Made by a program: the position numbers and the translations under genes. DNA of 64,000 nt from Terriglobia bacterium (GTDB taxonomy: Bacteria; Acidobacteriota; Terriglobia; Terriglobales; Acidobacteriaceae), in NCBI GenBank assembly GCA_020073465.1, contig JAIQFC010000018.1:62001-126000 (forward strand). The letters are read 5' to 3'. The notes under the pieces are model-generated. The model was not told the DNA's origin, did no database searches, and was given only the letters and a program-made list of their open reading frames with translations. Positions 1 to 64,000 of this stretch are shown here, piece after piece (the stretch's first letter is position 1; the number at the start of each line of letters is the position of its first letter).

Positions 1-490
1 CGGCGGTTGCTGTGAGCATGAGCTTCGCTGCGGCAACCGCCGCGGAAAGATACTCCTCTCGACCTCCGACCGTGTACGCACGACATAACAATGAGATTCC
101 CTGTCCCTGGCTCATGGCCGAGTATGCGGACATAGTTGCTCCGTCTGTTTCTGGAACCCTCCAGCCACCACGTTCGTCTTGTGTCTTGAAAGCCCAGTCT
201 GCAATCTGATCAAACTGACATAGTTGAGCGAGGTTGTGCCTCCCGGACTCGAGCCAGAGATCCCAATGTCCCAATCCCTTTTGCAGAACCGTAACCGGGA
301 AGTACTGCAGCTTGTCATTCAAAATAGCCAACGGCAGACCACGGCTGTCCACGTGACCTTTCCAGCTTGTTTTCCCCGTCAGATCGTTGAAGTACCCCTC
401 TAACTTGCCTGGAACAAACTGTTTGCCTTCACCCTGAGCCAGGTGCCAGTAGCTATGACCCGCAGCCATGGCGCTCCAATGACGAAGCAT
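1..490 (-). CDS. D-glucuronyl C5-epimerase domain protein (partial, cut by window edge)
   Basis: An open frame on the minus strand runs without a stop from an ATG at 490 off the left edge, giving about 163 N-terminal residues. It contains GLPLAIL, FPVTVLQKGLGHWDLWL, a GGW turn and YSAMSQGQGISLLCRAYT...EYLSAA, which match by eye the C-terminal catalytic domain of D-glucuronyl C5-epimerases (PF06662 type). These enzymes invert C5 of uronic acids inside polysaccharides. The start is uncertain: the frame stays open upstream into the end of the 2-epimerase gene (GTG at 526, TTG further up) and no good ribosome site decides it. As last visible gene of the exopolysaccharide operon it probably modifies the exported polymer. 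The family call is from motif memory, without an alignment. Confidence 0.68.
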   Translation of the reverse strand, partial: MLRHWSAMAAGHSYWHLAQGEGKQFVPGKLEGYFNDLTGKTSWKGHVDSRGLPLAILNDKLQYFPVTVLQKGLGHWDLWLESGRHNLAQLCQFDQIADWAFKTQDERGGWRVPETDGATMSAYSAMSQGQGISLLCRAYTVGGREEYLSAAVAAAKLMLTATA

Positions 491-509
491 GGACCAATAG
501 ATACCGTAC

Positions 510-1607
510 TTAGACTGGGCATTCACAGGACACCGCCAGTTCCGCAGCAATATATTCGGCACTATGGCCATCGCCGTAAGGCGATTCGGTCGTATCGATG
601 CAGAGATCCAAGGCGGCCTCAATGGCCGCTGCTACTGCATCGGCGCTGTGCGGGGGAGCTAGCCGGTTGCAGCCGAGCTCAACGATTTCCACCCACTCTG
701 TTTCGTCGCGCAACGTGACGCAGGGAACGCGATGAAAGAAGGCTTCCTTCTGGACGCCGCCAGAGTCGGTTGCAATCACGCGCGCGTGTTTCTCCAGCAT
801 CAGCATATCCAGGTAACCAACGGGGTCAATCAAGAACAGTTCTGCTCCGCTCTCATTCAGTTCGTGATTCTGCTCCACCACGTGCCGGGTTCGAGGGTGC
901 AGCGGGAGAACCACAGGTAGTCTGTGGGCCACCTTCAGCAGACCTGAAAGAATGGCCTGCAGCCGGGCGGGCGAGTCGGTGTTCTCGGCTCGGTGAATGG
1001 TTGCCAACACATAGCCGCCACTTGAGAGGCCCAGACGCTGCAACACGTCACTGGTCGCTTCGGTCAATTCAGAGAAAAGTAGGACAGCGTCGTACATGAC
1101 ATCGCCGACCAAACGCACGCGCGTGCCATTGATTCCTTCCGCGCACAAGTTGGAGACGGCTGCGGCGGTCGGAGCAAAAAGCAACGTAGCACTGTGATCG
1201 GTGAGAATACGGTTCAGCTCTTCCGGCATTTGCCGGTTCCAGGACCGCAGGCCGGCCTCGACATGGGCGACTGGAATGTGCAATTTGGCCGCCGCCAGGG
1301 CCCCTGCCAAAGTGGAGTTCGTGTCCCCGTACACCACGGCCCAATCGGGATTCTCCGCCACCAAGATGCGCTCGATTCCTTCGAGCATTCGAGCAGTCTG
1401 CGCGCCGTGCAGTCCGGAACCCACGCCCAAGTTGTATGCGGGCTTCGCGATTCCGAGTTCAGCGAAAAACACGTCGGACATATTAGGGTCGTAATGCTGG
1501 CCGGTATGCACCAGCACGTCGTCGATACCTGCTCGGGCCAGTGCGCGCGACACCACCGCTGCCTTAACGAATTGTGGGCGCGCTCCGATAACCGTGACGA
1601 TCTTCAT
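510..1607 (-). CDS. UDP-N-acetylglucosamine 2-epimerase family (WecB or WbpI type)
   Basis: A 365-residue non-hydrolysing 2-epimerase, complete in length. The N-terminus MKIVTVIGARPQFVKAA, then HTGQHYD, VYGDTNSTLAGALAA, HVEAGLRS, PEELNRILTDH and the late TDSGGVQKEAF are the family's UDP-binding and catalytic signatures. WecB makes UDP-ManNAc from UDP-GlcNAc; the close relative WbpI/WlbD acts on UDP-diacetamido-glucuronate. Because genes resembling WbpB, WbpD and WbpE lie in the same operon (18531-21339), the WbpI role is at least as likely, but the sequence alone does not settle it. Its ATG lies 44 bases inside the end of the upstream glycosyltransferase gene, which suggests coupled translation. 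Confidence 0.9.
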   Translation of the reverse strand: MKIVTVIGARPQFVKAAVVSRALARAGIDDVLVHTGQHYDPNMSDVFFAELGIAKPAYNLGVGSGLHGAQTARMLEGIERILVAENPDWAVVYGDTNSTLAGALAAAKLHIPVAHVEAGLRSWNRQMPEELNRILTDHSATLLFAPTAAAVSNLCAEGINGTRVRLVGDVMYDAVLLFSELTEATSDVLQRLGLSSGGYVLATIHRAENTDSPARLQAILSGLLKVAHRLPVVLPLHPRTRHVVEQNHELNESGAELFLIDPVGYLDMLMLEKHARVIATDSGGVQKEAFFHRVPCVTLRDETEWVEIVELGCNRLAPPHSADAVAAAIEAALDLCIDTTESPYGDGHSAEYIAAELAVSCECPV

Positions 1608-2850
1608 GGGCCACAGCCTGTTCAGGGATGCCGGCAGCTTCGACTAGCAGGTCTTGTAGTCGTGCTGCAATCTGTTCGCGGTTGTAGTGGAGGGCGATGT
1701 AAGAACGAGCGTTACAGGCAAGGCGGCGCTGGAGTGAGGGATCGGCACGCAATCGCAGGATGCCAGCAACCAGGGAAGCAGCATCCTCTGGAGGAACACA
1801 GATGCCACCTTCCGCATCCTCGACCAGCTCTTGTGCCTCACCCGCGATTGCGACAAGAACAACCGTGCCTGCCGCCATGCATTCGAAAAGCTTGCACGGT
1901 AGGGCTCCCTTGAACAGATCGAGACGCTTCAGTGGCACGACTGCGGCGTTGAACCCGGCCATCAGTGCCGGCATCGTATGGGAAGGCTGCGGCATAAAGA
2001 ACCGGACATTCTCCAGGCGACGGCGCTGCACCTCGGCATGTAACCTCTGCTTTTCTGGACCGTCGCCGAAAAGGGCGAAGAGAATATCTGGGACATTCCG
2101 CAGGAGTTCTGCGGCATCCAGGACGAGATCAAGATCTTGAGCCATTCCGAACAAGCCCGTATATCCGACCACAAACTTGTTGCTGAAATTGAACGCCACA
2201 CGCTGGGCTTCCCGCTTGCCCAATGCACCGTCGGAGAAGACTTCGAGGTCAACGCCGTTGGTGATCAGTGCGACTGGCACCTTTACGCGCTTGCGGATAT
2301 CGGCAACCATGTACTGGGTTTGAGCTGTTACCAGGCAAGACTGGCGATAGAGGAATTCCTCCAGCCCCACGGACAGCTGAATCAGGAAGCGATTACGCAC
2401 AATGCCCATCGCGACCGCAGTTTCAGGCCACAAATCGGAGACATTTAAGACCATCTTTGCCCTCAGACAGGTCTTCAGCACCAATCCCGACAAGCCGAGA
2501 AAGAGCGGCGGCGACTCAACGAGGACCACGTCCTGACGCCTCACTTTGATGATCCCAACCAGAATGGAGCAGAACACAAAAGAGAAGTAGCTAAGCATCC
2601 GTTGGGCAAATCCCGCTGAGCGATTCACGTAGATGCGAGTTCGCAGTACACGCAGGTTGCCTACTCGTTCCTCATAGAAGAAGCGGTCGCGATATTCGGG
2701 AAAGATTCTGCCCCGAGGGTAATTGGGTACAGGCGCAACCACCGTCACCTGATGGCCCCACGCGGCAAGACGGCGGGCCCAATCGTAAAGGCGACTGGGA
2801 GCAGCTCCTGTCTCTGGCGGGAAGTAGTGTGTCACAAATAGGCAACGCAT
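1564..2850 (-). CDS. GT4-family glycosyltransferase (WcaI/WbuB-like)
   Basis: The product, 428 residues from the chosen start, begins MRCLFVTHYFPPETGAAPSR, a typical GT-B N-terminus with the phosphate-loop region. Later come DLWPETAVAMG, VGYTGLFGMAQ, LFGDGPEKQRL and the E-x7-E-like segment around KLFECMAAGTVVLVA...GEAQELV. It should transfer a sugar from a nucleotide donor to the lipid-linked repeat unit on the cytoplasmic face. The frame is open to 3009, but the ATG at 2850 is preceded by AAGGAGAG about ten bases upstream and removes a 53-residue tail with no family match, so 2850 is preferred. Donor and acceptor cannot be read from sequence. Confidence 0.88.
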   Translation of the reverse strand: MRCLFVTHYFPPETGAAPSRLYDWARRLAAWGHQVTVVAPVPNYPRGRIFPEYRDRFFYEERVGNLRVLRTRIYVNRSAGFAQRMLSYFSFVFCSILVGIIKVRRQDVVLVESPPLFLGLSGLVLKTCLRAKMVLNVSDLWPETAVAMGIVRNRFLIQLSVGLEEFLYRQSCLVTAQTQYMVADIRKRVKVPVALITNGVDLEVFSDGALGKREAQRVAFNFSNKFVVGYTGLFGMAQDLDLVLDAAELLRNVPDILFALFGDGPEKQRLHAEVQRRRLENVRFFMPQPSHTMPALMAGFNAAVVPLKRLDLFKGALPCKLFECMAAGTVVLVAIAGEAQELVEDAEGGICVPPEDAASLVAGILRLRADPSLQRRLACNARSYIALHYNREQIAARLQDLLVEAAGIPEQAVAHEDRHGYRSAPTIR

Positions 2851-2926
2851 CTGTAGAAACTCTCCTTGCGCGGGCGCGAGCCCGGGCAGAAGCGTGTGTC
2901 CGGCGAAGGAATTGAGGTATGCGCTG

Positions 2927-4006
2927 TCAGGAATCTGAATCGCCGTCGAGCAAATACCAATTGTCAGAGTCGAAGAGTCGTTCGGGCTTCGGCAACGCGG
3001 GATTGACACTCAGCAGGACTTCGGAACGAGTGCTTCGAAAGATGAACCCCAACCGATGCAGCTTGCGGATTAGCTTGTTGTCACCAAAATAGACGATCGT
3101 GATGCAATAGGCATCATGGCCCTGTTGCTCCCTGATGAATGCGGTGAGCAGATTATCGAACACGTCATCATCAGCCATCAGGTCGGAGATGTGAATCTTG
3201 CCATCTTGTGAGGGAGACCACACGAGATAACCGCCAATCTCACCCGTCGTTTCGTGTTGCGCGGCAAACAGAGAATATTTCCGCATCGGACATTCCATAA
3301 AACGCCAGTTGGCATACCGCGAGTCACGTTGGACGATGATCCGATGTTCCAGCAGCGATCTCTGCCAAAAACGATCGAAGCGGTCGTCAAAGCGAGATAG
3401 AGACACGTAGTTATAGACGATCGACGTCTTGGACCGAGCCGCTTTCGACACGAAGGTGATGGTCGAGTTAAAAATGCTGGCGCCTAGGTTCCATAATCTC
3501 CGGCCACGCTGCCGGAATGCAGCGCCGGTGCGAAGCAGTCGCACACCTGCGCAGGCCTGGCCGACGGAATGATAGCCAGCACGAAGTTGCACGGGGCGAG
3601 CGGCATCATTGGGGAATCCGTAGACAACGTCGAACATTCCATCGCGACAGGTAGCGATTGCCGCGGTCTGCAGAGCCATAGCCGGGTAAAGGGTGCGGTG
3701 CTCGGGTTCGACTGCAAAATCGCCGGCAACGGCTGCCTGCAAGCTCACCCCATCCAGCAGAAGCCGCCTCGGGAATAAGGCAGTCGTTCCGACCACTTGC
3801 TCGTGGATGGGCTCAATCACGAGTGCACACCATGCATGACCGAGCGGATTCATTTCGTAATTCCAGTGGTACTTTTCAGGGGAGCTCTGCAGTGCGCTCG
3901 TCTTGCACAAGCGCAGAACATTCCCTCGATCACGATCGATTTCGGCGATCTGCACTCGATATGACGTTTCCACCGCAGCCGGAGTGCACGGGCTCATATG
4001 TGCCAT
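2927..4006 (-). CDS. GNAT-type acyltransferase of the exopolysaccharide locus
   Basis: A 359-residue soluble protein. Residues around 85-130 (GDFAVEPEHRTLYPAMALQ, then FDVVYGFPNDAARPV) resemble the acetyl-CoA binding core of GNAT enzymes found in bacterial polysaccharide loci. A second half with NWRFMECP and GGYLVWSPSQDGKIHISDLMAD looks like a second GNAT-like lobe. The start overlaps the end of the upstream FemAB-like gene by 13 bases. It probably adds an acyl or aminoacyl group to a sugar of the repeat unit, but no substrate can be inferred. It could also be a catalytically inactive partner of the neighbouring FemAB-like protein. There is no signal peptide or membrane segment. Confidence 0.62.
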   Translation of the reverse strand: MAHMSPCTPAAVETSYRVQIAEIDRDRGNVLRLCKTSALQSSPEKYHWNYEMNPLGHAWCALVIEPIHEQVVGTTALFPRRLLLDGVSLQAAVAGDFAVEPEHRTLYPAMALQTAAIATCRDGMFDVVYGFPNDAARPVQLRAGYHSVGQACAGVRLLRTGAAFRQRGRRLWNLGASIFNSTITFVSKAARSKTSIVYNYVSLSRFDDRFDRFWQRSLLEHRIIVQRDSRYANWRFMECPMRKYSLFAAQHETTGEIGGYLVWSPSQDGKIHISDLMADDDVFDNLLTAFIREQQGHDAYCITIVYFGDNKLIRKLHRLGFIFRSTRSEVLLSVNPALPKPERLFDSDNWYLLDGDSDS

Positions 4007-5694
4007 ATCCGTCTCCTGAATGTCCGATAGAAACCATCCTCACGCAAGAACCCAGCGCTCTCGAGGACGTCGCGAGAGGCATGATCTCGCGCAAGAATGC
4101 AGATGTCAGCCCAGACTCCTTGCGCTAGGGTGCGGCCTGCGAACCATTGCACAAGGCCGATGTCGACAGCCGCCTCGTGCCCACCGCTCACCGGTCTGAG
4201 GTCATAGAGCATGTCCGCTTCCCGCTTCGTTGAAGGGGTGGATGAAGGTTTGTCCGGCGGCAGTTTGACCCGGCGTATCCAGCCAATCTGCTGGTGGTCA
4301 GGACCGCCCCAAACGTAGCAGCATTCACCATTGCGTATGCGTGTCCGAAAATCTTGTAACACTTTTGGGCGGAATAGATAGGGAGAGCGGAGCGCGATCT
4401 GGGCAAGATCGCTCAGCCGCAGCTGCTGTGGGGGCACGACTTGGCTTGATTCATCAGAAGCAACACCCGGTTCGTTCCCGCAGCTCTGCAGCGGCGGCCG
4501 TCTCCAGTGCGAGAGGAGGGAGAGCCTCCGGTTTCTCTGCGTTTCAGCGAAGCGCACTCCGCCTACAATCCAAGACCCCAATTTCCTCACTCCTCGACTG
4601 CTGGTCACATAGACAGGTTCAAACAGGCGACGAAGGCTGGCATTCACGACCAAGTGGTCGAGTGTGAGGCAGAACATATTCTCGGACTGATTGGTGAAGT
4701 GCTCTTTGTAGGCTTCCCGGCCTATCGTGAAGTCAACTTCGTTGAGTTCCCGTTCTCGCGCATATGTAAGAAGTTCGCTGAGCATCACGTCACCCGGGGA
4801 AAGCTCCCAGTAGTCGACGTCAAATGTCGGTTTATACAGAATCAGGCTGCCCTTGTACTCGAAGCCGAGGTGGCACGCGATCGGCCGATGGTTGAATTCG
4901 AGAACGCTAAATCGCAGCTGACTCTGCAAATCAAGTTCGTCAACCAATGCGGTGTAGAATTCACGCCATTCCTTGGCCAGGAACTGGCTGCGCTCACCGG
5001 CAAAGGCACGGCGCGTAGTGTGTTGTTGGAAGAGAGTTGGCAACAGCTGGCGAGCCTCAGGCCGTGTTTCCAAATGACGAAAGCAGACTTCGCCTGTGCG
5101 GTAGAGCTTATTGCGACGACGTTTCAGCGCGGGCTTGCGGAGCGCAGCTGCGGTTACATCATCTCGGCCTTCATTCAAGACGAGAGCTGAGCGGCGCGCA
5201 ACCGGAAGCAGGCTGAGATGCGAGCGAATGTCTGGCGGCAAGTCCGTTATGCAATGGACCAGCTGCGAGGTGAGCCGCAGGTTGTTGAATCGGCAACTGC
5301 TCCATCCGGGATAACGCAGCAAGGACCGCAGCGCCTCTGCGACGACCTCGGGCGCGAGTTCTGGGCAGCAGAGGATGTCGCCGTAGTCAGATCCAGGCAT
5401 TCCGACGAAGCCCATCGCCGAACCACGGCGGACCAGCGGAAGGATGCCGACAACGCCGTTGCTGTCGCGCACTACAGGCGCGCACACATGTGACGATGTG
5501 CCAAACGCTTTCCACCAGGCACGCAACCAGCCTGGACTCTGAAAGATGCTGGCTGGCATAGTGTTGCCAAAGCGGATGCAATCCTCAATTATCGTCACCA
5601 ATTCCTCGAACTCGCTCACGATTTCGGTGTGCAGGGCAGCAACGGAGTGCTCTCGCGGGGCCAAGTCGAGCGGGAATGTTGCCGTAGACTTCAT
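3994..5694 (-). CDS. FemAB/CelD-like acyltransferase with a C-terminal extension
   Basis: From the start chosen here (ATG at 5694) the product has 566 residues. The first 370 or so resemble the FemAB/CelD acyltransferase fold of exopolysaccharide loci: SPGWLRAWWKAFG, ILPLVRRG, RRRNKLYRTGEV, FSVLEFNHRPIACHLGFEYKGSLILYKPTFD, SPGDVMLSELL and EVDFTIGREAYKEHFTNQ. A C-terminal part of about 150 residues (RSPYLFRPKVLQDFR to the end) is not part of the usual 350-400 residue protein and looks like a second, GNAT-like or chaperone-like module. The frame is open to 5772, but that start would overlap the preceding gene by 52 bases and adds no recognisable sequence. No strong ribosome site supports either choice. 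Confidence 0.66.
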   Translation of the reverse strand: MKSTATFPLDLAPREHSVAALHTEIVSEFEELVTIIEDCIRFGNTMPASIFQSPGWLRAWWKAFGTSSHVCAPVVRDSNGVVGILPLVRRGSAMGFVGMPGSDYGDILCCPELAPEVVAEALRSLLRYPGWSSCRFNNLRLTSQLVHCITDLPPDIRSHLSLLPVARRSALVLNEGRDDVTAAALRKPALKRRRNKLYRTGEVCFRHLETRPEARQLLPTLFQQHTTRRAFAGERSQFLAKEWREFYTALVDELDLQSQLRFSVLEFNHRPIACHLGFEYKGSLILYKPTFDVDYWELSPGDVMLSELLTYARERELNEVDFTIGREAYKEHFTNQSENMFCLTLDHLVVNASLRRLFEPVYVTSSRGVRKLGSWIVGGVRFAETQRNRRLSLLSHWRRPPLQSCGNEPGVASDESSQVVPPQQLRLSDLAQIALRSPYLFRPKVLQDFRTRIRNGECCYVWGGPDHQQIGWIRRVKLPPDKPSSTPSTKREADMLYDLRPVSGGHEAAVDIGLVQWFAGRTLAQGVWADICILARDHASRDVLESAGFLREDGFYRTFRRRIWHI

Positions 5695-5720
5695 AGAGTA
5701 GTTCACCGGTCTAAGGAAGC

Positions 5721-6644
5721 CTAAGTTCGAGCAAGTCGGAGCCTTACTCGTTTGCCATCGAAGACCTGCCATTCGCCGTCCTGGTTAAAGGTGTGCGTCG
5801 CTACCCACCCGGAGGTAAGCTTGGGCGTGAGCCTTGCTAGACAGGTCTCGTCGTATTCGCGTTCGTTCAGGCGGTTGACCCGGTTCCAGGCAATGGCACA
5901 GCCGTAGCCGAAGCGGCAGTCTTGCCCTGGGCGGATGAGTTGACCATTGTCCAGGAACAACCTTCCCGCCGGTCGCGCGGTGCCGAGATCATCCACCACA
6001 GGGTTGCGGGCGTGAGGTAACCAGGGGCCGAACGGTGAACAGGAATGAAAGATCGAGAGTTGGCGGAACCTTGCGGTCCATTTCCCCCATCCGGCGGTGA
6101 ACATCCACCACCGGCCTTCATATTCGAGTAGCGTAGTGTCGACCACGTCCACGTGGTCCATCAAAACCGCCGCCAGTTCCCAGTCTTGCGGGAACTCTCT
6201 TGCACGATAAAGTTCGATAGTGTGGTTGTGGCGGGTTTCCGGGAGCATGTAGAAATCGCCATGCCAACTGAATACAAAGGGGTACGAGAGGTGATATGGC
6301 CGCTGGAGTGCAATTTCGGGCTGACTCCAGCAGCCACTGGAATCCAGTGTGGCGAACTGGATCACGCCCTTGCGACCCTGGTCACCCCAGGCCTCGAACA
6401 GCACAAAGACTTTTCCTTGAAAAGTAATCACAAAGGGATCGGCATAGTTCATGCCGGCTGGCGGTTCAAGCAACCGACAGGTGGTGATACCACCGTCCCG
6501 GTGTGCGTTAGTGCGGGGCGTGGCACCGATCACCCATTGCTCCCCAAACGCCAACTGCAACAGCTTCCTTTGAACCTTGCCGGTAATGGTCGCAAGCGAC
6601 TCCATGGGCGCAGGGTCCTTCGATCCCTCGGAAAACGTTCGCAT
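5721..6644 (-). CDS. GINT1-like beta-propeller protein (glycosyl hydrolase 43-like fold)
   Basis: A 307-residue soluble protein with repeated propeller-blade features: NYADPFVITFQGKVFVLFEAW, YHLSYPFVFSWHGDFYMLPET, DTTLLEYEGRWWMFTAGW, and ARPAGRLFLDNGQLIRPGQDC followed by YGCAIAWNRV. This pattern matches the N-terminal domain seen in glucosamine inositolphosphorylceramide transferases, which also occurs alone in bacterial polysaccharide gene clusters. Its function there is not established; it may bind or modify the polymer. The start ATG directly follows the stop of the upstream gene (TGA-ATG), which supports operon coupling. An internal Met (MESLATITGK) is an alternative start. Confidence 0.68.
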   Translation of the reverse strand: MRTFSEGSKDPAPMESLATITGKVQRKLLQLAFGEQWVIGATPRTNAHRDGGITTCRLLEPPAGMNYADPFVITFQGKVFVLFEAWGDQGRKGVIQFATLDSSGCWSQPEIALQRPYHLSYPFVFSWHGDFYMLPETRHNHTIELYRAREFPQDWELAAVLMDHVDVVDTTLLEYEGRWWMFTAGWGKWTARFRQLSIFHSCSPFGPWLPHARNPVVDDLGTARPAGRLFLDNGQLIRPGQDCRFGYGCAIAWNRVNRLNEREYDETCLARLTPKLTSGWVATHTFNQDGEWQVFDGKRVRLRLART

Positions 6645-7862
6645 TCACGAAGCCAGGGCCAGATGCTCACGTTTGCCGGAAAAGAGTTCTGTAATTTGGG
6701 TTGCGATTCTTGTTGCGGAAAATGCCTCCCGGACGCGCTTTTGCCCAGCCTTCCCTAATGATTGCCGCAAGTCAGCATTCTGGCTGAGCAGATGTAAAGC
6801 ATCGGCCATCGAGTCCGGGTTCTGTGCCGGTACGATCAGACCTGCACCTCCACCCAACAACTCGGGAATGCCTCCCGTTTCAGTACCAATTGCCGGGATG
6901 GCAAAAGACATCGCTTCGATGAGAGACACCGGAATCCCTTCGTGGAGTCCGCCGCCAAGATCGGCGCTGGCGAGGACGGCGATGGAAATCCTGCCGCTGG
7001 CATATAGGTCCAGCAGGGCCGAGTGCGATAGCAAGTCCAGAAACTTGATCCTGTCCTCGAGGTCACCCTTGCGGACCTCGCGCCACAACGAATCGTGCAA
7101 CTCGCCGTCACCCGCGAACCAGAGTTCTAGCGAGATGCCCCGAGCTTTCAGTCGATCGATGGCATCTATCAACACCTTGTGTGCCTTGACCGGCACCATA
7201 GATGCGGCGCAGAGCGCGACCACAGGCATATCTTCCGCAGCGCTTTGTGAGCTTCTGCCATTCACGTCCACACCTACATGCAGCACCGTCGTTTTCGCTT
7301 CGAGAGTAGTACCCTGCAACCCGGAAAGGCGCAGCCCGCTTTGCGAAATAAACCGGACGAATTGCGCATGCTCTGCCTTCCAGAGCAGCAAGTCGTTCCC
7401 GACGATGTCAAAGCGGTGCGCGGTAAAGCTCCAGGGGATGCCACAAAGTTCGGAGGCTACGAGGGCAAGGCTTGCCGGCAATGAAGCCCAATAAGCATGA
7501 ATGTGGTCGGCCTTCCAGTCTTTCGCCACCCGTGCCAACCAGGTGGCTTTTGCCAGAACAATGAGATTCTTGAACATTGCCTGCGGAGTGGTTCGAGTGA
7601 AGCGGCGTGCTGATCTCAGGAGGCAATCGGCATGCTTTGTGGCCGCTGCCGCGAACTCCCGGATGATACTTGGCGAGATCAGAGGGGCGCCCTGACAGCA
7701 AGACAGAAAGCGAGCCGCGTCCTTATGGACCACCTCGCCGCGAGGCCACAACGGCGCCAGAAGTAACTCATGTCCTTGTGCCTGAAGAGCAGTTAGCTCA
7801 GGCATAAGGAAAGCCTCACAGGGGCCGAAGGGAAAACTGGCGGTTACATAAATGATTCTCAT
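6645..7862 (-). CDS. GT4-family glycosyltransferase
   Basis: A 405-residue GT-B glycosyltransferase. MRIIYVTASFPFGPCEAFLMPEL is the N-terminal Rossmann start, HAYWASLPASLALVASEL and PWSFTAHRFDI are the acceptor-side signature of WcaL-like enzymes, and LWFAGDGELHDSL plus HEGIPVSLIEAMSFAIPAIGTETGGIPELL is the donor-binding site with its E-x7-E element. It acts at the membrane face in assembling the repeat unit. Its start overlaps the stop of the upstream glycosyltransferase by four bases (ATGA), so the two are probably translated together. Sugar specificity is unknown. Confidence 0.9.
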   Translation of the reverse strand: MRIIYVTASFPFGPCEAFLMPELTALQAQGHELLLAPLWPRGEVVHKDAARFLSCCQGAPLISPSIIREFAAAATKHADCLLRSARRFTRTTPQAMFKNLIVLAKATWLARVAKDWKADHIHAYWASLPASLALVASELCGIPWSFTAHRFDIVGNDLLLWKAEHAQFVRFISQSGLRLSGLQGTTLEAKTTVLHVGVDVNGRSSQSAAEDMPVVALCAASMVPVKAHKVLIDAIDRLKARGISLELWFAGDGELHDSLWREVRKGDLEDRIKFLDLLSHSALLDLYASGRISIAVLASADLGGGLHEGIPVSLIEAMSFAIPAIGTETGGIPELLGGGAGLIVPAQNPDSMADALHLLSQNADLRQSLGKAGQKRVREAFSATRIATQITELFSGKREHLALAS

Positions 7863-9001
7863 GTTAGTGCCGCCTCCTCCTTCTTCCGCGCCGTCAGCGG
7901 TACTTCTGACCGTCGGACCGTACGTTCGATGATCTCCTGGTATAGAGGAATGATTCGCTCGGGAGAGAACTCACGCAGGAAGTCGTCCTCTGCCTCGTGG
8001 GGAGATCGACGCGCGGTTATGCCTGCCAATTTCCGGTTAATCGCGTGAGCTAGCGCGTCCGAGTCAACTCGTGTCAGCACTAATCGTTTCGTGCGCTGGG
8101 CAATTTCTCGGATGCCCCCGGGGCAGTCCGTCGCAACCACTGGGGTTCCAAGCGCCACCGCTTCCAGGATTACATTCGGAAAGACTTCTGAGCGCGAGGG
8201 CACGACAAGAAGATCTGAGTGACGAATGAAGGGATATGGGTTGCCTTGAAATCCGGCGAAGTGCACCAGCGACTCGATGCCCAATGATCTTGCCAGCGAA
8301 TGCAGTTCGCGTTCCTGCGGACCGCCGCCAACCAGCGTAAGGTCGGCGTGAGAGTGGTCCCGCAGCACGACCGGCAGGGCTTCGACAAGCAAATCCATTC
8401 CCTTCACCGGGACAAAGCGGCCAACTGCAACCAGATGCGGACCCGTGCCTCGGTAGGGGGAGTGCGTGCCTGCGATCTGTTCCAGCGCGTCCACATCCAC
8501 CGGGTTGTAAATGCGCACGAGTTTGTGGGCAGGGATACCAAAACAGTGGGCCATCCGTTCGACCATGTCGTTGCTCTGGCAGATGATGGTGTCGGCATGC
8601 GGGTAGAGCAATTTGTAGATGGTGCGCCGGGCGCTGCCGGCGATTTCCGGGAGGGTCACATTGGCGCCTTCCCGTACCAACACGCGAGTGCCACGTGGCA
8701 TTAGGGGCATGGCAAGGATTGCCGCCGAGTTCAGCTGCGCGGCGAACGAAACCACTGCCTGGGGCCGAAGCCTCCAACAAAGGCGAGCGAGGGGTAGAGT
8801 CGCCATCCTCGCGCGCCGTGCGCCTACGTCGTGTACCCTCACATCGGGTGGCACGCGCTCCAGGAAATTCCCCTCGCGCTCCAACAGTGCCAAGTGCGGC
8901 TCGAGTATGCGCCGATCTACTCGCTTGAGGATCTCGGTGAGAACGTGCTCCGCACCCCCGATCCGCAGCGAACTGACGACAAACAGGACTCGGATAGACA
9001 T
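7859..9001 (-). CDS. GT4-family glycosyltransferase
   Basis: The product, 380 residues from the ATG at 9001, begins MSIRVLFVVSSLRIGGAEHVL, the classical GT4 start with the GGAE loop. Later motifs are VSFAAQLNSAAI, VREGANVTLPE, LVAVGRFVPVKGMDLLVEAL, LVGGGPQERELHSLA, VHFAGFQGNPYPFI and SRSEVFPNVILEAVALGTPVVATDCPGGIREI, which together form the donor-binding half. The frame is open to 9073, but the 24 extra residues overlap the flippase gene and match nothing. It is one of three GT4 enzymes in the locus, so the repeat unit has at least four sugars if the priming transferase is counted; this count is inferred. Confidence 0.9.
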   Translation of the reverse strand: MSIRVLFVVSSLRIGGAEHVLTEILKRVDRRILEPHLALLEREGNFLERVPPDVRVHDVGARRARMATLPLARLCWRLRPQAVVSFAAQLNSAAILAMPLMPRGTRVLVREGANVTLPEIAGSARRTIYKLLYPHADTIICQSNDMVERMAHCFGIPAHKLVRIYNPVDVDALEQIAGTHSPYRGTGPHLVAVGRFVPVKGMDLLVEALPVVLRDHSHADLTLVGGGPQERELHSLARSLGIESLVHFAGFQGNPYPFIRHSDLLVVPSRSEVFPNVILEAVALGTPVVATDCPGGIREIAQRTKRLVLTRVDSDALAHAINRKLAGITARRSPHEAEDDFLREFSPERIIPLYQEIIERTVRRSEVPLTARKKEEAALT

Positions 9002-9005
9002 TTGC

Positions 9006-10547
9006 TTAGGATTTCGCTGTGCTGTCTTGGTCGGCAGCAAATGGTAGATACCGCACAAATCTTTTGAAGACACCGCGCACGGTTTGGTCTGTGCGAAGCA
9101 GGTTCCAGTAGTAGACGGCCAAGATGAGCGCTGTTACGGCCGTGATTCCTATTGGTGCCACGCGAAGAAAATTCATTGTCAGGAGAATCGCCGCCGCGGG
9201 AACGAACATCTTTGCCTGGGCCAGCGTGACCCGGCCCACTGCAACCATGGAAGCCCGTGACTTCCGAATGACCGCCAGGCAATAGGCGCCGTACACGGCA
9301 ACACCGCAGAGCGCAAACAAGGCAAGTGCCAGGCGCGCATTGCCGAATAGTCCGCCGATTACCAATGAGACCAACCGCGTGACGATATTGACTGCCTGGA
9401 ACTGCAACTCCAGAGCCTGTTCTTCGAGAACAGCAAAAACTGTGTTCAGGGGTGAGGAGATGAACCAGAAAAACAACCAGACGCTGAGAATCTGAGCGTA
9501 GACTCCGGCCTCATGCCATTTCGGACCAAGAGCAAACACGAAGAGAGCGCCGCCGGTCAGAGCCAGCAGGAAGCAGGGGAAGAAGCTGAGAGTAACGAGA
9601 TACTGCAAGGCCAGCTCCACGGACTCGCCCAGCGTACCCCGGTGCTTGGCCTCGGCGGCACGTGGGAAGAAGGCTCGATTCACATTCGCGCCAATCAACA
9701 TGCCAGGAACCCTCAGCACCCGAAAGCCAAAAGAATAGTTTCCCGCGACGGTCATGCCGAAGAAGCCCGACAGCAATATCACTGGTAACTGGAACGATGC
9801 GGAGTTAAGTAGCGTGGCTGCCAGCCCGAAGCGCGGAAACCTGTCGTATCGCTTTCGCACGTAGCGAATGGCTTCCCACGAGAAAGCGCTGATGAAGAGC
9901 CGCCAGTCGTCCCGCATCGTTTGCCAGCCGAGAATTGTGATCGTGACAAATGCGCCGAAAATCGTCGTTGCGATTAGGACACCACCGCTGACGAACCCGG
10001 CGAGACCGGCTGCGATCTGTGAACTCACGAGCGCAACACGAGTCACCACCTGCAAGATGGTGATGCGCCCGAACTTGCGCTTTCGTTGATTCCATGAGTT
10101 CAGAATCATCCACGTGCCACTGACGAATACGTTGATCGGGAGAAGCCACGCATAACCTTTCAGCTCGGGGGCGTGCGCCATGCGAAAGAAGACGTCGGCA
10201 AACATCCACGTCAACAGCCCGGTGATCGCGCTAATTAGCGTGACCAGGCACAGTGACAGGACGGCCAGGTTCGCAGCCTCCTCGTCCTTTTCTGGAAGGT
10301 AGATAGCAGTTTCGTAGCGTAGACAGCTGACCACCGACACAGTTCCCGCGACCGCGGCGAAGATCGCGAGTGCACCGAAGGCGGATGGTGAAAACATCCG
10401 CGCGATCAGCGGCGCAGCGAGCAGGCCGATCAGCTGCGCGGACGCCGTTCCGGTCGCAAGGCGCAGTACATCGCCGCCAAAACCCGCACGTGAGGCGCTT
10501 GGTGTTTCTGTCACTGCCGCCGTCGGAGTTGTCGAATCAACTGGCAT
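9006..10547 (-). CDS. Oligosaccharide flippase, Wzx-like (MOP superfamily)
   Basis: A 513-residue polytopic membrane protein with about twelve to fourteen hydrophobic helices. The N-terminal region GGDVLRLATGTASAQLIGLLAAPLIARMFSPSAFGALAIF is typical of polysaccharide_synt (PF01943/PF13440) flippases. Wzx moves the undecaprenyl-linked repeat unit from the cytoplasmic to the periplasmic face. With the polymerase-like gene at 14139 and the Wzc-type gene at 21418 it defines a Wzx/Wzy-dependent export system. The gene ends four bases before the next glycosyltransferase start. The intergenic gap to the beta-helix gene upstream is only 34 bases, so the two are probably co-transcribed. Confidence 0.9.
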   Translation of the reverse strand: MPVDSTTPTAAVTETPSASRAGFGGDVLRLATGTASAQLIGLLAAPLIARMFSPSAFGALAIFAAVAGTVSVVSCLRYETAIYLPEKDEEAANLAVLSLCLVTLISAITGLLTWMFADVFFRMAHAPELKGYAWLLPINVFVSGTWMILNSWNQRKRKFGRITILQVVTRVALVSSQIAAGLAGFVSGGVLIATTIFGAFVTITILGWQTMRDDWRLFISAFSWEAIRYVRKRYDRFPRFGLAATLLNSASFQLPVILLSGFFGMTVAGNYSFGFRVLRVPGMLIGANVNRAFFPRAAEAKHRGTLGESVELALQYLVTLSFFPCFLLALTGGALFVFALGPKWHEAGVYAQILSVWLFFWFISSPLNTVFAVLEEQALELQFQAVNIVTRLVSLVIGGLFGNARLALALFALCGVAVYGAYCLAVIRKSRASMVAVGRVTLAQAKMFVPAAAILLTMNFLRVAPIGITAVTALILAVYYWNLLRTDQTVRGVFKRFVRYLPFAADQDSTAKS

Positions 10548-10581
10548 ATTCGTGGAAACTTAAAAGACTTTGCTGTTCGAG

Positions 10582-11802
10582 CTAACGTTGCGCGTCCGCT
10601 TGCGCTTCGTAAGCTCCCAGGTCAGGCGGTTGCTTGCGTTTGTTTGACTCGAAATCCGTTCCTGGAGCGAACTCACTCAAACCTGCAGCTACGGCGGGGC
10701 TATCCTTTTTCAGGTGGTAGTCGCCGTCGAGCGCTCCGGTGTAGCGTACGAACTGCGGCTCGGCCGAGATACTCTCCTCCTGCCTGCCCTTCCGGAGAAA
10801 CCAATCTGTTTTATTGCCGTAGACAAGGTTGCGAACGAAGCGATTATTCAACCCGAGGAGGCCGCTGTCGTAAATTCCAACGTCGAGGTTTCTATAAACA
10901 ATATTGTTGGCCACCACGGTGTAGTCATTGATGCCGTGCTTCGGATCGCCTCCTACCACCAAGCCGCGTCCGTTCGCGAAAACAGTGTTGTTGGCCACCA
11001 GGCAGTGGTCCGGACGGCCCCAGAGTTGGATCCCCATACCGGAATTGCGAAACAGAATGTTGTTGGTGACCTTGCAGTAAGGCGCGGATACGTAGATCCC
11101 GTGAATCTCACGGCAGGCCCCTGGCGGAGGACCAACATCGTGAACGACATTGGCGTGCGCCTCCTGTCCCATCGTGGTCATGTCGCCCATCATGATTCCT
11201 CCGCCTTGTGGACAAGACCCGAGTGGGGCTGCGAGGCCGTGAATGTGGTTGTACAGAAGGCGGTCGTAACTTCCCTGGCTGTGGATTCCGATGTACGTTA
11301 CGTTGCTGCTGCTGGTGATATCGAAGCCCTCGATATCAACGTACGCTCCGGTGTTTTGCCAGACTTGAGTTGCAGACGTTACGAGTTTCGCGCCCCAGCG
11401 AAGCTCCGAAACATAGCGGATGCGTTGTCTCGAGGTTCCACTCGCGCGCGTAACGATAATCCGGGACGAAGCATACGTCCCGGGCAGTACATGGATCGTA
11501 GTCCCCGGGGTCGCAAGGCTGCCGGCATATTCGATGGTCCGCCAAGGCCGTTGCCGGGAACCATCGTTCTTCCAGTCGAATCCTGTAACAGCCACGTACC
11601 GGTGTTCTCCCGGTGACGCTACCGTCCGCCCGAAGAAAGAGAGAGAGAAGAGTGCCGCGAAGAGCAGTGTCACGGCAACGCAGGCCTTGCGGAAGTTGGA
11701 CACAGAATTCCGCTTCTCTTCTTGTTCACACCGAAGTTCATTGCTCTGAATCATGGTGCCGGGTTTCCAAAAGTTCAGATTGGGAATCGGAGACTTGGAC
11801 AT
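10582..11802 (-). CDS. Secreted right-handed beta-helix protein (DUF1565-like)
   Basis: A 406-residue protein. A hydrophobic stretch at about residues 39-63 (VAVTLLFAALFSLSFF) acts as signal or anchor. It is followed by RYVAVTGFDWKNDGS-type sequence, PGTTIHVLPGTY and many parallel beta-helix coils with Asn ladders (VTNNILFRNSGMGIQLWG, VANNTVFANGRG, VANNIVYRNLDVGIYDSG). It ends in DLGAYEAQ. Such proteins bind, cleave or epimerise polysaccharides; no catalytic residues could be assigned. It is a clear paralogue of the C-terminal half of the divergent gene at 12070. Alternative start: ATG at 11754. Its place inside the export operon suggests the exported polymer is its ligand. Confidence 0.75.
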   Translation of the reverse strand: MSKSPIPNLNFWKPGTMIQSNELRCEQEEKRNSVSNFRKACVAVTLLFAALFSLSFFGRTVASPGEHRYVAVTGFDWKNDGSRQRPWRTIEYAGSLATPGTTIHVLPGTYASSRIIVTRASGTSRQRIRYVSELRWGAKLVTSATQVWQNTGAYVDIEGFDITSSSNVTYIGIHSQGSYDRLLYNHIHGLAAPLGSCPQGGGIMMGDMTTMGQEAHANVVHDVGPPPGACREIHGIYVSAPYCKVTNNILFRNSGMGIQLWGRPDHCLVANNTVFANGRGLVVGGDPKHGINDYTVVANNIVYRNLDVGIYDSGLLGLNNRFVRNLVYGNKTDWFLRKGRQEESISAEPQFVRYTGALDGDYHLKKDSPAVAAGLSEFAPGTDFESNKRKQPPDLGAYEAQADAQR

Positions 11803-12069
11803 GTACTTCCGACAGTTGCGATCTCATTCAGTCGCGGGTACCCTGACAACAATGTTCTGGTGCCACAAATAAAAATACTTCTCGTCAATTCATTCAGCCT
11901 CACTAGATGAAGCAGTAACAGAAAATCCGGTCTGCAGTACAAACGACGATCGAATAGAGATGTGAGCGCGTTGTCGCAAGGGAGTAGTGTGCAGCAAATC
12001 GCGGAAGAGAAATTCGTTAGCCCCTCACCGCGGTAATGGAGGCAGCACAATCGGGAGTACATAGGTCAA
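11803..12069. promoter_or_regulatory. Divergent promoter region between two beta-helix genes
   Basis: This 267-base non-coding gap separates the minus-strand beta-helix gene from the plus-strand paralogue. Both start codons face outwards, so promoters for both directions must lie here. An AT-rich stretch near 11868-11890 (aaataaaaatacttc) is the most promoter-like part. No exact -35/-10 pair is claimed. Confidence 0.4.
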
Positions 12070-14070
12070 ATGTCAAAGCTTGCGGATTGTCCCCCCCTGT
12101 TTGCAAGTATGGTGTTTTTGATGGCGGCGCTAGGCTGCTCGAGCGTCAATCAACCTGTAACGCACGTGTTCAGCGCTTCACCTGCCGCTCTGTCTTTTTC
12201 GACACCGGCCCCCCACACAACGACTCAGCAAACCGTGAGTGTCCAAAACACCGGGACCTCGCAGTTGGTGATCCAGAGCGTTTCTGTTTCGGGGTCGTCC
12301 GCCTTTTCGGTGGTAAAGACGAGCTTGCCGCAGTCCCTTCAACCCGGACAATCCGGCGACGTCGTGATATCGTTCGCACCGTCCACGACCGGAACTTTCG
12401 ATGGGTCGCTGGTGATCGCCTCGAATTCCAGTGATACGATCGCCGTCCCCCTAGCGGGAACAGTTGGCACATCACCCATCACGGTGAGCGTGACGCCAGT
12501 CAGCGCCAGCCTGCAAGTCGGATCGAGCCAGCAATTCGCAGCAACCATTTCGGGCACGGCCAATACAAGCGTGACGTGGTACGTGAATGGCGTGCCGGAC
12601 GGAAATTCCAGCTACGGCACCATCAATTCCGCCGGTCTGTATATCGCGCCCGCTTCCGTTCCATCCGGCGGTGCGGTCACCGTGATGGCGAAGAGTGTGG
12701 CGGATGCGACCAAGTCAGCCTCGGTATCTGTCTCTATCGTGGCATCGGGTGCGGCAGTGACGGTAACCATTTCTCCGACGAGCGCTGCTGTGCAGGGGGA
12801 TATGTCTCAGCCGTTCACCGCGAAAGTGTCAGGCACGAGCAACACCGCCGTGACCTGGTTGGTGAACGGGTTGAACGGTGGCAACAACACCAATGGGACC
12901 ATATCCTCAAATGGCCTATACACGGCGCCTTCGTGCCCCTCCAGCTCTAGTGTGACGGTTACTGCACAGAGTGCCTATGACGCTAACGCATCCGCGGACT
13001 CCGTCGTTACCCTGACTCCCGCCACCTTGAGCTCGACCGACCGTTACGTGGCAACGAACGGCAGCGATAGCAACGACGGCTCGGCCTGCAAGCCGTGGGC
13101 AACGATCCAGCACGCAGCAAGCAATGCTCAACCGGGCTGGACGATTCACGTGGGGCCCGGAACCTATAATGTCGGCAATTACGTTTCAACCAACAACTCC
13201 GGGACTTCGTCGAAGCACATCCTCTACGTCGGCAGCTACGACAAGAGCACCTGGACTTGGAACACAAGGGTAATCAGCACAGGCACTTCGGTCTGGAACG
13301 TCGGTGGGCAGTATGTGGACGTTCGGGGCTTCGACATGACCTCCAGTAATCCTTCTGCGACGTGGGGGATTCACGGACAGGGAGCCTACTCCCGCTATAT
13401 CGACAACTACATCCACGACATCTACAGCGATTCTCCCGGTGCTGGCGTGATGATTGGGGGAGGGGCCGACTACCAGCAAGTCATCGGCAACGTGATCGCC
13501 CGAATTGCTCATACACCAGGCGGCAGTACCGACAACCAAGGAATTTACGTTCAGGAGAACCACACCACCATCGCCAACAATATAGTGTTTGACTGTGCCA
13601 AGGTGGGTATCCAGATCTGGTCAGGCGCGGCCGCCGGCAAACCCCAGTACAACATCGTCAGCGGCAACACAGTGTTTGGCTCTTACCGCGGATTCGACAT
13701 CGGGGCAGCGAATTCTTCCTACGCCGACAACAACACCATTACCGACAACATTTTCTACGGAAACACCGACCTGGGAATGTACACGGCGACTGGTTATCAG
13801 GGCTATGTCGGCCCCCACAACACTATCGCCCACAACAACTCCCACGGTAATGCGACCAACTACTACAACCTGACGCACACGAACGATATCGTCGCGGACC
13901 CCCTGTTCGTCGATTACCGGTCGGATGGTTCCGGCGACTATCGCCTGCAATCCGGCAGCGCATGCCGTGACACAGGAACGACGAGCGGCGCGCCCTCAAC
14001 CGACTTTCTCGGGGTGACTCGCCCTCAAGGATCAGCGCCAGACTGCGGCGCTTATGAGTACGTGCCGTAG
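12070..14070 (+). CDS. Ig-like/choice-of-anchor lipoprotein with C-terminal beta-helix
   Basis: A 666-residue exported protein. The N-terminus ends in a lipobox (LMAALGC, Cys near residue 24), predicting a lipoprotein. Next comes a choice-of-anchor-D domain (about 35-135), then two bacterial Ig-like repeats (about 135-325) that share the pattern TISGTANTSVTWYVNG / KVSGTSNTAVTWLVNG. Finally a right-handed beta-helix of about 330 residues opens with RYVATNGSDSNDGS and WATIQHAASNAQPGWTIHVGPGTY and ends DCGAYEYVP. It is the only plus-strand gene inside the exopolysaccharide locus and is followed by a hairpin terminator. It is likely a cell-surface protein that binds or processes the polymer. Confidence 0.78.
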   Translation: MSKLADCPPLFASMVFLMAALGCSSVNQPVTHVFSASPAALSFSTPAPHTTTQQTVSVQNTGTSQLVIQSVSVSGSSAFSVVKTSLPQSLQPGQSGDVVISFAPSTTGTFDGSLVIASNSSDTIAVPLAGTVGTSPITVSVTPVSASLQVGSSQQFAATISGTANTSVTWYVNGVPDGNSSYGTINSAGLYIAPASVPSGGAVTVMAKSVADATKSASVSVSIVASGAAVTVTISPTSAAVQGDMSQPFTAKVSGTSNTAVTWLVNGLNGGNNTNGTISSNGLYTAPSCPSSSSVTVTAQSAYDANASADSVVTLTPATLSSTDRYVATNGSDSNDGSACKPWATIQHAASNAQPGWTIHVGPGTYNVGNYVSTNNSGTSSKHILYVGSYDKSTWTWNTRVISTGTSVWNVGGQYVDVRGFDMTSSNPSATWGIHGQGAYSRYIDNYIHDIYSDSPGAGVMIGGGADYQQVIGNVIARIAHTPGGSTDNQGIYVQENHTTIANNIVFDCAKVGIQIWSGAAAGKPQYNIVSGNTVFGSYRGFDIGAANSSYADNNTITDNIFYGNTDLGMYTATGYQGYVGPHNTIAHNNSHGNATNYYNLTHTNDIVADPLFVDYRSDGSGDYRLQSGSACRDTGTTSGAPSTDFLGVTRPQGSAPDCGAYEYVP

Positions 14071-14096
14071 GTCGAGTGAATTGCATTCCCTATAGT

Positions 14097-14128
14097 GGCG
14101 AGCATTCGTGCTCGCCTCTCTTTCTCTC
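14097..14128. terminator. Rho-independent terminator between convergent genes
   Basis: A perfect 8-base-pair stem (GGCGAGCA / TGCTCGCC) with a TTCG tetraloop at 14097-14116 is followed by the pyrimidine-rich tctctttctctc tract. It lies 27 bases after the stop of the plus-strand lipoprotein gene and just before the 3' end of the minus-strand polymerase gene. The T-rich side faces the plus direction. Confidence 0.8.
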
Positions 14129-14138
14129 TTCCTCTTGG

Positions 14139-15494
14139 TTAACCGGCGTTAAGTGTCTCTGCGTGAGTCCCTGTGTTCCGCTTTGCCACCTGAACGGCCA
14201 GCGCAACCACAATCCAGACCAGCCAGAACATTTTGCGCCAGAGCAGGTTTGCCACCATGCCCTGAATGATGATTCCCCAGGCCGCGGCCTCATAGGGGAC
14301 AATCCATGCGGTCGCACTGTCCCTCGCTCCACGGATGGTCCTGGCGATATCTTTCATCTGCGCGCGCAAGGCCCCGATGAGCAGGAAGAATCCGAGCAGG
14401 CCTGTTTCCGCGATTGCCTGCAGGTAAATGTTGTGCGGAACGGTGGAGAAGGCGCGGAAAACCATCTGCCGTCCGGCGTACTGTTGAAACGCGAGCGGGA
14501 AATTGTCGAGGCCAACTCCGAACGCGCCATAGTGCTTGACCACTTCCATCCCGACCAGCCATATATCCAAACGCCCCTGTGCACGGCTGCTGAGGGCCTC
14601 CTGCATGCGGGTCATTAACAGGTCGGGTGCCACCAGGATCAGTGCCGTTGCGCAGGCCAGCACAGCGATCAATCGCTTGTCGGTTCCCTGCCGGTAAAAG
14701 TAGACGGCGGCCATCGCCGCAAGGGCAACCAAGCCACCGCGCGACATTGTCAGCAGAGTACACAACAACATGAGAACCACGGCGGCGACAGCGAGGCCGC
14801 GTCGCCAGCCGCGGCTCGATAGCACTCCTCCGACAGCCAACGAAACTGGCAGGATGAGACTGGCGGCCAGCTCGTTGGAGTTCGTGGCCACTGCGCCAAA
14901 GACGATGGAGGCGCGCCCTGCGACGTTCACGCCCATGGCGAACTGATAAAGGGAAACCGCTGCCGCCACGGTCCCTCCGAACACGATCATCTGGCCGACC
15001 GTTCTAAGCTCGCGTTCCGTGATCTGCAGAATCACTGCGACAACGTAGAGCGCGGTGAGCGCCGCAGCTGCGGGCAGCCTCTTAGTGCTTAAGGACGGAT
15101 CCAGAGCCCAGAGCGTGCTCATGGCCGCCCATAAGAAAAACAATACGAACCAAGGCAACGCCCGAGGCGGAGCCGCGACCCGTCCGCCCGCCAGAATCTT
15201 GGCCAGAAGGATGCCACCGCTAGCCGCGCTGACCGCAAAGCTGAGCGTCAATCCGCTGGAGCCCAATGTGGTTACGGTGTCAAACGGGACGGCCAGTGCA
15301 AGCAGCCCGAAGGCGAACTCCACCGGAACCACCAATGCCACGGAGATGCCTAGCAACACCGCCAGCGCAGGCCACGACTGCAGGGCGATAGCAATGGCAG
15401 CAAGCACACCGCAGGCTACTGGGAGCAAGACTGTAGCCGTCGGGCGCCACCTGGGCACGAACGGACTCGCGACAACTTGTTCGAGGCGCTTCAT
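14139..15494 (-). CDS. O-antigen ligase/polymerase family membrane protein (Wzy-like)
   Basis: A 451-residue protein with about ten to twelve hydrophobic helices. It holds a long periplasmic loop with MVFRAFSTVPHNIYLQAIAETGLLGFFLL, the Wzy_C/WaaL signature (PF04932) that includes the conserved His of the H-N-x-Y-L-Q motif. An upstream helix pair has LLTMSRGGLVALAAM. In this locus, with a flippase and a Wzc-type protein, polymerisation of the repeat unit is more likely than ligation to lipid A. The N-terminus is short and basic before the first helix. No ribosome site is clear. The 15-base gap to the upstream sugar transferase implies co-transcription. Confidence 0.82.
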   Translation of the reverse strand: MKRLEQVVASPFVPRWRPTATVLLPVACGVLAAIAIALQSWPALAVLLGISVALVVPVEFAFGLLALAVPFDTVTTLGSSGLTLSFAVSAASGGILLAKILAGGRVAAPPRALPWFVLFFLWAAMSTLWALDPSLSTKRLPAAAALTALYVVAVILQITERELRTVGQMIVFGGTVAAAVSLYQFAMGVNVAGRASIVFGAVATNSNELAASLILPVSLAVGGVLSSRGWRRGLAVAAVVLMLLCTLLTMSRGGLVALAAMAAVYFYRQGTDKRLIAVLACATALILVAPDLLMTRMQEALSSRAQGRLDIWLVGMEVVKHYGAFGVGLDNFPLAFQQYAGRQMVFRAFSTVPHNIYLQAIAETGLLGFFLLIGALRAQMKDIARTIRGARDSATAWIVPYEAAAWGIIIQGMVANLLWRKMFWLVWIVVALAVQVAKRNTGTHAETLNAG

Positions 15495-15509
15495 CGCGGA
15501 TGTGAACTG

Positions 15510-16175
15510 TCAGGAGAGCAGGGCCGCAGCGGTGCGAGCAATCACTCGGAGATCGCTTCCGAGGCCGGCTCCCCGTGCGTACTTCAGGTCGCGTGCCACC
15601 TTGTCTGGCAGCAAAACGTTGATGTAGAAAGATCGAAGTTGGTCAGGTGGTACGCACGATAGTACTGACTCCTCATTGCGGAACTCTACACTCACTACGC
15701 TTGTGACACCTGGTTTGAGTAGAAGCACGGACCGCAAATCTCCATCGAGCGTATCAATGAACTCCGGCATATCGGGCCGTGGACCGACGACACTCAGATC
15801 CCCAAGGAGCACGTTGTACATTTGAGGCAGTTCATCCACTTTCGTGCTCCGAAGAATTCGCCCCACCTTGGTTACGCGCGGGTCACCGCTGCGGGTCAGG
15901 TTCGAGCCGCCGGGAGAATGCACTGCCATGCTGCGAAATTTGAGCAGCGAGAAGACCCGGCCATACTGGCCCACCCGGCTCTGTCGGAACAGTATCGGTC
16001 CGCGTGATGTTGCCTTGATGAGCAGGGCTGCCAATACCATCAAAGGCGACGCCAGGATCAGTAACGCTGCGGCGAAAGCGACGTCAAAGACACGCTTGCC
16101 TCGCGAGAGGCACCAGGAACTGACAGGGATGTTCTCGAGGATTCTGAAATGCGTCGATGTAGCTATGCCACTCAA
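15510..16175 (-). CDS. Small bacterial sugar transferase (PglC-like phosphoglycosyl transferase)
   Basis: A 221-residue monotopic phosphoglycosyl transferase, the short form consisting of the catalytic domain only. Visible signatures are SRGKRVFDVAFAAALLILASPLMVL (re-entrant helix), GPILFRQSRVGQYGRVFSLLKFRSM, the catalytic region TKVDELPQMYNVLLGDLSVVGPRPDMPEF and a C-terminal LKPGVTSV. It transfers a phospho-sugar from a UDP-sugar to undecaprenyl phosphate and so primes repeat-unit synthesis. Its start overlaps the stop of the upstream aminotransferase by four bases. Small PglC-type enzymes often use amino-sugars, which fits that neighbour. Confidence 0.9.
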   Translation of the reverse strand: MSGIATSTHFRILENIPVSSWCLSRGKRVFDVAFAAALLILASPLMVLAALLIKATSRGPILFRQSRVGQYGRVFSLLKFRSMAVHSPGGSNLTRSGDPRVTKVGRILRSTKVDELPQMYNVLLGDLSVVGPRPDMPEFIDTLDGDLRSVLLLKPGVTSVVSVEFRNEESVLSCVPPDQLRSFYINVLLPDKVARDLKYARGAGLGSDLRVIARTAAALLS

Positions 16176-17356
16176 GCGGCCACCAGTTGCGCTCTTTGGC
16201 TATGACATTGGACCGTCGAGCGCACCCTTGACACGACATATTCGACTTCGGCTTCGGTCATGCCGGGAAACAGGGGAAGAGACATGCAGCGGCTATACGA
16301 ATCTTCGGCGTTCGGGAATGCACCCGGTTGATAGCTGTACGTTGCTGCGTAGAACGGGTGCAAGTGCAATGGAATAAAGTGAACGCTTGTTCCGATCCCT
16401 GCGGCCTTGAGCCGACCGATGAAGTCTTTTCGTGTTATCGCGAGTTTCTCCGGCCGAATGCGGAGAATGAAGAGGTGCCAGGCATGAATCGTGTCGGCTG
16501 AGACCGGTGGCATTTCCAGTTCTTCCATGTCGGAGAAGGCCTCCAAATAGCGTTTGGCGATCTCGCTCCGCCGTTTCCACAGGCTATCGGCCTTCGCGAG
16601 TTGTACCAGTCCGATGGAAGCCGCCAGGTCCGTCAGGTTCAGCTTGTAGCCCGGGGCCACGATCTGGTAGTACCACTGTCCTTCTTTCGAATATCGCTTC
16701 CAGGCATCCCCGCTGATGCCGTGCAGTCTCATATTCCGCGCACGGGTGGCGTAAAGCTCGTTATCGGTGGCAAGCATGCCGCCCTCTCCGGTGGTGATTG
16801 TCTTGGTAGCGTAGAAACTGAATGCCGTCAGCTCTGAGATGCTTCCAACCCGGCGACCGCAGTAAGAGGCGGGCAGAGCGTGTGCCGCATCTTCAATTAC
16901 ATGCAGGTGTCTCCGCTGTGCGATTTGGTGGATGGCGTTGAGGTCACACGGATCACCGGCGATGTGGACAGCGATCACGGCTCGGGTCTTTTCCGTGATG
17001 CGGCGTTCCATATCAGCTGCATCTACGTTAAACCCGCCACATACGCTGTCGCATAGGACAGGACGGGCTCCGAAATAGGTGACAACCTCTCCGGTGGCCG
17101 CGAAGGTGTAGGTCGGGAGTAGTACCTCGTCCCCTGGCTTCAGCCCAATTGCATCCAAGGCCAATTGCAGTGCCGCCGTGCAGGAGTTCACGGAGATGGC
17201 ATATTGGCAGCCGACGTATCGGGCGAACTCGCGTTCAAACTCCAGTGCCTTTGGACCGGTCGTCAACCATCCCGACCGTAGGACGGCCGTCACCGCGTCA
17301 ATCTCATCTTGTCCGATCGCAGCGCGATGAAAGGGAATTTCCACTGCCGTTGACAT
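16172..17356 (-). CDS. DegT/DnrJ/EryC1/StrS aminotransferase (PLP, nucleotide sugar)
   Basis: A 394-residue PLP enzyme. Its motifs are GPKALEFEREFARYVGCQYAISVNSCTAALQLAL, DEVLLPTYTFAAT, VIEDAAHALPASY, then the Schiff-base lysine in FYATKTITTGEGGML. Such enzymes aminate keto-sugar nucleotides. The ArnB/PglE/PseC-like length and the linked PglC-type transferase suggest it makes the amino sugar that primes the repeat unit; this is inference. A GAGAGGAG ribosome site lies upstream of the ATG at 17356. It differs clearly from the second aminotransferase of the locus (20146-21339). Confidence 0.9.
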   Translation of the reverse strand: MSTAVEIPFHRAAIGQDEIDAVTAVLRSGWLTTGPKALEFEREFARYVGCQYAISVNSCTAALQLALDAIGLKPGDEVLLPTYTFAATGEVVTYFGARPVLCDSVCGGFNVDAADMERRITEKTRAVIAVHIAGDPCDLNAIHQIAQRRHLHVIEDAAHALPASYCGRRVGSISELTAFSFYATKTITTGEGGMLATDNELYATRARNMRLHGISGDAWKRYSKEGQWYYQIVAPGYKLNLTDLAASIGLVQLAKADSLWKRRSEIAKRYLEAFSDMEELEMPPVSADTIHAWHLFILRIRPEKLAITRKDFIGRLKAAGIGTSVHFIPLHLHPFYAATYSYQPGAFPNAEDSYSRCMSLPLFPGMTEAEVEYVVSRVRSTVQCHSQRAQLVAA

Positions 17357-17370
17357 GAGAACTCCTCTCG

Positions 17371-18429
17371 TTAAGCGGCTGCCGGCGCTTCCTCGCGCTC
17401 GGCCGGTCTGCCAATCGCAACGGTAGTACCAACTTCCCGGGCGCGACCGTTTCCTCCACTACCGGGAATCATCGGAGCCTGAGTCATAATCGCTTGCTGG
17501 CCGACGCTTGCGAGATAACGATCGTTGGCGTAACGCGGATTATCCGGCTGTTTGAGGCGGTTGGTCTGAAGGAGTTCCTCCACCTGCTCAATGCCTTCAT
17601 CAATGGAGTGGATGGGTCGGAAGCCGAGTAACGCACGGGCCTTATCGCTGCTGACACGGTAGTCGCGCGCATCCCGGGCGGGAATATCCACGTTTTCGAT
17701 AATCAGATCGGGGAAATGATTGCGAATCTGGCAGGCCAGGTCGGAAATTCGGACGTTCTGACGGTGTAGGTTAAAGATACCTGTATGTGAAGAGGCAATG
17801 GCATCCACCACCGCCCGCGCCGCATCACGGACGTGCAGCAGTGGCCGGAATTGATTGCCTCCAAAGATCGTGATTTTGCCATGTTGAATCGCCTGCAGCG
17901 CAAAGGTGTTGACCACCAGGTCGAGCCGAACCCGTGCGAAGTTGTCGCCCACGCCGAACATTGTGCCCAGACGAAAAACAATGGCGTTTTTCTTGGCAAG
18001 GTATCTCTCCGCGGCCAACTTCGTCGAAGCGTAGAGCGACAGCGGATCAAGAGGTGAGGTTTCCGTCAGCGTCCTTCCGCTCTGGGAGCCATATATCGAG
18101 CAGCTCGAGGTGAACACAATCCGGCCTGAAAAGTTCTGCGCCAGTCCGGCTACGCTCTTCTCGTTAATCCGGACGGTGACGTCGGGATTAAGATCGCAGG
18201 CGCGATCACCGACGACTGCAGCGAGCCACACGAGAGCGTCAGCCCATGCCAGTTCAGTCCTTAGATGATCATCGTCACGCACGTCGCCATATACGAAGTC
18301 CACAGGTTTGCGGTAGCACTCTTCATACAGCAGCGCGTCGTAGACACGGACCTGATGCGCGCTCTTCAACAGCAGATCAACGACAGCGCCACCCAAATAT
18401 CCGGCACCTCCCACTACAAGAACATTCAT
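17371..18429 (-). CDS. NAD-dependent sugar-nucleotide epimerase/dehydratase (extended SDR)
   Basis: A 352-residue extended short-chain dehydrogenase. The nucleotide-binding motif GGAGYLG is at residues 7-13, the catalytic triad includes SSCSIYG and YASTK, and substrate-binding parts follow (FRLGTMFGVGDNFARVRLDLVVN, GGNQFRPLLHVRDAARAV). It probably converts a UDP- or dTDP-sugar by epimerisation or dehydration for the exopolysaccharide. The last 35 residues (after ASVGQQAIMTQAP) are low-complexity and not part of the fold. The ATG at 18429 has a strong AAGGAGGA site. The exact sugar cannot be told. Confidence 0.86.
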   Translation of the reverse strand: MNVLVVGGAGYLGGAVVDLLLKSAHQVRVYDALLYEECYRKPVDFVYGDVRDDDHLRTELAWADALVWLAAVVGDRACDLNPDVTVRINEKSVAGLAQNFSGRIVFTSSCSIYGSQSGRTLTETSPLDPLSLYASTKLAAERYLAKKNAIVFRLGTMFGVGDNFARVRLDLVVNTFALQAIQHGKITIFGGNQFRPLLHVRDAARAVVDAIASSHTGIFNLHRQNVRISDLACQIRNHFPDLIIENVDIPARDARDYRVSSDKARALLGFRPIHSIDEGIEQVEELLQTNRLKQPDNPRYANDRYLASVGQQAIMTQAPMIPGSGGNGRAREVGTTVAIGRPAEREEAPAAA

Positions 18430-18530
18430 GGCTGAGGTCCTCCTTGGCTCGAACTTTGTCTAAGAATCTTTGCGGCATGAAGGGGCGTTTTGCTCGATGC
18501 AAGCCAATACGCACGAGGAGATGCCTGGCT

Positions 18531-20141
18531 TCAGGCAGCGACTCCACTCACATCGATAGTCGGGGTTGCGGTTGTGGTTGCTGGTTCCAGTTCCTTCAAT
18601 TGGAGTTCTTCGATCCTGTAATGCCGGTGGCATTCCGGACAAATCGGTGATGCTGTCCCGTTCGGCAGGCGGATTCCGCAGGAACACATCCACCCTGTCT
18701 GCCGTGCAGGAACGCCGACCATGAGAGCGTAATCAGGCACATCCCGCGTGACTACGGCGCCGGCACCAATGAAGCTATAGCGTCCCAGGGTAGTACCGCA
18801 CACGATGGTAGCGTTCGCTCCAATAGAAGCACCCTTCTTCACCAACGTTTTCTGATATTCATGACGGCGGATGACGTGGCTGCGCGGATTGACCACATTA
18901 GTGAACACCATAGACGGCCCGCAGAACACGTCGTCTTCGAGTTCAACACCCGTGTAGACGGAAACATTGTTCTGAATCTTCACGTTGTCCCCGATTTTGC
19001 AGTCCGGACTGACAACTACATTTTGTCCCAAATTGCAGCGTGCCCCAAGCTTCGCGCTGCTCATGATGTGAGTGAAATGCCAGATCTTAGTGCCTGCACC
19101 GATCTCGCATCCAGGGTCAATCACCGCTGTGGGATGAGCGAAGTACACAGGCGCAGGGACTTCTACCTCAACCGGTTGGCCTTTATTACGGAGGGAACGT
19201 CCGCATGCTTCCAAAACCTGCAATACCTGTAGGCCATTCTCGCCATTGGTGCGCGGAGTCTGGCCGGAACGGATGCAATCCAAGAAATGCTGGCATTCGG
19301 ACCGGAGTGGTTCTTCGTTGGGCAGAGCGATAACCTGCCCGCCGTCCTTGTGGGCCACCGGCACGCGATCAATCCAATCAATCCGGTGGGAGTAGAGAAC
19401 CAGCTTGTCCCGGCTTTCCATGTCGTCGAACACCGCCATCTTCTTGCCGCCCACAATCGTCAGTTTCTGTTCCTTAAATGGGTGCAGCCAGCTGACAAAG
19501 ATGTGCGCTTTCACGCCGCTCTTGAAATCGCAGATCGTCATCGTAGTGTCGACAATCTGCGAGTCCAGGTAAGTGCCACCTTGGCTGGTTATCCGCAGCG
19601 GCATTTCTTCAAGAAGGAACAATATGGCCGAGATGTCATGGGGAGCAAAACTCCACAAGATGTTCTCCTCAGTCCGCAATTTTCCTAGGTTCAGGCGCGA
19701 AGAATAGATGTACTTGATCTGGCCGAGTTCACCGCTGCTGATCAATTCCTTCAACTTCAAGATGGCTGGGTGGTATTGCAGGATGTGTCCTATCATCAGA
19801 AGCCGCTGGCACTCGCGAGCAGTCATGACCAGTTTCTGGCCGTCCTCCAGGTGAAGGGCCAGCGGTTTCTCGACCAGGACATGCTTCCCGGCGAGCAGTG
19901 ATCGCATAACGAGGTCATAGTGTTGTGCCGCGGGGGCAGCGATGGCAACGCCTTCGACTTGCGGGTCCGACAATATTTCTTCCACGCGTGGTGAGGTGCG
20001 GACCTGATAGGTGGTACCTAGTTCGTTCAGAACCGACTCGCGCAAATCACAGATCGAGCGCAGCGCGCCCAATTCGTAGAAATTGCGGACAATGTTCTTC
20101 CCCCAATAGCCACAGCCCACAACCGCGATATTCGGAACCAT
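18531..20141 (-). CDS. Fused Gfo/Idh/MocA oxidoreductase and LbH N-acetyltransferase (WbpB-WbpD-like)
   Basis: A 536-residue two-domain enzyme. Residues 1 to about 340 form an NAD-dependent Gfo/Idh/MocA oxidoreductase (NIAVVGCGYWGKNIVRNF, HVLVEKPLAL). Residues about 345-505 form a left-handed beta-helix acetyltransferase with hexapeptide repeats (CEIGAGTKIWHFTHIM, GARCNLGQNVVV, IGDNVKIQNNVSVY) and GVPARQTGW. It ends in a Cys pair module (CSCGI...CPEC), a likely zinc ribbon. In Pseudomonas and Bordetella, separate WbpB/WlbA and WbpD/WlbB oxidise C3 of UDP-GlcNAcA and acetylate the 3-amino group. The fusion, next to a WbpE-like aminotransferase, implies a UDP-diacetamido-uronic acid route. The AGGAAGG site fits the start. 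Confidence 0.88.
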   Translation of the reverse strand: MVPNIAVVGCGYWGKNIVRNFYELGALRSICDLRESVLNELGTTYQVRTSPRVEEILSDPQVEGVAIAAPAAQHYDLVMRSLLAGKHVLVEKPLALHLEDGQKLVMTARECQRLLMIGHILQYHPAILKLKELISSGELGQIKYIYSSRLNLGKLRTEENILWSFAPHDISAILFLLEEMPLRITSQGGTYLDSQIVDTTMTICDFKSGVKAHIFVSWLHPFKEQKLTIVGGKKMAVFDDMESRDKLVLYSHRIDWIDRVPVAHKDGGQVIALPNEEPLRSECQHFLDCIRSGQTPRTNGENGLQVLQVLEACGRSLRNKGQPVEVEVPAPVYFAHPTAVIDPGCEIGAGTKIWHFTHIMSSAKLGARCNLGQNVVVSPDCKIGDNVKIQNNVSVYTGVELEDDVFCGPSMVFTNVVNPRSHVIRRHEYQKTLVKKGASIGANATIVCGTTLGRYSFIGAGAVVTRDVPDYALMVGVPARQTGWMCSCGIRLPNGTASPICPECHRHYRIEELQLKELEPATTTATPTIDVSGVAA

Positions 20142-20145
20142 AGCG

Positions 20146-21339
20146 CTATCCTTCCTGTTCGAATGAAGCCGGGTTTCCTTCGTAGAATTGTGCGATCGCG
20201 CAGACTACCGCCATCTGCTGGTCCCTGGTCAGCTCAGGGTAGATGGGCAGAGCGAGTACGTGATTGCTGGCAGACTCGGCCTGAGGGAGATTACCTACTT
20301 CGTAGCCAAGATAGGCGAAAGCGGGCTGCAGATGAAGCGGTTCTGGGTAGTAGATCTCAGTTGGTATACCCAAGTGCCGGAGATGTTGCTGCAATTCGTC
20401 CCGTGCCGACACGTGAATCACGAACTGGTTGTACACATGCCGCATACCGGCAGGTTCAGCCGGACAAATCACTTGCTCGTCGAGACCAAAGTCTTGGAAG
20501 AGTAAACAATAACGCTCGGCATTGTGCCGTCGTTGCCCCGTCCAGATCTCCAGATAATCCAGTTTGACGCGCAAGATCGCCGCCTGTAGAGCATCGAGAC
20601 GACTGTTGATACCCAGGATCTCGGACCGATACTTGCGGCGGCAGCCATGTACACGTAGCAAGCGCAAGCGCTCCGCCAGCGATGGATCGTTTGTGGTCAA
20701 CATGCCTCCATCTCCGGCTCCTCCGAGGTTCTTGGAGGGAAAGAAACTAAAGCAGCCGATGGTCCCGATGTTTCCCACCTTTATGCCGGAGTATTCCGCA
20801 CCCAGTGCCTGGGCAGCGTCCTCAATCACTGCAATCCCGTGTGCTCGTGCGACTTCGAAGATGGGATCCATCATGGCGGGGAGACCATAGAGATGTACGG
20901 GAAGAATGGCGCGGGTCTTGTCGCTGATCACCCCTTCCAGTTTTTTCGGGTCGAGGTTATAGGTGTCGGGGTCAATGTCCGCGAACACTGGTTTTGCGCC
21001 GAGACGCGCAATGCTGCCGGCGGTAGCCACGAAAGTGAACGGAGTCGTAATGACTTCATCGCCGGCGCCAACACCCAGCGCCATGAGAGCGAGCAGCAGC
21101 GCATCCGACCCGGAAGCACAGGCGACGGCAAAGCGGCAGCCTACGTAGGCAGCGATTTCTGCCTCAAGTTTTTCGACTTCCGGGCCCAGAATAAAGTGCT
21201 GATTTCGCAAGGTTCGAGTGACCGCTTCCATGACCTCGTACCTGATACCCTCGAATTGCAGCGGCAGATCAAGGAAGGGAAAGAGATTTGCGACGGAGGT
21301 CTGTGGTTCGGTGGCAAGATTCAAACTGGATTTGGCCAT
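20146..21339 (-). CDS. DegT-family aminotransferase (WbpE/WlbC-like)
   Basis: A 397-residue PLP-dependent enzyme. Motifs are FLDLPLQFEGIRYEV, GPEVEKLEAEIAAYVGCRFAVACASGSDALLLAL, DEVITTPFTFVATAGSI, DPDTYNLDP, VIEDAAQALGAEY and the lysine in FSFFPSKNLGGAGDGG. The N-terminal FLDL and the GDGG form are typical of the WbpE/WlbC/FdtB branch that aminates a 3-keto-sugar nucleotide. It lies directly upstream of the fused oxidoreductase-acetyltransferase, as expected for the dehydrogenation, amination and acetylation steps. AAGGAG precedes the ATG. The order oxidoreductase, aminotransferase, acetyltransferase on one transcript supports the pathway assignment. Confidence 0.9.
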   Translation of the reverse strand: MAKSSLNLATEPQTSVANLFPFLDLPLQFEGIRYEVMEAVTRTLRNQHFILGPEVEKLEAEIAAYVGCRFAVACASGSDALLLALMALGVGAGDEVITTPFTFVATAGSIARLGAKPVFADIDPDTYNLDPKKLEGVISDKTRAILPVHLYGLPAMMDPIFEVARAHGIAVIEDAAQALGAEYSGIKVGNIGTIGCFSFFPSKNLGGAGDGGMLTTNDPSLAERLRLLRVHGCRRKYRSEILGINSRLDALQAAILRVKLDYLEIWTGQRRHNAERYCLLFQDFGLDEQVICPAEPAGMRHVYNQFVIHVSARDELQQHLRHLGIPTEIYYPEPLHLQPAFAYLGYEVGNLPQAESASNHVLALPIYPELTRDQQMAVVCAIAQFYEGNPASFEQEG

Positions 21340-21417
21340 CTCTTAAACTCCTTTTCGCGGCACGATTGCTGGGGAACTGTTGAGGAGGGTGCTGGACCTT
21401 CGGGAGGCAGCGGTTGG

Positions 21418-23757
21418 CTATGGATGTTGCTCTCGGTACCTGTATCGATAGCCGTATGCTGGGGACTCCGCGCTTGCTCCATTCAGCACGACGTCCAATA
21501 TCGGAGCAGAGTGGACTTGTTCCAGCAGTTCCATGGACCTGGACATCGCATCGCGTGTAACTGTGCCAACCCGCCCTACGAATATGACGCCATCTGCCAG
21601 CGGTGCCAGAGCCCGGCCATCGGCATAAGGAAGAATCGGTGGAGAATCGATGACCACAAAGTCCCAACGCTTGCGCAGTACCTGCACCAGGGAGCGCATG
21701 CTTGGCGAATTGATGAGTTTGGCCGGATCTGAAACCGCTGTGCCCGCGTTAATCACCGTGAGCGTGGCCATTTCGGAAATATTCGAGAATATGGCATCCA
21801 GGGGCACCAGTTCCAGCAGGTAGTCGCCAAGCCCTGGTCGGTCCGACAAATGAAAAGCTTGTCCAATGCTTGGCCGCCGCAGGTCAGCATCGAGAATGCA
21901 TGTTCTGCCCTGTTGCGCAAGCATGACCGCAAGATTGATTGCCACTGTCGTTTTGCCTTCGCCAGGAAGGGAGGACGTAACAAGCAGAAGGCTGGGAGGA
22001 TGATCCGGCTGAGAAAGCATGACGGAGGTGTGGATGCCTCGAAATGCCTCCGACTGCTCCGAAGCGGGTTGATCCAGGAGGAATACAGTGGGCCTCTCCA
22101 GCCATCCACCTTTGGGCGCACCGGTAAACACCGAAGACAGCGTGCCGAAGAGCGAGAAGCGGCCGTTGCCTTCGGCAATCGGCACCGTGGACACTGCGGA
22201 GATGCCTATGGAACGCCTGACATCTTCGAGCGTGCGCACCTTGGTGTCCAGCGCCTCACGGACAAACGCGAGGAGAACACCCCCGACTAAAGCAATGCAA
22301 AGCGCGATTCCGAGGTTCACCAAGGGGCGCGGGCTGGTAGGTGTATCCAGAACCCGGGCCTGATCCACGACACGAATATTGATGGACTTGGAAGCGGCCG
22401 CGATCCCCGCTTCTTTTACGCGCGCATAAAGAGCGTTGTACAAATCAGAACTGGCTTGGGCCTCTTTCTTCATCGCCGTGTATCGCGCCATCTGCCCGAT
22501 CTCTCTGGACGTTCCTCTCATCTGGGTGTCGATCATTTCTTCGCGTGAGATTGCCGCCGCGTAGTTGGTTTCCATCTGGGCCACGATGGCATTTTTCTGT
22601 AATCGGATCTGCGATTCCAGCTCCTCTGACTGGTTTTGCAGCTTCTTCGCGTTCGGATGGTTCTTGCCATATACGGCAAGCGTCTGGGAAAGTTCGGCGC
22701 GCGTCTCTCCTAACTTTTGAGACAACAGCTGCACGACCTGGCTGCTCTGAACTTGCGGCAAGCTGTCGATGTCCCCCCTGCGTGATTTGCCGAGATAGGA
22801 CTGGATCTGGATTCGTTCCGCTTGTGCCTGGGTCTTTTGCCGGCTGAGTTCTCCCATCTGCTCGGAGACAGTGCTTCGGTTTTGGTCGATATCGGTGATA
22901 CCGCTGCTTCGTTGGAAGTCTGCCAATTGGCGATTCGACTCCTCCATCTTGGCGCGGATGTCGTCGAGCTGACGCGAGAGCCAGTCGGTGGATTCCATGA
23001 TCGCGACATGCCGTGTTTGGTACGTCCGTTCGATAAAGGAACGCACAAGAGTGTTCGTGATCGTCGCGGAGAGCATGGGATCGTGGGTCGTGAAGCTTAG
23101 ATTTACCAGACGGCTGGCAGTGTCCCTCTCGACGGTAAGCTGTTTCTGCATCGCACGCAGGGTTGTCGCCTCACTCGCACTGAGGATCTGCAGGTCTGGG
23201 CGGTTGAGCACCGGCTGGCTGGAATTTTGCCCGCCCCAGAGCCAGGTGGGTGCGTTCTCCACTGCGGAGAATATGGCGCCAAGGGATCGCGACACCAACC
23301 CTTTATGGGTAAATTCGGGAAGCTGATCGAGTTGCAATTGCTTCATCACTGCTACCAAAAGCTGGTCGCTCTGCATATTTCGGGCTTGCGTTTCCAGATA
23401 GTCCGGAGCACTCTCGGGCCCGCTGCGTCCTTCCAGGGAGAACAACTCGGCTCCGGGAGGATCGATCTCAACTCGAGCTACCGGCGAATACGCCGGCTTG
23501 GTGAGGACTGTGAACAACAGCACGGTTACCATGACCGATACGGCAAACAGGACGGACTGTCGCCAGTGCTTGCGCAAGGCCGTCATTCCCCGCAGCCAGT
23601 CGGTCGACTCAGACTGCGGTTCGCCACCCGGACGCATCCGCACCACAGAACCTCCGCCCAGTGCGCGTCTCTCGCCGGATAGTGTTCTTCCGCCGTGAGC
23701 GATCGACAAAGAGTCTTCGTGATTGCCTTGCTCAAGGAGGTCAGCGAATCGGCTCAT
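21418..23757 (-). CDS. Wzc-type polysaccharide co-polymerase with tyrosine autokinase domain
   Basis: A 779-residue protein. A cytoplasmic tail is followed by a first membrane helix at about 68-86, a Wzz-like periplasmic region with long coiled coils (LSRQLDDIRAKMEESNRQLADFQ), and a second helix near 475-495. The C-terminal BY-kinase carries Walker A SSLPGEGKTT, Walker A' DADLRRPS and Walker B FVVIDSPP. The tail is tyrosine-rich (AYGYRYRYREQHP), the likely autophosphorylation cluster. It controls chain length and export with the outer-membrane channel. No Wza-type exporter gene is in the window, so that partner must be elsewhere. A GAGAGGGC site lies upstream of the ATG. Confidence 0.92.
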   Translation of the reverse strand: MSRFADLLEQGNHEDSLSIAHGGRTLSGERRALGGGSVVRMRPGGEPQSESTDWLRGMTALRKHWRQSVLFAVSVMVTVLLFTVLTKPAYSPVARVEIDPPGAELFSLEGRSGPESAPDYLETQARNMQSDQLLVAVMKQLQLDQLPEFTHKGLVSRSLGAIFSAVENAPTWLWGGQNSSQPVLNRPDLQILSASEATTLRAMQKQLTVERDTASRLVNLSFTTHDPMLSATITNTLVRSFIERTYQTRHVAIMESTDWLSRQLDDIRAKMEESNRQLADFQRSSGITDIDQNRSTVSEQMGELSRQKTQAQAERIQIQSYLGKSRRGDIDSLPQVQSSQVVQLLSQKLGETRAELSQTLAVYGKNHPNAKKLQNQSEELESQIRLQKNAIVAQMETNYAAAISREEMIDTQMRGTSREIGQMARYTAMKKEAQASSDLYNALYARVKEAGIAAASKSINIRVVDQARVLDTPTSPRPLVNLGIALCIALVGGVLLAFVREALDTKVRTLEDVRRSIGISAVSTVPIAEGNGRFSLFGTLSSVFTGAPKGGWLERPTVFLLDQPASEQSEAFRGIHTSVMLSQPDHPPSLLLVTSSLPGEGKTTVAINLAVMLAQQGRTCILDADLRRPSIGQAFHLSDRPGLGDYLLELVPLDAIFSNISEMATLTVINAGTAVSDPAKLINSPSMRSLVQVLRKRWDFVVIDSPPILPYADGRALAPLADGVIFVGRVGTVTRDAMSRSMELLEQVHSAPILDVVLNGASAESPAYGYRYRYREQHP

Positions 23758-23905
23758 TTTGCCCTCTCAATCAATTTGCAGGTTGTCGTCTGTCAGGGGC
23801 GTTGCTATCGACCGCAGGAAACGACGGAGGCGAGCAAGAGGATGCTCAGCCCTCAGGGCCCACGATCAAGGCAGCATGCCGGGTTCTTGTCTGAGTGCGG
23901 AGCCG

Positions 23906-24523
23906 CTATGCGGCGACTGGCAGGTCTTTTGCCAGGGAATCGGGAACGAAAGAAGCCAGATCGCTGGCGGCAATGTCCACAGCGAACGAACGGTGCAGGA
24001 GGTCTACGGACAGCACAACCCGCAGCCGGTTGTTCGAGCGCAATACTCTGCCATGAAGCCCCCGTAAGGGACCGCTTTTGATTAGTGCTTTCTGGCCCAT
24101 CTTCAGGAACGGGTACGGCTGCGCGACACGACCGCAGGCCAGTGCATCACGTATGGCAACAATCTCCGCACTGCTTATGGGAGTTGGTTCCCCGTTAAAG
24201 CTCACTAGGTGCACGACCCGTGGGATCTCCAGCACTCGTATCCGGTCACAGAGCGCGATGTGCACGAAAACGTAACCGGGAAACAACGGTAGAGCGACCC
24301 GCCTGTTTCCAGACTTCCGGTAACGTACCGTTTGGAAGAGAGGTAGGAAACACTCAATTCCTCTATCCTCTAAAACCTTCGCAACTTGTTTTTCGCACCG
24401 CGAGCAGGTGTAAGTTGCGTACCAGTGGGGAAAGCTGTAGAGATCAACGGCTCGTGCTTGTGCAACCAACTGGCGTGTCAAGCCAACACCTTCTGTGAGC
24501 TGTTGTTCCAGGCGTCCGGGCAT
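23906..24523 (-). CDS. NusG-like specialised transcription antiterminator (UpxY/RfaH type)
   Basis: A 205-residue protein. Residues about 32-135 are a NusG N-terminal domain (PHWYATYTCSRCEKQVAKVLEDRGIECFLPLF, ALPLFPGYVFVHI), and residues about 140-175 are a KOW segment (MGQKALIKSGPLRGLHGRVL). It is the first gene of the minus-strand exopolysaccharide locus, the usual position for UpxY-like paralogues that let RNA polymerase read through very long polysaccharide operons. AAGGGG lies about ten bases before the ATG at 24523. No ops/JUMPstart-type element was recognised upstream. An N-terminal extension of about 30 residues before the NGN domain is unusual but modest. Confidence 0.9.
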   Translation of the reverse strand: MPGRLEQQLTEGVGLTRQLVAQARAVDLYSFPHWYATYTCSRCEKQVAKVLEDRGIECFLPLFQTVRYRKSGNRRVALPLFPGYVFVHIALCDRIRVLEIPRVVHLVSFNGEPTPISSAEIVAIRDALACGRVAQPYPFLKMGQKALIKSGPLRGLHGRVLRSNNRLRVVLSVDLLHRSFAVDIAASDLASFVPDSLAKDLPVAA

Positions 24524-24991
24524 AGCTTCGCCCCTTCGAAGAGGGTTGGATTATTCCTTAGTTATTGATTCAGCTACACTTGTGGTTGAGCGACGCGGAG
24601 CATGCTCGACCCACGGTTCAGTTTTGGGTTCTGGTTTTGGTGGCTGAGATGACCTACTGCGGGTGGGAAGAATTCCAACAAGGCGGTGTGCGCAAGCCTA
24701 CAAAGTACTAGACGCGGGCGCACTCGGCCGGAGCATACGTGCCATAAGCAATCACTGCACACGCTCTCACCCCTCCCCCTCGACGATTCCAGCACTGACC
24801 TTGCGGGACAATGTGGCGTTGAGTTCCTGAGACAACCGCGTAAAGGCTCGAATCACGGAGGGGGAGGGATATCCGCCACTCAAGCTAGAGACGGGTGCCC
24901 AATATCAGGGGTACGATGCCCTGTTTACAATATAATTATTTACTAGACTAATCTCAGTAGCCGTCTTGTCAGTGACGTATGTCACGCAGTC
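24524..24991. other. Non-coding upstream region of the exopolysaccharide operon
   Basis: No credible gene is seen in these 468 bases. The part nearest 24523 should carry the operon promoter on the minus strand (AT-rich aataactaaggaataat on that strand), but no clean -35/-10 pair is visible. Two inverted 11-base arms, CCCTCCCCCTC near 24776 and GAGGGGGAGGG near 24862, could pair across about 75 bases. TATAAT stands at 24931-24936 and a GTGAC-N4-GTCAC palindrome at 24972-24985, both on the side of the decayed transporter gene that follows. Confidence 0.5.
24972..24985. promoter_or_regulatory. Palindrome GTGAC-N4-GTCAC, possible old operator
   Basis: GTGAC at 24972-24976 and its reverse complement GTCAC at 24981-24985 flank gtat. 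The site lies six bases before the ATG of the decayed cation-transporter gene and downstream of an AT-rich stretch with TATAAT. It may be a relic of metal-responsive control, but no regulator is known to match and it may be chance. Confidence 0.3.
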
Positions 24992-25375
24992 ATGTGCGCG
25001 AAGACACGTCAGGGGCGAAGCCGAACCGTATCCGCCTTAACACTCCTTGCACATCGTCGCAGAGCCATCGCTGGCAGCATCTCACTTGTTAATTGCGGAA
25101 TCGACAGCTCATCGAGGTTCCATCTGGAGCGGCTCTGCTCTGGAGAATGGCTGTCGGTGCAGATGTGGAGCAGCGCTGGATACTGCAGCCATGCATGCGG
25201 ACGCAAAGGCAAAAGGAGTTGTGCACCTTTCTGCGATCCTGCTACTGGGCTGCTACTCAACGAGCTATTCGGGCTGTGGTGGGCCGATCTGCTGGCCGCA
25301 CTCGTGATGGCTCCAATCATTGCCAAGGAAGGAATCGAGGCGTCTTCCGCCTGTGGACGTTCTCATGTCGTTTGA
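24992..25375 (+). pseudogene. Decayed CDF-type cation efflux transporter
   Basis: Pieces of one membrane transporter appear in three frames in the right order. Frame one gives AIAGSISLVNCGIDS. A one-base loss near 25110 moves the reading to LIEVPSGAALLWRMAVGADVEQRW. After a jump of roughly 75 missing codons a third frame gives ALDTAAMHADAKAKGVVHLSAILLLG. Another one-base loss near 25250 returns to the first frame for LLLNELFGLWWADLLAALVMAPIIAKEGIEA and a stop at 25373. Order and motifs fit small cation-diffusion-facilitator-like proteins ending in WWADP...APIIAKEG. The gene is therefore dead. Family identity is from motif memory. Confidence 0.7.
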
Positions 25376-26072
25376 GAGGATAGATGCCGGACCAGAACTC
25401 GTCACCAATTCGTCACCAAGACGAGGCTGTTTTAGGGGTATTTCGATCCTTCGAAAAATCGGAAAAGCATAGGGAGCTAAGGGTTTAAGGGTTGTCACCT
25501 CAAAATTGACACGGTAGAGGTCAGAAATTCGAGTCTCCGGCTCGGTATTTCACAGGACTCTGCGCTCTATTTGCGCTCTGTTTGCGTGCCGTCTAATGCC
25601 TTTCGTGGTCTTAGGCGTCATCCGCTGACCTGCATGTTGTTGAAACTACGTTTAAGCGTGGATTCGATTTCTTCCGCGCTCACCACCTAACTTCAAGCGG
25701 GAGTGTCGGCTAGCAGAGTCAGGGATGCACGGGGCATCACGAGATATGGCTGCTTGGGTCTTGGGTCCATTGAAGCTGCTTTGGCGGCAGGGATTTCAGT
25801 GCGCCTTCTGCTTGTACTCAGCCATCCTTCAAGGATCTCCTGCGGCAACGCCGCCGTGTTCGTCGCCCGCTTCCCAGCCCTGAACTAGTCACGACGCGGC
25901 CAATAGAGCGCAATTCAGTGACCGGGCCGTTGCAAAACACCCCTGACTAGTGGTATTCCGACTTGCGCGGATCAGACCATTTGGAATAGAAGCTGACTAG
26001 ACAAACAAGCAGTTGATCGCCAATACGAACTGACCCCTGCGCTCAGCAGTGTGGGGACGGAGGAATCGAGTT
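25376..26072. other. Gene-poor stretch with two 11-bp-period tandem repeats
   Basis: No credible gene is seen in 697 bases. TCGTCACCAA occurs twice with an 11-base period at 25399-25419. TGCGCTCT(A/G)TT occurs twice with an 11-base period at 25561-25582, followed by another TGCG. Between them lies TGTCA-N10-TGACA near 25484-25503 and ggtagaggtcagaaattcgagtc, which faintly resembles the variable loop and T-arm of a tRNA. Such sequence can mark an old integration site, but no recombinase gene is present. The last bases hold the ribosome site for the dehydrogenase. Confidence 0.45.
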
Positions 26073-27521
26073 ATGGAAACACAATTGTTAATCGGATCCA
26101 AGGAAACCCCGGCGGGCGGTGGAAAAACGTTCGACCGGCTCAATCCGGTTACGGGTGAACTCGCTACCAGAGCTGCCGCCGCTTCCATCGAGGACGCAAA
26201 GCTAGCTGCCGATGCCGCCGCGATTGCATTTCCTGCATGGGCCGAGATGGGCCCCGGCGCCCGCCGCACGCTTTTGAACAAGGCGGCCGACGCGGTACAG
26301 GCCAAGGTTGCGGAGTTTACCTCAGCCATGATGGAAGAAACGGGCTCCTCCGCGCCGTGGGCTGGTTTCAACGTGATGCTCGCCGCCGGCATGCTTCGCG
26401 AGGCTGCGGCGATGACCACCCAGATCACGGGAGAGGTGATTCCATCTGACAAGCCCGGCACTCTTGCTCTAGCGGTACGCCAGCCAGCCGGCGTCGTGCT
26501 GGGCATCGCACCCTGGAATGCGCCCGTGATCCTGGGGGTCCGCGCGGTCGCCATGCCTCTCGCTTGCGGGAACACCGTTGTGCTCAAGGCTTCCGAGCTT
26601 TGTCCACGCGTCCATTGCCTGATCGGCCAGGCATTCCGCGATGCCGGCTTCCCCGATGGCGTGGTCAACGTCGTAACCAATTCCGTGCCTGATGCGGCCG
26701 CCATTGTCGAAGCGCTGATTGATCATCCCGCCGTCAAACGCATTAACTTCACCGGTTCGACTCGCGTTGGTCGCATCATTGCCCAGCACGCCGCCCGTCA
26801 TCTCAAGCCGGTGCTTCTCGAACTCGGCGGTAAGGCGCCGCTGCTGGTGCTCGAAGATGCGGATCTCGACGAGGCCGTCAAAGCGGCTGCTTTTGGCGCT
26901 TTCATGAACCAGGGTCAGATTTGCATGTCCACCGAGCGCATCATCGTGGTGGAAGCTGTCGCTGACGCATTTGTTGCGAAGCTCGCCGAAAAGGCGTCCA
27001 GACTGGTTGCGGGCGACCCGCGTGAGGGCAAGACTCCCCTCGGCGCTGTGGTCGATCACCGAGCCATCGAAACAGTGGGCAAGCTGATTGACGACGCTTT
27101 GGCTAAGGGCGCCAAGCGCGTGGCCGGCAAGGATGGTTCCGGTGTGATCATGTCGGCGTGCGTGATTGATCGCGTTACGCCGGGAATGAAACTTTATTCC
27201 GAGGAGTCGTTTGGTCCCGTCGTCGCCGTCGTCCGCGCAAAGAACGAAGCAGACGCGGTGCGCATTGCCAACGACACCGAGTATGGCCTCTCGGCCGCCG
27301 TCTTCAGCCGCGATATCGCGCGGGCCTTGAAGGTCGCGAAACAAATCCAGTCGGGGATGTGCCATATCAATGGGTCCACCGTTCACGACGAAGCGCAGAT
27401 GCCTTTCGGCGGCGTCAAAGCCAGTGGTTACGGGCGCTTTGGCGGCAAAGCTGCTATCGCCGAGTTCACCGATCTGCGCTGGATCACCATTGAAACTGAG
27501 CCTGGCCACTTCCCGATATAG
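26073..27521 (+). CDS. Aldehyde dehydrogenase, benzaldehyde/vanillin/salicylaldehyde type
   Basis: The product, 482 residues from the ATG at 26073, is a complete NAD(P)-dependent aldehyde dehydrogenase. The active-site glutamate is in LELGGKAPL (Glu250) and the nucleophilic cysteine in NQGQICMSTE (Cys284). The Rossmann loop is NFTGSTRVGR, and PWNAPVILGVRA is the conserved early motif. QGQICMSTERI and the short N-terminus are characteristic of aromatic aldehyde dehydrogenases such as vanillin or salicylaldehyde dehydrogenase. The start is set by GGAGGA at 26059-26064; eight residues upstream in frame were dropped. It would oxidise an aromatic aldehyde to the acid that the linked CoA ligase can activate. 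It converges on the LysR gene. Confidence 0.88.
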   Translation: METQLLIGSKETPAGGGKTFDRLNPVTGELATRAAAASIEDAKLAADAAAIAFPAWAEMGPGARRTLLNKAADAVQAKVAEFTSAMMEETGSSAPWAGFNVMLAAGMLREAAAMTTQITGEVIPSDKPGTLALAVRQPAGVVLGIAPWNAPVILGVRAVAMPLACGNTVVLKASELCPRVHCLIGQAFRDAGFPDGVVNVVTNSVPDAAAIVEALIDHPAVKRINFTGSTRVGRIIAQHAARHLKPVLLELGGKAPLLVLEDADLDEAVKAAAFGAFMNQGQICMSTERIIVVEAVADAFVAKLAEKASRLVAGDPREGKTPLGAVVDHRAIETVGKLIDDALAKGAKRVAGKDGSGVIMSACVIDRVTPGMKLYSEESFGPVVAVVRAKNEADAVRIANDTEYGLSAAVFSRDIARALKVAKQIQSGMCHINGSTVHDEAQMPFGGVKASGYGRFGGKAAIAEFTDLRWITIETEPGHFPI

Positions 27522-27549
27522 AACGAGCCCGCAAGTGTCCGAGATGGGC

Positions 27550-28452
27550 TTAGTGCCGCGCGAGTTCGAACACTCTGCGCACGGAATCTAGGAAGGCGGC
27601 AACGGCGGCAGATTTTTCGTCCTTACGCCAGCCGACATATACCTCTATTTTGGCGTCAGGTTCGTTCAGCCGTACCGACGATACCTCCACGCCTGAAACG
27701 GAGCGAGTTACGATAGCGCCAACGCCGATGTAGATTCCCTTACCGGACGCAACCATAATCGTCCCGCCTTCTTCGTGGGCCTCTGCGTGTGTGACCGTGA
27801 GATGGGGAGTGAAGCCGCGCTTGCGGTAGAGATCCAAAATCCTTTCATACAGTCCACTCGAGATATTGCGGTTAAAGATGATCAATGGCTCGTCGGCGAT
27901 ATCCTTCAGGCGCAACGCGCGGCGCTTGGCCATCGGGTGGGTCTTCGGCAGGACCACCACAAACCTTTCCTCGAAAAGCATCTCGAAATTCAAGTTCACT
28001 GGATCGACGGGTGGGCGCAAGAACCCAACGTCAATCTCCCGTTTTCGCAGCGCGTCGTTCTGGATGGTCGAGAAAATGTCTCTGCACTCGATGTCGATTT
28101 CCGGAAATCGCTGGCAATGATCGGCCACGACACGCCCCACCACCCCGCCCAGCCCGGACGCAATCCCAATCTTGATGGTCCCGCTTTCGCCTTTCTGCGC
28201 CCTCCGAGCTACCTCCGCGGTGTGCGCCGCCTGCAGGATCAGTTTTCTCGCTTCCTCCAGAAAGACACGGCCGGCGTTGGTCAGTTCCACTTGCCGCTTG
28301 GTACGCACGAGGAGCTGTACGCCGATGTCCTCTTCCAGTTGCCGGATCTGCCGGCTCAGGGGTGGCTGTGCAATGTGGAGTTGCTTGGCGGCTCGGCTGA
28401 AGTTGAGTTGCTCGGCGACGGCAATGAAATACCGGAGATGACGAAGTTCCAC
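27550..28452 (-). CDS. LysR-family transcriptional regulator (BenM/CatM-like)
   Basis: A 300-residue LysR regulator with GTG start. The winged HTH is at residues 1-60 (MELRHLRYFIAVAEQLNFSRAAKQLHIAQPPLSRQIRQLEEDIG), followed by the linker helix and a two-lobed effector domain. The MELRHLRYF start and QPPLSRQI are typical of the BenM/CatM/CbnR branch that responds to aromatic-ring catabolites. Just upstream of its start is a promoter (TTCAAC, 17 bases, TACAAT) whose spacer contains ATAC-N7-GTAT, the spacing known for BenM/CatM sites. Self-repression, together with control of the aromatic genes, is therefore likely. Confidence 0.92.
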   Translation of the reverse strand: MELRHLRYFIAVAEQLNFSRAAKQLHIAQPPLSRQIRQLEEDIGVQLLVRTKRQVELTNAGRVFLEEARKLILQAAHTAEVARRAQKGESGTIKIGIASGLGGVVGRVVADHCQRFPEIDIECRDIFSTIQNDALRKREIDVGFLRPPVDPVNLNFEMLFEERFVVVLPKTHPMAKRRALRLKDIADEPLIIFNRNISSGLYERILDLYRKRGFTPHLTVTHAEAHEEGGTIMVASGKGIYIGVGAIVTRSVSGVEVSSVRLNEPDAKIEVYVGWRKDEKSAAVAAFLDSVRRVFELARH

Positions 28453-28459
28453 GACTTGA

Positions 28460-28488
28460 ATTGTAATACCCGATGAGTATCAGTTGAA
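28460..28488 (-). promoter_or_regulatory. LysR-gene promoter with embedded ATAC-N7-GTAT operator
   Basis: On the minus strand, -35 TTCAAC (28488-28483), a 17-base spacer and -10 TACAAT (28465-28460) lie just before the GTG at 28452. The spacer contains the exact dyad ATAC-N7-GTAT at 28466-28480. A regulator bound there would block RNA polymerase, so negative autoregulation is expected. The same dyad recurs at 30409-30423. Confidence 0.72.
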
Positions 28489-28531
28489 CGGTTCTGGTCC
28501 AGCCGATTACGCGCCAGGAGAAAAGTGTACT

Positions 28532-30124
28532 TCACTCATCCATGTCATCTATGGGGACCCGGTCCTCCTGTGAGGTCTGTGCACGCAACTTGAAGCGCTG
28601 AAGTTTGCCGGTTGCTGTTTTCGGGAGTTCCGCCACGAATTCAATCCAGCGCGGGCATTTGTAGCCAACCAGCCTTCGTGCCACCCAGTCTCGGAGATCG
28701 GCGGCGAGTCTGTCGGCAGGACGAAAATCTGGATTCAGCACGACATAGGCCGCTGGTTTTAACAACCGGTTCCCATCCCCGCGGGCGACAACGGCCGCTT
28801 CCCGTACCGCGGGATGCGCAATGAGTGCGCTTTCAACCTCGGTTGGACTCAGCCAGCGCCCGTTGACCTTGAACAGATCATCGGAGCGGCCGGCGTACCA
28901 GAAGTAGCCGTCCGCGTCCTGGTAGTACTTATCGCCAGTGTGAAACCAATGCCCCTCGATCGTGTCCTTGCTTTTTTCGTGCTGGTTCCAGTAGGCCGCG
29001 CAGACAGAATCTCCTTTGACCAGTAAGTTGCCAATCTCACCCTGGGCCATTGGCCTCCCATCGTCGTCGACGATCTTGGCTTCATAGCCGGGGATAACCT
29101 TGCCGCTTGATCCTGGCCTCACGGCACCCGGGCTATTCGACAGGACCATCTGCAAGGTTTCTGTCGAGCCCAGGCCATCCAGAATCTCCACGCCGAATCG
29201 CTGCTGGAAACGCTCAAACAGGGGCGCAGGGAGGGGTTCGCCGGCGGAGATGGCATGGCGCACACTGGAGAGATCAAACTCGGAACCATCCGCTCGGCGA
29301 TGAGCCAGCAGCGCGGCATAGTTCGTGGGAACGGAGAAAAACAGGGTGGGGCGGTAGCGTTCGATGTTGGCGTAGATGTCTTCTGGGGTTGGGCGGTCCG
29401 GCGAGAGAATGCTGGTTGCGCCGAATGCCAAGGGGAAATAGCCGGCATTCCCCAGCCCATATGCGAAGAACAGACGCGCAACGCTGTAGCACCGATCCCG
29501 TTCATCCATCCGCAGAATGCCTTTCGCATACAACTCGGAGCACACCACCATGTCGTGATGGAGATGGACGCACCCCTTCGGGAAGCCAGTGCTGCCCGAG
29601 GAGTACAGCCAGAAGGCAGCATCATCTTTGCTGGTCGGTGCGGCGACCAACTCGGGAGACGAGTTGGCCAGAAGCTGACTGAAACTTAGAGAGCCCGCGT
29701 CCGGTTGTCCGATCACCACGAGCTTCCGCAAATACTCGAGACGCGTCCGCGGAATCGCCTGCAACTGCGGCAACAATGCTGCACTCACGAAGGCCACGCC
29801 CGCCCGAGTGTCGTTCAAAAGGTATTCATAGTCTCGAGCATGCAGCAGTGTATTGGTGGGAACCGCCACCGCACCGATCTTGATCGTGCCAAAGAAGCAG
29901 TACAGAAACTCCGGGGTGTCTTCCAGCAACAACAGGACACGCTCCTCCGGGCGCACATCCAGCTCGCGGAGCGCATTTCCCACCTCGTTCGTTCTTTGGA
30001 GCAGCTGTTGATAACTAACCTGCTGATCGCCACACTCAATGGCGATTCGTTGTCCCCTGCCTTCAAGGACATTGCGGTCCACGAAATACGTGGCGACATT
30101 GAATGTTTCCGGCAGGGTGATCAA
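28532..30124 (-). CDS. Benzoate-CoA-ligase family enzyme (aromatic acid activation)
   Basis: A 530-residue member of the ANL superfamily. The start MITLPETFNVATYFVDRNVLEGRGQRIAIEC is characteristic of benzoate/4-hydroxybenzoate-CoA ligases. FWLYSSGSTGFPKGCVHLHHD is the P-loop A3 motif, and VARLFFAYGLGNAGYFPLAFG, LDGLGSTETLQ (A5), FHTGDKYYQDADGYFWYAGRSDDLFKVNGRW (A7-A8) and PKTATGKLQRFKLR with the A10 lysine are all present. It forms the acyl-CoA of an aromatic acid with ATP. The LysR gene follows 79 bases downstream on the same strand. The region upstream holds a copy of the LysR-type operator, so induction by an aromatic compound is plausible. No ring-cleavage or reductase genes are in the window. 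Confidence 0.87.
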   Translation of the reverse strand: MITLPETFNVATYFVDRNVLEGRGQRIAIECGDQQVSYQQLLQRTNEVGNALRELDVRPEERVLLLLEDTPEFLYCFFGTIKIGAVAVPTNTLLHARDYEYLLNDTRAGVAFVSAALLPQLQAIPRTRLEYLRKLVVIGQPDAGSLSFSQLLANSSPELVAAPTSKDDAAFWLYSSGSTGFPKGCVHLHHDMVVCSELYAKGILRMDERDRCYSVARLFFAYGLGNAGYFPLAFGATSILSPDRPTPEDIYANIERYRPTLFFSVPTNYAALLAHRRADGSEFDLSSVRHAISAGEPLPAPLFERFQQRFGVEILDGLGSTETLQMVLSNSPGAVRPGSSGKVIPGYEAKIVDDDGRPMAQGEIGNLLVKGDSVCAAYWNQHEKSKDTIEGHWFHTGDKYYQDADGYFWYAGRSDDLFKVNGRWLSPTEVESALIAHPAVREAAVVARGDGNRLLKPAAYVVLNPDFRPADRLAADLRDWVARRLVGYKCPRWIEFVAELPKTATGKLQRFKLRAQTSQEDRVPIDDMDE

Positions 30125-30690
30125 CGTAATCTCTCTTGGCTTCTGCGGCCTCGATTTGAGGCTTGGCGCGTCCTGGGACCAGCTGAGCCGTCAGGGAGCG
30201 GGAGTATAGCACGGGGAGATCCTCTCCCTTTCAAGCGCACCAGTTTCGTCGCGTCCGGCCAGGGTGCCGAACGAAGTCGCGCTATGCGTGTGCTTCGCTA
30301 GCGTGCCGGCACGTCGCGCAGCGACAACAGCCTCTTTCTTCTTCGAATTGCAGGCATGCAGGTCAAGAGGGAGGGGGCAGGATGAGTTCGTTGCCTCGCT
30401 CGAAGTTGATACCTAATAAGTATCAGTGTCCGACCAAAGATGTATTGGACAGTATTTTGGTTCCGCTCCATGCTCTCGCGGCAATGGTGGGGTGAAGTCT
30501 GTACTGATGGGTTCTGCCAAACGCTTGCAACTCACAACATCGCTGATTGTTTCGCTCCCGGTGTCGCGCTTGTCTCATGAGGGCCAGCACGGGGCATTGA
30601 AGTTATGCAAGCGGAGTAGGACGCAGCGAGCTTCTTGATTTTGTGTCAGATGCGTGTCCGAAGTAAGTACGGCCGTCGCGAAGGAGCCCT
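30125..30690. other. Divergent regulatory region between CoA ligase and TonB receptor
   Basis: These 566 bases hold no credible gene and separate the minus-strand ligase from the plus-strand receptor, so promoters for both should be here. A perfect 12-base palindrome CGTGCCGGCACG is at 30302-30313, followed by GTCGC-GCA-GCGAC at 30313-30325. The LysR-type operator copy lies at 30409-30423, roughly midway. The receptor's ribosome site GAAGGAG is near 30678. Confidence 0.55.
30409..30423. promoter_or_regulatory. Second ATAC-N7-GTAT LysR-type operator
   Basis: ATAC at 30409-30412 and GTAT at 30420-30423 are separated by exactly seven bases. The flanks also match the site in front of the LysR gene: over 21 aligned bases 17 are identical, including GTATCAGT on the right side. 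It lies about 285 bases before the ligase start and 268 before the receptor start, so either or both could be controlled from it. Confidence 0.65.
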
Positions 30691-33600
30691 ATGAGATCAC
30701 TTCGGTATTTCACTGGTTTGGTTCTGGCGGTTATAGCCTGTCTCGGCCCGCATGCCTCGGCGCAAGTCGGGACCAGTTTCGCCCAACTCAACGGAACGGT
30801 CACCGCTACAAACGGGGGTACGATTGCCAAGGCTGCCGTGACCTTGCGAGCCGTAGAAACCAACCAGGCGTACTCCGCGGTTTCGAACGATACGGGATTC
30901 TACGTGGTGCCCAATCTCCCTCCCGGACGATATGAACTGTCAGTCGAGTCTCCCGGTTTCGCGAAGTCCGTGCAGACAGGAATCGTCTTAAGCGTGGGAC
31001 AGACCGCTACGGTCAACGTCACCTTGAGGATCGCAACGGTGAAGGAGACCGTAGAAGTCAATACCCAGGTGCCACCCATCGAGCCCACGCGCACCGAAGT
31101 CAGCCAGGTGGTGGAGACGCAGCAGATCCAGTCGCTCCCCATCAGTGGGCGGCTGTTCACCGACTTTGCTTTGTTGAGTCCCGGGGTGACTACGGGCCGC
31201 ATCAGTTTGCAGTCCACGTTTACCGATCCAAGCGTCACACGCATTTCGTTTGGAGGTCAGCGGGACTTAAGCAACTCGGTGACCGTAGACGGCGCCGACA
31301 ACATTAACACGGCAACTGGCTCCCAGCGCGCGACGCCCTCGCAGGAGGCCGTGAGCGAGTTTCGTGTTGTGAATAACAGCTTCGGCGCCGAATACGGACG
31401 CGCCCTCGGCGGCATCGTAAACATCGTCACCAAGTCCGGAACCAACGGCTACCACGGTTCGGTCTACGAGTACTTCCAGAACAACAAGCTCGACGCCAAG
31501 TCCCTTCTCACACTGCCCGGCTTCGACACTCTCCGCCAGAACCAGTTCGGAGCAACGCTGGGCGGGCCGATTCAGAAGGACAGAACATTCTTTTTCATGA
31601 ACTACGAAGGGCAGCGACGCGCCCAATCGCCAACGTATCCGGGCGCGCTGGTTGCCAACCTGGACAGTTCCGCGATTCCTGGGTTTCCCAATCCCTGTGT
31701 CGTGAACGGCGTTCCCATTGCCAGTTGCGGTATCAACCAGATGAAAGAGAGCCTCGGCATTGCTCCCGAAAACCTGGATGTTCTGAAGACCGCCGACTAC
31801 GACGAAGGCCTCATCAAGATCGACCGCGAGTTGAATGCCAGAAACCGGCTCAGCGTGCGTTATTCGATCGAGGATTCGACAGCTTTGAACATGCTGGTCG
31901 GCGATACCCTCGATGGAGGCGGGATCGGCGCGCCCAGCAGCGGCCATGACGGATTTCTGCGTGATCAATCGCTGGTCGGCACCTGGACGTCCACCATAAA
32001 GCCCGCGGTTGTGAACTCCGTGCTGTTTCAATGGGCCCGGCGCAACTATGGGTTCCCCGGCGTTACCGGGCAGCCTAACCTTGACGTGCCGAACACCTTG
32101 TTGTTCGGTCACAATTTCGGCGCCTTTGATCGTTACAACGAAAGCCGTGTGCAGTTCTCTGACACGCTCGCATGGGTGAAAGGGAAACATTATCCCCGGT
32201 TCGGCTTCGACACGAACTACATTCGAAACTTTGTGATTTGGCCGGGGTTTACGCCCGCGCGCATCATCTTCCCGAGTCTCCCTGAAATGATGGCGTCCTC
32301 TCTGAGTAACATTGAGGCCGGGACTCCGTGTCCGCCGCCTCTTCCGTCGGTTCTTCCCGCGCCGTGCATTGCCGCTTTTTTCTGGGGTGCTCCCATTCCT
32401 GCGGGCCCGATTGATCCCAATCAGCCCTCGCCTCCCATTTCAACCACCTGGCAAAACGCCTATAACCCGGACCTGGCGCAGAATTTCTACGTTCATCTGA
32501 ACCACAGCTACTACGGCATGTTCGCGCAAGACCAGTGGCACCTCACTCCGAAGCTCACGCTGAACTACGGTTTGAGATACGACTTCGAGACCGGGCTGGG
32601 TTTCTTTGTCGATCCGGATCGACGCTCGTTCCAGCCGAGAGTTGGAATTGCCTATTCCCCCGACTCGAAGACCGTTATCCGCGCCGGATACGGAATCTTC
32701 TTCGACAAGTACAGCCTGACGTTCTTTTTTGTGCCCGCCCCTCAACGGCAACCGGCGATCACCGGATTGCCGACGGCCAACAACCAGCAGACCGGGTCCT
32801 ATATCCTGAGCAGCGCGTTTCTCGGTGCTTGCCCTCCGTCGTTCCTTCAGGGGCCCGGTCAGCAGTGTCCTTCGGGGACGGTTCCAGTCGACCTGATCGA
32901 TACGGCGTTCGTGAACTTCATCACGCAGGGGACATTTCCCAACAACGAGCCTTACTATCAGGGCGGAACCTCGGTGGACCGGCACTTGCGCGAGCCGTAC
33001 TCCGAGCAATCGAGCCTCGAGATCAATCGCGAGATCGTGAAGGGTCTCACGATCGGCGCCGGATACCTGTTCGTGGCCGGACACAAACTGGTGCGGCCCA
33101 TTGACTTGAACGTTGCGCCGCACGTGGGAACATTCCCCGGCACCAACAAGGACACGTACAACTTCGCCATCCCTGACCCCAATATTCCAGCGCCTCCGGG
33201 CGGGTCCAACGGAACGAATGGGATCTTCTACTACACGGATTCGACCGGAAACTCGGTTTACCACGGCGTGACGTTTCAGGTGACGGAGAAGGCCGGTGAG
33301 TATTTGCGGTTCAACGCAAACTACACCTTCTCGAAAACGCTGGACGACGGGACCTTCGTGACTTTCGTGAGCACTCCGCAGTCCAATGACCAACGAAATC
33401 TCGAGCGCGCTTACTCCAACCAGGATGCCCGCCACCGCTTTGTAGCTAACTTCGTGGCCACCGGCCCGCAAAAGACAATTCTCAGAAATTTCGAGCTGAG
33501 CAGCATTGTGACGCTCCAGTCTCCCAGGCCGTTCACCATTTTCGTGGGTTTTGACGCGAACAGCGACGGGAACCCGGTTACAGACCGGGTCGGACTATCG

Positions 33601-33894
33601 CGGCGCAATACCTACCGCGGCGATAACCTGCGGACTGTGGACATGCGACTTTCGCGAACTCTCCATTTTGGGGAACACCGCCAACTGCAACTGATGGCCG
33701 AGTCGTTCAACCTGTTCAATCGGGCGAATGTGGACGAAGTGTTCAGCGTCTATGGTGCTCCCGACTTTGTTGGATCTGTGCCTCAGCACTATAAGGGCGG
33801 CATCACGAACGTGAATCCCGGTTTCCCGTTCGGTACTCCCAGAACAACCTTCAACCCGCGGCAGATTCAGTTCGCGGCCAAGTTCACCTTCTAG
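30691..33894 (+). CDS. TonB-dependent receptor, Oar-like with carboxypeptidase-regulatory domain
   Basis: A 1067-residue outer-membrane protein. A signal peptide (about residues 1-24, ending ASA-Q) is followed by a carboxypeptidase-regulatory-like beta-sandwich (about 30-110: LNGTVTATNGGTIAKAAVTL, TGFYVVPNLPPGRYELSVESPGF), a plug (about 120-250: LPISGRLFTDFALLSPGV, SEFRVVNNSFGAEYGRALGGIVNIVTKSGTN) and a long beta-barrel. The last residue is Phe (FAAKFTF), as usual for barrel assembly. GAAGGAG stands before the ATG. This receptor class is abundant in Acidobacteria and imports large or scarce nutrients. Divergence from an aromatic-acid CoA ligase across a LysR-type operator suggests uptake of an aromatic or lignin-derived compound; the substrate is inference. 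Confidence 0.9.
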   Translation: MRSLRYFTGLVLAVIACLGPHASAQVGTSFAQLNGTVTATNGGTIAKAAVTLRAVETNQAYSAVSNDTGFYVVPNLPPGRYELSVESPGFAKSVQTGIVLSVGQTATVNVTLRIATVKETVEVNTQVPPIEPTRTEVSQVVETQQIQSLPISGRLFTDFALLSPGVTTGRISLQSTFTDPSVTRISFGGQRDLSNSVTVDGADNINTATGSQRATPSQEAVSEFRVVNNSFGAEYGRALGGIVNIVTKSGTNGYHGSVYEYFQNNKLDAKSLLTLPGFDTLRQNQFGATLGGPIQKDRTFFFMNYEGQRRAQSPTYPGALVANLDSSAIPGFPNPCVVNGVPIASCGINQMKESLGIAPENLDVLKTADYDEGLIKIDRELNARNRLSVRYSIEDSTALNMLVGDTLDGGGIGAPSSGHDGFLRDQSLVGTWTSTIKPAVVNSVLFQWARRNYGFPGVTGQPNLDVPNTLLFGHNFGAFDRYNESRVQFSDTLAWVKGKHYPRFGFDTNYIRNFVIWPGFTPARIIFPSLPEMMASSLSNIEAGTPCPPPLPSVLPAPCIAAFFWGAPIPAGPIDPNQPSPPISTTWQNAYNPDLAQNFYVHLNHSYYGMFAQDQWHLTPKLTLNYGLRYDFETGLGFFVDPDRRSFQPRVGIAYSPDSKTVIRAGYGIFFDKYSLTFFFVPAPQRQPAITGLPTANNQQTGSYILSSAFLGACPPSFLQGPGQQCPSGTVPVDLIDTAFVNFITQGTFPNNEPYYQGGTSVDRHLREPYSEQSSLEINREIVKGLTIGAGYLFVAGHKLVRPIDLNVAPHVGTFPGTNKDTYNFAIPDPNIPAPPGGSNGTNGIFYYTDSTGNSVYHGVTFQVTEKAGEYLRFNANYTFSKTLDDGTFVTFVSTPQSNDQRNLERAYSNQDARHRFVANFVATGPQKTILRNFELSSIVTLQSPRPFTIFVGFDANSDGNPVTDRVGLSRRNTYRGDNLRTVDMRLSRTLHFGEHRQLQLMAESFNLFNRANVDEVFSVYGAPDFVGSVPQHYKGGITNVNPGFPFGTPRTTFNPRQIQFAAKFTF

Positions 33895-34012
33895 CGGGTC
33901 TGCGAAAGGGCGGAAGACAGGGCGTATTTTTCCGGGAACTCCGCTGCCCTGACTCTCGTATGTTTAGACTAGGGCTTCAGGCTAGGGTCCCACTCTGCCC
34001 CGGAGGTGTTCC

Positions 34013-34645
34013 ATGTCCGGAAGGTTGATTACTCGATTTGCCTTGTACAAAACACTGCTCATTTGTTTGTTGTTGGTGCCATTCGCCGTCGCCTCCGACC
34101 ATTGGAACTATGAAGAATCGCACAGCGACGTCCGTGATTTCGTCTCCGGCGGTACGCTGCACGTCCGATTGAGTGTGGGCGATGTGCGCATCCATCGGGG
34201 TGACTCGGCCAAGATTCAGTTGCACTACACGGTTAAGTCCCGCCGCGAGAGCCACGTGAAAGACGCTCGGGTGGACTTTGAAGTCCGCGGCAGCGACGCC
34301 ACCATCGAGTTTCACGCGTCCAGCGGCGGCAATACCCAATTCGACGTGGAACTGGAAGTTCCGCAGAACACGAACCTCGACGTGCATGAAAAGGTTGGCG
34401 ATCTTACTGTGGAGGATATCGACGGCGATAAGGATCTGACGCTCAGTGTGGGCGATATCCGGGTTGACGCTAACCACGCTGGCTATCGCATGGTTCACGC
34501 CAGCACCAGCATTGGCGATGTGAACGGCGATGGTTACGGCGAAACCAGTGGCTGGCTAGGCAAGACGCTGAGGTATCACGGCGACGGCAAGTACGAACTG
34601 CGCGCCCACGTGTCGGTGGGAGATATCACGCTGGAAGGGAAGTGA
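34013..34645 (+). CDS. Secreted DUF4097-like beta-repeat protein
   Basis: A 210-residue exported protein with an N-terminal signal peptide (about residues 8-27, LYKTLLICLLLVPFAVAS). The rest is beta-rich with a recurring block LHVRLSVGDVRIHRG, LDVHEKVGDLTVEDIDG, LTLSVGDIRVDAN, HASTSIGDVNGDG, AHVSVGDITLEG. This is the beta-solenoid-like spacing of DUF4097/DUF2807 'putative adhesin' proteins. CGGAGGTG lies before the ATG. The function of the family is unknown; many members sit beside anti-sigma or membrane-stress genes. Here it stands alone, between the receptor and convergent thiC. Confidence 0.7.
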   Translation: MSGRLITRFALYKTLLICLLLVPFAVASDHWNYEESHSDVRDFVSGGTLHVRLSVGDVRIHRGDSAKIQLHYTVKSRRESHVKDARVDFEVRGSDATIEFHASSGGNTQFDVELEVPQNTNLDVHEKVGDLTVEDIDGDKDLTLSVGDIRVDANHAGYRMVHASTSIGDVNGDGYGETSGWLGKTLRYHGDGKYELRAHVSVGDITLEGK

Positions 34646-34656
34646 GCTGAAATGTG

Positions 34657-34677
34657 GCGCGGGCGCCTCGCCCGCGC
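34657..34677. repeat. GC-rich palindromic repeat, copy 1 (REP-like)
   Basis: A perfect 9-base stem, GCGCGGGCG / CGCCCGCGC, with loop CCT lies right after the DUF4097-like gene. A second copy in opposite orientation lies at 34829-34853, before thiC's 3' end. Stability and position between convergent genes suggest a role in termination or mRNA end protection, as for REP elements. Confidence 0.65.
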
Positions 34678-34828
34678 AAGGCCGACGCCGCCCGGAGGAT
34701 CGGAGGTGCTCGTCGTCGAGGTCGTCGCACTCTCTCTGGTCTGTGCCAGACCGCTCTCGAAACGGGGGATTGACCCACAGGTAGGAGTAGAGCCTGCAGG
34801 AGGGCAGCTTTCAGTTCGGCAGAACTTT

Positions 34829-34853
34829 CGCGGGCGGGGCGCCCGCGCTACAC
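34829..34853. repeat. GC-rich palindromic repeat, copy 2, inverted
   Basis: CGCGGGCG-GGG-CGCCCGCG (34829-34847) plus the flank ctacaca forms an inverted copy of the repeat at 34657. Read on the minus strand it shares TGTRGCGCGGGCGCCYCGCC with copy 1. The two copies bracket about 150 bases of GC-rich sequence without a gene. The pair resembles a BIME-like arrangement. Confidence 0.6.
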
Positions 34854-34856
34854 AAC

Positions 34857-36392
<1,536 letters not shown>

Positions 36393-36421
36393 TTACAGAA
36401 GGCAGCCTGGTCAACTCAGAT

Positions 36422-36774
36422 TCAGATTTCCTGGCCAAACTGCAGGATGTAACCATTGTTGTCACGAATCGCGAACTCGCGCATCCCGTACTCGAAGTTC
36501 TCGATTGGATAAACGACGGTGGTCTTGTCCTTGAGCTGTGCCCAGAGTGCATCCACGTCCTCGAGCTTGAAGTAGAAGGATCCGGTGAACTGAATCTTGT
36601 CGAAAGCTTCGTGCGCGTTCGGGAGCGACAACATCAACTCAATTTCATTTTTGCGCAGCACTGCCCAGCCCTCCGCGCGATTCATACAATCGAAGCGAGC
36701 ACCTGCTGGTAGAACTTGATGCTCTGGTCGAGGTCGTTTGTCCAAAGCGTGGGCGCAAGACTTTTGAGCCTCAT
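36422..36774 (-). pseudogene. VOC-family (glyoxalase/bleomycin-resistance-like) gene with a frameshift
   Basis: From the ATG at 36774 the first frame reads MRLKSLAPTLWTNDL and then DQSIKFYQQVL, a textbook VOC N-terminal strand and helix, and stops at 36682. The rest of the domain continues in another frame: GARFDCMNRAEGWAVLRKNEIELML, GSFYFKLEDVDALW, MREFAIRDNNGYILQFGQEI, ending at 36422. The switch falls within FYQQVL/GARFDC around 36685-36700. Together the parts make a full-length protein of about 117 residues. It is either a recent pseudogene or a sequencing error. The frame that starts at TTG 36745 has a nonsense N-terminus and should not be annotated. Confidence 0.75.
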
Positions 36775-36876
36775 TGGTTATCCCTCTCCCCGATATAACA
36801 TAACAACGTTTTCCTCCTTGATCCGTCGAATCCTTGCAGCTTAAAATCCCGGCTTCTTCTCGAGGAGAATCCTTCC

Positions 36877-38919
36877 ATGCGTCTGTTCCGCTTCATGCCT
36901 GTAATGCTTATCTTTTGTTCACTTGCTACGGTGGGCTTCGCCCAATCCACCCCCGCCAAGCCGGGTCCCGGTTTCAGCCTCGACAACATCGACAAGACCG
37001 TTGACCCCTGCGTCGACTTCTACGAGTACGCCTGCGGCAACTGGATGAAGAAAGCCGAAATCCCCGCGGACCGCGCGATCTGGGCCAGCTTCTCCGAACT
37101 CGACGAACGCAACCTCGACATCGAGCGCGGCATTCTGGAGAAGGCTGCGGCTGGCGGCTCCGGACGCGACGCCATCGACCAGAAGATTGGCGACCTCTAC
37201 AGCTCGTGCATGGATGAAAAGGCCGTGAACGCCAAGGGCATCGCCCCGCTCAAGCCCGAGCTCGACCGCATCGCCGCAGTTAAAGATAAAGGCGCGCTCA
37301 TCGACGAAATTGCGCACGTGCACCTGGTCGGCCCCAGCCCGCTATTCAATTTCTATTCTGCCTCGGACCTGCACAATGCCGACACGGTGATCGCCTACAT
37401 CGATCAGGGGGGCCTCTCCCTGCCGGACCGTGATTACTACATCAAAGACGACACCCGCATGGTTGACATGCGCAAACACTACGTCGATTACGTTACTGAG
37501 ATGTTCACCCTGGCGGGGCAATCCGCTGGCCAGGCGGCGGATTCGGCCAAGGCCGTGCTCCGCATTGAGACTGCTCTAGCCCAGGCTTCCATGGACCGCA
37601 CCATGCGCCGCGATCCCAAGAACCGCGACCACAAGATGAGCCGGGACGAAGCCGTTACCCTCGGATCGAATTTCTATTTCAATCGCTACTTTGCAGGCAT
37701 TGGAGCGCCCAACTTCACCCAGCTCAACGTGGCCAATCCCGAGTTCTTCAAGCAGGTCAACGGCGTAATCGAGTCCGAGTCTCTGGAGTCCCTCAAGACG
37801 TACGTGACCTGGCAGGTGCTGCGTGCGGCTGGTCCCTGGCTGTCGCAGCCGTTCGTGGACGCCAACTTCAAAATGCGCCAGGCCTTGACCGGCCAGAAAC
37901 AGATTGAGGCCCGGTGGAAGCGCTGCGTCGATCTCACTGACGGCTCGTTGGGCGAAGCGTTGGGGCAGCGCTATGTCGATCTCACTTTCGGTGCGGATGG
38001 CAAGAAACGCATGCTCAAGATGGTGGACGCGCTGGAGAAATCCCTGGCGGAGGACATTCACGATCTCTCCTGGATGACGCACGATACCAAGAAGCAGGCC
38101 AAAACCAAGCTCGACGCCATCCGCAACAAGATCGGGTACCCGGACGTCTACCGCGACTACAGTTCTGTCGCCGTGAAGCCGGACGATCTGTTGGGCAACG
38201 TGCAGCGCACCACCGAATTCGAGTCCAGGCGCCAGATTGCCAAGATCGACAAGCCGCTCGACCGCAAAGAATGGGGCATGACTCCTCCCACGGTGAACGC
38301 CTACTACAACGGCTCGCGCAACGAAATCGTGTTTCCCGCCGGAATCCTGCAGCCGCCGTTCTTTGATAAGACGATGGATGACGGTGTGAACTTCGGGGGA
38401 ATCGGGTTAGTGATCGGCCACGAACTTACTCACGGCTTCGACGATCAAGGGCGCAAGTTCGATCCCGCCGGGAACTTGCGTGACTGGTGGACGGAGCAGG
38501 ACGGCAAGGAGTTTGAAAAGCGTGTCAGTTGCGTCGCCGACGAATATTCCAACTTCGTCGCCGTCGACGACCTCAAGCTGAATGGCCGTCTCACTCTGGG
38601 AGAAAACACCGCCGACAATGGCGGCGCCCGCATCGCCCTGATGGCGCTCGAACACATGATCGCCGATGACAAGTCAGGGAAGGAAGGCCAGAAGATCGAC
38701 GGCTACACACCCGAGCAGCGCTTCTTCCTTGGATTCGGTCGCGTGTGGTGCGAAAAGCGTCGACCAGAGTACTCGCGCATGCAGGTCACCACCAATCCTC
38801 ACTCACCGGGAAAGTATCGCGTCAACGGTGTCGTTCAAAACATGCCCGAGTTTCAGAAAGCATGGGGATGCAAAGCCGGACAACCCATGGTGGCTGAAAA
38901 CGCGTGCCACGTTTGGTGA
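36877..38919 (+). CDS. M13-family zinc metalloendopeptidase (PepO/neprilysin-like)
   Basis: A 680-residue secreted peptidase. Signal peptide at 1-22 (MPVMLIFCSLATVGFA). The N-terminal M13 domain shows VDPCVDFYEYACGNWMKKAEIP. The catalytic domain has VNAYYNGSRNEIVFPAGILQPPFFD, the zinc motif HELTH at residues 515-519 followed by GFDDQGRKFD, and the third-ligand motif ENTADNGG. It ends in the family's CHVW. It degrades oligopeptides in the periplasm or outside. The motif set is complete, so activity is expected. Its 3' end lies three bases from the convergent small gene at 38923. Confidence 0.96.
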   Translation: MRLFRFMPVMLIFCSLATVGFAQSTPAKPGPGFSLDNIDKTVDPCVDFYEYACGNWMKKAEIPADRAIWASFSELDERNLDIERGILEKAAAGGSGRDAIDQKIGDLYSSCMDEKAVNAKGIAPLKPELDRIAAVKDKGALIDEIAHVHLVGPSPLFNFYSASDLHNADTVIAYIDQGGLSLPDRDYYIKDDTRMVDMRKHYVDYVTEMFTLAGQSAGQAADSAKAVLRIETALAQASMDRTMRRDPKNRDHKMSRDEAVTLGSNFYFNRYFAGIGAPNFTQLNVANPEFFKQVNGVIESESLESLKTYVTWQVLRAAGPWLSQPFVDANFKMRQALTGQKQIEARWKRCVDLTDGSLGEALGQRYVDLTFGADGKKRMLKMVDALEKSLAEDIHDLSWMTHDTKKQAKTKLDAIRNKIGYPDVYRDYSSVAVKPDDLLGNVQRTTEFESRRQIAKIDKPLDRKEWGMTPPTVNAYYNGSRNEIVFPAGILQPPFFDKTMDDGVNFGGIGLVIGHELTHGFDDQGRKFDPAGNLRDWWTEQDGKEFEKRVSCVADEYSNFVAVDDLKLNGRLTLGENTADNGGARIALMALEHMIADDKSGKEGQKIDGYTPEQRFFLGFGRVWCEKRRPEYSRMQVTTNPHSPGKYRVNGVVQNMPEFQKAWGCKAGQPMVAENACHVW

Positions 38920-38922
38920 AGA

Positions 38923-39183
38923 TCAAGCCGTCAGATCGATCAGTGTTTTCTGGACTTGGTCAGCTGTCTTCAGAGTAGCGAGATTAACGAAGTAAAAGTT
39001 CTTCGCGGACATCAGCGCGACCATTTGCGCGCTGAGATCCACCGTGTCCAGCTCGCCTTGCTGCGAAGATGCTGCTCCCGCGCTGGCCAGCTGGGTGGCT
39101 GCTGCCTCCAGCTGAACCTGCGCCTGTTCTAAACCTTGAAGAGCTATCGCCGCGAGATTCATACTTATCTTCGATATCGGCAA
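38923..39183 (-). CDS. Small orphan protein resembling flagellar rod (FlgC-type) C-terminus
   Basis: An 86-residue protein. The N-terminal 50 residues are an Ala/Gln-rich amphipathic helix (LQGLEQAQVQLEAAATQLAS). The C-terminal part, TVDLSAQMVALMSAKNFYFVNLATLKTADQVQKTLIDL, follows the flagellar basal-body rod C-terminal pattern (VDL..EMV.L..A...F..N....KT.D.M). Complete rod proteins have 130-260 residues, so this is a minimal stand-alone version. No flagellar gene is near. It may form helical oligomers, but its role is unknown. Confidence 0.6.
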   Translation of the reverse strand: MPISKISMNLAAIALQGLEQAQVQLEAAATQLASAGAASSQQGELDTVDLSAQMVALMSAKNFYFVNLATLKTADQVQKTLIDLTA

Positions 39184-39296
39184 TGAACGGAATCAACTTT
39201 AGTCGCTGGTTCTTGCCGAAAGCCATGACCAGGATGACCACGGTAATCCGCTGTAGTAACTCCAGAACTCCAGCAGGGTAACCAAGCTTGCGGCAA

Positions 39297-40016
39297 CTAC
39301 CGGGGGCTGACCAGAACGACGTTTGCTTCCGTCGAACGGCACATGTCGATCACATGCACGACATCCGAAAATGGCAATAGCCCGTCCGCTTTCACCAGGA
39401 CCACTTTCTCACTTCTGTTCTGGAGGAGCTGCGTCAGTGCGGCTTGTAGAGTCGCCCAGGGGACATCCACGTCGTTGATCTTCAGCGTGGGCCATTGCTT
39501 CCCCGAGTTGAGCACTTGCACGACGGCCGATGCCGAGCCAGAGGGCGGCGGACTCACCAGCACTTCCAGACCTTTCGGGGGCACAATGGTTCCCGGTGTC
39601 GCCGACTCCGGTTGGGATGTCAGCAAGATTGGCGTTTCGAAAAAGGCCGAACGGCCAGCCTCAAGGACTCTTTCCACATTGGCAAATGGCGTGCGAGCGT
39701 CGGCTTTGATGTAGAACTTTTGCTCGCGGTTGCGAGGGCGACTCTTCATCCCTTCCTCCAAGCCTGCGGCCGTGACCCGATCGCTTCCGAAATACAGAGT
39801 ACCATCGCGGATCACAGTCACGATCCACGCGTTTTCGTCATCGGCTTCAGGCATTGGCGCCGCGTTCCTGGAAACGGCCATCACGACGCTTACGCCTCGG
39901 CGCAATTGCTGCGCACTGCTCGTACGAGCGGCGGACAGCACAGTCGAGAGCACCAAGGCGACGCTCAGCACAAACTGTTTCGATCTTCTTCGTGTATTTG
40001 TTGCGAGCGAATTCAT
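39297..40016 (-). CDS. Periplasmic protein with two ExbD/TolR-like domains
   Basis: A 239-residue protein with a signal-type hydrophobic segment at about residues 14-34. It then carries two repeats of the ExbD/TolR periplasmic fold. The first (about 40-135) has WIVTVIRDGTLYFGSDRV...FYIKADARTPFANVERVLEAGR. The second (about 160-239) has LKINDVDVPWATLQAALTQLL...VVLVKADGLLPFSDVVHVIDMCR. Both show the D-x-x-x-x-(F/Y)-x-x-V pattern of the family. The membrane-anchor Asp region of true ExbD is absent, so it is not a normal proton-channel subunit. No exbB partner is adjacent. Confidence 0.62.
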   Translation of the reverse strand: MNSLATNTRRRSKQFVLSVALVLSTVLSAARTSSAQQLRRGVSVVMAVSRNAAPMPEADDENAWIVTVIRDGTLYFGSDRVTAAGLEEGMKSRPRNREQKFYIKADARTPFANVERVLEAGRSAFFETPILLTSQPESATPGTIVPPKGLEVLVSPPPSGSASAVVQVLNSGKQWPTLKINDVDVPWATLQAALTQLLQNRSEKVVLVKADGLLPFSDVVHVIDMCRSTEANVVLVSPR

Positions 40017-40049
40017 CGGATTCTCTCCTCTTGGGGACGTCGCCCTCAG

Positions 40050-40100
40050 GGGCTAAGAGCCCAGTGTTTATGCGGTTCTTAACGGCCCGGCTGAAGCCGG
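40050..40100. repeat. Pair of small hairpins in an intergenic gap
   Basis: GGGCT-AAG-AGCCC (40050-40062) and CCGGCT-GA-AGCCGG (40087-40100) lie 24 bases apart in the 133-base gap before the ExbD-like gene. Both have the ...GCTRAAGC... core of short dispersed repeats often seen between acidobacterial genes (from memory). No T-tract follows them. Confidence 0.4.
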
Positions 40101-40149
40101 AGCCCTTCCCGAGCTTTCGAGGCTTTCAATGTTCTCAATGAAGCTGGAT

Positions 40150-41028
40150 TTACGGCTTTGCTCCGCCGAGTGACGCAGTCGCGAGCGTTCCACCCAGCCC
40201 CATCGTCTCGACGGCGGACGACGGCACGATCACCATCGACCCGCGCTCTTTGATCGCCTCGTACAGCATGTTCATGGCGCGCAGATGCAGGGCCACGGGG
40301 TTTTCCGCATAGGCCGAGGCAGCCTGCACAAAGCTATTGGAGATTTCGGTTTCCGCCTGGCCCAGAATGATTCGCGCCTGGCGTTCGCGCTCGGCCTGCG
40401 CCTGCCGCGACATCGCGTCTTCCAGCCCTTGTGGAATCCTCACATCACGAATCTCGACCGACTGTACCGTGATGCCCCAGGGATTGGTCTTCTCATCCAG
40501 GATGCGCTGCAGTTCGCGCCCCAGAGTCTCCCGCTCTGTGATCATCTGGGCCAACTCATGCCGCCCAATCGACTCCCGCAGCGCCGTCTGCGCGCTCAGC
40601 GTGATGGCGTCCACAAAATTCTCCACTTCGAGAATGGATTTTTCGGCATTCCATACCATCCAGAACAGGATGGCGTCGACGTTCACCGGAACCGTGTCGC
40701 GCGTCAACGTCGATTCCGCCGAAACGCTGGCCACACGCACCCGCTGGTCTACGTACGGGCTGAGTGTTTCGATGATCGGCACAATGTGGCACAACCCGGG
40801 CCCGCGCAGTCCCACATATCGCCCCAGTCGCAGAACCGCGACCTTCTCCCACTGTTGCACGATCTTGATCGCGAACAGCAGATAGAGCCCGGCGAGCACG
40901 CCCACGATCTCCGGCGCCGGATGGTGAACAGCTCGCGACACTCCAATTCCTGCAGCGCTGCACAAAACGAAGAGCGTAATGGCAACGCCATTGAGCTGTG
41001 TGATCTCGATTCTCCTCATAACGTTCAT
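40150..41028 (-). CDS. Slipin (SPFH/stomatin-family) membrane protein
   Basis: A 292-residue protein. One or two N-terminal hydrophobic segments (residues 14-60) precede an SPFH domain: QQWEKVAVLRLGRYVGLRGPGLCHIVPIIE, VDQRVRVASVSAESTLTRDTVPVNVDAILFWMV, and TALRESIGRHELAQMITERETLGRELQRILDEKTNPWGITVQSVEIRDV. This is the bacterial slipin/stomatin form. It organises membrane microdomains; a specific partner is unknown. Its start overlaps the stop of the upstream GntR gene by four bases, so the regulator and slipin form a two-gene operon from the promoter near 41490. No NfeD-like gene is adjacent. Confidence 0.9.
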   Translation of the reverse strand: MNVMRRIEITQLNGVAITLFVLCSAAGIGVSRAVHHPAPEIVGVLAGLYLLFAIKIVQQWEKVAVLRLGRYVGLRGPGLCHIVPIIETLSPYVDQRVRVASVSAESTLTRDTVPVNVDAILFWMVWNAEKSILEVENFVDAITLSAQTALRESIGRHELAQMITERETLGRELQRILDEKTNPWGITVQSVEIRDVRIPQGLEDAMSRQAQAERERQARIILGQAETEISNSFVQAASAYAENPVALHLRAMNMLYEAIKERGSMVIVPSSAVETMGLGGTLATASLGGAKP

Positions 41029-41450
41029 CTCCTTTGCGTGGGATGAGGCAACAACTCGCGCAGACGCTCGATCAATTCCTCGACAGTGAATCCGGCCGCC
41101 CCTGCGCGCGCCGCCAATTCGCCCGCCATTTGGGTGAGTTGCCGCTCGCGTTCCGCTTCGTTCTTTTCCAGCTTTTTCCTGCCGACGAAGGTCCCTGTAC
41201 CCTGGTGGGTCTCGAGCAGTCCGCCCAGTTCCAGTTCGCGGTACGCTCGCAGAACTGTGTTGGGATTGATGGCGAGATCAACTGCCAGTTGCCGGACCGT
41301 GGGCAGTTGATCGCCCGCGCTGAGCGAGCCCGAAGCCATCCCGCCCCGTACCTGGTCGATCAGCTGCCGGTACACCGGGACTCCGCTGTGCATATCGAGC
41401 CCGAACCGGAAGGGAAGCCGGACAGCCGGGGTCTGAGTGCGTGCAGTCAT
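41025..41450 (-). CDS. GntR-family regulator, YtrA subfamily
   Basis: The product, 141 residues from ATG 41450, is a short GntR regulator. Residues about 15-85 form the winged HTH (PVYRQLIDQVRGGMASGSLSAGDQLPTVRQLAVDLAINPNTVLRAYRELELGGLLETHQGTGTFV), and the C-terminal tail is the small helical dimerisation part of the YtrA group. YtrA regulators usually control adjacent membrane-protein operons; here that is the slipin. The promoter upstream contains AACACTAGTGTT over the -10 and start region and a further AACACT in the spacer, so autorepression is likely. A start three codons upstream (41459) would lie inside this operator. Confidence 0.88.
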   Translation of the reverse strand: MTARTQTPAVRLPFRFGLDMHSGVPVYRQLIDQVRGGMASGSLSAGDQLPTVRQLAVDLAINPNTVLRAYRELELGGLLETHQGTGTFVGRKKLEKNEAERERQLTQMAGELAARAGAAGFTVEELIERLRELLPHPTQRR

Positions 41451-41454
41451 ATAG

Positions 41455-41493
41455 AACACTAGTGTTATAGATAATTAGTACAACACTTGTCAA
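41455..41493 (-). promoter_or_regulatory. GntR-slipin promoter with overlapping palindromic operator
   Basis: On the minus strand, -35 TTGACA (41493-41488), an 18-base spacer and -10 TATAAC (41469-41464) form a good sigma-70 promoter. The perfect 12-base palindrome AACACTAGTGTT (41455-41466) overlaps the -10 and the expected start. A further half-site AACACT is in the spacer (41482-41487). The ATG at 41450 leaves a very short leader. Confidence 0.78.
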
Positions 41494-41625
41494 GGAGAAG
41501 ATTGTCCCGCCTCGCCTGGACGCGCTCGGCCTGCCGTACATGCTTGCGACAGTCCTCCCGAATCTTGATTCCGACTCTCTTCCCGCGTAGAGTCTCAGCA
41601 GGGGCAACTCCCTGGGGATGCAGTC

Positions 41626-42111
41626 ATGTCGAGCCAAAGCAGAACCTATCTGAAATTTGGCGGGGCGACGGTGGTCATTGTGCTGCTGCTCGTCTACCTC
41701 GCCTACACCGGCGTGCAGGACAGCAAGAGCTACTACGTCACCATCAAAGAGCTGCACACCATGGGCGACGGCGCCTACTCGAAGCGCCTGCGCGTCGCCG
41801 GCAACGTGCAGCCCGGCTCGATCAAGCGCAACGGAACCCACGTCCAGTTCGTGCTGGTCGAGCAGGATCAGAATCTCTCGGTCGACTACACCGGCACCGA
41901 AGCTCCGCCGGACACCTTCAAGGACGACTCTCAGGCCCTGGCGGACGGCAGTTTCGGACGCGACGGCGTCTTTCATGCCAAGGCGCTGCAGGCCAAGTGC
42001 GCGTCAAAGTATGCACCGCAACCCGGCACTCCCGGCAACCAGATGCAAGCCGAGCCGGCGAAGAGCATGACGCAGACGCAACCGAGTTCTCCGACTGGTG
42101 TGCCCAACTGA
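41626..42111 (+). CDS. ccmE: Cytochrome c maturation haem chaperone CcmE, CxxxY variant
   Basis: A 161-residue protein. An N-terminal membrane helix (about 10-28, GATVVIVLLLVYLAY) anchors a periplasmic OB-fold domain (KRLRVAGNVQPGSIKRNGTHVQFVLVEQDQNLSVDYTG, PDTFKDDSQALADGSFGRDGVFHAKALQAKC). Where classical CcmE has the haem-binding H-D-E-N-Y, this one has C-A-S-K-Y, with Cys125 and Tyr129. Such CxxxY variants are known from archaea and some sulfate reducers and bind haem through Cys. It is first in a ccmEABCD cluster. A 45-residue low-complexity C-terminal tail follows. Confidence 0.9.
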   Translation: MSSQSRTYLKFGGATVVIVLLLVYLAYTGVQDSKSYYVTIKELHTMGDGAYSKRLRVAGNVQPGSIKRNGTHVQFVLVEQDQNLSVDYTGTEAPPDTFKDDSQALADGSFGRDGVFHAKALQAKCASKYAPQPGTPGNQMQAEPAKSMTQTQPSSPTGVPN

Positions 42112-42120
42112 GCTACTTCT

Positions 42121-42189
42121 TCCTGTCATCCTGAGCGAAGCGAAGGACGTCTGCACTAAGACTCCGTCCTCCAGTACACTCTTGGACGG
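42121..42189. repeat. Intergenic repeat and hairpin between ccmE and ccmA
   Basis: The stretch tcatcctgagcgaagcgaag at about 42127-42146 resembles a short repeat common between acidobacterial genes (from memory). It is followed by CCGTCC (42164-42169) and GGACGG (42184-42189), which can pair around a 14-base loop. The ccmA GTG start is 30 bases further on. Confidence 0.4.
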
Positions 42190-42219
42190 AACGAGATTGC
42201 TCGTACTCATCCGACAACT

Positions 42220-42888
42220 GTGACCGACATCCCGCCCATCATCACCGTCATCAACGTCATCAAGCAGTTCGGCCGTTTCGCCGCCTTGCGCGGGGTGACG
42301 GCAGAATTTGAATCCGGCAAGCTCTACGCCATCCTCGGCGACAACGGGGCAGGGAAGACCACCTTGCTGCGCGCGCTTGCCGGGCTCGCCCGCCCCACGC
42401 GAGGCGAAATCGCAATTCTTGGCAAGAGTCCGAAGGCGGCGTGTCGCGACCTCGGCTACATGGCCCACCCGTCGCTGCTGTATGACGAAATGAGCGGGAT
42501 CGAGAACCTGCGCTACTTCGCGCGCCTCTACGAAATCGCGGGAGACGGACGCAGCCGGCAGGTCATTCGCGCAGTCGGACTTGATCCCGACTTGACGCGT
42601 CCCGTCGGCCAATACTCGCAAGGCATGCGACAGCGTATGTCTCTCGCCCGGGCGGTGCTGCATGATCCGAAAATCCTGCTGCTCGACGAGCCCTTCTCCA
42701 ATGTCGACGTGCACTCTGCCCGCGAGATGGTCGGCCTGCTCAAAGCCATGCGCGACGCAGGCAAAACGATTTTCGTAGTCACGCACCAGGCATCGCTGCT
42801 CGAAGGCGTCGCCGACGAATTCGTCTGGATGCAGGCCGGCCAGATCATCGATCGGACAAAGGGCCTGTCGCGGATGGGTGTGCAATGA
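42220..42888 (+). CDS. ccmA: Haem exporter ATP-binding subunit CcmA
   Basis: A 222-residue ABC ATPase with GTG start. Walker A is GDNGAGKTTLL, the signature is YSQGMRQRMSLARA, Walker B is ILLLDEPFSNVD and the switch His is in FVVTHQ. It pairs with the membrane proteins CcmB and CcmC to free haem-loaded CcmE in cytochrome c maturation system I. The stop overlaps the start of ccmB by four bases (ATGA). The gene is separated from ccmE by about 108 bases that hold a repeat and a hairpin. Confidence 0.92.
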   Translation: MTDIPPIITVINVIKQFGRFAALRGVTAEFESGKLYAILGDNGAGKTTLLRALAGLARPTRGEIAILGKSPKAACRDLGYMAHPSLLYDEMSGIENLRYFARLYEIAGDGRSRQVIRAVGLDPDLTRPVGQYSQGMRQRMSLARAVLHDPKILLLDEPFSNVDVHSAREMVGLLKAMRDAGKTIFVVTHQASLLEGVADEFVWMQAGQIIDRTKGLSRMGVQ

Positions 42889-43562
42889 ACTCGCTATGGT
42901 CCATCGCACTTGCGACGCTCGCCAAAGACATCCGCCTGGAGTGGCGCTCCAAAGATGCGCTCAACTCCATGCTCTTCTTCTCGCTGCTGGTGGTGGTGAT
43001 CTTCAGCTTCTCGTTCGATCCCCTGGCTGAAGAATCACGCCACATCGTCGGCGGGTTGATTTGGGTCGCGTTTCTGTTTGCGGCAGTAGTCGCGCTCAAC
43101 CAGACCTGGGCGCGCGAATTGCGCAACCAGGTGCTCGATGCCTACCGCGTCTCTCCCGCCCCGGCGAATGCGCTCTTCCTCGCCAAAGCGTTGGGGAATT
43201 TCATCTTTGTCAGCGCACTCGAAGCGCTGATGACTCCCTTGTTCGTGATCTTCTATAACCTGCGCGTGCTGGGACCTGCGTGGCAACTGCTCCCGATTGT
43301 GATTCTGGGTACATGGGCCCTAGTGGTCAATGGCACTTTCTTCGCCGCGATGTCGCTGCGCACCCGCAGCCGCGAGATCATGCTGCCCTTGCTACTGTTT
43401 CCCATTTCCATTCCTGCTGTGCTGGGCATGGTGAATGCGACCACCTCCATTCTCACCGGGGAGGCCTCAGCCCATTTCTGGCTCGTGTTGCTTCTCACCT
43501 ACGACGTGGTGTTTACTACAGCTTGTCTGGGTTTTTTTGGATTGGTTCTGCACGCCGAATGA
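42885..43562 (+). CDS. ccmB: Haem exporter membrane subunit CcmB
   Basis: A 225-residue protein with six hydrophobic helices. KDIRLEWRSKDALNSMLFFSLLVVVIFSFSF, WVAFLFAAVVALNQTWARE, LDAYRVSPAPANALFLAKALGNFIFV and LRTRSREIMLPLLLFPISIPAVL are the CcmB signatures. It is the ABC membrane partner of CcmA. It overlaps both neighbours by four bases, so the A-B-C genes are translationally coupled. Confidence 0.93.
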   Translation: MNSLWSIALATLAKDIRLEWRSKDALNSMLFFSLLVVVIFSFSFDPLAEESRHIVGGLIWVAFLFAAVVALNQTWARELRNQVLDAYRVSPAPANALFLAKALGNFIFVSALEALMTPLFVIFYNLRVLGPAWQLLPIVILGTWALVVNGTFFAAMSLRTRSREIMLPLLLFPISIPAVLGMVNATTSILTGEASAHFWLVLLLTYDVVFTTACLGFFGLVLHAE

Positions 43563-44311
43563 AACGAGCATTTCCCATCTTCGCGGTTCTGACGACTTTG
43601 CTGTTGGTGTATGCCCTGAACCAAGCCCTCTCAATTGTGCATATTCCTGGGGTTGCTCCCACCGAGCGCACTATGGGCGACGTACAGCGCATTTTCTACT
43701 ACCACGTGCCCTCGGCCTGGACGACGTTTCTGCTTTTCTCCGTAAATCTGGTCGCGTCGGTTGTATATCTGATTCGGCGCAATCCCGTCGCTGACGCGGT
43801 AGCCGTTGTAACCGGCGAGGTTGGCGTCGTGTTCTGCACAGTTGTTCTTGTGACCGGACCCATCTGGGCTCGTCCGGTGTGGGGAATCTGGTGGACTTGG
43901 GACGTGCGTCTGACCTCGACCCTGGTGCTGTGGCTGATTTATGTCAGCTACCTGGTCCTGCGCCGCTTCTCGGACAGTGCTCAGACGCCCGTGCTGGCGG
44001 CGGCTCTCGCGGTGTTCGGTGCTCTTGACGTTCCCCTCGTCTATTTCTCCATCTGGTTCTTCCGCACCCAGCATCCGCAGCCGGTCATCGGCGGAGGCGG
44101 CTCGATCGACCCGCGCATGCTGCACGTACTGCTGATCAACTGGCTGGCGTTTTCCTGCTTCGCCTTCCTGATCTGCTGGTCGCGCTATCGCCTGGAGCGT
44201 TTGCGACGCGAGGTTGAAGAGGCTCAGGCTCTGGAGTCTTTACTGGGACCGGAAGGAGTTCCCGCGCCGGCTGCGGGATCTAAGATGCCGCTGCCCCGAG
44301 GACAACAATGA
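43559..44311 (+). CDS. ccmC: Haem-handling protein CcmC
   Basis: The product, 250 residues from the ATG that overlaps the ccmB stop, has six helices. The tryptophan-rich haem motif is GPIWARPVWGIWWTWDVRLTS, and the two flanking conserved histidines lie in FYYHVPSAW and MLHVLLINW. CcmC loads haem onto CcmE in the periplasm. A longer open frame from 43280 runs through ccmB in another phase and is not the gene. The last 35 residues are hydrophilic. Its stop overlaps the start of ccmD by four bases. Confidence 0.94.
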   Translation: MKRAFPIFAVLTTLLLVYALNQALSIVHIPGVAPTERTMGDVQRIFYYHVPSAWTTFLLFSVNLVASVVYLIRRNPVADAVAVVTGEVGVVFCTVVLVTGPIWARPVWGIWWTWDVRLTSTLVLWLIYVSYLVLRRFSDSAQTPVLAAALAVFGALDVPLVYFSIWFFRTQHPQPVIGGGGSIDPRMLHVLLINWLAFSCFAFLICWSRYRLERLRREVEEAQALESLLGPEGVPAPAAGSKMPLPRGQQ

Positions 44312-44442
44312 ACTCTCTCAAATACCTGTACGCCGCCTACATCGCCACCTGGACCATTCACGCGGCTTACCTGGGCAGCGTGGTGCGCCGTTATGCGCAC
44401 CTGCGCCAGCAGATGAAGGAACTAGGCAAACCGGGAAAGTGA
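44308..44442 (+). CDS. ccmD: CcmD-like small membrane protein
   Basis: A 44-codon gene starting at the ATG that overlaps the ccmC stop (ATGA). The product reads MNSLKYLYAAYIATWTIHAAYLG then a basic segment VVRRYAHLRQQMKEL. One membrane helix followed by a positively charged cytoplasmic tail, plus its place right after ccmC, is the CcmD pattern. CcmD helps release holo-CcmE from the CcmABC complex. Sequence similarity in this family is weak, so the call rests on topology and position. Confidence 0.82.
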   Translation: MNSLKYLYAAYIATWTIHAAYLGSVVRRYAHLRQQMKELGKPGK

Positions 44443-44694
44443 GAGTCACGCTGGTCGCCTTGCCGCAGCGCACTCACGTCGGAGGATCTGTTGGGTGGAG
44501 CGTTTCGGGCCTTAGTGGGCACTCGCAGTTTGTGCTGACCTAGCTGTGCCAGTCTGCTGCACGAGCCACTCTTCAGCCGCTAGTAACACCGTTTCCTTCC
44601 TTATCGCTCGGTCAGCGAGTTCCCGCGCCGGAGCGTTTGGCCGGTGTCCGCGACCAATGAAATGGGTTGACTGCAGGAGACTGGTTACCGCGTT

Positions 44695-45102
44695 TCAGTG
44701 CGCTGCTTTCCATTCTTTCTGCAGCGTGTTGAGAAAGTCCGCGGTCCCGTTGGAGCGAAGAAACTCGTAGTTTTCGATCATGGCTGCCGTCCCGATCCGC
44801 AGCGAAGGCAGCGGCGACTCAACGCGTATGACCCGTGCTGTGAAGCGAACCCGGACCGCGTCGGTCAGAGTGATATGCGGCGGAAAGGTAAGCGTAACCT
44901 CGATTTTCGTCCCCGAAGCGACCGCGCGATCGAGATAGAAGAACACTCCGCGGGCGCTGACATTCTGCGTCTCCGTATGGAACTCATTCGTGCCTTCAAG
45001 GCGCACCACCGCGGGCAGGCGCATGTCAAAACGCCGCATCATCCGCCGGTCCTGTGAATTCTGTAGCATCTCGGGAACGTTGTTCGAAAGCACGGAAAGC
45101 AC
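44695..45102 (-). CDS. PilZ-domain protein
   Basis: A 135-residue protein consisting almost only of a PilZ domain. The c-di-GMP signature is visible as the arginine cluster RRMMRRFDMRLPAVVRL and NVSARGVFF (N-x-S-x-x-G). The domain continues KIEVTLTFPPHITLTDAVRVRFTARVIRVE. It is a likely c-di-GMP-binding adaptor with no output domain of its own. A second, separate PilZ gene is at 51982. The 252 bases between ccmD and this gene contain nothing recognisable. Confidence 0.85.
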   Translation of the reverse strand: MLSVLSNNVPEMLQNSQDRRMMRRFDMRLPAVVRLEGTNEFHTETQNVSARGVFFYLDRAVASGTKIEVTLTFPPHITLTDAVRVRFTARVIRVESPLPSLRIGTAAMIENYEFLRSNGTADFLNTLQKEWKAAH

Positions 45103-45766
45103 GACTTACCGCCGACGGCAAACCCATGCCATTGTGAGACTGAAGCCCGGCCCGCCTGGAGAAGCCAGATCTCCTACGCCCTCAATGTATAGAATTACCG
45201 ACAGTTTGCAAGACCAAAAAGACCGTCCAGGGACTGCTTCGGTTAACCTCGTTACACCGGCCCATTACGAACTCGGCCCCCATACCGCAGGAGAGGACAT
45301 GCGAGAGCGCTGGGAGGCCTACCATCAGTCAGCAATCCCGGTGCCATCCAACTTTCCCCGGGTTCCAGGTTCTCCGCGAAGAATCAGCACCTTCCGCACC
45401 TGCATTGCCGCAGTGGGTTTGTTGCCATGAAGAACATTGCAGAAATTCGTCCCGGGAACGCCCTTTGCAATCGCCTTCACCCACTTTCGTGCCATGGTGC
45501 GGCATCTTTCCCTGCACCCCGCCGCATCACAGCACCTTTGGAGAGAGGCGAAATGGGCGGAGCCTCGCTTGACATGCTATCCGTCAGATGTTTAAGTAGT
45601 TATTTATTTTTTCCGCCAGTTCTAGTGACAAGCAAGCCGCGGGCAGGTTCAACGGCGCGGTATAGCACTGACCTATGCGCCGTTTCTATTCTCTCCTTGA
45701 TCCGAGCGAGACGACCTGGAGCGCGATGATCCGAGCGGAAGCTATCTGTGTGAATGGGAGGAATGC
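45103..45766. other. Gap without recognised gene
   Basis: These 664 bases separate the PilZ gene (minus) from the SBBP gene (plus) and must hold both promoters. A T-rich tract (about 45590-45617) is the most conspicuous part. A short plus frame, 45188-45430, could give 80 residues but has no family resemblance and is not annotated. GGGAGGA just before 45767 is the ribosome site for the next gene. Confidence 0.45.
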
Positions 45767-48700
45767 GTGAGAGTGAATCGTCAGGGGTCGGAGACAAATC
45801 CGGTACGAGTGCGTGCCGTCTGTGCGGCAGTGGTCCTGCTGGCAATCGGGGGCGCCTTTCTAGGGTATGGCTTCCGCCCACACCAGTCCGGCGCAACCGA
45901 CCTCGCGCTGCTTCCCAGCCCGCTCCCGACGGCCGCGGCCGTCGTGCACACCCCCGCCTCTTTGGACCAGAACTCCCAGACTCACGTGCTTGCCGCGTTC
46001 AGTCATCTGCCCCTAATTTTCGAGCCCAATGTCGGCCAAAGCGATCCCAGCGTGAGATTCCTCGCCCGTGGCGCCGGATACAGTCTCTTTCTTGCCTCCG
46101 ACGGAGCCACAATGGCCCTCCGCCGCAAAGACTCGCCGCACGCCGGATCGGGAACAGAACTCCTGACCATGAAACTGGCGGGGGCGAACCCGGACTCGGC
46201 GATCGCTGGAATCGACCCGCTCCCCGGCAAGACCAACTATTTGCTCGGCGGTGATTCCTCCCGCTGGCATCGCAACGTCCCGCAGTTCGCCCGCGTGCGC
46301 TACGAAAACGTCTATCCCGGAATCAACCTCCTCTTCTACGGGAACCAGAGACACCTCGAATACGACTTTCAGGTTGCTCCGGGAGCCGACCCGTCCCGAG
46401 CCGAGCTCGAGTTCGATTCGGCAAAGCGCCTCGCCCTCGCCGATGGCGACCTGATTGTGAGAGGCGAATCCGGCGACGTCCGGCTGGAAGCGCCGCATGT
46501 TTACCAACAGGTAAATGGTCGCCAACGGTCTGTCGATGGGCGCTTTGTCCTCCGTGCTGCGAACCGTGTTGGCTTCGAAGTCGGCGTCTACGACCGCACT
46601 CGTGAGCTGATTATCGATCCCATCCTCACCTATTCCACCTTCTTCGGCGGCAGCGGGGATGACACCTCGCCATCCATCGCGGTCGATAACGTGGGCAACA
46701 TCTTCATGGCCGGTTCGACCACGTCCGCCAATCTGCCGGTCACCACGGGCGCGAAGCAGACCACTCTCAACGGCGCACAGAACGTCTTCATCCTCAAGCT
46801 GAATCCCCAACTCGGCGCCAACGGCATCTTCTACCTGACCTACCTCGGGGGCGGAGGCACCGACACCAGCGTTGGCATCGGCGTCGACGGCGCGGGCAAC
46901 GCCTACCTTGCAGGCACCACCACCTCAGGCATCGGCGGCACCGCGAACTTTCCGACCACTGGCACCAACGCCTACCAGCAGGCCCCGGCCGCGGGCAGCA
47001 CCGGCACATCGCACGTGTTTGTCAGCGTGCTCGACCCCACGGGATCGGCGCTTAAGTATTCGTCGTACCTCTCCGGCAACGGTACCGACGTCGCTAGCGG
47101 CATGGCCAAGGACAATAAGGGCAACGTCTATGTCACCGGCACCACGACATCGAACGATGCCGGCAGCGTCAGTGATCAGTTTCCTGCCAGTGCTCCGCCG
47201 CAGGCGCAGCCGTTCCAGTCTTTCCCGCGTGCCCCTCTCCAGTTCTTCGTAACCAAGGTGAACACAGCGGCCTTTGGTGTCGGCAGCATCACCTACTCGA
47301 CATATTTCGGCGGAGGCGTGCCCAGCAACGGCACCGCGATTGGCGGAGGTATCGCGGTCGACAGCACGGGCAATATCTATTTCACGGGCACGACAAACTT
47401 CATTTATTCCGGAACCAGTCCCACCACGGACTTCCCGGTCCTCAACGCCTACCAGGCATGTTTGGACGTTCCCACTCCCAACACTACCACCGGCCCTGTT
47501 ACCTGCGCCGCCACCACCGCAACCAACAACGATGCGTTTGTTGCCAAGCTCAATCCCAATGCTCCTCAAGGTTCGCAGTTGATCTGGTCGACGTATCTCG
47601 GAGGCACTAGCGTGGATTCCGGCGCGGCCATCGCCCTCGATTCCGGGGCTGCCAGCGTATACATTACCGGGGCGACCAACTCATCCGACGTCGTCTCTAC
47701 CCAGACTTTTGCCTCTTACCAGCTATGCCTCGACACTCCCGTGAACCCAACCTCGCTTTTGCGAACGGACTGTCCGGCGATCGCTTCTCCGGCGCCGAAT
47801 GATGCTTTCATCGCGCGCCTCAGCAACCCTTCTTCCGGCAACATGACGCTCACCTACTTTTCGTACCTGGGTGGCACGGCCGATGATGAGGGTTCTGCCA
47901 TTACAGTCGACACCGCCGCCGGCGCGCTTGTGACCGGGTTGACCCAGTCCCCGGACTTTCCAGTCTTTCCTAACTCCACGTCAAATCCGCTATGCACTCC
48001 CTCGAGTCCCTGTGTAATTCAAGGGACCCTTAACGGCCCTCAAGACGCTTTCTTCGCCCGCATTAACACCGGCGCCACCACTGGCCAGAACACGGTGGGT
48101 AACTATGCGACCTACTTCGGAGGAAGTGCGACCGATCGCGGCACGTCGATCACGCTCGACAATAACCTGAGCACCTACTTTGCGGGTGACACGGACTCTA
48201 CTTCTCCGTCGTTTCAGACTGCGGCTCCGCTGCAGGCGCAGAACAACGGCGGAACGGATGCTTTCGTGGTCAAGTTGGGCACGGCGGCTGATCTTGCCAT
48301 CACCGGCAAACTTTCGCTCACCGGCGGGCAGCAATTCGTTAGCGCAGGAAGCCAGGCTACCTTCACCTATACCGTGACCAACAACGGACCTGACGTGGCC
48401 ACCAACATCACCGTTACCGCGGACCTGAGCACCGCGGTCACCGGCGTCCCGCTGACCTTCAATTCGACTTCTGGCTGCAGCCAGACCTCCGGCAATACCA
48501 ACGTGGTCTGTTCTGTCGCTCCGCTGCAATCCGGTTCCACTGCCACGGTCACGATTGTTGTGACGCCAACGACAGCGGGAAGCTTCAATGGCGGAACGGT
48601 AGCGGTGTCTTCTGCGAACAACAACGATCCCGTCCCGGGGAACAATTCAGTCACGGTGCCGGCCACCGCTTCCGATTTCACTGTCGACATCAATCCTAAG

Positions 48701-49192
48701 AATCAAAGTGTCGCCGCCGCCGGGGACTCGGCTACCTATATCGTGACCCTTACTCCAGTCCCAGTATTCAGCGCCAACGTTACGATCGGCTGCAGCCAGG
48801 GGGTTCCGAACCAGGCGTCTTGCTCATTTACTTCGAACTCTGTGAGTCTGAGCAATGGCCCCGCGACCTCTACGCTGAAGCTTGCGACTACGGCGCGTCC
48901 GATCACCGTGGCCAGTTCCAGACCATGGCGTGGTGCGCTCTATGCACTTGGGCTGGTGGTTCCGGGCATAGCCTTCTTCGGATTCGGGACCGGAAACAAC
49001 CGCCGCCGCAAACTCCTGGGAGCGCTGCTGCTGTCAGTCTTGTTTGGTCTGTTGCTTCTGCAGCCCGCCTGCAGCGGTGGTACCAAGACCCCTCCAGTGG
49101 TTAGTGGAACTCAGGCCGGAACTTACACGATCGTTCTGGCCGCCACGGGGGGCGTTTCCCACAACGTCTCGTTCACTTTGACGGTGCCGTAG
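45767..49192 (+). CDS. Large SBBP beta-propeller surface protein with DUF11 and Ig-like domains
   Basis: A 1141-residue exported protein with GTG start and a GGGAGGA site. A membrane helix is at about 11-32. The N-terminal domain (about 80-290) shows FEPNVGQSDPSVRFLARGAGYSLFL, TNYLLGGDSSRWHRNVPQFARVRYENVYPGINLLFYG and YDFQVAPGADPS, the domain that precedes SBBP repeats. About nine SBBP repeats follow (IAVDNVGNIFMAGSTTS, KLNPQLGANGIFYLTYLGG). A DUF11 domain is at about 845-970 and an Ig-like C-terminus follows. Near 1045-1105 two hydrophobic segments, the second ending LLLLQPACSGG, interrupt the last domain. It is probably a surface adhesin. Confidence 0.85.
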   Translation: MRVNRQGSETNPVRVRAVCAAVVLLAIGGAFLGYGFRPHQSGATDLALLPSPLPTAAAVVHTPASLDQNSQTHVLAAFSHLPLIFEPNVGQSDPSVRFLARGAGYSLFLASDGATMALRRKDSPHAGSGTELLTMKLAGANPDSAIAGIDPLPGKTNYLLGGDSSRWHRNVPQFARVRYENVYPGINLLFYGNQRHLEYDFQVAPGADPSRAELEFDSAKRLALADGDLIVRGESGDVRLEAPHVYQQVNGRQRSVDGRFVLRAANRVGFEVGVYDRTRELIIDPILTYSTFFGGSGDDTSPSIAVDNVGNIFMAGSTTSANLPVTTGAKQTTLNGAQNVFILKLNPQLGANGIFYLTYLGGGGTDTSVGIGVDGAGNAYLAGTTTSGIGGTANFPTTGTNAYQQAPAAGSTGTSHVFVSVLDPTGSALKYSSYLSGNGTDVASGMAKDNKGNVYVTGTTTSNDAGSVSDQFPASAPPQAQPFQSFPRAPLQFFVTKVNTAAFGVGSITYSTYFGGGVPSNGTAIGGGIAVDSTGNIYFTGTTNFIYSGTSPTTDFPVLNAYQACLDVPTPNTTTGPVTCAATTATNNDAFVAKLNPNAPQGSQLIWSTYLGGTSVDSGAAIALDSGAASVYITGATNSSDVVSTQTFASYQLCLDTPVNPTSLLRTDCPAIASPAPNDAFIARLSNPSSGNMTLTYFSYLGGTADDEGSAITVDTAAGALVTGLTQSPDFPVFPNSTSNPLCTPSSPCVIQGTLNGPQDAFFARINTGATTGQNTVGNYATYFGGSATDRGTSITLDNNLSTYFAGDTDSTSPSFQTAAPLQAQNNGGTDAFVVKLGTAADLAITGKLSLTGGQQFVSAGSQATFTYTVTNNGPDVATNITVTADLSTAVTGVPLTFNSTSGCSQTSGNTNVVCSVAPLQSGSTATVTIVVTPTTAGSFNGGTVAVSSANNNDPVPGNNSVTVPATASDFTVDINPKNQSVAAAGDSATYIVTLTPVPVFSANVTIGCSQGVPNQASCSFTSNSVSLSNGPATSTLKLATTARPITVASSRPWRGALYALGLVVPGIAFFGFGTGNNRRRKLLGALLLSVLFGLLLLQPACSGGTKTPPVVSGTQAGTYTIVLAATGGVSHNVSFTLTVP

Positions 49193-49248
49193 AGATTCGA
49201 AGCTCGAGAAAAAGAGTGGGCTTTCGCTCGAACTGGATTTAGAAATTT

Positions 49249-49266
49249 GAAAAGGGCGCCCTTTTC
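49249..49266. terminator. Bidirectional terminator between convergent genes
   Basis: The perfect 18-base palindrome GAAAAGGGCGCCCTTTTC lies between the SBBP gene (ends 49192) and the response-regulator gene (ends 49284, minus). A GC core flanked by A and T runs gives a U-tract in either direction, as for bidirectional rho-independent terminators. Confidence 0.75.
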
Positions 49267-49283
49267 GAGTCTAATGCTGGCCG

Positions 49284-50693
49284 CTACGCCCCTGCTGATA
49301 ACTTGTGGTGACTCTTTGCCTCCGCGATTCCATACTGCCGGATCTTATACAGCAGCGCCTTGTAACTGATCTGCAGAAGCGCCGCAGCCTGCTTGCGGTT
49401 CCAGTTCGTTTGTTCCAGGGCCTGCGTGATGGCCTGGGCCTCCGCTTCATCCTTCGCGTCGCGTGCCAGAGACTTTAACCCTCCTCGCGAGTCGCCTTTC
49501 TTCGCTCCTCCGTCTCCCTGCGCCCCACCGGTGCCGTCATTCCGGGGCTGCAGTTCAGCCACCGCCAGGTTCTCGTCGCCAAGGATCAGATAGCGCTTTA
49601 GGAAATTGTTCAGTTCGCGCAAGTTGCCCGGCCAGGAATGCTCCTGACATGCCTGCAGCAACGCCGGAGACAGCGGCAGCGGCGGCCGCGCATACTGCTC
49701 CGCCATCCGCGTCATCGAATGTTTCAGCAAAATCGGAATCTCTTCCTTACGGTCACGCAGAGGCGGCAACTGCAAGGTAAAAGCGTTGAGACGGTAGTAG
49801 AGGTCTTCCCGCAGACGCTTGGTGGCGAGAGCTTCGGGAATGTTGATGTTCGTGGCCGCCAGGATGCGCACATCCACCTTGATCACCGACCGGCTGCCCA
49901 GCCGCGAGAATTGCTGGTCCTGCAAAACATGCAGCAGCTTGGCCTGCAAGAGCGGTGGCATCTCGCCGATTTCATCCAGCAGGATGGTGCCCTTGTTGCA
50001 CAGCTCGAACTTGCCCGGCTTCGCGTGCGTCGCGCCCGTGAAGGCTCCCGGCTCGTACCCAAACAACTCGCTCTCCAGCAGATCCGCGGGGACTGCAGCA
50101 CAATTGACTTTCAAGAACGTCCGGTGCGCACGTGGTGAGAGCTTGTGGATCAGCCTTCCCAACACTTCTTTGCCAGTACCGCTCTCCCCCAGCAGCAGTA
50201 CCGGAATATCCACGTTCGCCACCAGGGCCGCCTGCGATCGAATCTTCCGCATCGCCGGGCTCGCCGCAATGAAGAACACATCGTCCGCGAGTTCTTCCAC
50301 TTCGCCGCTGAATGTCTGCTTGCCCTGGCCGAGGCAAAGATCAATGATGGAATCCAGTTCCGCCTTCTGAAAGGGTTTGGTCAGATAGTCCTGTGCGCCC
50401 AGGCGCATCGCCTGCACGACCTTCTTGGTATCGGTCACGCACGAGAGCATGACGACCTTGACACCGGGTTGCATCTGCCGCAGCTGTTCCAGCGTCTGCA
50501 GTCCGTCAATGCCGGGCATGAGCACGTCGAGCAATACCAGATCCGGATGCAGTCCCTTCTCAACCTTCTGCACCGCTTCTTCCCCGGTGGTTGCGGTTTC
50601 GACTCTGTAGTCGTCCACCTCCAGCAGCGTGCGGATATACCGCAGCATGCCCGGCTCGTCATCCACCAGCAGGATCTTGGCGGCTTCGCTCAT
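49284..50693 (-). CDS. NtrC-family sigma-54 response regulator
   Basis: A 469-residue three-domain regulator. The receiver (1-120) has DDE at 11-13, the phosphoacceptor Asp56 in LVLLDVLMPG, and a K-P-F end. The AAA+ domain (about 140-375) has Walker A GESGTGKE, the sigma-54 loop GAFTGA and TILLDEIGEM. The Fis-type HTH is at the end (NWNRKQAAALLQISYKALLYKIRQYGI). It activates sigma-54 promoters when phosphorylated. It is co-transcribed with the histidine kinase upstream (four-base overlap), its presumed phosphodonor. The C-terminal HTH is very close to that of the receiver-less activator at 52569, which suggests shared or competing target sites. Confidence 0.94.
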   Translation of the reverse strand: MSEAAKILLVDDEPGMLRYIRTLLEVDDYRVETATTGEEAVQKVEKGLHPDLVLLDVLMPGIDGLQTLEQLRQMQPGVKVVMLSCVTDTKKVVQAMRLGAQDYLTKPFQKAELDSIIDLCLGQGKQTFSGEVEELADDVFFIAASPAMRKIRSQAALVANVDIPVLLLGESGTGKEVLGRLIHKLSPRAHRTFLKVNCAAVPADLLESELFGYEPGAFTGATHAKPGKFELCNKGTILLDEIGEMPPLLQAKLLHVLQDQQFSRLGSRSVIKVDVRILAATNINIPEALATKRLREDLYYRLNAFTLQLPPLRDRKEEIPILLKHSMTRMAEQYARPPLPLSPALLQACQEHSWPGNLRELNNFLKRYLILGDENLAVAELQPRNDGTGGAQGDGGAKKGDSRGGLKSLARDAKDEAEAQAITQALEQTNWNRKQAAALLQISYKALLYKIRQYGIAEAKSHHKLSAGA

Positions 50694-51625
50694 CGATTCT
50701 TTCCTTTATTGGAAGATGCAGCCGGAGGTTTGTAGGGGACGAGGAACGAGAACTTGCACCCTGCCCCGGGATCGCTTTCCACCCAGATCTTGCCGCCCAT
50801 ACCGTTCACGAGACGGCGCACGATGGCGAGTCCCAGCCCCATGCCTTCCTGACTCTCGTTGCTGGGAAGACGGAAGAAATCATCGAACACTTCCAAGTGA
50901 AACTCCGCCGGGATTCCCGGCCCGGTGTCGGAAATGCTGACCTTGACTGAGTTCGGTTGGGCGAGATTCTGCCGCCGCCGCTCTCCCGCGGCAGCCGGTT
51001 CCGCGACCGCGCGACGTTCCCACATGTGCGGCTCGGCATGCAGCCAAACCGTCCCGCCTTGCGGCGTGAACTTGAACGCATTCTCCAGCAGGTTCGAAAT
51101 CACCCGCTCCAGCTTCGGAGAGTCAAATGGAAAGATCGGCAACTTGTCGTTTGCCAGAAAATAGAGCGCAAGCCCTCTTTCCTGGAACCGGTTTGACCAC
51201 AGCCGGGAGACCTCCGACAAGCAGTCGTTGATGTTGCCGGGCAGAAACTGCATCCGCAGCCCGCCCGTCTCCAGAGCGCTGAAGGTCAGAAAATCCTGAA
51301 TGAATTGCTGCAGCCGCTTGCCGCTGGCGCGCATATCCCGCAACACTTCCCGCTGGCGGTCATTCAGGGAACCAAGTTTTTCGCTCTGCAGGAGTTCTAC
51401 GTAGCCGTTCAAAATCGACAACGGCGTTTTCAAGTCGTGCGCCGCGGACGCAAGCGCGTTGGTGGTGCGCTGAAAACGTTCGCGCAGCTCGGAATATTCC
51501 TGTGGCAGGTTTTCGGGAGTGGGCAAGTCCGCGTCTGCACGTAGCTCAGTTCGGGACACCAAATCCTCGGCCGTGGCGGCTCCCGCTGCTTCAGGAACAC
51601 ACGTGTTCTTGTGCGCAGTGGTCAT
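50690..51625 (-). CDS. Soluble sensor histidine kinase
   Basis: A 311-residue kinase without membrane helices or a recognised sensor domain. The H-box is ASAAHDLKTPLSILNGYVELL (His63). The ATPase part has NLLENAFKFTPQGG (N box), ISDTGPGIPAEF (G1), the F box VFDDFF and GMGLGLAIVRRLVNGMGGKIWVES (G2). It should phosphorylate the NtrC-type regulator encoded immediately downstream. The N-terminal 45 residues are unstructured (Ala/Thr/Pro-rich), so input must come from a protein partner. Confidence 0.92.
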   Translation of the reverse strand: MTTAHKNTCVPEAAGAATAEDLVSRTELRADADLPTPENLPQEYSELRERFQRTTNALASAAHDLKTPLSILNGYVELLQSEKLGSLNDRQREVLRDMRASGKRLQQFIQDFLTFSALETGGLRMQFLPGNINDCLSEVSRLWSNRFQERGLALYFLANDKLPIFPFDSPKLERVISNLLENAFKFTPQGGTVWLHAEPHMWERRAVAEPAAAGERRRQNLAQPNSVKVSISDTGPGIPAEFHLEVFDDFFRLPSNESQEGMGLGLAIVRRLVNGMGGKIWVESDPGAGCKFSFLVPYKPPAASSNKGKNR

Positions 51626-51981
51626 CAGGAGACCGCAGACTTGACGCGGGGAAGGTATTCCGCACTCAGCTTGTCAGGAAGAATGCCGTTACCAAAATCG
51701 TAAGCCACGCCTCATTTTACTGTCAACGGAAAATGACACCGAATTACCCAAGTGTGGCAAAACCTTGCACTTCCGGGTGTTCGACTATCACTCGACACTC
51801 TGATCACATGGCGAATGTAAGGCGAATATGTTACCGTGATTTGCCCATTCTACTGTGTGTTTTGTGCCCAAGCCGCACGACGCGAACCCCCAGTCGCCGA
51901 GTTTCTACCAGTTCTGCTTGGTGTTTTGGCCCCCAAGATGCTGTGAACACTAGGTTAACAACCGTTGAGGAAGAGGCCTGC
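51626..51981. promoter_or_regulatory. Divergent region between kinase operon and PilZ gene
   Basis: 356 bases without a gene between the minus-strand kinase and the plus-strand PilZ gene. tggcaaaaccttgca at 51755-51769 resembles a sigma-54 -24/-12 element, but with nine rather than ten bases between GG and GC. GAGGAAGAGG before 51982 is the PilZ ribosome site. Confidence 0.35.
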
Positions 51982-52362
51982 GTGAACACAAAGAGGGTTC
52001 GGGGTGAGCGGCGCAAGTGGGCCCGGTTGCCGCTGGCGATCCCTGTTTTCGTACGCAGTCGCGACGACAAAGGCAAGGAGTGCCTGGAGTTCGCCACAGC
52101 TCTGAACGTAAGCGCCGGGGGCATGCTGGTCGCCGTACGCCGCGTCCTGAGGCCCTCTGCTGCCATCTCGCTGGAGATTCCGAGCGCCCCACTGGCTGCT
52201 TTGACCGCTTTGCCCAGGGCTTCGCGCAACCTCCGCGCCAAGGCCCTGCGCATGACTCACGCTGAGGGCTATCACCTGCTGGGGCTCAAATTCCTGCGGC
52301 CGCTGCTCAATTCTCACCCGCTCCATGGCACGCGAAGGCGGAAAGTTAGTTCTGCGGTGTGA
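51982..52362 (+). CDS. PilZ-domain protein
   Basis: The product, 126 residues from a GTG start, has a GAAGAGG ribosome site about five bases upstream. The PilZ c-di-GMP motifs are RRKWARLPLAIPVFVR (R-x3-R) and NVSAGGMLV (N-x-S-x-x-G), followed by the beta-barrel with AAISLEIP and GYHLLGLKFL. The open frame extends upstream to 51502 but crosses the kinase promoter region and has no family match there. It lies just before the second sigma-54 activator, so c-di-GMP signalling and sigma-54 control may be linked here; that is inference. Confidence 0.85.
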   Translation: MNTKRVRGERRKWARLPLAIPVFVRSRDDKGKECLEFATALNVSAGGMLVAVRRVLRPSAAISLEIPSAPLAALTALPRASRNLRAKALRMTHAEGYHLLGLKFLRPLLNSHPLHGTRRRKVSSAV

Positions 52363-52568
52363 AAATGTTTTCCCACGCTTCCTAGCCCCCTGGCGCTTGG
52401 GTTTTGTCCTGCCGATTACCCACTGGTGACTGGCCGAATCTTTGGTAAGTTGCTACTTCTCAACGACATAGGTTAGATTTGCGAGGCCGGCGGTGCGCGC
52501 CCTGAGGTTTGGTTCTCGGGATGCACTATGAAAGGCCTCCCCACTCATTCTGCGAAAGAAGTAGGCCA

Positions 52569-53636
52569 ATGACAACCACGAGTACCGTCAATTCGCTGGT
52601 CCAGCCGCTGGGGGAGTTTCCGCCGGAGTCCGTAGTCTTCGGGCGCACCGAGGCCATGCAAGCCGTCCGGGATCGCCTGGCCAAACTGGCCGGCGCCAAC
52701 GTTCCTGTGCTGATTCAAGGCGAAAGCGGGACGGGCAAAGACATCATTGCCCGCATGATCCATGCAGCCTCACCGTGGAAAGGCGGTCCGTGGGTCAAAG
52801 TGAATTGCCCCGCCATTCCCGGGACGCTGCTGGAGAGTGAACTGTTTGGCTACGAGAAAGGCGCGTTCACCGGCGCCTACGGCATGAAGCCGGGGCGCGT
52901 GGAGATGGCGCATCGCGGCACCCTGTTTCTCGATGAGATTTCCGAGCTTGATCTTGCCTTGCAGTCGAAACTCCTGCAGCTGCTGCAAGATGGACAGTTC
53001 TGCCGCATTGGCGCGCAGGAGGACAAGAAGGTTGAAGTCCGTGTGGTGTGCGCCACCAACCGCAAGCTGGAAGAGGAGATCGAGAACGGCACCTTTCGCG
53101 CGGATTTGTTTTATCGCATCAACGTTGTCAACCTGCATCTTCCGCCGTTGCGCGAGCGCGCTGCCGACATCCCGGAACTGGTCAGCTACTTCCTCGAATA
53201 TCACAACCGCAAGTACAACTGCCGCGCCAAACCGCTCTCCGGCGAGCTGATGGCGGTGCTGCGCAAGTACCACTGGCCCGGCAACATTCGAGAGCTGGAA
53301 AACCTGGTCAAGCGCTACGTGATCCTGGGCAGCGAAGAGGTGATCTCCACCGACCTCGCCCCGCGTCCGCAGGATTTCTTCAACGCCGAAATTCCCGTGG
53401 ACGGCCAGATCTCGCTGAAGAAACTGACTCGTCAGTGCGTCCGTGAGCTGGAGCGGAAGGTCATTCTGAAAGTTCTGCAGATGCATCACTGGAACCGCAA
53501 GCAGGCCGCAAAAGCGTTGAGCATCAGCTATCGCGCGCTGCTTTACAAGATTCGCGACGCAGGATTACCGTCGAATCGTGCCGCCCGGCAGCGGGCGGTG
53601 GAAGTGCCTCCGAAGCAGGAAGTCGCGGCCGACTGA
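52569..53636 (+). CDS. Sigma-54 activator without receiver domain (PspF-like architecture)
   Basis: The product, 355 residues from ATG 52569, starts directly before the AAA+ domain. Motifs are GESGTGKD (Walker A), GAFTGAYG (sigma-54 contact), TLFLDEISELD (Walker B), ATNRKLEEEI, WPGNIRELENLVKRYVI and a Fis-type HTH at the end (HWNRKQAAKALSISYRALLYKIRDAGL). With no receiver domain it must be regulated by a protein partner or by expression level. Upstream Met codons at 52509 and 52521 are possible starts but add only unconserved residues. The PilZ gene upstream and the ExeA-like ATPase downstream are the likely functional neighbours. Confidence 0.92.
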   Translation: MTTTSTVNSLVQPLGEFPPESVVFGRTEAMQAVRDRLAKLAGANVPVLIQGESGTGKDIIARMIHAASPWKGGPWVKVNCPAIPGTLLESELFGYEKGAFTGAYGMKPGRVEMAHRGTLFLDEISELDLALQSKLLQLLQDGQFCRIGAQEDKKVEVRVVCATNRKLEEEIENGTFRADLFYRINVVNLHLPPLRERAADIPELVSYFLEYHNRKYNCRAKPLSGELMAVLRKYHWPGNIRELENLVKRYVILGSEEVISTDLAPRPQDFFNAEIPVDGQISLKKLTRQCVRELERKVILKVLQMHHWNRKQAAKALSISYRALLYKIRDAGLPSNRAARQRAVEVPPKQEVAAD

Positions 53637-53769
53637 TATCTCACCTTGCGAGCGCCGGCCGAGTACTGATCGTGGCGCTCGATCGCTCCGCATCTGATAT
53701 ACATCTCGCGAAAATTAAAATATCCTTTGAACTAAACTCATTGCTTCTGGGGAGTAGGCTGCTGAGTCC

Positions 53770-54738
53770 ATGTACAAAGACTTTTACGGACTGCGGGCGA
53801 ATCCGTTCAACGTCAATCCGGATCCGCGTTATTTGTTTCTGACGCGGCACACGGAGGAGGCGCTGGCCTGTCTCATCTACGGGATTCAAAGCCGCAAGGG
53901 ATTCGTTTTGCTCACGGGGGAAGTGGGCACGGGGAAGACGACGCTCATCAACAAGTTGCTGGAGTGGCTGAGGCTGCAGCAGGTGGCGGCCGCATTCATC
54001 TTCAACTCGCGGTTGAACGTGCCACAGTTCCTCGATTCCATGATGAAGGACTTCGACATTCCCTGCGAGTCCAGGGCGAAGAGCCAGATCCTGCTGCGGC
54101 TGTACAACTGGCTGCTGGATCGTCACCGGGCGGGGGAGACGGCGGTGCTGATCGTCGATGAGGCGCAGAACCTCAGCGACGAGGTACTGGAAGAGATTCG
54201 GATGCTCACGAACCTGGAGACCTTCACTGAGAAGCTGCTCCAAATCGTGCTTGTGGGCCAGCCGGAGTTGGAGGAGAAGCTGAGGCAGCCACAACTGCGG
54301 CAACTGCGGCAACGGCTTACTCTGCGTGCGAAGACTCATCCTTTAAGCCCCGACGAGACCCAGACTTACGTGCAGCAGCGGCTACTCATCGCGGGCTCGA
54401 ACGGGCAGCAGATTTTCGAGCCGGAGGCACTGGTCAACGTCCACCGGTATGCAAGCGGCATTCCTCGGGTCATCAACCTGCTATGTGAACATTGCCTGGT
54501 CAGCGCTTTTGTGGATCAGAAGAAGATGATCACCGCGGCGGTTGTGGATGCGGTGGCGCGGGATTTTGAGCTGGGCGATGGTGCGTCGGCGTCGACCCCT
54601 GCTCCAGCGCCTGGCGCGAGTCCGGAAAGGCTTGACTTCGAGGAGGCGCTACGGTCTCTGGCCAACCTGGCTGATCGTTTGCGTGAGACAGAAGGGAAAG
54701 ACCTCCCAAGGAAAGGAGGCCATGAGCCGAATTCGTGA
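53770..54738 (+). CDS. ExeA/GspA-like AAA ATPase (exopolysaccharide/secretion associated)
   Basis: A 322-residue ATPase. The start MYKDFYGLRANPFNVNPDPRYLF is characteristic of the ExeA-like family. Walker A is GEVGTGKTT (50-58), Walker B AVLIVDEAQNL, sensor LVGQPEL, and the lid continues to about 275. The C-terminus is low-complexity. ExeA proteins help assemble secretion channels in peptidoglycan; close relatives are associated with exosortase/PEP-CTERM exopolysaccharide loci. Here no exosortase is visible and the membrane/peptidoglycan-binding C-terminal part is missing, so it resembles the short, purely cytosolic form. AT-rich DNA (gaaaattaaaatatcc) upstream could be its promoter. Confidence 0.85.
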   Translation: MYKDFYGLRANPFNVNPDPRYLFLTRHTEEALACLIYGIQSRKGFVLLTGEVGTGKTTLINKLLEWLRLQQVAAAFIFNSRLNVPQFLDSMMKDFDIPCESRAKSQILLRLYNWLLDRHRAGETAVLIVDEAQNLSDEVLEEIRMLTNLETFTEKLLQIVLVGQPELEEKLRQPQLRQLRQRLTLRAKTHPLSPDETQTYVQQRLLIAGSNGQQIFEPEALVNVHRYASGIPRVINLLCEHCLVSAFVDQKKMITAAVVDAVARDFELGDGASASTPAPAPGASPERLDFEEALRSLANLADRLRETEGKDLPRKGGHEPNS

Positions 54739-54773
54739 AGCACTATAACCGTGAGGGACTCGGATTTCGGGGT

Positions 54774-55601
54774 TTACTTTTCTGCAGCCGCTTCCGCCGG
54801 CCGGATGTGAGGTTCCACCAGGGAAAGAACTTCGTTCTTCAGCAGAGGTCCGCAGGCCAGAAGGCCTGACAGGAGCGGATCGCGGCGGTTTGCCGACAGA
54901 TCGGTCTTCTCCAGCGTGCTCACGAAACCTCCAGTGCTGAGCACTAGGGCTGCGCCGGCAACGACATCCCATTCATTCTTGGGTGTGAGCGTGAACGTGA
55001 CGTCAGCGAGGCCGGCAGAGACGAGCGCAAGCTTGTATGCTACCGAGCCCATCGCGCGGACCTGGTATTGTGCCCCCTCAAACTGCTTCCACTCGCCACG
55101 CTTGACTTCGCTGCGGCTGGCCAGGATGAGCGCGCCGTCGAGGCTGGTACGCTGGCTGGGCCGTGCGGGTTTGCCGTTGTAGAGAACGCCGGCGTCGACC
55201 GCCCCCAGGAAGGTTTCCTTGGTCGCGGGATTGTAGATCCCACCGGCCACGGGTTTACCGTCTTCCACGAATCCGATAGAAACGCAAAACTCGGGGAGAC
55301 CCATGACGAACTCGCGAGTACCATCAAGAGGATCGACGACCCATACCCACTTGCGGTCGAGTCTCGACAGATCGTCGGCGCTTTCTTCCGAAAGCCAGCC
55401 TTCCGCATCGCGCAGCAAATTCTGACGTAGAGCAGCGTCCACTGCCCGGTCCGCCTCGGTGACGGGATCGTGCCCAGCCTTATACTCTGCCTGCACCTCT
55501 CCGGGAGTAAAGCGGTCGAAAACGACGCGCGCTGCTTCCAGCGCATGCTCGATGCGAACCAGGATGTCGGAATACGAGGAACTCATGAGGTCCATTGCCA
55601 T
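54774..55601 (-). CDS. Inositol-monophosphatase family phosphatase, probably CysQ-like
   Basis: A 275-residue metal-dependent phosphatase. The catalytic motifs are LSEESADD (Glu), WVVDPLDGTREFV (D-P-L-D-G-T) and EWDVVAGAALVLSTGG (W-D). The family includes CysQ (3'-phosphoadenosine 5'-phosphate phosphatase), SuhB and HisN. Its place five bases from a TauE/SafE gene and in the same direction as Sat-CysC makes CysQ the best reading, since CysQ balances PAPS and PAP in sulfate activation. Sequence alone does not exclude inositol or histidinol phosphate as substrate. Confidence 0.82.
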   Translation of the reverse strand: MAMDLMSSSYSDILVRIEHALEAARVVFDRFTPGEVQAEYKAGHDPVTEADRAVDAALRQNLLRDAEGWLSEESADDLSRLDRKWVWVVDPLDGTREFVMGLPEFCVSIGFVEDGKPVAGGIYNPATKETFLGAVDAGVLYNGKPARPSQRTSLDGALILASRSEVKRGEWKQFEGAQYQVRAMGSVAYKLALVSAGLADVTFTLTPKNEWDVVAGAALVLSTGGFVSTLEKTDLSANRRDPLLSGLLACGPLLKNEVLSLVEPHIRPAEAAAEK

Positions 55602-55606
55602 TCAAT

Positions 55607-56383
55607 TCAAAAGGCGGGCCAGAGCATTCTTGCTCCGGTTACCAGCAGCAGGGTACAAAGAATTCGCCGCAACCAGAGCATGGGTACGCGCGTGCTCAGA
55701 TGCGACCCGAGAATCCCGCCGGGCACCGACCCAATCAGCAGCGTCACGACCAGCCTGGGGTCGACGTTTCCCAGGCGGAAGTGCAGCAGTCCCGTGACTC
55801 CGGTGAGAATCACCGCGTGAACCACGTCTGTGCCAACGTTGACCTTCGGAGAATAGCTATAGAACAGCAGCAAAAGCATCATGATCACGCTGCCGGAACC
55901 GACCGACGTCATGCCGACAAGGGCGCCTGCCAGCAGGCCGATGGCAACCATGCCGGCGAATGATTTCATTGTCGGAGGGTGCGTGACGACCTTTTCCTCG
56001 ATCTTTCTCTGAAACAGCAGCAGTAGCGGAATGATGATCAGGAGAGCGCCGACGGCAATCTTGATGAAGTTGTTGACCCCATTTCCATAGAGCGCACGGA
56101 TCTGGGTGAGCAGCACAACTCCGCCGATCGAACCCGGCACACTCCCGACAGCCAGGGCGATCACAACCTTGCGCCGGACCGTTCCTTTTTTGAGATGCAT
56201 CAGTCCAGCTGGAATTTTGGTGAAGAAGTTGAACAGGGCGTCCGACCCTACCGCCATGATGGCTGGAACGCCCAATCCATAGATCAGGACAGGCAGGAGC
56301 AGTACACCGCCCCCGATGCCCGACATGCCGATCAGGATCCCGACAACAAACCCCACCAAAATCTTGAATGCAATGATTTCCAT
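55607..56383 (-). CDS. TauE/SafE-family membrane transporter
   Basis: A 258-residue protein with seven to eight hydrophobic helices. The two repeat halves carry the family's glycine-rich starts: GFVVGILIGMSGIGGGVLLLPVLIYGLG near the N-terminus and GLLAGALVGMTSVGSGSVIMMLLLLFY in the middle, each followed by an AVGSD- or NVGTDVVHA-type segment. The family exports sulfite, sulfoacetate and related anions. Location between Sat-CysC and a CysQ-like phosphatase points to sulfate or sulfite transport. The direction of transport is unknown. Confidence 0.88.
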   Translation of the reverse strand: MEIIAFKILVGFVVGILIGMSGIGGGVLLLPVLIYGLGVPAIMAVGSDALFNFFTKIPAGLMHLKKGTVRRKVVIALAVGSVPGSIGGVVLLTQIRALYGNGVNNFIKIAVGALLIIIPLLLLFQRKIEEKVVTHPPTMKSFAGMVAIGLLAGALVGMTSVGSGSVIMMLLLLFYSYSPKVNVGTDVVHAVILTGVTGLLHFRLGNVDPRLVVTLLIGSVPGGILGSHLSTRVPMLWLRRILCTLLLVTGARMLWPAF

Positions 56384-56416
56384 CAGATCACCTGCGTCGT
56401 GTCTCCCGATACAGAG

Positions 56417-58162
56417 TTACGCCGATGCTCCGTTCACGCCGATAAAGCCTTCCCGCTCCAGGTGGAGAATGATCTCCTGAGCTGCTTCCTCCGGCGACAC
56501 TTCGCCAGTGTTGACCGTTACCTCAGCATCCGCGGGCGCCTCATAGGGATCGGAAATTCCGGTGAACTCCTTGAGGATTCCCGCTCTCGCCTTGGCGTAC
56601 AGTCCCTTGCGGTCGCGTTGCTCGCACACTTCGACCGAAGTTGCAATATGCACAAGGATGAATCCGCCGTAAGGCTCGATCATCTGCCGCACATGTTTGC
56701 GGGTCGCATCGTACGGAGCGATGGGAGCACAGATGGCGATCCCGCCGTTCTTGGTGATTTCCGAGGCGACATAGCCGATGCGGCGAATGTTGATGTCGCG
56801 ATGCTCCTTGCTGAATCCCAGTTCCGACGAAAGGTGCTTGCGCACCAGATCACCATCAAGCAGCGTGACCGGACGCCCGCCAACCTCCAGAAACTTGGTT
56901 AGCAGGACATTCGCGATGGTTGACTTGCCCGAGCCAGAGAGTCCGGTGAAAAAAATGGTCACACCCTGCTGCGCCCGTGGCGGGAAACTGCGCCGCAATT
57001 CGTGGACGACTTCGGGATAGGTGAACCATCCCGGGATATCGCGGCCCTCGTTCAGACGCTGCCGCAGCTCGGTACCCGAGATGTTCAGCACGCGATCGCC
57101 GTTCTTCACCTCGTCGTCTGGCACGTAACGGTCCTGCCCTTCGAGGTAGACCATCATGTTGAATGGGACCATGGTGACGCCGATGTCGGCTTCGTGCTTC
57201 TTGAACACTTCCTGGGCCTCGTAGGGCCCATAGAAGGGCTTGCCATCGGTGTCTTTGCCCGGACCGGCGTGGTCGCGGCCCACGATGAAGTGAGTGCAGC
57301 CGTGGTTCTTGCGGATGAGTGCGTGCCAGATCGCTTCGCGTGGTCCGCCCATACGCATGGCGAGGGGCAGCAGCGAAAGCTTTTGCGTCCCTTGCGGGTA
57401 CTTCGAACTGAGCAACTGGTAGCAGCGCACACGCGTGTAGTAATCCACGTCGCCGGGCTTGGTCATGCCGACTACGGGATGAATCAGCAGATTCGCCTCG
57501 ACCTGTTTGGCGGCGCGGAAAGTGAGTTCAACGTGCGCGCGGTGCATCGGATTGCGTGTCTGGAAGGCGACCACGCGGCGCCAGCCCTGGCGGGCAAACT
57601 CGGCGCGCAACTCCGCTGGTGTAAAACGTAGCGTACGGAAGTCGTAGTGTGACGGTTCTTGTACACCCTCAACGCGTCCACCGACGTACCAGGGGTTCGA
57701 CTGGTTGATGACGTAGTTGGCCCCAGGATGCGCCTTGCTGGTGCTGTTGAACACCGCCTTGGCTTCGGCCTGGCGGTCGGGCTGCCAGACTTCCTCGACG
57801 TGCAGCACGGCCAGCATCACGCCTTCGGGATCGCGCAATGCAACCTTGCTGCTGCCCGGCGTCAGCTTCTTGGCGAAGTCCTCGGTAACATCCAGTGTGA
57901 TGGGCATGGGCCAGAGCACTCCGCTGGCCAGGCGCATGTTGTGGCACACGCCTTCGTAGTCAGCGCGAGTCATGAAGCCGCGGAGCGGAGAGAAGCCGCC
58001 GCTCATCAGCAGTTCAAGGTCGCACAGTTGGCGCGCGGTTAGGTCCCACGACGGCCATTCCTTGGAGTGTGCCTTGAGTTCTACGATTCGTTCCGGCTGG
58101 ACAATGAGTTCGGTGAGTTCGCCGCCGTGGGGCGCGATAAGGTGGCTGGTTGACGCAGTCAA
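56417..58162 (-). CDS. Bifunctional sulfate adenylyltransferase / APS kinase
   Basis: The product, 581 residues from a TTG start, has an N-terminal ATP sulfurylase (about 1-385: FQTRNPMHRAHVELT, VVGMTKPGDVDYYTRVRCY, FIVGRDHAGPG, MVYLEGQDRYVPDDEV) fused to a C-terminal APS kinase (about 395-575: FTGLSGSGKSTIANVLL, TLLDGDLVRKHLSSELGFSKEHRDINIRRIGYVA, FILVHIATSVEVCEQRDRKGLYAKARAG). It makes APS and then PAPS from sulfate and ATP. The frame is open to 58207, but AGGAGGAG at 58169-58178 fits the TTG at 58162 and not the upstream codon. Together with TauE and CysQ-like genes it forms a sulfate-activation operon. Confidence 0.93.
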   Translation of the reverse strand: MTASTSHLIAPHGGELTELIVQPERIVELKAHSKEWPSWDLTARQLCDLELLMSGGFSPLRGFMTRADYEGVCHNMRLASGVLWPMPITLDVTEDFAKKLTPGSSKVALRDPEGVMLAVLHVEEVWQPDRQAEAKAVFNSTSKAHPGANYVINQSNPWYVGGRVEGVQEPSHYDFRTLRFTPAELRAEFARQGWRRVVAFQTRNPMHRAHVELTFRAAKQVEANLLIHPVVGMTKPGDVDYYTRVRCYQLLSSKYPQGTQKLSLLPLAMRMGGPREAIWHALIRKNHGCTHFIVGRDHAGPGKDTDGKPFYGPYEAQEVFKKHEADIGVTMVPFNMMVYLEGQDRYVPDDEVKNGDRVLNISGTELRQRLNEGRDIPGWFTYPEVVHELRRSFPPRAQQGVTIFFTGLSGSGKSTIANVLLTKFLEVGGRPVTLLDGDLVRKHLSSELGFSKEHRDINIRRIGYVASEITKNGGIAICAPIAPYDATRKHVRQMIEPYGGFILVHIATSVEVCEQRDRKGLYAKARAGILKEFTGISDPYEAPADAEVTVNTGEVSPEEAAQEIILHLEREGFIGVNGASA

Positions 58163-58507
58163 TTTCCTTACTCCTCCTGAGGTTTTGTCTACTGCCTTTA
58201 TTGCCAATATCGCCTATGCCTGGATTTTTCGATCCCGTCGGCAGGCCTACTGCGGTACTTAGTGCAGATTACTTCTGGGGAGGAAACGTCGCTTTCTTAC
58301 TTGTTTGTAAAGATACCATTTACGGGGAGAATGGGAAAGCCGTTTAATTGCTGAAATCAGCTGCAATTCGGTGACCGCCGCCGGACTGAGCTGGGCTGCA
58401 AGCCCATGGAAATGCTCGATTTCCCAACGGCATCCTGAGGCGACCTCAGCAGTGTGCAAACCTTTGCGACAATTGGCGAACTGTCTCCTCGCCGCATCCC
58501 GTGATGC
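58163..58507. promoter_or_regulatory. Leader of the sulfate operon with nested inverted repeat
   Basis: 345 bases without a gene. aattGCTGAAATCAGC plus tgcaatt (58346-58368) contains the perfect dyad GCTGA-AA-TCAGC nested in AATTGC...GCAATT. It lies between the phosphopantetheinyl-transferase stop and the Sat start, and could be an operator for the sulfate genes or a weak terminator. No riboswitch was recognised. Confidence 0.45.
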
Positions 58508-59278
58508 TCATCCTCTGGAATCGCAGCTTCGCTGCACTGCCATCGCTGCAGCGTACTCTGGTCCCACTTCGACCGGTTGAAGCTGCCACCGCGATGCTTC
58601 GGATGCATCGGGACGTGTCACAAGAGAGACCGAGGCCTGAGAGTCCAGGAATACGTCGAACTGATGAAGTGGATGGGACAGGCCTTCGCCGATCGCCTTG
58701 ATGAATGCTTCCTTTAACGTCCAGCAGCGGAAGAAAGCTCTATGCTGCTGTGCGGCAGGAAGCTGCGCAAGCTGTTCTTGTTCCATTGCAGAAAAGAATC
58801 GCCTTGCAATTGCTCCGGTATCGAAATCATCACGAACTCTCTCGACGTCAACGCCGATTGGCCGGTTCCGGGCAATGCCAAGAAGCGCGACTGCACCAGA
58901 GTGCGATACGTTGAAGGTAAGACCGCTGGCGGCGTACGGCCCATCCAACTCAGGCTTTCCTTTCTCTGCATAACGAAAGCGCACGTCCTGCGGATGGGCC
59001 GCCAAGTATCCTGCCAGCACCATGCGAAGCAAGCCCCTTGCAGCGCAGAAGTATTGGCGATCCCGGTCAAAATGAAACCGGTCGGCACGGTCTTTCTCAT
59101 CGCGCGAAAGTACGGATCGCCATCGGGATTCAGCTCCCGCCACAACCTCCAGATTGATCCTCCAGACATGCACTCCTTCACCCAGCGGAGGCGGGGAGTC
59201 GAGACAGACGTCTGCGCTGTCAATCCTGCTAAGCGCCAGCGGTGCCGTCTTGAAGACATGGGCCATGGTTTTGGGCAC
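58508..59278 (-). CDS. 4'-phosphopantetheinyl transferase (Sfp type)
   Basis: A 256-residue transferase. The magnesium-binding motif IGVDVERVRDDFD and the second signature FFRCWTLKEAFIKAIGEGL are both intact, and LTFNVSHSGAVALLGI is the preceding P2 motif. Sfp-type enzymes transfer phosphopantetheine from CoA to carrier proteins of non-ribosomal peptide, polyketide or fatty-acid pathways. No carrier protein or synthase gene is in the window, so the partner must be elsewhere. The start at 59278 gives a complete N-terminal lobe. Confidence 0.9.
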   Translation of the reverse strand: MPKTMAHVFKTAPLALSRIDSADVCLDSPPPLGEGVHVWRINLEVVAGAESRWRSVLSRDEKDRADRFHFDRDRQYFCAARGLLRMVLAGYLAAHPQDVRFRYAEKGKPELDGPYAASGLTFNVSHSGAVALLGIARNRPIGVDVERVRDDFDTGAIARRFFSAMEQEQLAQLPAAQQHRAFFRCWTLKEAFIKAIGEGLSHPLHQFDVFLDSQASVSLVTRPDASEASRWQLQPVEVGPEYAAAMAVQRSCDSRG

Positions 59279-59913
59279 TCTCCAGCAGGGGTGATGGGCT
59301 CCGGCTCCGGAAATCCGGTTGCCCTAGGGTACCGCACGGCAACCGGCCTGGACAGGCTCGTCATCCGTCAATTTTGAGACAAGCGACGAATTCATATTCG
59401 CTTCCATTTGGGTCGCCACGTGCATCAATTCCGGGTGCTGCAAGGACGCTAAGGTAGATCGTGTAATTTGTTCAACCGGACTGCGTAGGAGCGGGAATTT
59501 TCGTCTAGGGTGTTCACCTGAGCCCGGCAAAGTCAGCCATCTCGGGCTGGTCGTCTAAAAAGAAGTTCAAAATGTTTTCTGGAGGGTGAGCAGCCAGAGT
59601 TATTGGCGATGCGCTGTGGAGCAGGTTCCTGAGATTGTTCGCCGGGCTCAGTGATTCCGTGTTTTTCGGCGCTAGGGGAGCGATTTTGGCGCAGTGCCAT
59701 TCCCGTCCCGGGCCTCAATTTGGAATCAGGATTCCCATTTAAGGGAGAACGAGGTTCGTTCGCAAGTAGCTGTGGAAATTACTGTTCTGCGGTCACAGCC
59801 AAGAATGTCTCAAAGTGGCATTGTGGATGCTATGAGTTCTGGAAATGTTTCGGCCGCGCCACAAGTCGAGCGTCACGGGCGGTTCCGGGAGCCGCAAAGA
59901 AGGGGGGAAATAA
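59279..59913. other. Gap without recognised gene
   Basis: 635 bases between the minus-strand phosphopantetheinyl transferase and the plus-strand HTH pair. No frame here has family resemblance. The region should hold both promoters. GGGGGAAATAA directly before 59914 is the ribosome site for the first HTH gene. Confidence 0.45.
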
Positions 59914-60204
59914 ATGGAGGAACAGTCCGTTCGGCTAGGTCCGCGCGAACAGCAAATCGTAGAACTGCTTTTGCAAGGTTGTGACAACGCCGAAATTGCG
60001 CGTCAACTGAAGATGGCGCGTAGAACCGTGAAGGCACATTTCAACCGGTTATTTCTCCGTTTCGGAATCACCGGTGGAATCAAGCGAGTCAAACTCGCGA
60101 CCCTGTTGTATCGGAGGCAAGCATGTCAGCAAATGAACGTTATGGAAGCCGTGTCCCCAGTGAACGTGAGCAGCGAGTCATCCAGCTTGTGGCCGAAGGC
60201 CTGA
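59914..60204 (+). CDS. LuxR-type HTH-only regulator, first of overlapping pair
   Basis: A 96-residue protein. Residues about 8-65 form a GerE/LuxR helix-turn-helix: LGPREQQIVELLLQGCDNAEIARQLKMARRTVKAHFNRLFLRFGI. No receiver or ligand-binding domain precedes it. GGGGGAA lies before the ATG. Its last 82 bases overlap the start of the second HTH gene in another frame. The tail beyond the HTH has no known fold. Such free-standing HTH proteins may act as DNA-binding partners of larger regulators; the target is unknown. Confidence 0.78.
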   Translation: MEEQSVRLGPREQQIVELLLQGCDNAEIARQLKMARRTVKAHFNRLFLRFGITGGIKRVKLATLLYRRQACQQMNVMEAVSPVNVSSESSSLWPKA

Positions 60205-60359
60205 AGAATCGCGAAGTCGCGGACGCAATCGGAACTACGGAGCACGTCGTAAAGAACTATCTTCGCGTGATCTACGACAAACTTGGGCTCTGGAATCGCG
60301 TTGAACTGGCGCTGTGGTATGAGTCGCGGAGAAGCGGACCCGCGCTGTCGATGCAGTAG
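60123..60359 (+). CDS. LuxR-type HTH-only regulator, second of overlapping pair
   Basis: A 78-residue protein that is almost only a LuxR-type HTH: VPSEREQRVIQLVAEGLKNREVADAIGTTEHVVKNYLRVIYDKLGLWNRVELALWY. Its ATG is preceded by GGAGG inside the upstream HTH gene, so the two overlap by 82 bases and are surely co-expressed. The two HTHs are only distantly alike, so this is not a simple recent duplication. They could work as a heterodimer; that is inference. Confidence 0.8.
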   Translation: MSANERYGSRVPSEREQRVIQLVAEGLKNREVADAIGTTEHVVKNYLRVIYDKLGLWNRVELALWYESRRSGPALSMQ

Positions 60360-60509
60360 AAGTCGATGCACTAAAGAGCATCGGGGACCGACTTTCTGTT
60401 TGCGGGGGCTTGCTGCAGGCGCCGCCTTCCCGTTTGATGCACGTTGTCCGCAGGAAGCGCTCGCAAACTGGGCGCAGTTTGTACTCAAGTACACTCTATC
60501 GCTCTGCAA

Positions 60510-61793
60510 TTACTGGCATCCAAAGGCTGGCAGGTTGCGAAGCCGTTCGGCTGCGCCTGCGGCGCCTTTTCGGGCCGCCGACTCCAGCAGCAAACGCGCC
60601 TGATCGCAGCTCTTGGGTACTCCGTTTCCATGCAGGTATAAGTCCGACAGCATCAGCGCTGCAGCTGGATTCTGCTTTCTCACCGACTTCCAAAGCCACT
60701 TCGCCGCTTCCGTGCTGTCTCGCGCCGCTCCGTGCGTACCGTTCAGGAAGTTCCTGCCAATCGCCAGCTCTTCGGCGCCGTCTCCCTTGGCTGACTGGGC
60801 TTGTGGAACTGGTTCCACTGGCCTGGTTGTGGATGGAGGAGCGGTCGCGGAAACCGAATTCGCTTCTAGATTCGTTTGTCCGGCATCATTGGCGATAGGT
60901 TCTCGTGAAGGGGCTGGAGCGGCAGGTTCGTTAGCGGCATGGCCTGTCGTGTTGGCGGGGTCTTCCGTATCCGCTTTCTGAGCCGTACCCGTGCGCGCCT
61001 GTGAGGGTTCCTCGGCAGTGGCCGCAGGCGCGGCGGATGGCAGCGGATGCGAAGCGCCTACTCCAGACTGTGTTCCACGCCGTGCCGTGTAGATCAAAAC
61101 GCTTACCAGAATTGCTAATGCTGCGCCGAAATAAATCCAGTAACGATAGGGCGCCGGCTCGGAGTCGGGAAGCAGCTTGGGACCTTCATCTAGGGCTGAG
61201 TCTCTTCTGCTGAATGGTTCTCCGCCGGCCTGAAAGGATTCGACAAAAGCCTTACTTCCGGCGCTGTCCCTCGTAGGGTCTTCAATCGCCAGGACGGCCG
61301 TTTCTCTTTCTTCTGTATCTGCCACCGGAGGATCAAGTGGTCGACTCTGGCGGATGTCAGCGCCGCAGATGCCGCAGAACTGGTACTGTGCAGGATTGGC
61401 GCGGCCGCAGGATCGACAGGGAACGGTCTGGGGAATGTCTTCGTCGCGGTAAGCTGGTGGCGGCGAGTTCTCTTCGGGTTCGGCGGAAAATCGTCGATCG
61501 GGCTCGGGACGCCGCTCGAGCAACTGCTCTGTCTTGCCCGCGGCGGACTCGTGTTTTAACACTGGCTTGCCTTCGAGTTCGCGCAATAACTCGAGGACCG
61601 CCTCCTCCCGCTTCTCCGGAGGGCTCGTAAAATAGACCTCTGCCCAGCGGCCCATATTCGCGCCCAGGACGGGATTCAGGATCGGGTTCAGCTCAGGGCG
61701 TGGCAGGGTACTTTTCACTTCCGGATTGTCCTCTGCGCGCGGCAACTCAGGTTTCTCCAGGCGGTAAAGATTGGGCGCTAACTGTGATTGCAC
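60510..61793 (-). CDS. Zinc-ribbon membrane protein with SEL1-like repeats
   Basis: A 427-residue protein with GTG start. The N-terminal region up to about 130 is charged (AEVYFTSPPEKREEAVLELLRELEG). A zinc ribbon CRSCGRANPAQYQFCGICG lies near residues 122-140, and one membrane helix near 218-238 (YWIYFGAALAILVSVLIY). After a Pro/Ala-rich linker, the C-terminal 85 residues carry two SEL1/TPR-like repeats (AIGRNFLNGTHGAARDSTEAAKWLWKSV, LMLSDLYLHGNGVPKSCDQARLLLESAA). Topology suggests a cytosolic ribbon and external repeats. Function is unknown; it may be a scaffold. It is probably an operon with the GAF protein upstream. Confidence 0.72.
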   Translation of the reverse strand: MQSQLAPNLYRLEKPELPRAEDNPEVKSTLPRPELNPILNPVLGANMGRWAEVYFTSPPEKREEAVLELLRELEGKPVLKHESAAGKTEQLLERRPEPDRRFSAEPEENSPPPAYRDEDIPQTVPCRSCGRANPAQYQFCGICGADIRQSRPLDPPVADTEERETAVLAIEDPTRDSAGSKAFVESFQAGGEPFSRRDSALDEGPKLLPDSEPAPYRYWIYFGAALAILVSVLIYTARRGTQSGVGASHPLPSAAPAATAEEPSQARTGTAQKADTEDPANTTGHAANEPAAPAPSREPIANDAGQTNLEANSVSATAPPSTTRPVEPVPQAQSAKGDGAEELAIGRNFLNGTHGAARDSTEAAKWLWKSVRKQNPAAALMLSDLYLHGNGVPKSCDQARLLLESAARKGAAGAAERLRNLPAFGCQ

Positions 61794-61860
61794 TCCGCCT
61801 CGGTAGGGTTGTCAATCAGGGGATGCCAAGGGGCGATACCGAAAGTAAACCCCCTGGTTC

Positions 61861-63615
61861 TCAGTCACATGCCTTGCGGTAGGCGGGTTCAAACTGGTCG
61901 AGCTGGGCGTCTCGCTGGGTGGTGTACTTACCCTTGGGAGTCTTGCCGTAGAGGTCGGTGCCAGGACAGTAGTACAGCGCCGTGTGCAGATCGATCCAGA
62001 CCTGGGTCTGAGGATTCCCGCGGTACTCGGGCGCTTCCGGTGCCTCGGCCAGGCCGAGGCTGATCAGCATCTTGTCGAGCATGGAAAGATCGGCGTCGGG
62101 AGCCGGCCGGCGGTGACTGGCGGTGGGGGTCGGGCCTCCAGTAGCGCTTACCGAGTGACTCGACCAGATGCCCCAACGAATGACCACGGCGACCAGAATC
62201 ACCGCCACTGCCAGGTAAATGTCGCCGCGTCGCGCATTCCAGAAGCGCGCAAAGCCGCTCTTGCTTCGACCCGCTGCCAGTTGCTCCAGGAAGTCCCTGG
62301 CCTTTGCCGCTGAACTCCAGGTGATGTCATCTTCGGACCTCACGAGGGCTGTTTCCGTAGTCACCGCCGCCGGGGTCTCACTTTCTAGTTCCGGTTCGGC
62401 TGACGATTCCGGCTCAGTGAGCCTTCGGACAAGATCCTCCGGAGACTCGTCGGGGGCGTGGCCAGCGTCGGCCTCGAGATCGGCGTGCAGGGAAGCCAGC
62501 AGTTCATCATCGAGCACATCCATAGGCTGCGTATCCTGCGACTGCGCGGCTTGGCCGACAGGATTCTCCCCCGTTGGTGGAACTGCCGTTTCCCCACCGT
62601 CCTTTACCGCGGCACCCGCAGCGTCTCCGCCCTTGGCCTGCTGCATCTGCCACAGTGATGCCGCCTTGCTCTGCATGCTGGGGGCTTCATAAACCTTGAC
62701 TCTCGGGGTTCCGCACTTTCCGCAGAACTGCTCTTCGGCCACGAGTTCGTGACCGCAGTTGGGGCAGACAGAACCATTCGCAGAAACCGCGCTTGCCGTA
62801 TTTGCATTCGTGCCTTGAACTCCCGGATCTGTCTTGACGGCGCTTCCGACCAGCGCAGCCAGATTGGGCTTGAGCTTCTCGAGAGCTTCAAGCATCGTGG
62901 CACGCTCAACTGCCAGCGACTTTTTCCATGTGAGTTCGTCATCTCGCGCAAATGCCTCGGTCACCAAACCAGCCATGAGCTGGCAACTGTGAACATCCTG
63001 CTCGGAGAATGCATTGGCGTTCGCGTAGTAAAGCTCCAGCGCCCCCGTGATTTCTCCGTCGTGGTAAATGGGAACGGCGATCAACGATTGAATCCCGCGG
63101 CGGCGGCACTCTTCCACATCAAATAAGAATTCAGTGTTCACGTCCGCACAGCGAATCACCTGTCCGACGCGCAGGCAGGCATGGCAGAGTGCCTTTTCCA
63201 TGGGAACTTCGGTGCCCAGCGGCAAGGTATGGGCGCCCCTTGCAGCCCGGTAGCGGATCTTTTTCCCGTCAAGAATTCCGATCGCCGCGCCAGCCGCTCT
63301 GGTAATCCCTACAATGCGCTCCGCAACCAGCGACAGGGTGCTCTCCAGGTCGAGATGGCGAACCTGGATCTGGCGCTGAGTCTCGACAATCTGTGCGAGT
63401 GTGAGAGTGTAGTCGTGCTTGGGTTCGTCGGATGTGCTGGATGGCTGCTGCGGGGACGGCCTTGTCTCCTGCTCACGCAGGTGGTTGCTCTGCAACTCGA
63501 GGTTCAGGTCGAGCTTCTGCTGTTCGCGATTGTGCTCCTGCAGCACAAACGCCGCCTCCAGCAGCCTTTCAAGGGCCTGCTCGTCAAGAACTGGTTTGCC
63601 TTTTTGGTCGGACAC
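61861..63615 (-). CDS. GAF-domain protein with zinc ribbon and membrane helix
   Basis: A 584-residue protein with GTG start. A helical N-terminus (about 10-90) is followed by a GAF domain at about 90-225 (LDLESTLSLVAERIVGITRAAGAAIGILDG, LCHACLRVGQVIRCADVN, RGIQSLIAVPIYHDGEITGALELYY), a zinc ribbon (CPNCGHELVAEEQFCGKCG, about 285-305), a long acidic low-complexity linker, one membrane helix near 465-485 (GDIYLAVAVILVAVVIRW) and a C-terminal periplasmic tail with PEYRGNPQTQVWIDLHTALYYCPGTDLYG. It may sense a small ligand or redox state. No output enzyme domain is present, which is unusual for a GAF protein. Confidence 0.75.
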   Translation of the reverse strand: MSDQKGKPVLDEQALERLLEAAFVLQEHNREQQKLDLNLELQSNHLREQETRPSPQQPSSTSDEPKHDYTLTLAQIVETQRQIQVRHLDLESTLSLVAERIVGITRAAGAAIGILDGKKIRYRAARGAHTLPLGTEVPMEKALCHACLRVGQVIRCADVNTEFLFDVEECRRRGIQSLIAVPIYHDGEITGALELYYANANAFSEQDVHSCQLMAGLVTEAFARDDELTWKKSLAVERATMLEALEKLKPNLAALVGSAVKTDPGVQGTNANTASAVSANGSVCPNCGHELVAEEQFCGKCGTPRVKVYEAPSMQSKAASLWQMQQAKGGDAAGAAVKDGGETAVPPTGENPVGQAAQSQDTQPMDVLDDELLASLHADLEADAGHAPDESPEDLVRRLTEPESSAEPELESETPAAVTTETALVRSEDDITWSSAAKARDFLEQLAAGRSKSGFARFWNARRGDIYLAVAVILVAVVIRWGIWSSHSVSATGGPTPTASHRRPAPDADLSMLDKMLISLGLAEAPEAPEYRGNPQTQVWIDLHTALYYCPGTDLYGKTPKGKYTTQRDAQLDQFEPAYRKACD

Positions 63616-64000
63616 GATTTCGTTCTTGGCCAGAGAAAGTTACCCCGACGTGCGTTTCGGCCTACCGGACCCGAGTGAACTCATTTTAGTGCAAATCTTG
63701 CGCCAATTCAGAGCGCCAAGTCCAGTCGAAACAGGGGGATAAACCGCCGGGGCACAATCCATTTTTGGCCGCGGGCTCGCGAGGAAGAAACCAGGCCCTC
63801 AGATCTTCAATAGTTTACAACCGCGGGCGAGAGAGGGGCGAGACATCTTTGACGGTCACAGTGATTCGAATCCCGATTCCGGCCAGCGGTGTGACTTAGG
63901 TAATCCGCAAGAAAGTGCACACGCTGTCCGCTGATATTCCATCGGGGCGTGCCGGCTACGGTAGAAGACGGCGATCGACGGTCTCCCCGCCCAGATAGAA
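63616..64000. other. Right-edge stretch without recognised gene
   Basis: 385 bases upstream of the GAF gene reach the window edge. They should contain its promoter. A gattcgaatcccg sequence near 63864 looks like a T-arm but no complete tRNA cloverleaf could be built. Nothing else was recognised. Confidence 0.4.

Follow-up and report, generated by a model that had tools for sequence, protein, structure and literature searches.

The window, i.e., the 64 kb stretch of DNA analysed here, is a section of contig 17 of the 5.9 Mb genome of a soil acidobacterium and carries, in this order, genes for an aldehyde dehydrogenase (+), a LysR-type regulator (-), a member of the benzoate-CoA ligase family (-) and an Oar-like TonB-dependent receptor (TBDR; +). 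Two short dyads accompany these genes, one in the LysR promoter and the other upstream of the receptor (Table 1).

With 89 bits for HTH_1 and 112.8 bits for LysR_substrate, both over the gathering scores, the regulator belongs to the LysR-type proteins. The receptor likewise exceeds the gathering scores of its three Pfam domains and belongs to the Oar-like TBDRs, large receptors with unknown cargo of which acidobacterial genomes encode many. It is 56-59% identical to eight aligned orthologues, its PDB matches are exclusively siderophore receptors (weak and in the plug region), and its structure model, with a mean pLDDT of 30, was unusable. The best PDB match of the ligase is the anthranilate-CoA ligase 4wv3, and the aldehyde dehydrogenase matches salicylaldehyde dehydrogenase (6qhn) with 709 bits and vanillin dehydrogenase (9ihb) with 678 bits.

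Table 1. Features of the locus in window coordinates and, in the last row, a second block found at other loci.
Feature	Position	Strand	Remarks
Aromatic-type aldehyde dehydrogenase	26076..27521	+	6qhn and 9ihb matches; no dyad
LysR-type regulator, 300 aa	27550..28452	-	HTH_1 and LysR_substrate; close orthologues in 11 other genomes
LysR promoter TTCAAC-17-TACAAT	28460..28488	-	predicted leaderless transcript; read from sequence
LysR-side dyad, likely autoregulatory operator	28466..28480	-	-28 from start codon
Benzoate-CoA ligase family protein	28532..30124	-	TIGR02262 617.6 bits, cut-off 375.25
Ligase extended -10 (TGCTATACT)	30203..30211	-	without adjoining dyad
Receptor-side dyad, predicted LTTR recognition site	30409..30423	+	centre about -65; 14/14 loci
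Activation site GACCAAAGATGTAT	30432..30445	+	its GTAT 22 bp past the dyad GTAT
Receptor core promoter	30446..30474	+	-35 TGGACA 30446-30451, 17 bp, -10 CATGCT 30469-30474
Oar-like TonB-dependent receptor, 1067 aa	30691..33894	+	CarboxypepD_reg N-domain; PF13620, PF25183, PF00593
Second LysR-receptor block	L133 4826-5098, L135 7636-8033, L137 10127-10389, L138 3601-3897, L145 6015-6406		

The module in related genomes

The loci compared here were picked by protein, 12 via LysR (the window's own included) and one (G024) via the ligase, with the exception of G361, which was found via a 20-mer described below. Close LysR orthologues are present in 7 of the 45 genomes of the genus sample (window genome counted) and in five additional genomes among the 399 drawn for the class sample, i.e., in 12 genomes with a completeness of 74-100%, at 63-72% identity to the window protein and, for G036, only as two pieces. 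Among the 396 genomes drawn for the phylum sample, a LysR match at E<=1e-100 was found only in the window's own genome, and in a named collection the module has its nearest relatives in MAGs carrying the labels Acidobacteriaceae and Acidobacteriales. The distribution of the LysR module across relatives is patchy. Its movement by horizontal transfer is suggested because the LysR proteins of G307 (another genus of the same family) and G344 (another family) are nearer to that of the window, with 71-72% identity, than the same-genus orthologues with 64-68%. No tRNA or Rfam element was found near the locus.

In 11 of the 12 genomes, LysR, alone or paired with the ligase, has an orthologous TBDR next to it, and in G032 the contig stops first; in G036, LysR is split across contigs and the reading frame of the receptor is interrupted. 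G000, G009, G012, G307 and G344 have the ligase between LysR and receptor, and G032 has it beside LysR (6/12 in total). G014 has two tandem LysR copies (L068 9023 and 10037) with a dyad at each, and G061 has two partial copies by the intact one (L069 8492-9070 and 11785-12162) that are probably decaying duplicates.

Two conserved dyads

The first-pass annotation had reported exact ATAC-N7-GTAT at two positions of the window, and we found both, ATACCCGATGAGTAT on the LysR side and ATACCTAATAAGTAT on the receptor side, with the former inside the 17-bp spacer of the minus-strand LysR promoter as claimed. Aligned from two bases before ATAC, they are identical at 17 of 21 bases (counted by eye). 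The attribution of the motif to the CatR/BenM group holds as well: this and the other published systems are cited here from parts of the respective papers, which give ATAC-Y-N5-R-GTAT as the preferred Site 1 of BenM/CatM (PMC6628147) and AkACC-N5-GGTAT for CatR and its kin (PMC6449761). At both window sites, pyrimidine and purine flank the half-sites as in the CatR/BenM operator class.

By chance, a mean of 0.13 exact dyads is expected per 64 kb, and two or more appeared in 1 of 100 shuffles. Genome-wide, the exact dyad occurs 13 times and its reversed pattern 6 times, which amounts to only a roughly twofold enrichment of the bare motif. The remaining 11 exact dyads of the window genome were rejected as extra targets since all of them lie within ORFs, as called by a simple ORF caller that may include spurious ones in this GC-rich genome. 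A weight matrix built from 25 sites, both window dyads among them, scores these two at 23.1 and 25.6, and the runner-up in the window reaches 9.7 and is located inside an ORF.

Conserved place and sequence in relatives are stronger evidence than such chance statistics. Looking for the dyad in related genomes was the check that the first-pass annotation had proposed, with a lack of conservation to count against it; we ran this check and found the dyad conserved. Footprinting across the relatives marks both dyads, which we consider real, as predicted operators.

Outside the module, we examined seven dyads in relatives that were picked by eye among the matches listed (G009 and G012 being absent and G024 partial), and five of these seven lie within ORFs. 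One in G036:C242 (L121 6473-6487) abuts a called ORF start, and one in G032:C532 (L126 5662-5676) is located between ORFs and has a degenerate 20-mer (5/20 mismatches) after it; each is a possible further target. The dyad also occurs outside this LysR group: of 15 acidobacterial loci fetched for a LysR gene of 40-52% identity, three (L140, L141 and L144) have an exact copy upstream of that gene. Of 74 still more distant LysR genes (37-43% identity), two are preceded by an exact dyad at a distance of up to 400 bp.

Promoters of LysR and the receptor

The LysR mRNA is predicted to be leaderless because only 7 nt separate the -10 from the GTG start codon (28452). Among 13 orthologous LysR promoters, a count that leaves out the truncated second copy of G061 with no dyad, nine have the exact dyad 28-29 bp upstream of the start; that of G358 has one mismatch, G307 and G344 have the right half only, and in G434 neither half is complete. 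The orthologous promoters have a TATARAAT-like -10 located 7-9 nt from the start codon (weaker in G434), and an AT-rich, -10-like stretch overlaps or follows the right half of the dyad with no space for a leader. The LysR-side dyad is likely to serve autoregulation of a leaderless gene, which would not be universal because G307, G344 and G434 lack the dyad and G358 has it mismatched.

The second dyad is found in all 12 LysR genomes and precedes the orthologous TBDR in 11, the contig of G032 ending there. Together with G024 and G361, these genomes provide 14 receptor-promoter loci (the receptor itself is off the contig in G032), all of which have the exact dyad, the 22-bp step from GTAT to GTAT, the activation site and the -35. 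Their common layout runs from the dyad at about -65 through a near-invariant ACCAAACATGTAT and the -35 TGGACA to a spacer of 17-18 bp (18 bp in G024; the G032 contig stops within it) and the -10. In an ungapped alignment of the 14 loci anchored at the dyad, mean pairwise identity rises from 0.27 (60 to 10 positions before the dyad) and 0.37 (last 10 positions before it) to 0.73 for the dyad, drops to 0.50 for the 8-bp gap and peaks at 0.92 for the 20-mer comprising activation site and -35; the spacer has 0.59, the -10 has 0.72, the 10 positions after it have 0.38 and the leader has 0.27. The promoter block appears to be under selection, given that the outer flanks differ as much as unrelated DNA.

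Receptor transcription would start at about 30481. Counting from a start placed by the -10, all 14 promoters have a T-N11-A dyad near -65 and a second site by the -35. With the -10 as printed, -65 is the centre of the dyad and the second GTAT directly adjoins the -35 box, in agreement with LTTR promoters (PMC4834489) and with benA (PMC6628147) as far as described in the cited parts. As predicted from these elements, the textbook layout of a LysR-activated promoter is aimed at the receptor rather than at the ligase.

Allowing up to two mismatches, the 20-mer occurs in 7 of the 399 class genomes and its reversed control in none. Five of them are LysR genomes that have it at the receptor, in G361 it lies before a receptor with 63% identity across the first 440 residues, and in G417 it is found within an ORF; G434 escaped this class-wide search with three mismatches. 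We discarded a sigma-54 reading of TTGGACA-N-TTGC, which is present in some promoters, as the GC of the -12 is unconserved whereas the 17-18 bp spacing of sigma-70 is kept. A mini-ORF of 37 codons with a strong Shine-Dalgarno-like stretch (window 30382-30495) spans the second dyad; the flank identity of 0.27 argues against it, and it is probably due to chance.

The ligase and the aldehyde dehydrogenase

The ligase is preceded by an extended -10, TGYTATACTC, which lies 63-87 bp upstream of its start at all seven loci that also have the receptor dyad. We fetched 12 other ligase loci, all of them devoid of exact dyads and LysR matches, and found the same element 53-71 bp upstream at five of them (L070, L073, L076, L077 and L078), i.e., at 5/6 with at least 68% identity and 0/6 with at most 64%. 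The element is missing at L074 (71% identical) and at six loci of 50-64% identity, and the called start codon of some of these ligases is uncertain. Because the extended -10 is kept also at loci without LysR or an exact dyad, the ligase seems to have its own promoter. A ligase orthologue occurs in the genus without LysR adjoining it.

The single regulon of LysR, ligase and receptor proposed by the first-pass annotation survives in part: LysR and TBDR are linked by dyads in several genera and two families, but the ligase, with its own extended -10 and with 6 of the 12 LysR genomes having no ligase between LysR and receptor, is not supported as a member. We rejected it as an established member in view of its conserved promoter and of the receptor-directed dyad block; judging by its upstream region, the ligase is a frequent neighbour with a putative promoter of its own and not a proven target. 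The aldehyde dehydrogenase was dismissed as a LysR target since nothing upstream of it reaches a weight-matrix score of 9.

The LysR protein and its likely ligand

Among the 25 NCBIfam models listed for LysR, none reaches its own cut-off. AlsR (254 of 430 bits) and HcaR (214 of 356) score best, BenM comes fifth with 161 bits against a cut-off of 600, and CatM obtains 128.3 of 580. The best PDB match is BenM, and in the alignment with it S99, R146 and E162 are kept and S128 takes the place of T128; we take S99 and T128 to be contacts of the primary effector in BenM. R160 and Y293, which are critical to the benzoate response of BenM (PMC6628147, in part), correspond to F160 and F295 in the window protein, and F160 is nearly invariant among 12 orthologous sequences. 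The label "BenM/CatM-type" of the first-pass annotation is thus apt for the DNA site but not for the protein, with its model scores below the cut-offs and both residues changed. LysR is predicted to work like a regulator of the CatR/BenM group on a like site without being BenM itself, since F replaces R160 and Y293.

In relatives, neighbours of the module that score over their cut-offs include a 4-hydroxybenzoate 3-monooxygenase (TIGR02360) and a benzoylformate decarboxylase (NF005485), and further neighbours are PanE-like and GMC oxidoreductases, an MFS transporter and a DUF485 protein. For a neighbouring symporter, the closest models are monocarboxylate and acetate transporters, below their cut-offs, and the best solved relatives of a neighbouring cupin are 2,4'-dihydroxyacetophenone dioxygenases. 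In a local search of the fetched stretches, 10 of the 12 LysR genomes showed aromatic genes or the ligase by the module; the tested aromatic genes were not found in the stretches of G358 and G102, two genomes that encode PobA and benzoylformate decarboxylase on a different contig. Genome-wide and at the thresholds used, PobA is present in 8/12 genomes, benzoylformate decarboxylase in 7/12 and the symporter in 6/12, and BoxB scores above its cut-off in 1/12. The window genome has no PobA, benzoylformate decarboxylase or symporter at these thresholds, and its BoxB match is below the cut-off.

Three of the six symporter genomes have a dyad upstream of the symporter operon (G009, G061 and, with one mismatch, G036). 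In G014 nothing in the fetched stretch scores 9 or more, in G102 there is no dyad close by, and in G032 the contig begins inside the gene. Because aromatic neighbours recur and a dyad precedes the symporter operon, an aromatic effector is likely as our best guess, and it is from gene neighbours that we infer an aromatic inducer and cargo.

Discussion

The sites, their spacing and orientation and the linkage of LysR and receptor are conserved, and we consider it probable that they form a self-controlled LysR switch governing an importer of the outer membrane, with an aromatic effector and cargo as the most likely case. For LysR binding, activation and ligand we infer the following course. LysR would bind the dyad in its own leaderless promoter, restricting its own synthesis, and also the receptor-side dyad with its centre at about -65. 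Effector-bound LysR would contact the activation site abutting the -35 and recruit RNA polymerase, and the Oar-like TBDR would thereby be produced in the presence of its substrate. Effector and cargo would most likely be aromatic acids or ketones derived from plants or lignin.

The same LysR-receptor switch could instead serve a non-aromatic cargo such as a siderophore, carbohydrate or peptide, with aromatic genes nearby by chance or as part of a mobile catabolic island. This would fit the PDB matches of the receptor, all of them siderophore receptors (weak, in the plug region), the absence of several catabolic genes of the relatives from the window genome and the best NCBIfam model of LysR, which is the acetoin regulator AlsR (below cut-off). 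We nevertheless regard a non-aromatic cargo as unlikely, though not far-fetched, because the aromatic genes tested recur by the module in two families and because the window itself has an aromatic-type aldehyde dehydrogenase and a member of the benzoate-CoA ligase family as neighbours.

The full one-regulon model, in which LysR, ligase and receptor are under both dyads and the ligase is driven divergently from the second one, could draw on the rather constant distance of 259-285 bp between ligase start and dyad (7/7 loci) and on the activation of close divergent promoters known for LTTRs (PMC4834489, in part). Yet the conserved block is directed at the receptor and unchanged where the ligase is absent, and the dyad-free extended -10 of the ligase is kept at 5 of the 12 other fetched ligase loci, all 12 of which lack an exact dyad and a LysR match; we find this model improbable. 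Still less credible to us is that another regulator reads the conserved block, inside which lies a CCAA-N7-TTGG dyad, with LysR as a bystander. The part comprising activation site and -35 is indeed better conserved than the LysR-type dyad (0.92 vs 0.73), and CCAA-N7-TTGG is present at most loci, but the LysR-type dyad recurs at a fixed place in the LysR promoter and before the symporter operon, and dyad and 20-mer were found together solely at this receptor.

Beyond the self-controlled switch proposed for this receptor, five more distant LysR genes of another genus (46-52% identity) adjoin other Oar-like receptors and share a different intergenic block, TAACAGAA...CAAAATAAG-AAT-RGACA (Table 1). 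Given these five distant pairs with a block of their own, LysR-receptor pairing may be a recurring theme in the class. It is a plausible though tentative generalization that the LysR-paired Oar-like TBDRs of Acidobacteriota are inducible aromatic importers in at least two families with their own operators, of which the module described here, whose predicted leaderless LysR gene has the operator in its promoter, would be one.

Comparison with known systems

A close likeness in promoter layout is offered by the benA and catB promoters of BenM/CatM in Acinetobacter baylyi, where Site 1 with ATAC-N7-GTAT is followed by a less perfect second site and then the -35, and where a repressing Site 3 has been described at both (PMC6628147, in part). 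The target here differs in being an outer-membrane receptor, and LysR scores far under the BenM and CatM models. The CatR/ClcR/TfdR group is alike in its operator AkACC-N5-GGTAT and differs in the target gene, and the main text of the study concerned does not contain the term "TonB" (PMC6449761). With the canonical LTTR circuit, summarized in the cited part of the ThnR paper as a primary site near -65, a secondary site towards the -35 and negative autoregulation (PMC4834489), the module shares the site layout; here, however, there are two separate dyads, one for each promoter, at a distance of 92-130 bp in G014, G036, G061 and G102 and of 1.9 kb in the window with the ligase between them.

Among the listed titles and abstract openings of open PMC articles, we found no account of an acidobacterial Oar-like TBDR under LysR control. 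The link of its promoter to a LysR of the CatR/BenM operator class gives the receptor a class of substrates that can be tested, and the promoter of 66 bp would be a ready reporter for inducer hunting. As an aromatic TBDR, the receptor would resemble DdvT of Sphingobium sp. SYK-6, which has been shown by experiment to take up a lignin-derived aromatic compound and is induced by that compound; DdvR is a MarR-type repressor, whereas a LysR-type activator is predicted here (PMC6874591, in part). If true, this LysR-driven, Oar-type case would extend DdvT-like uptake of aromatic compounds to another phylum and to another regulatory logic.
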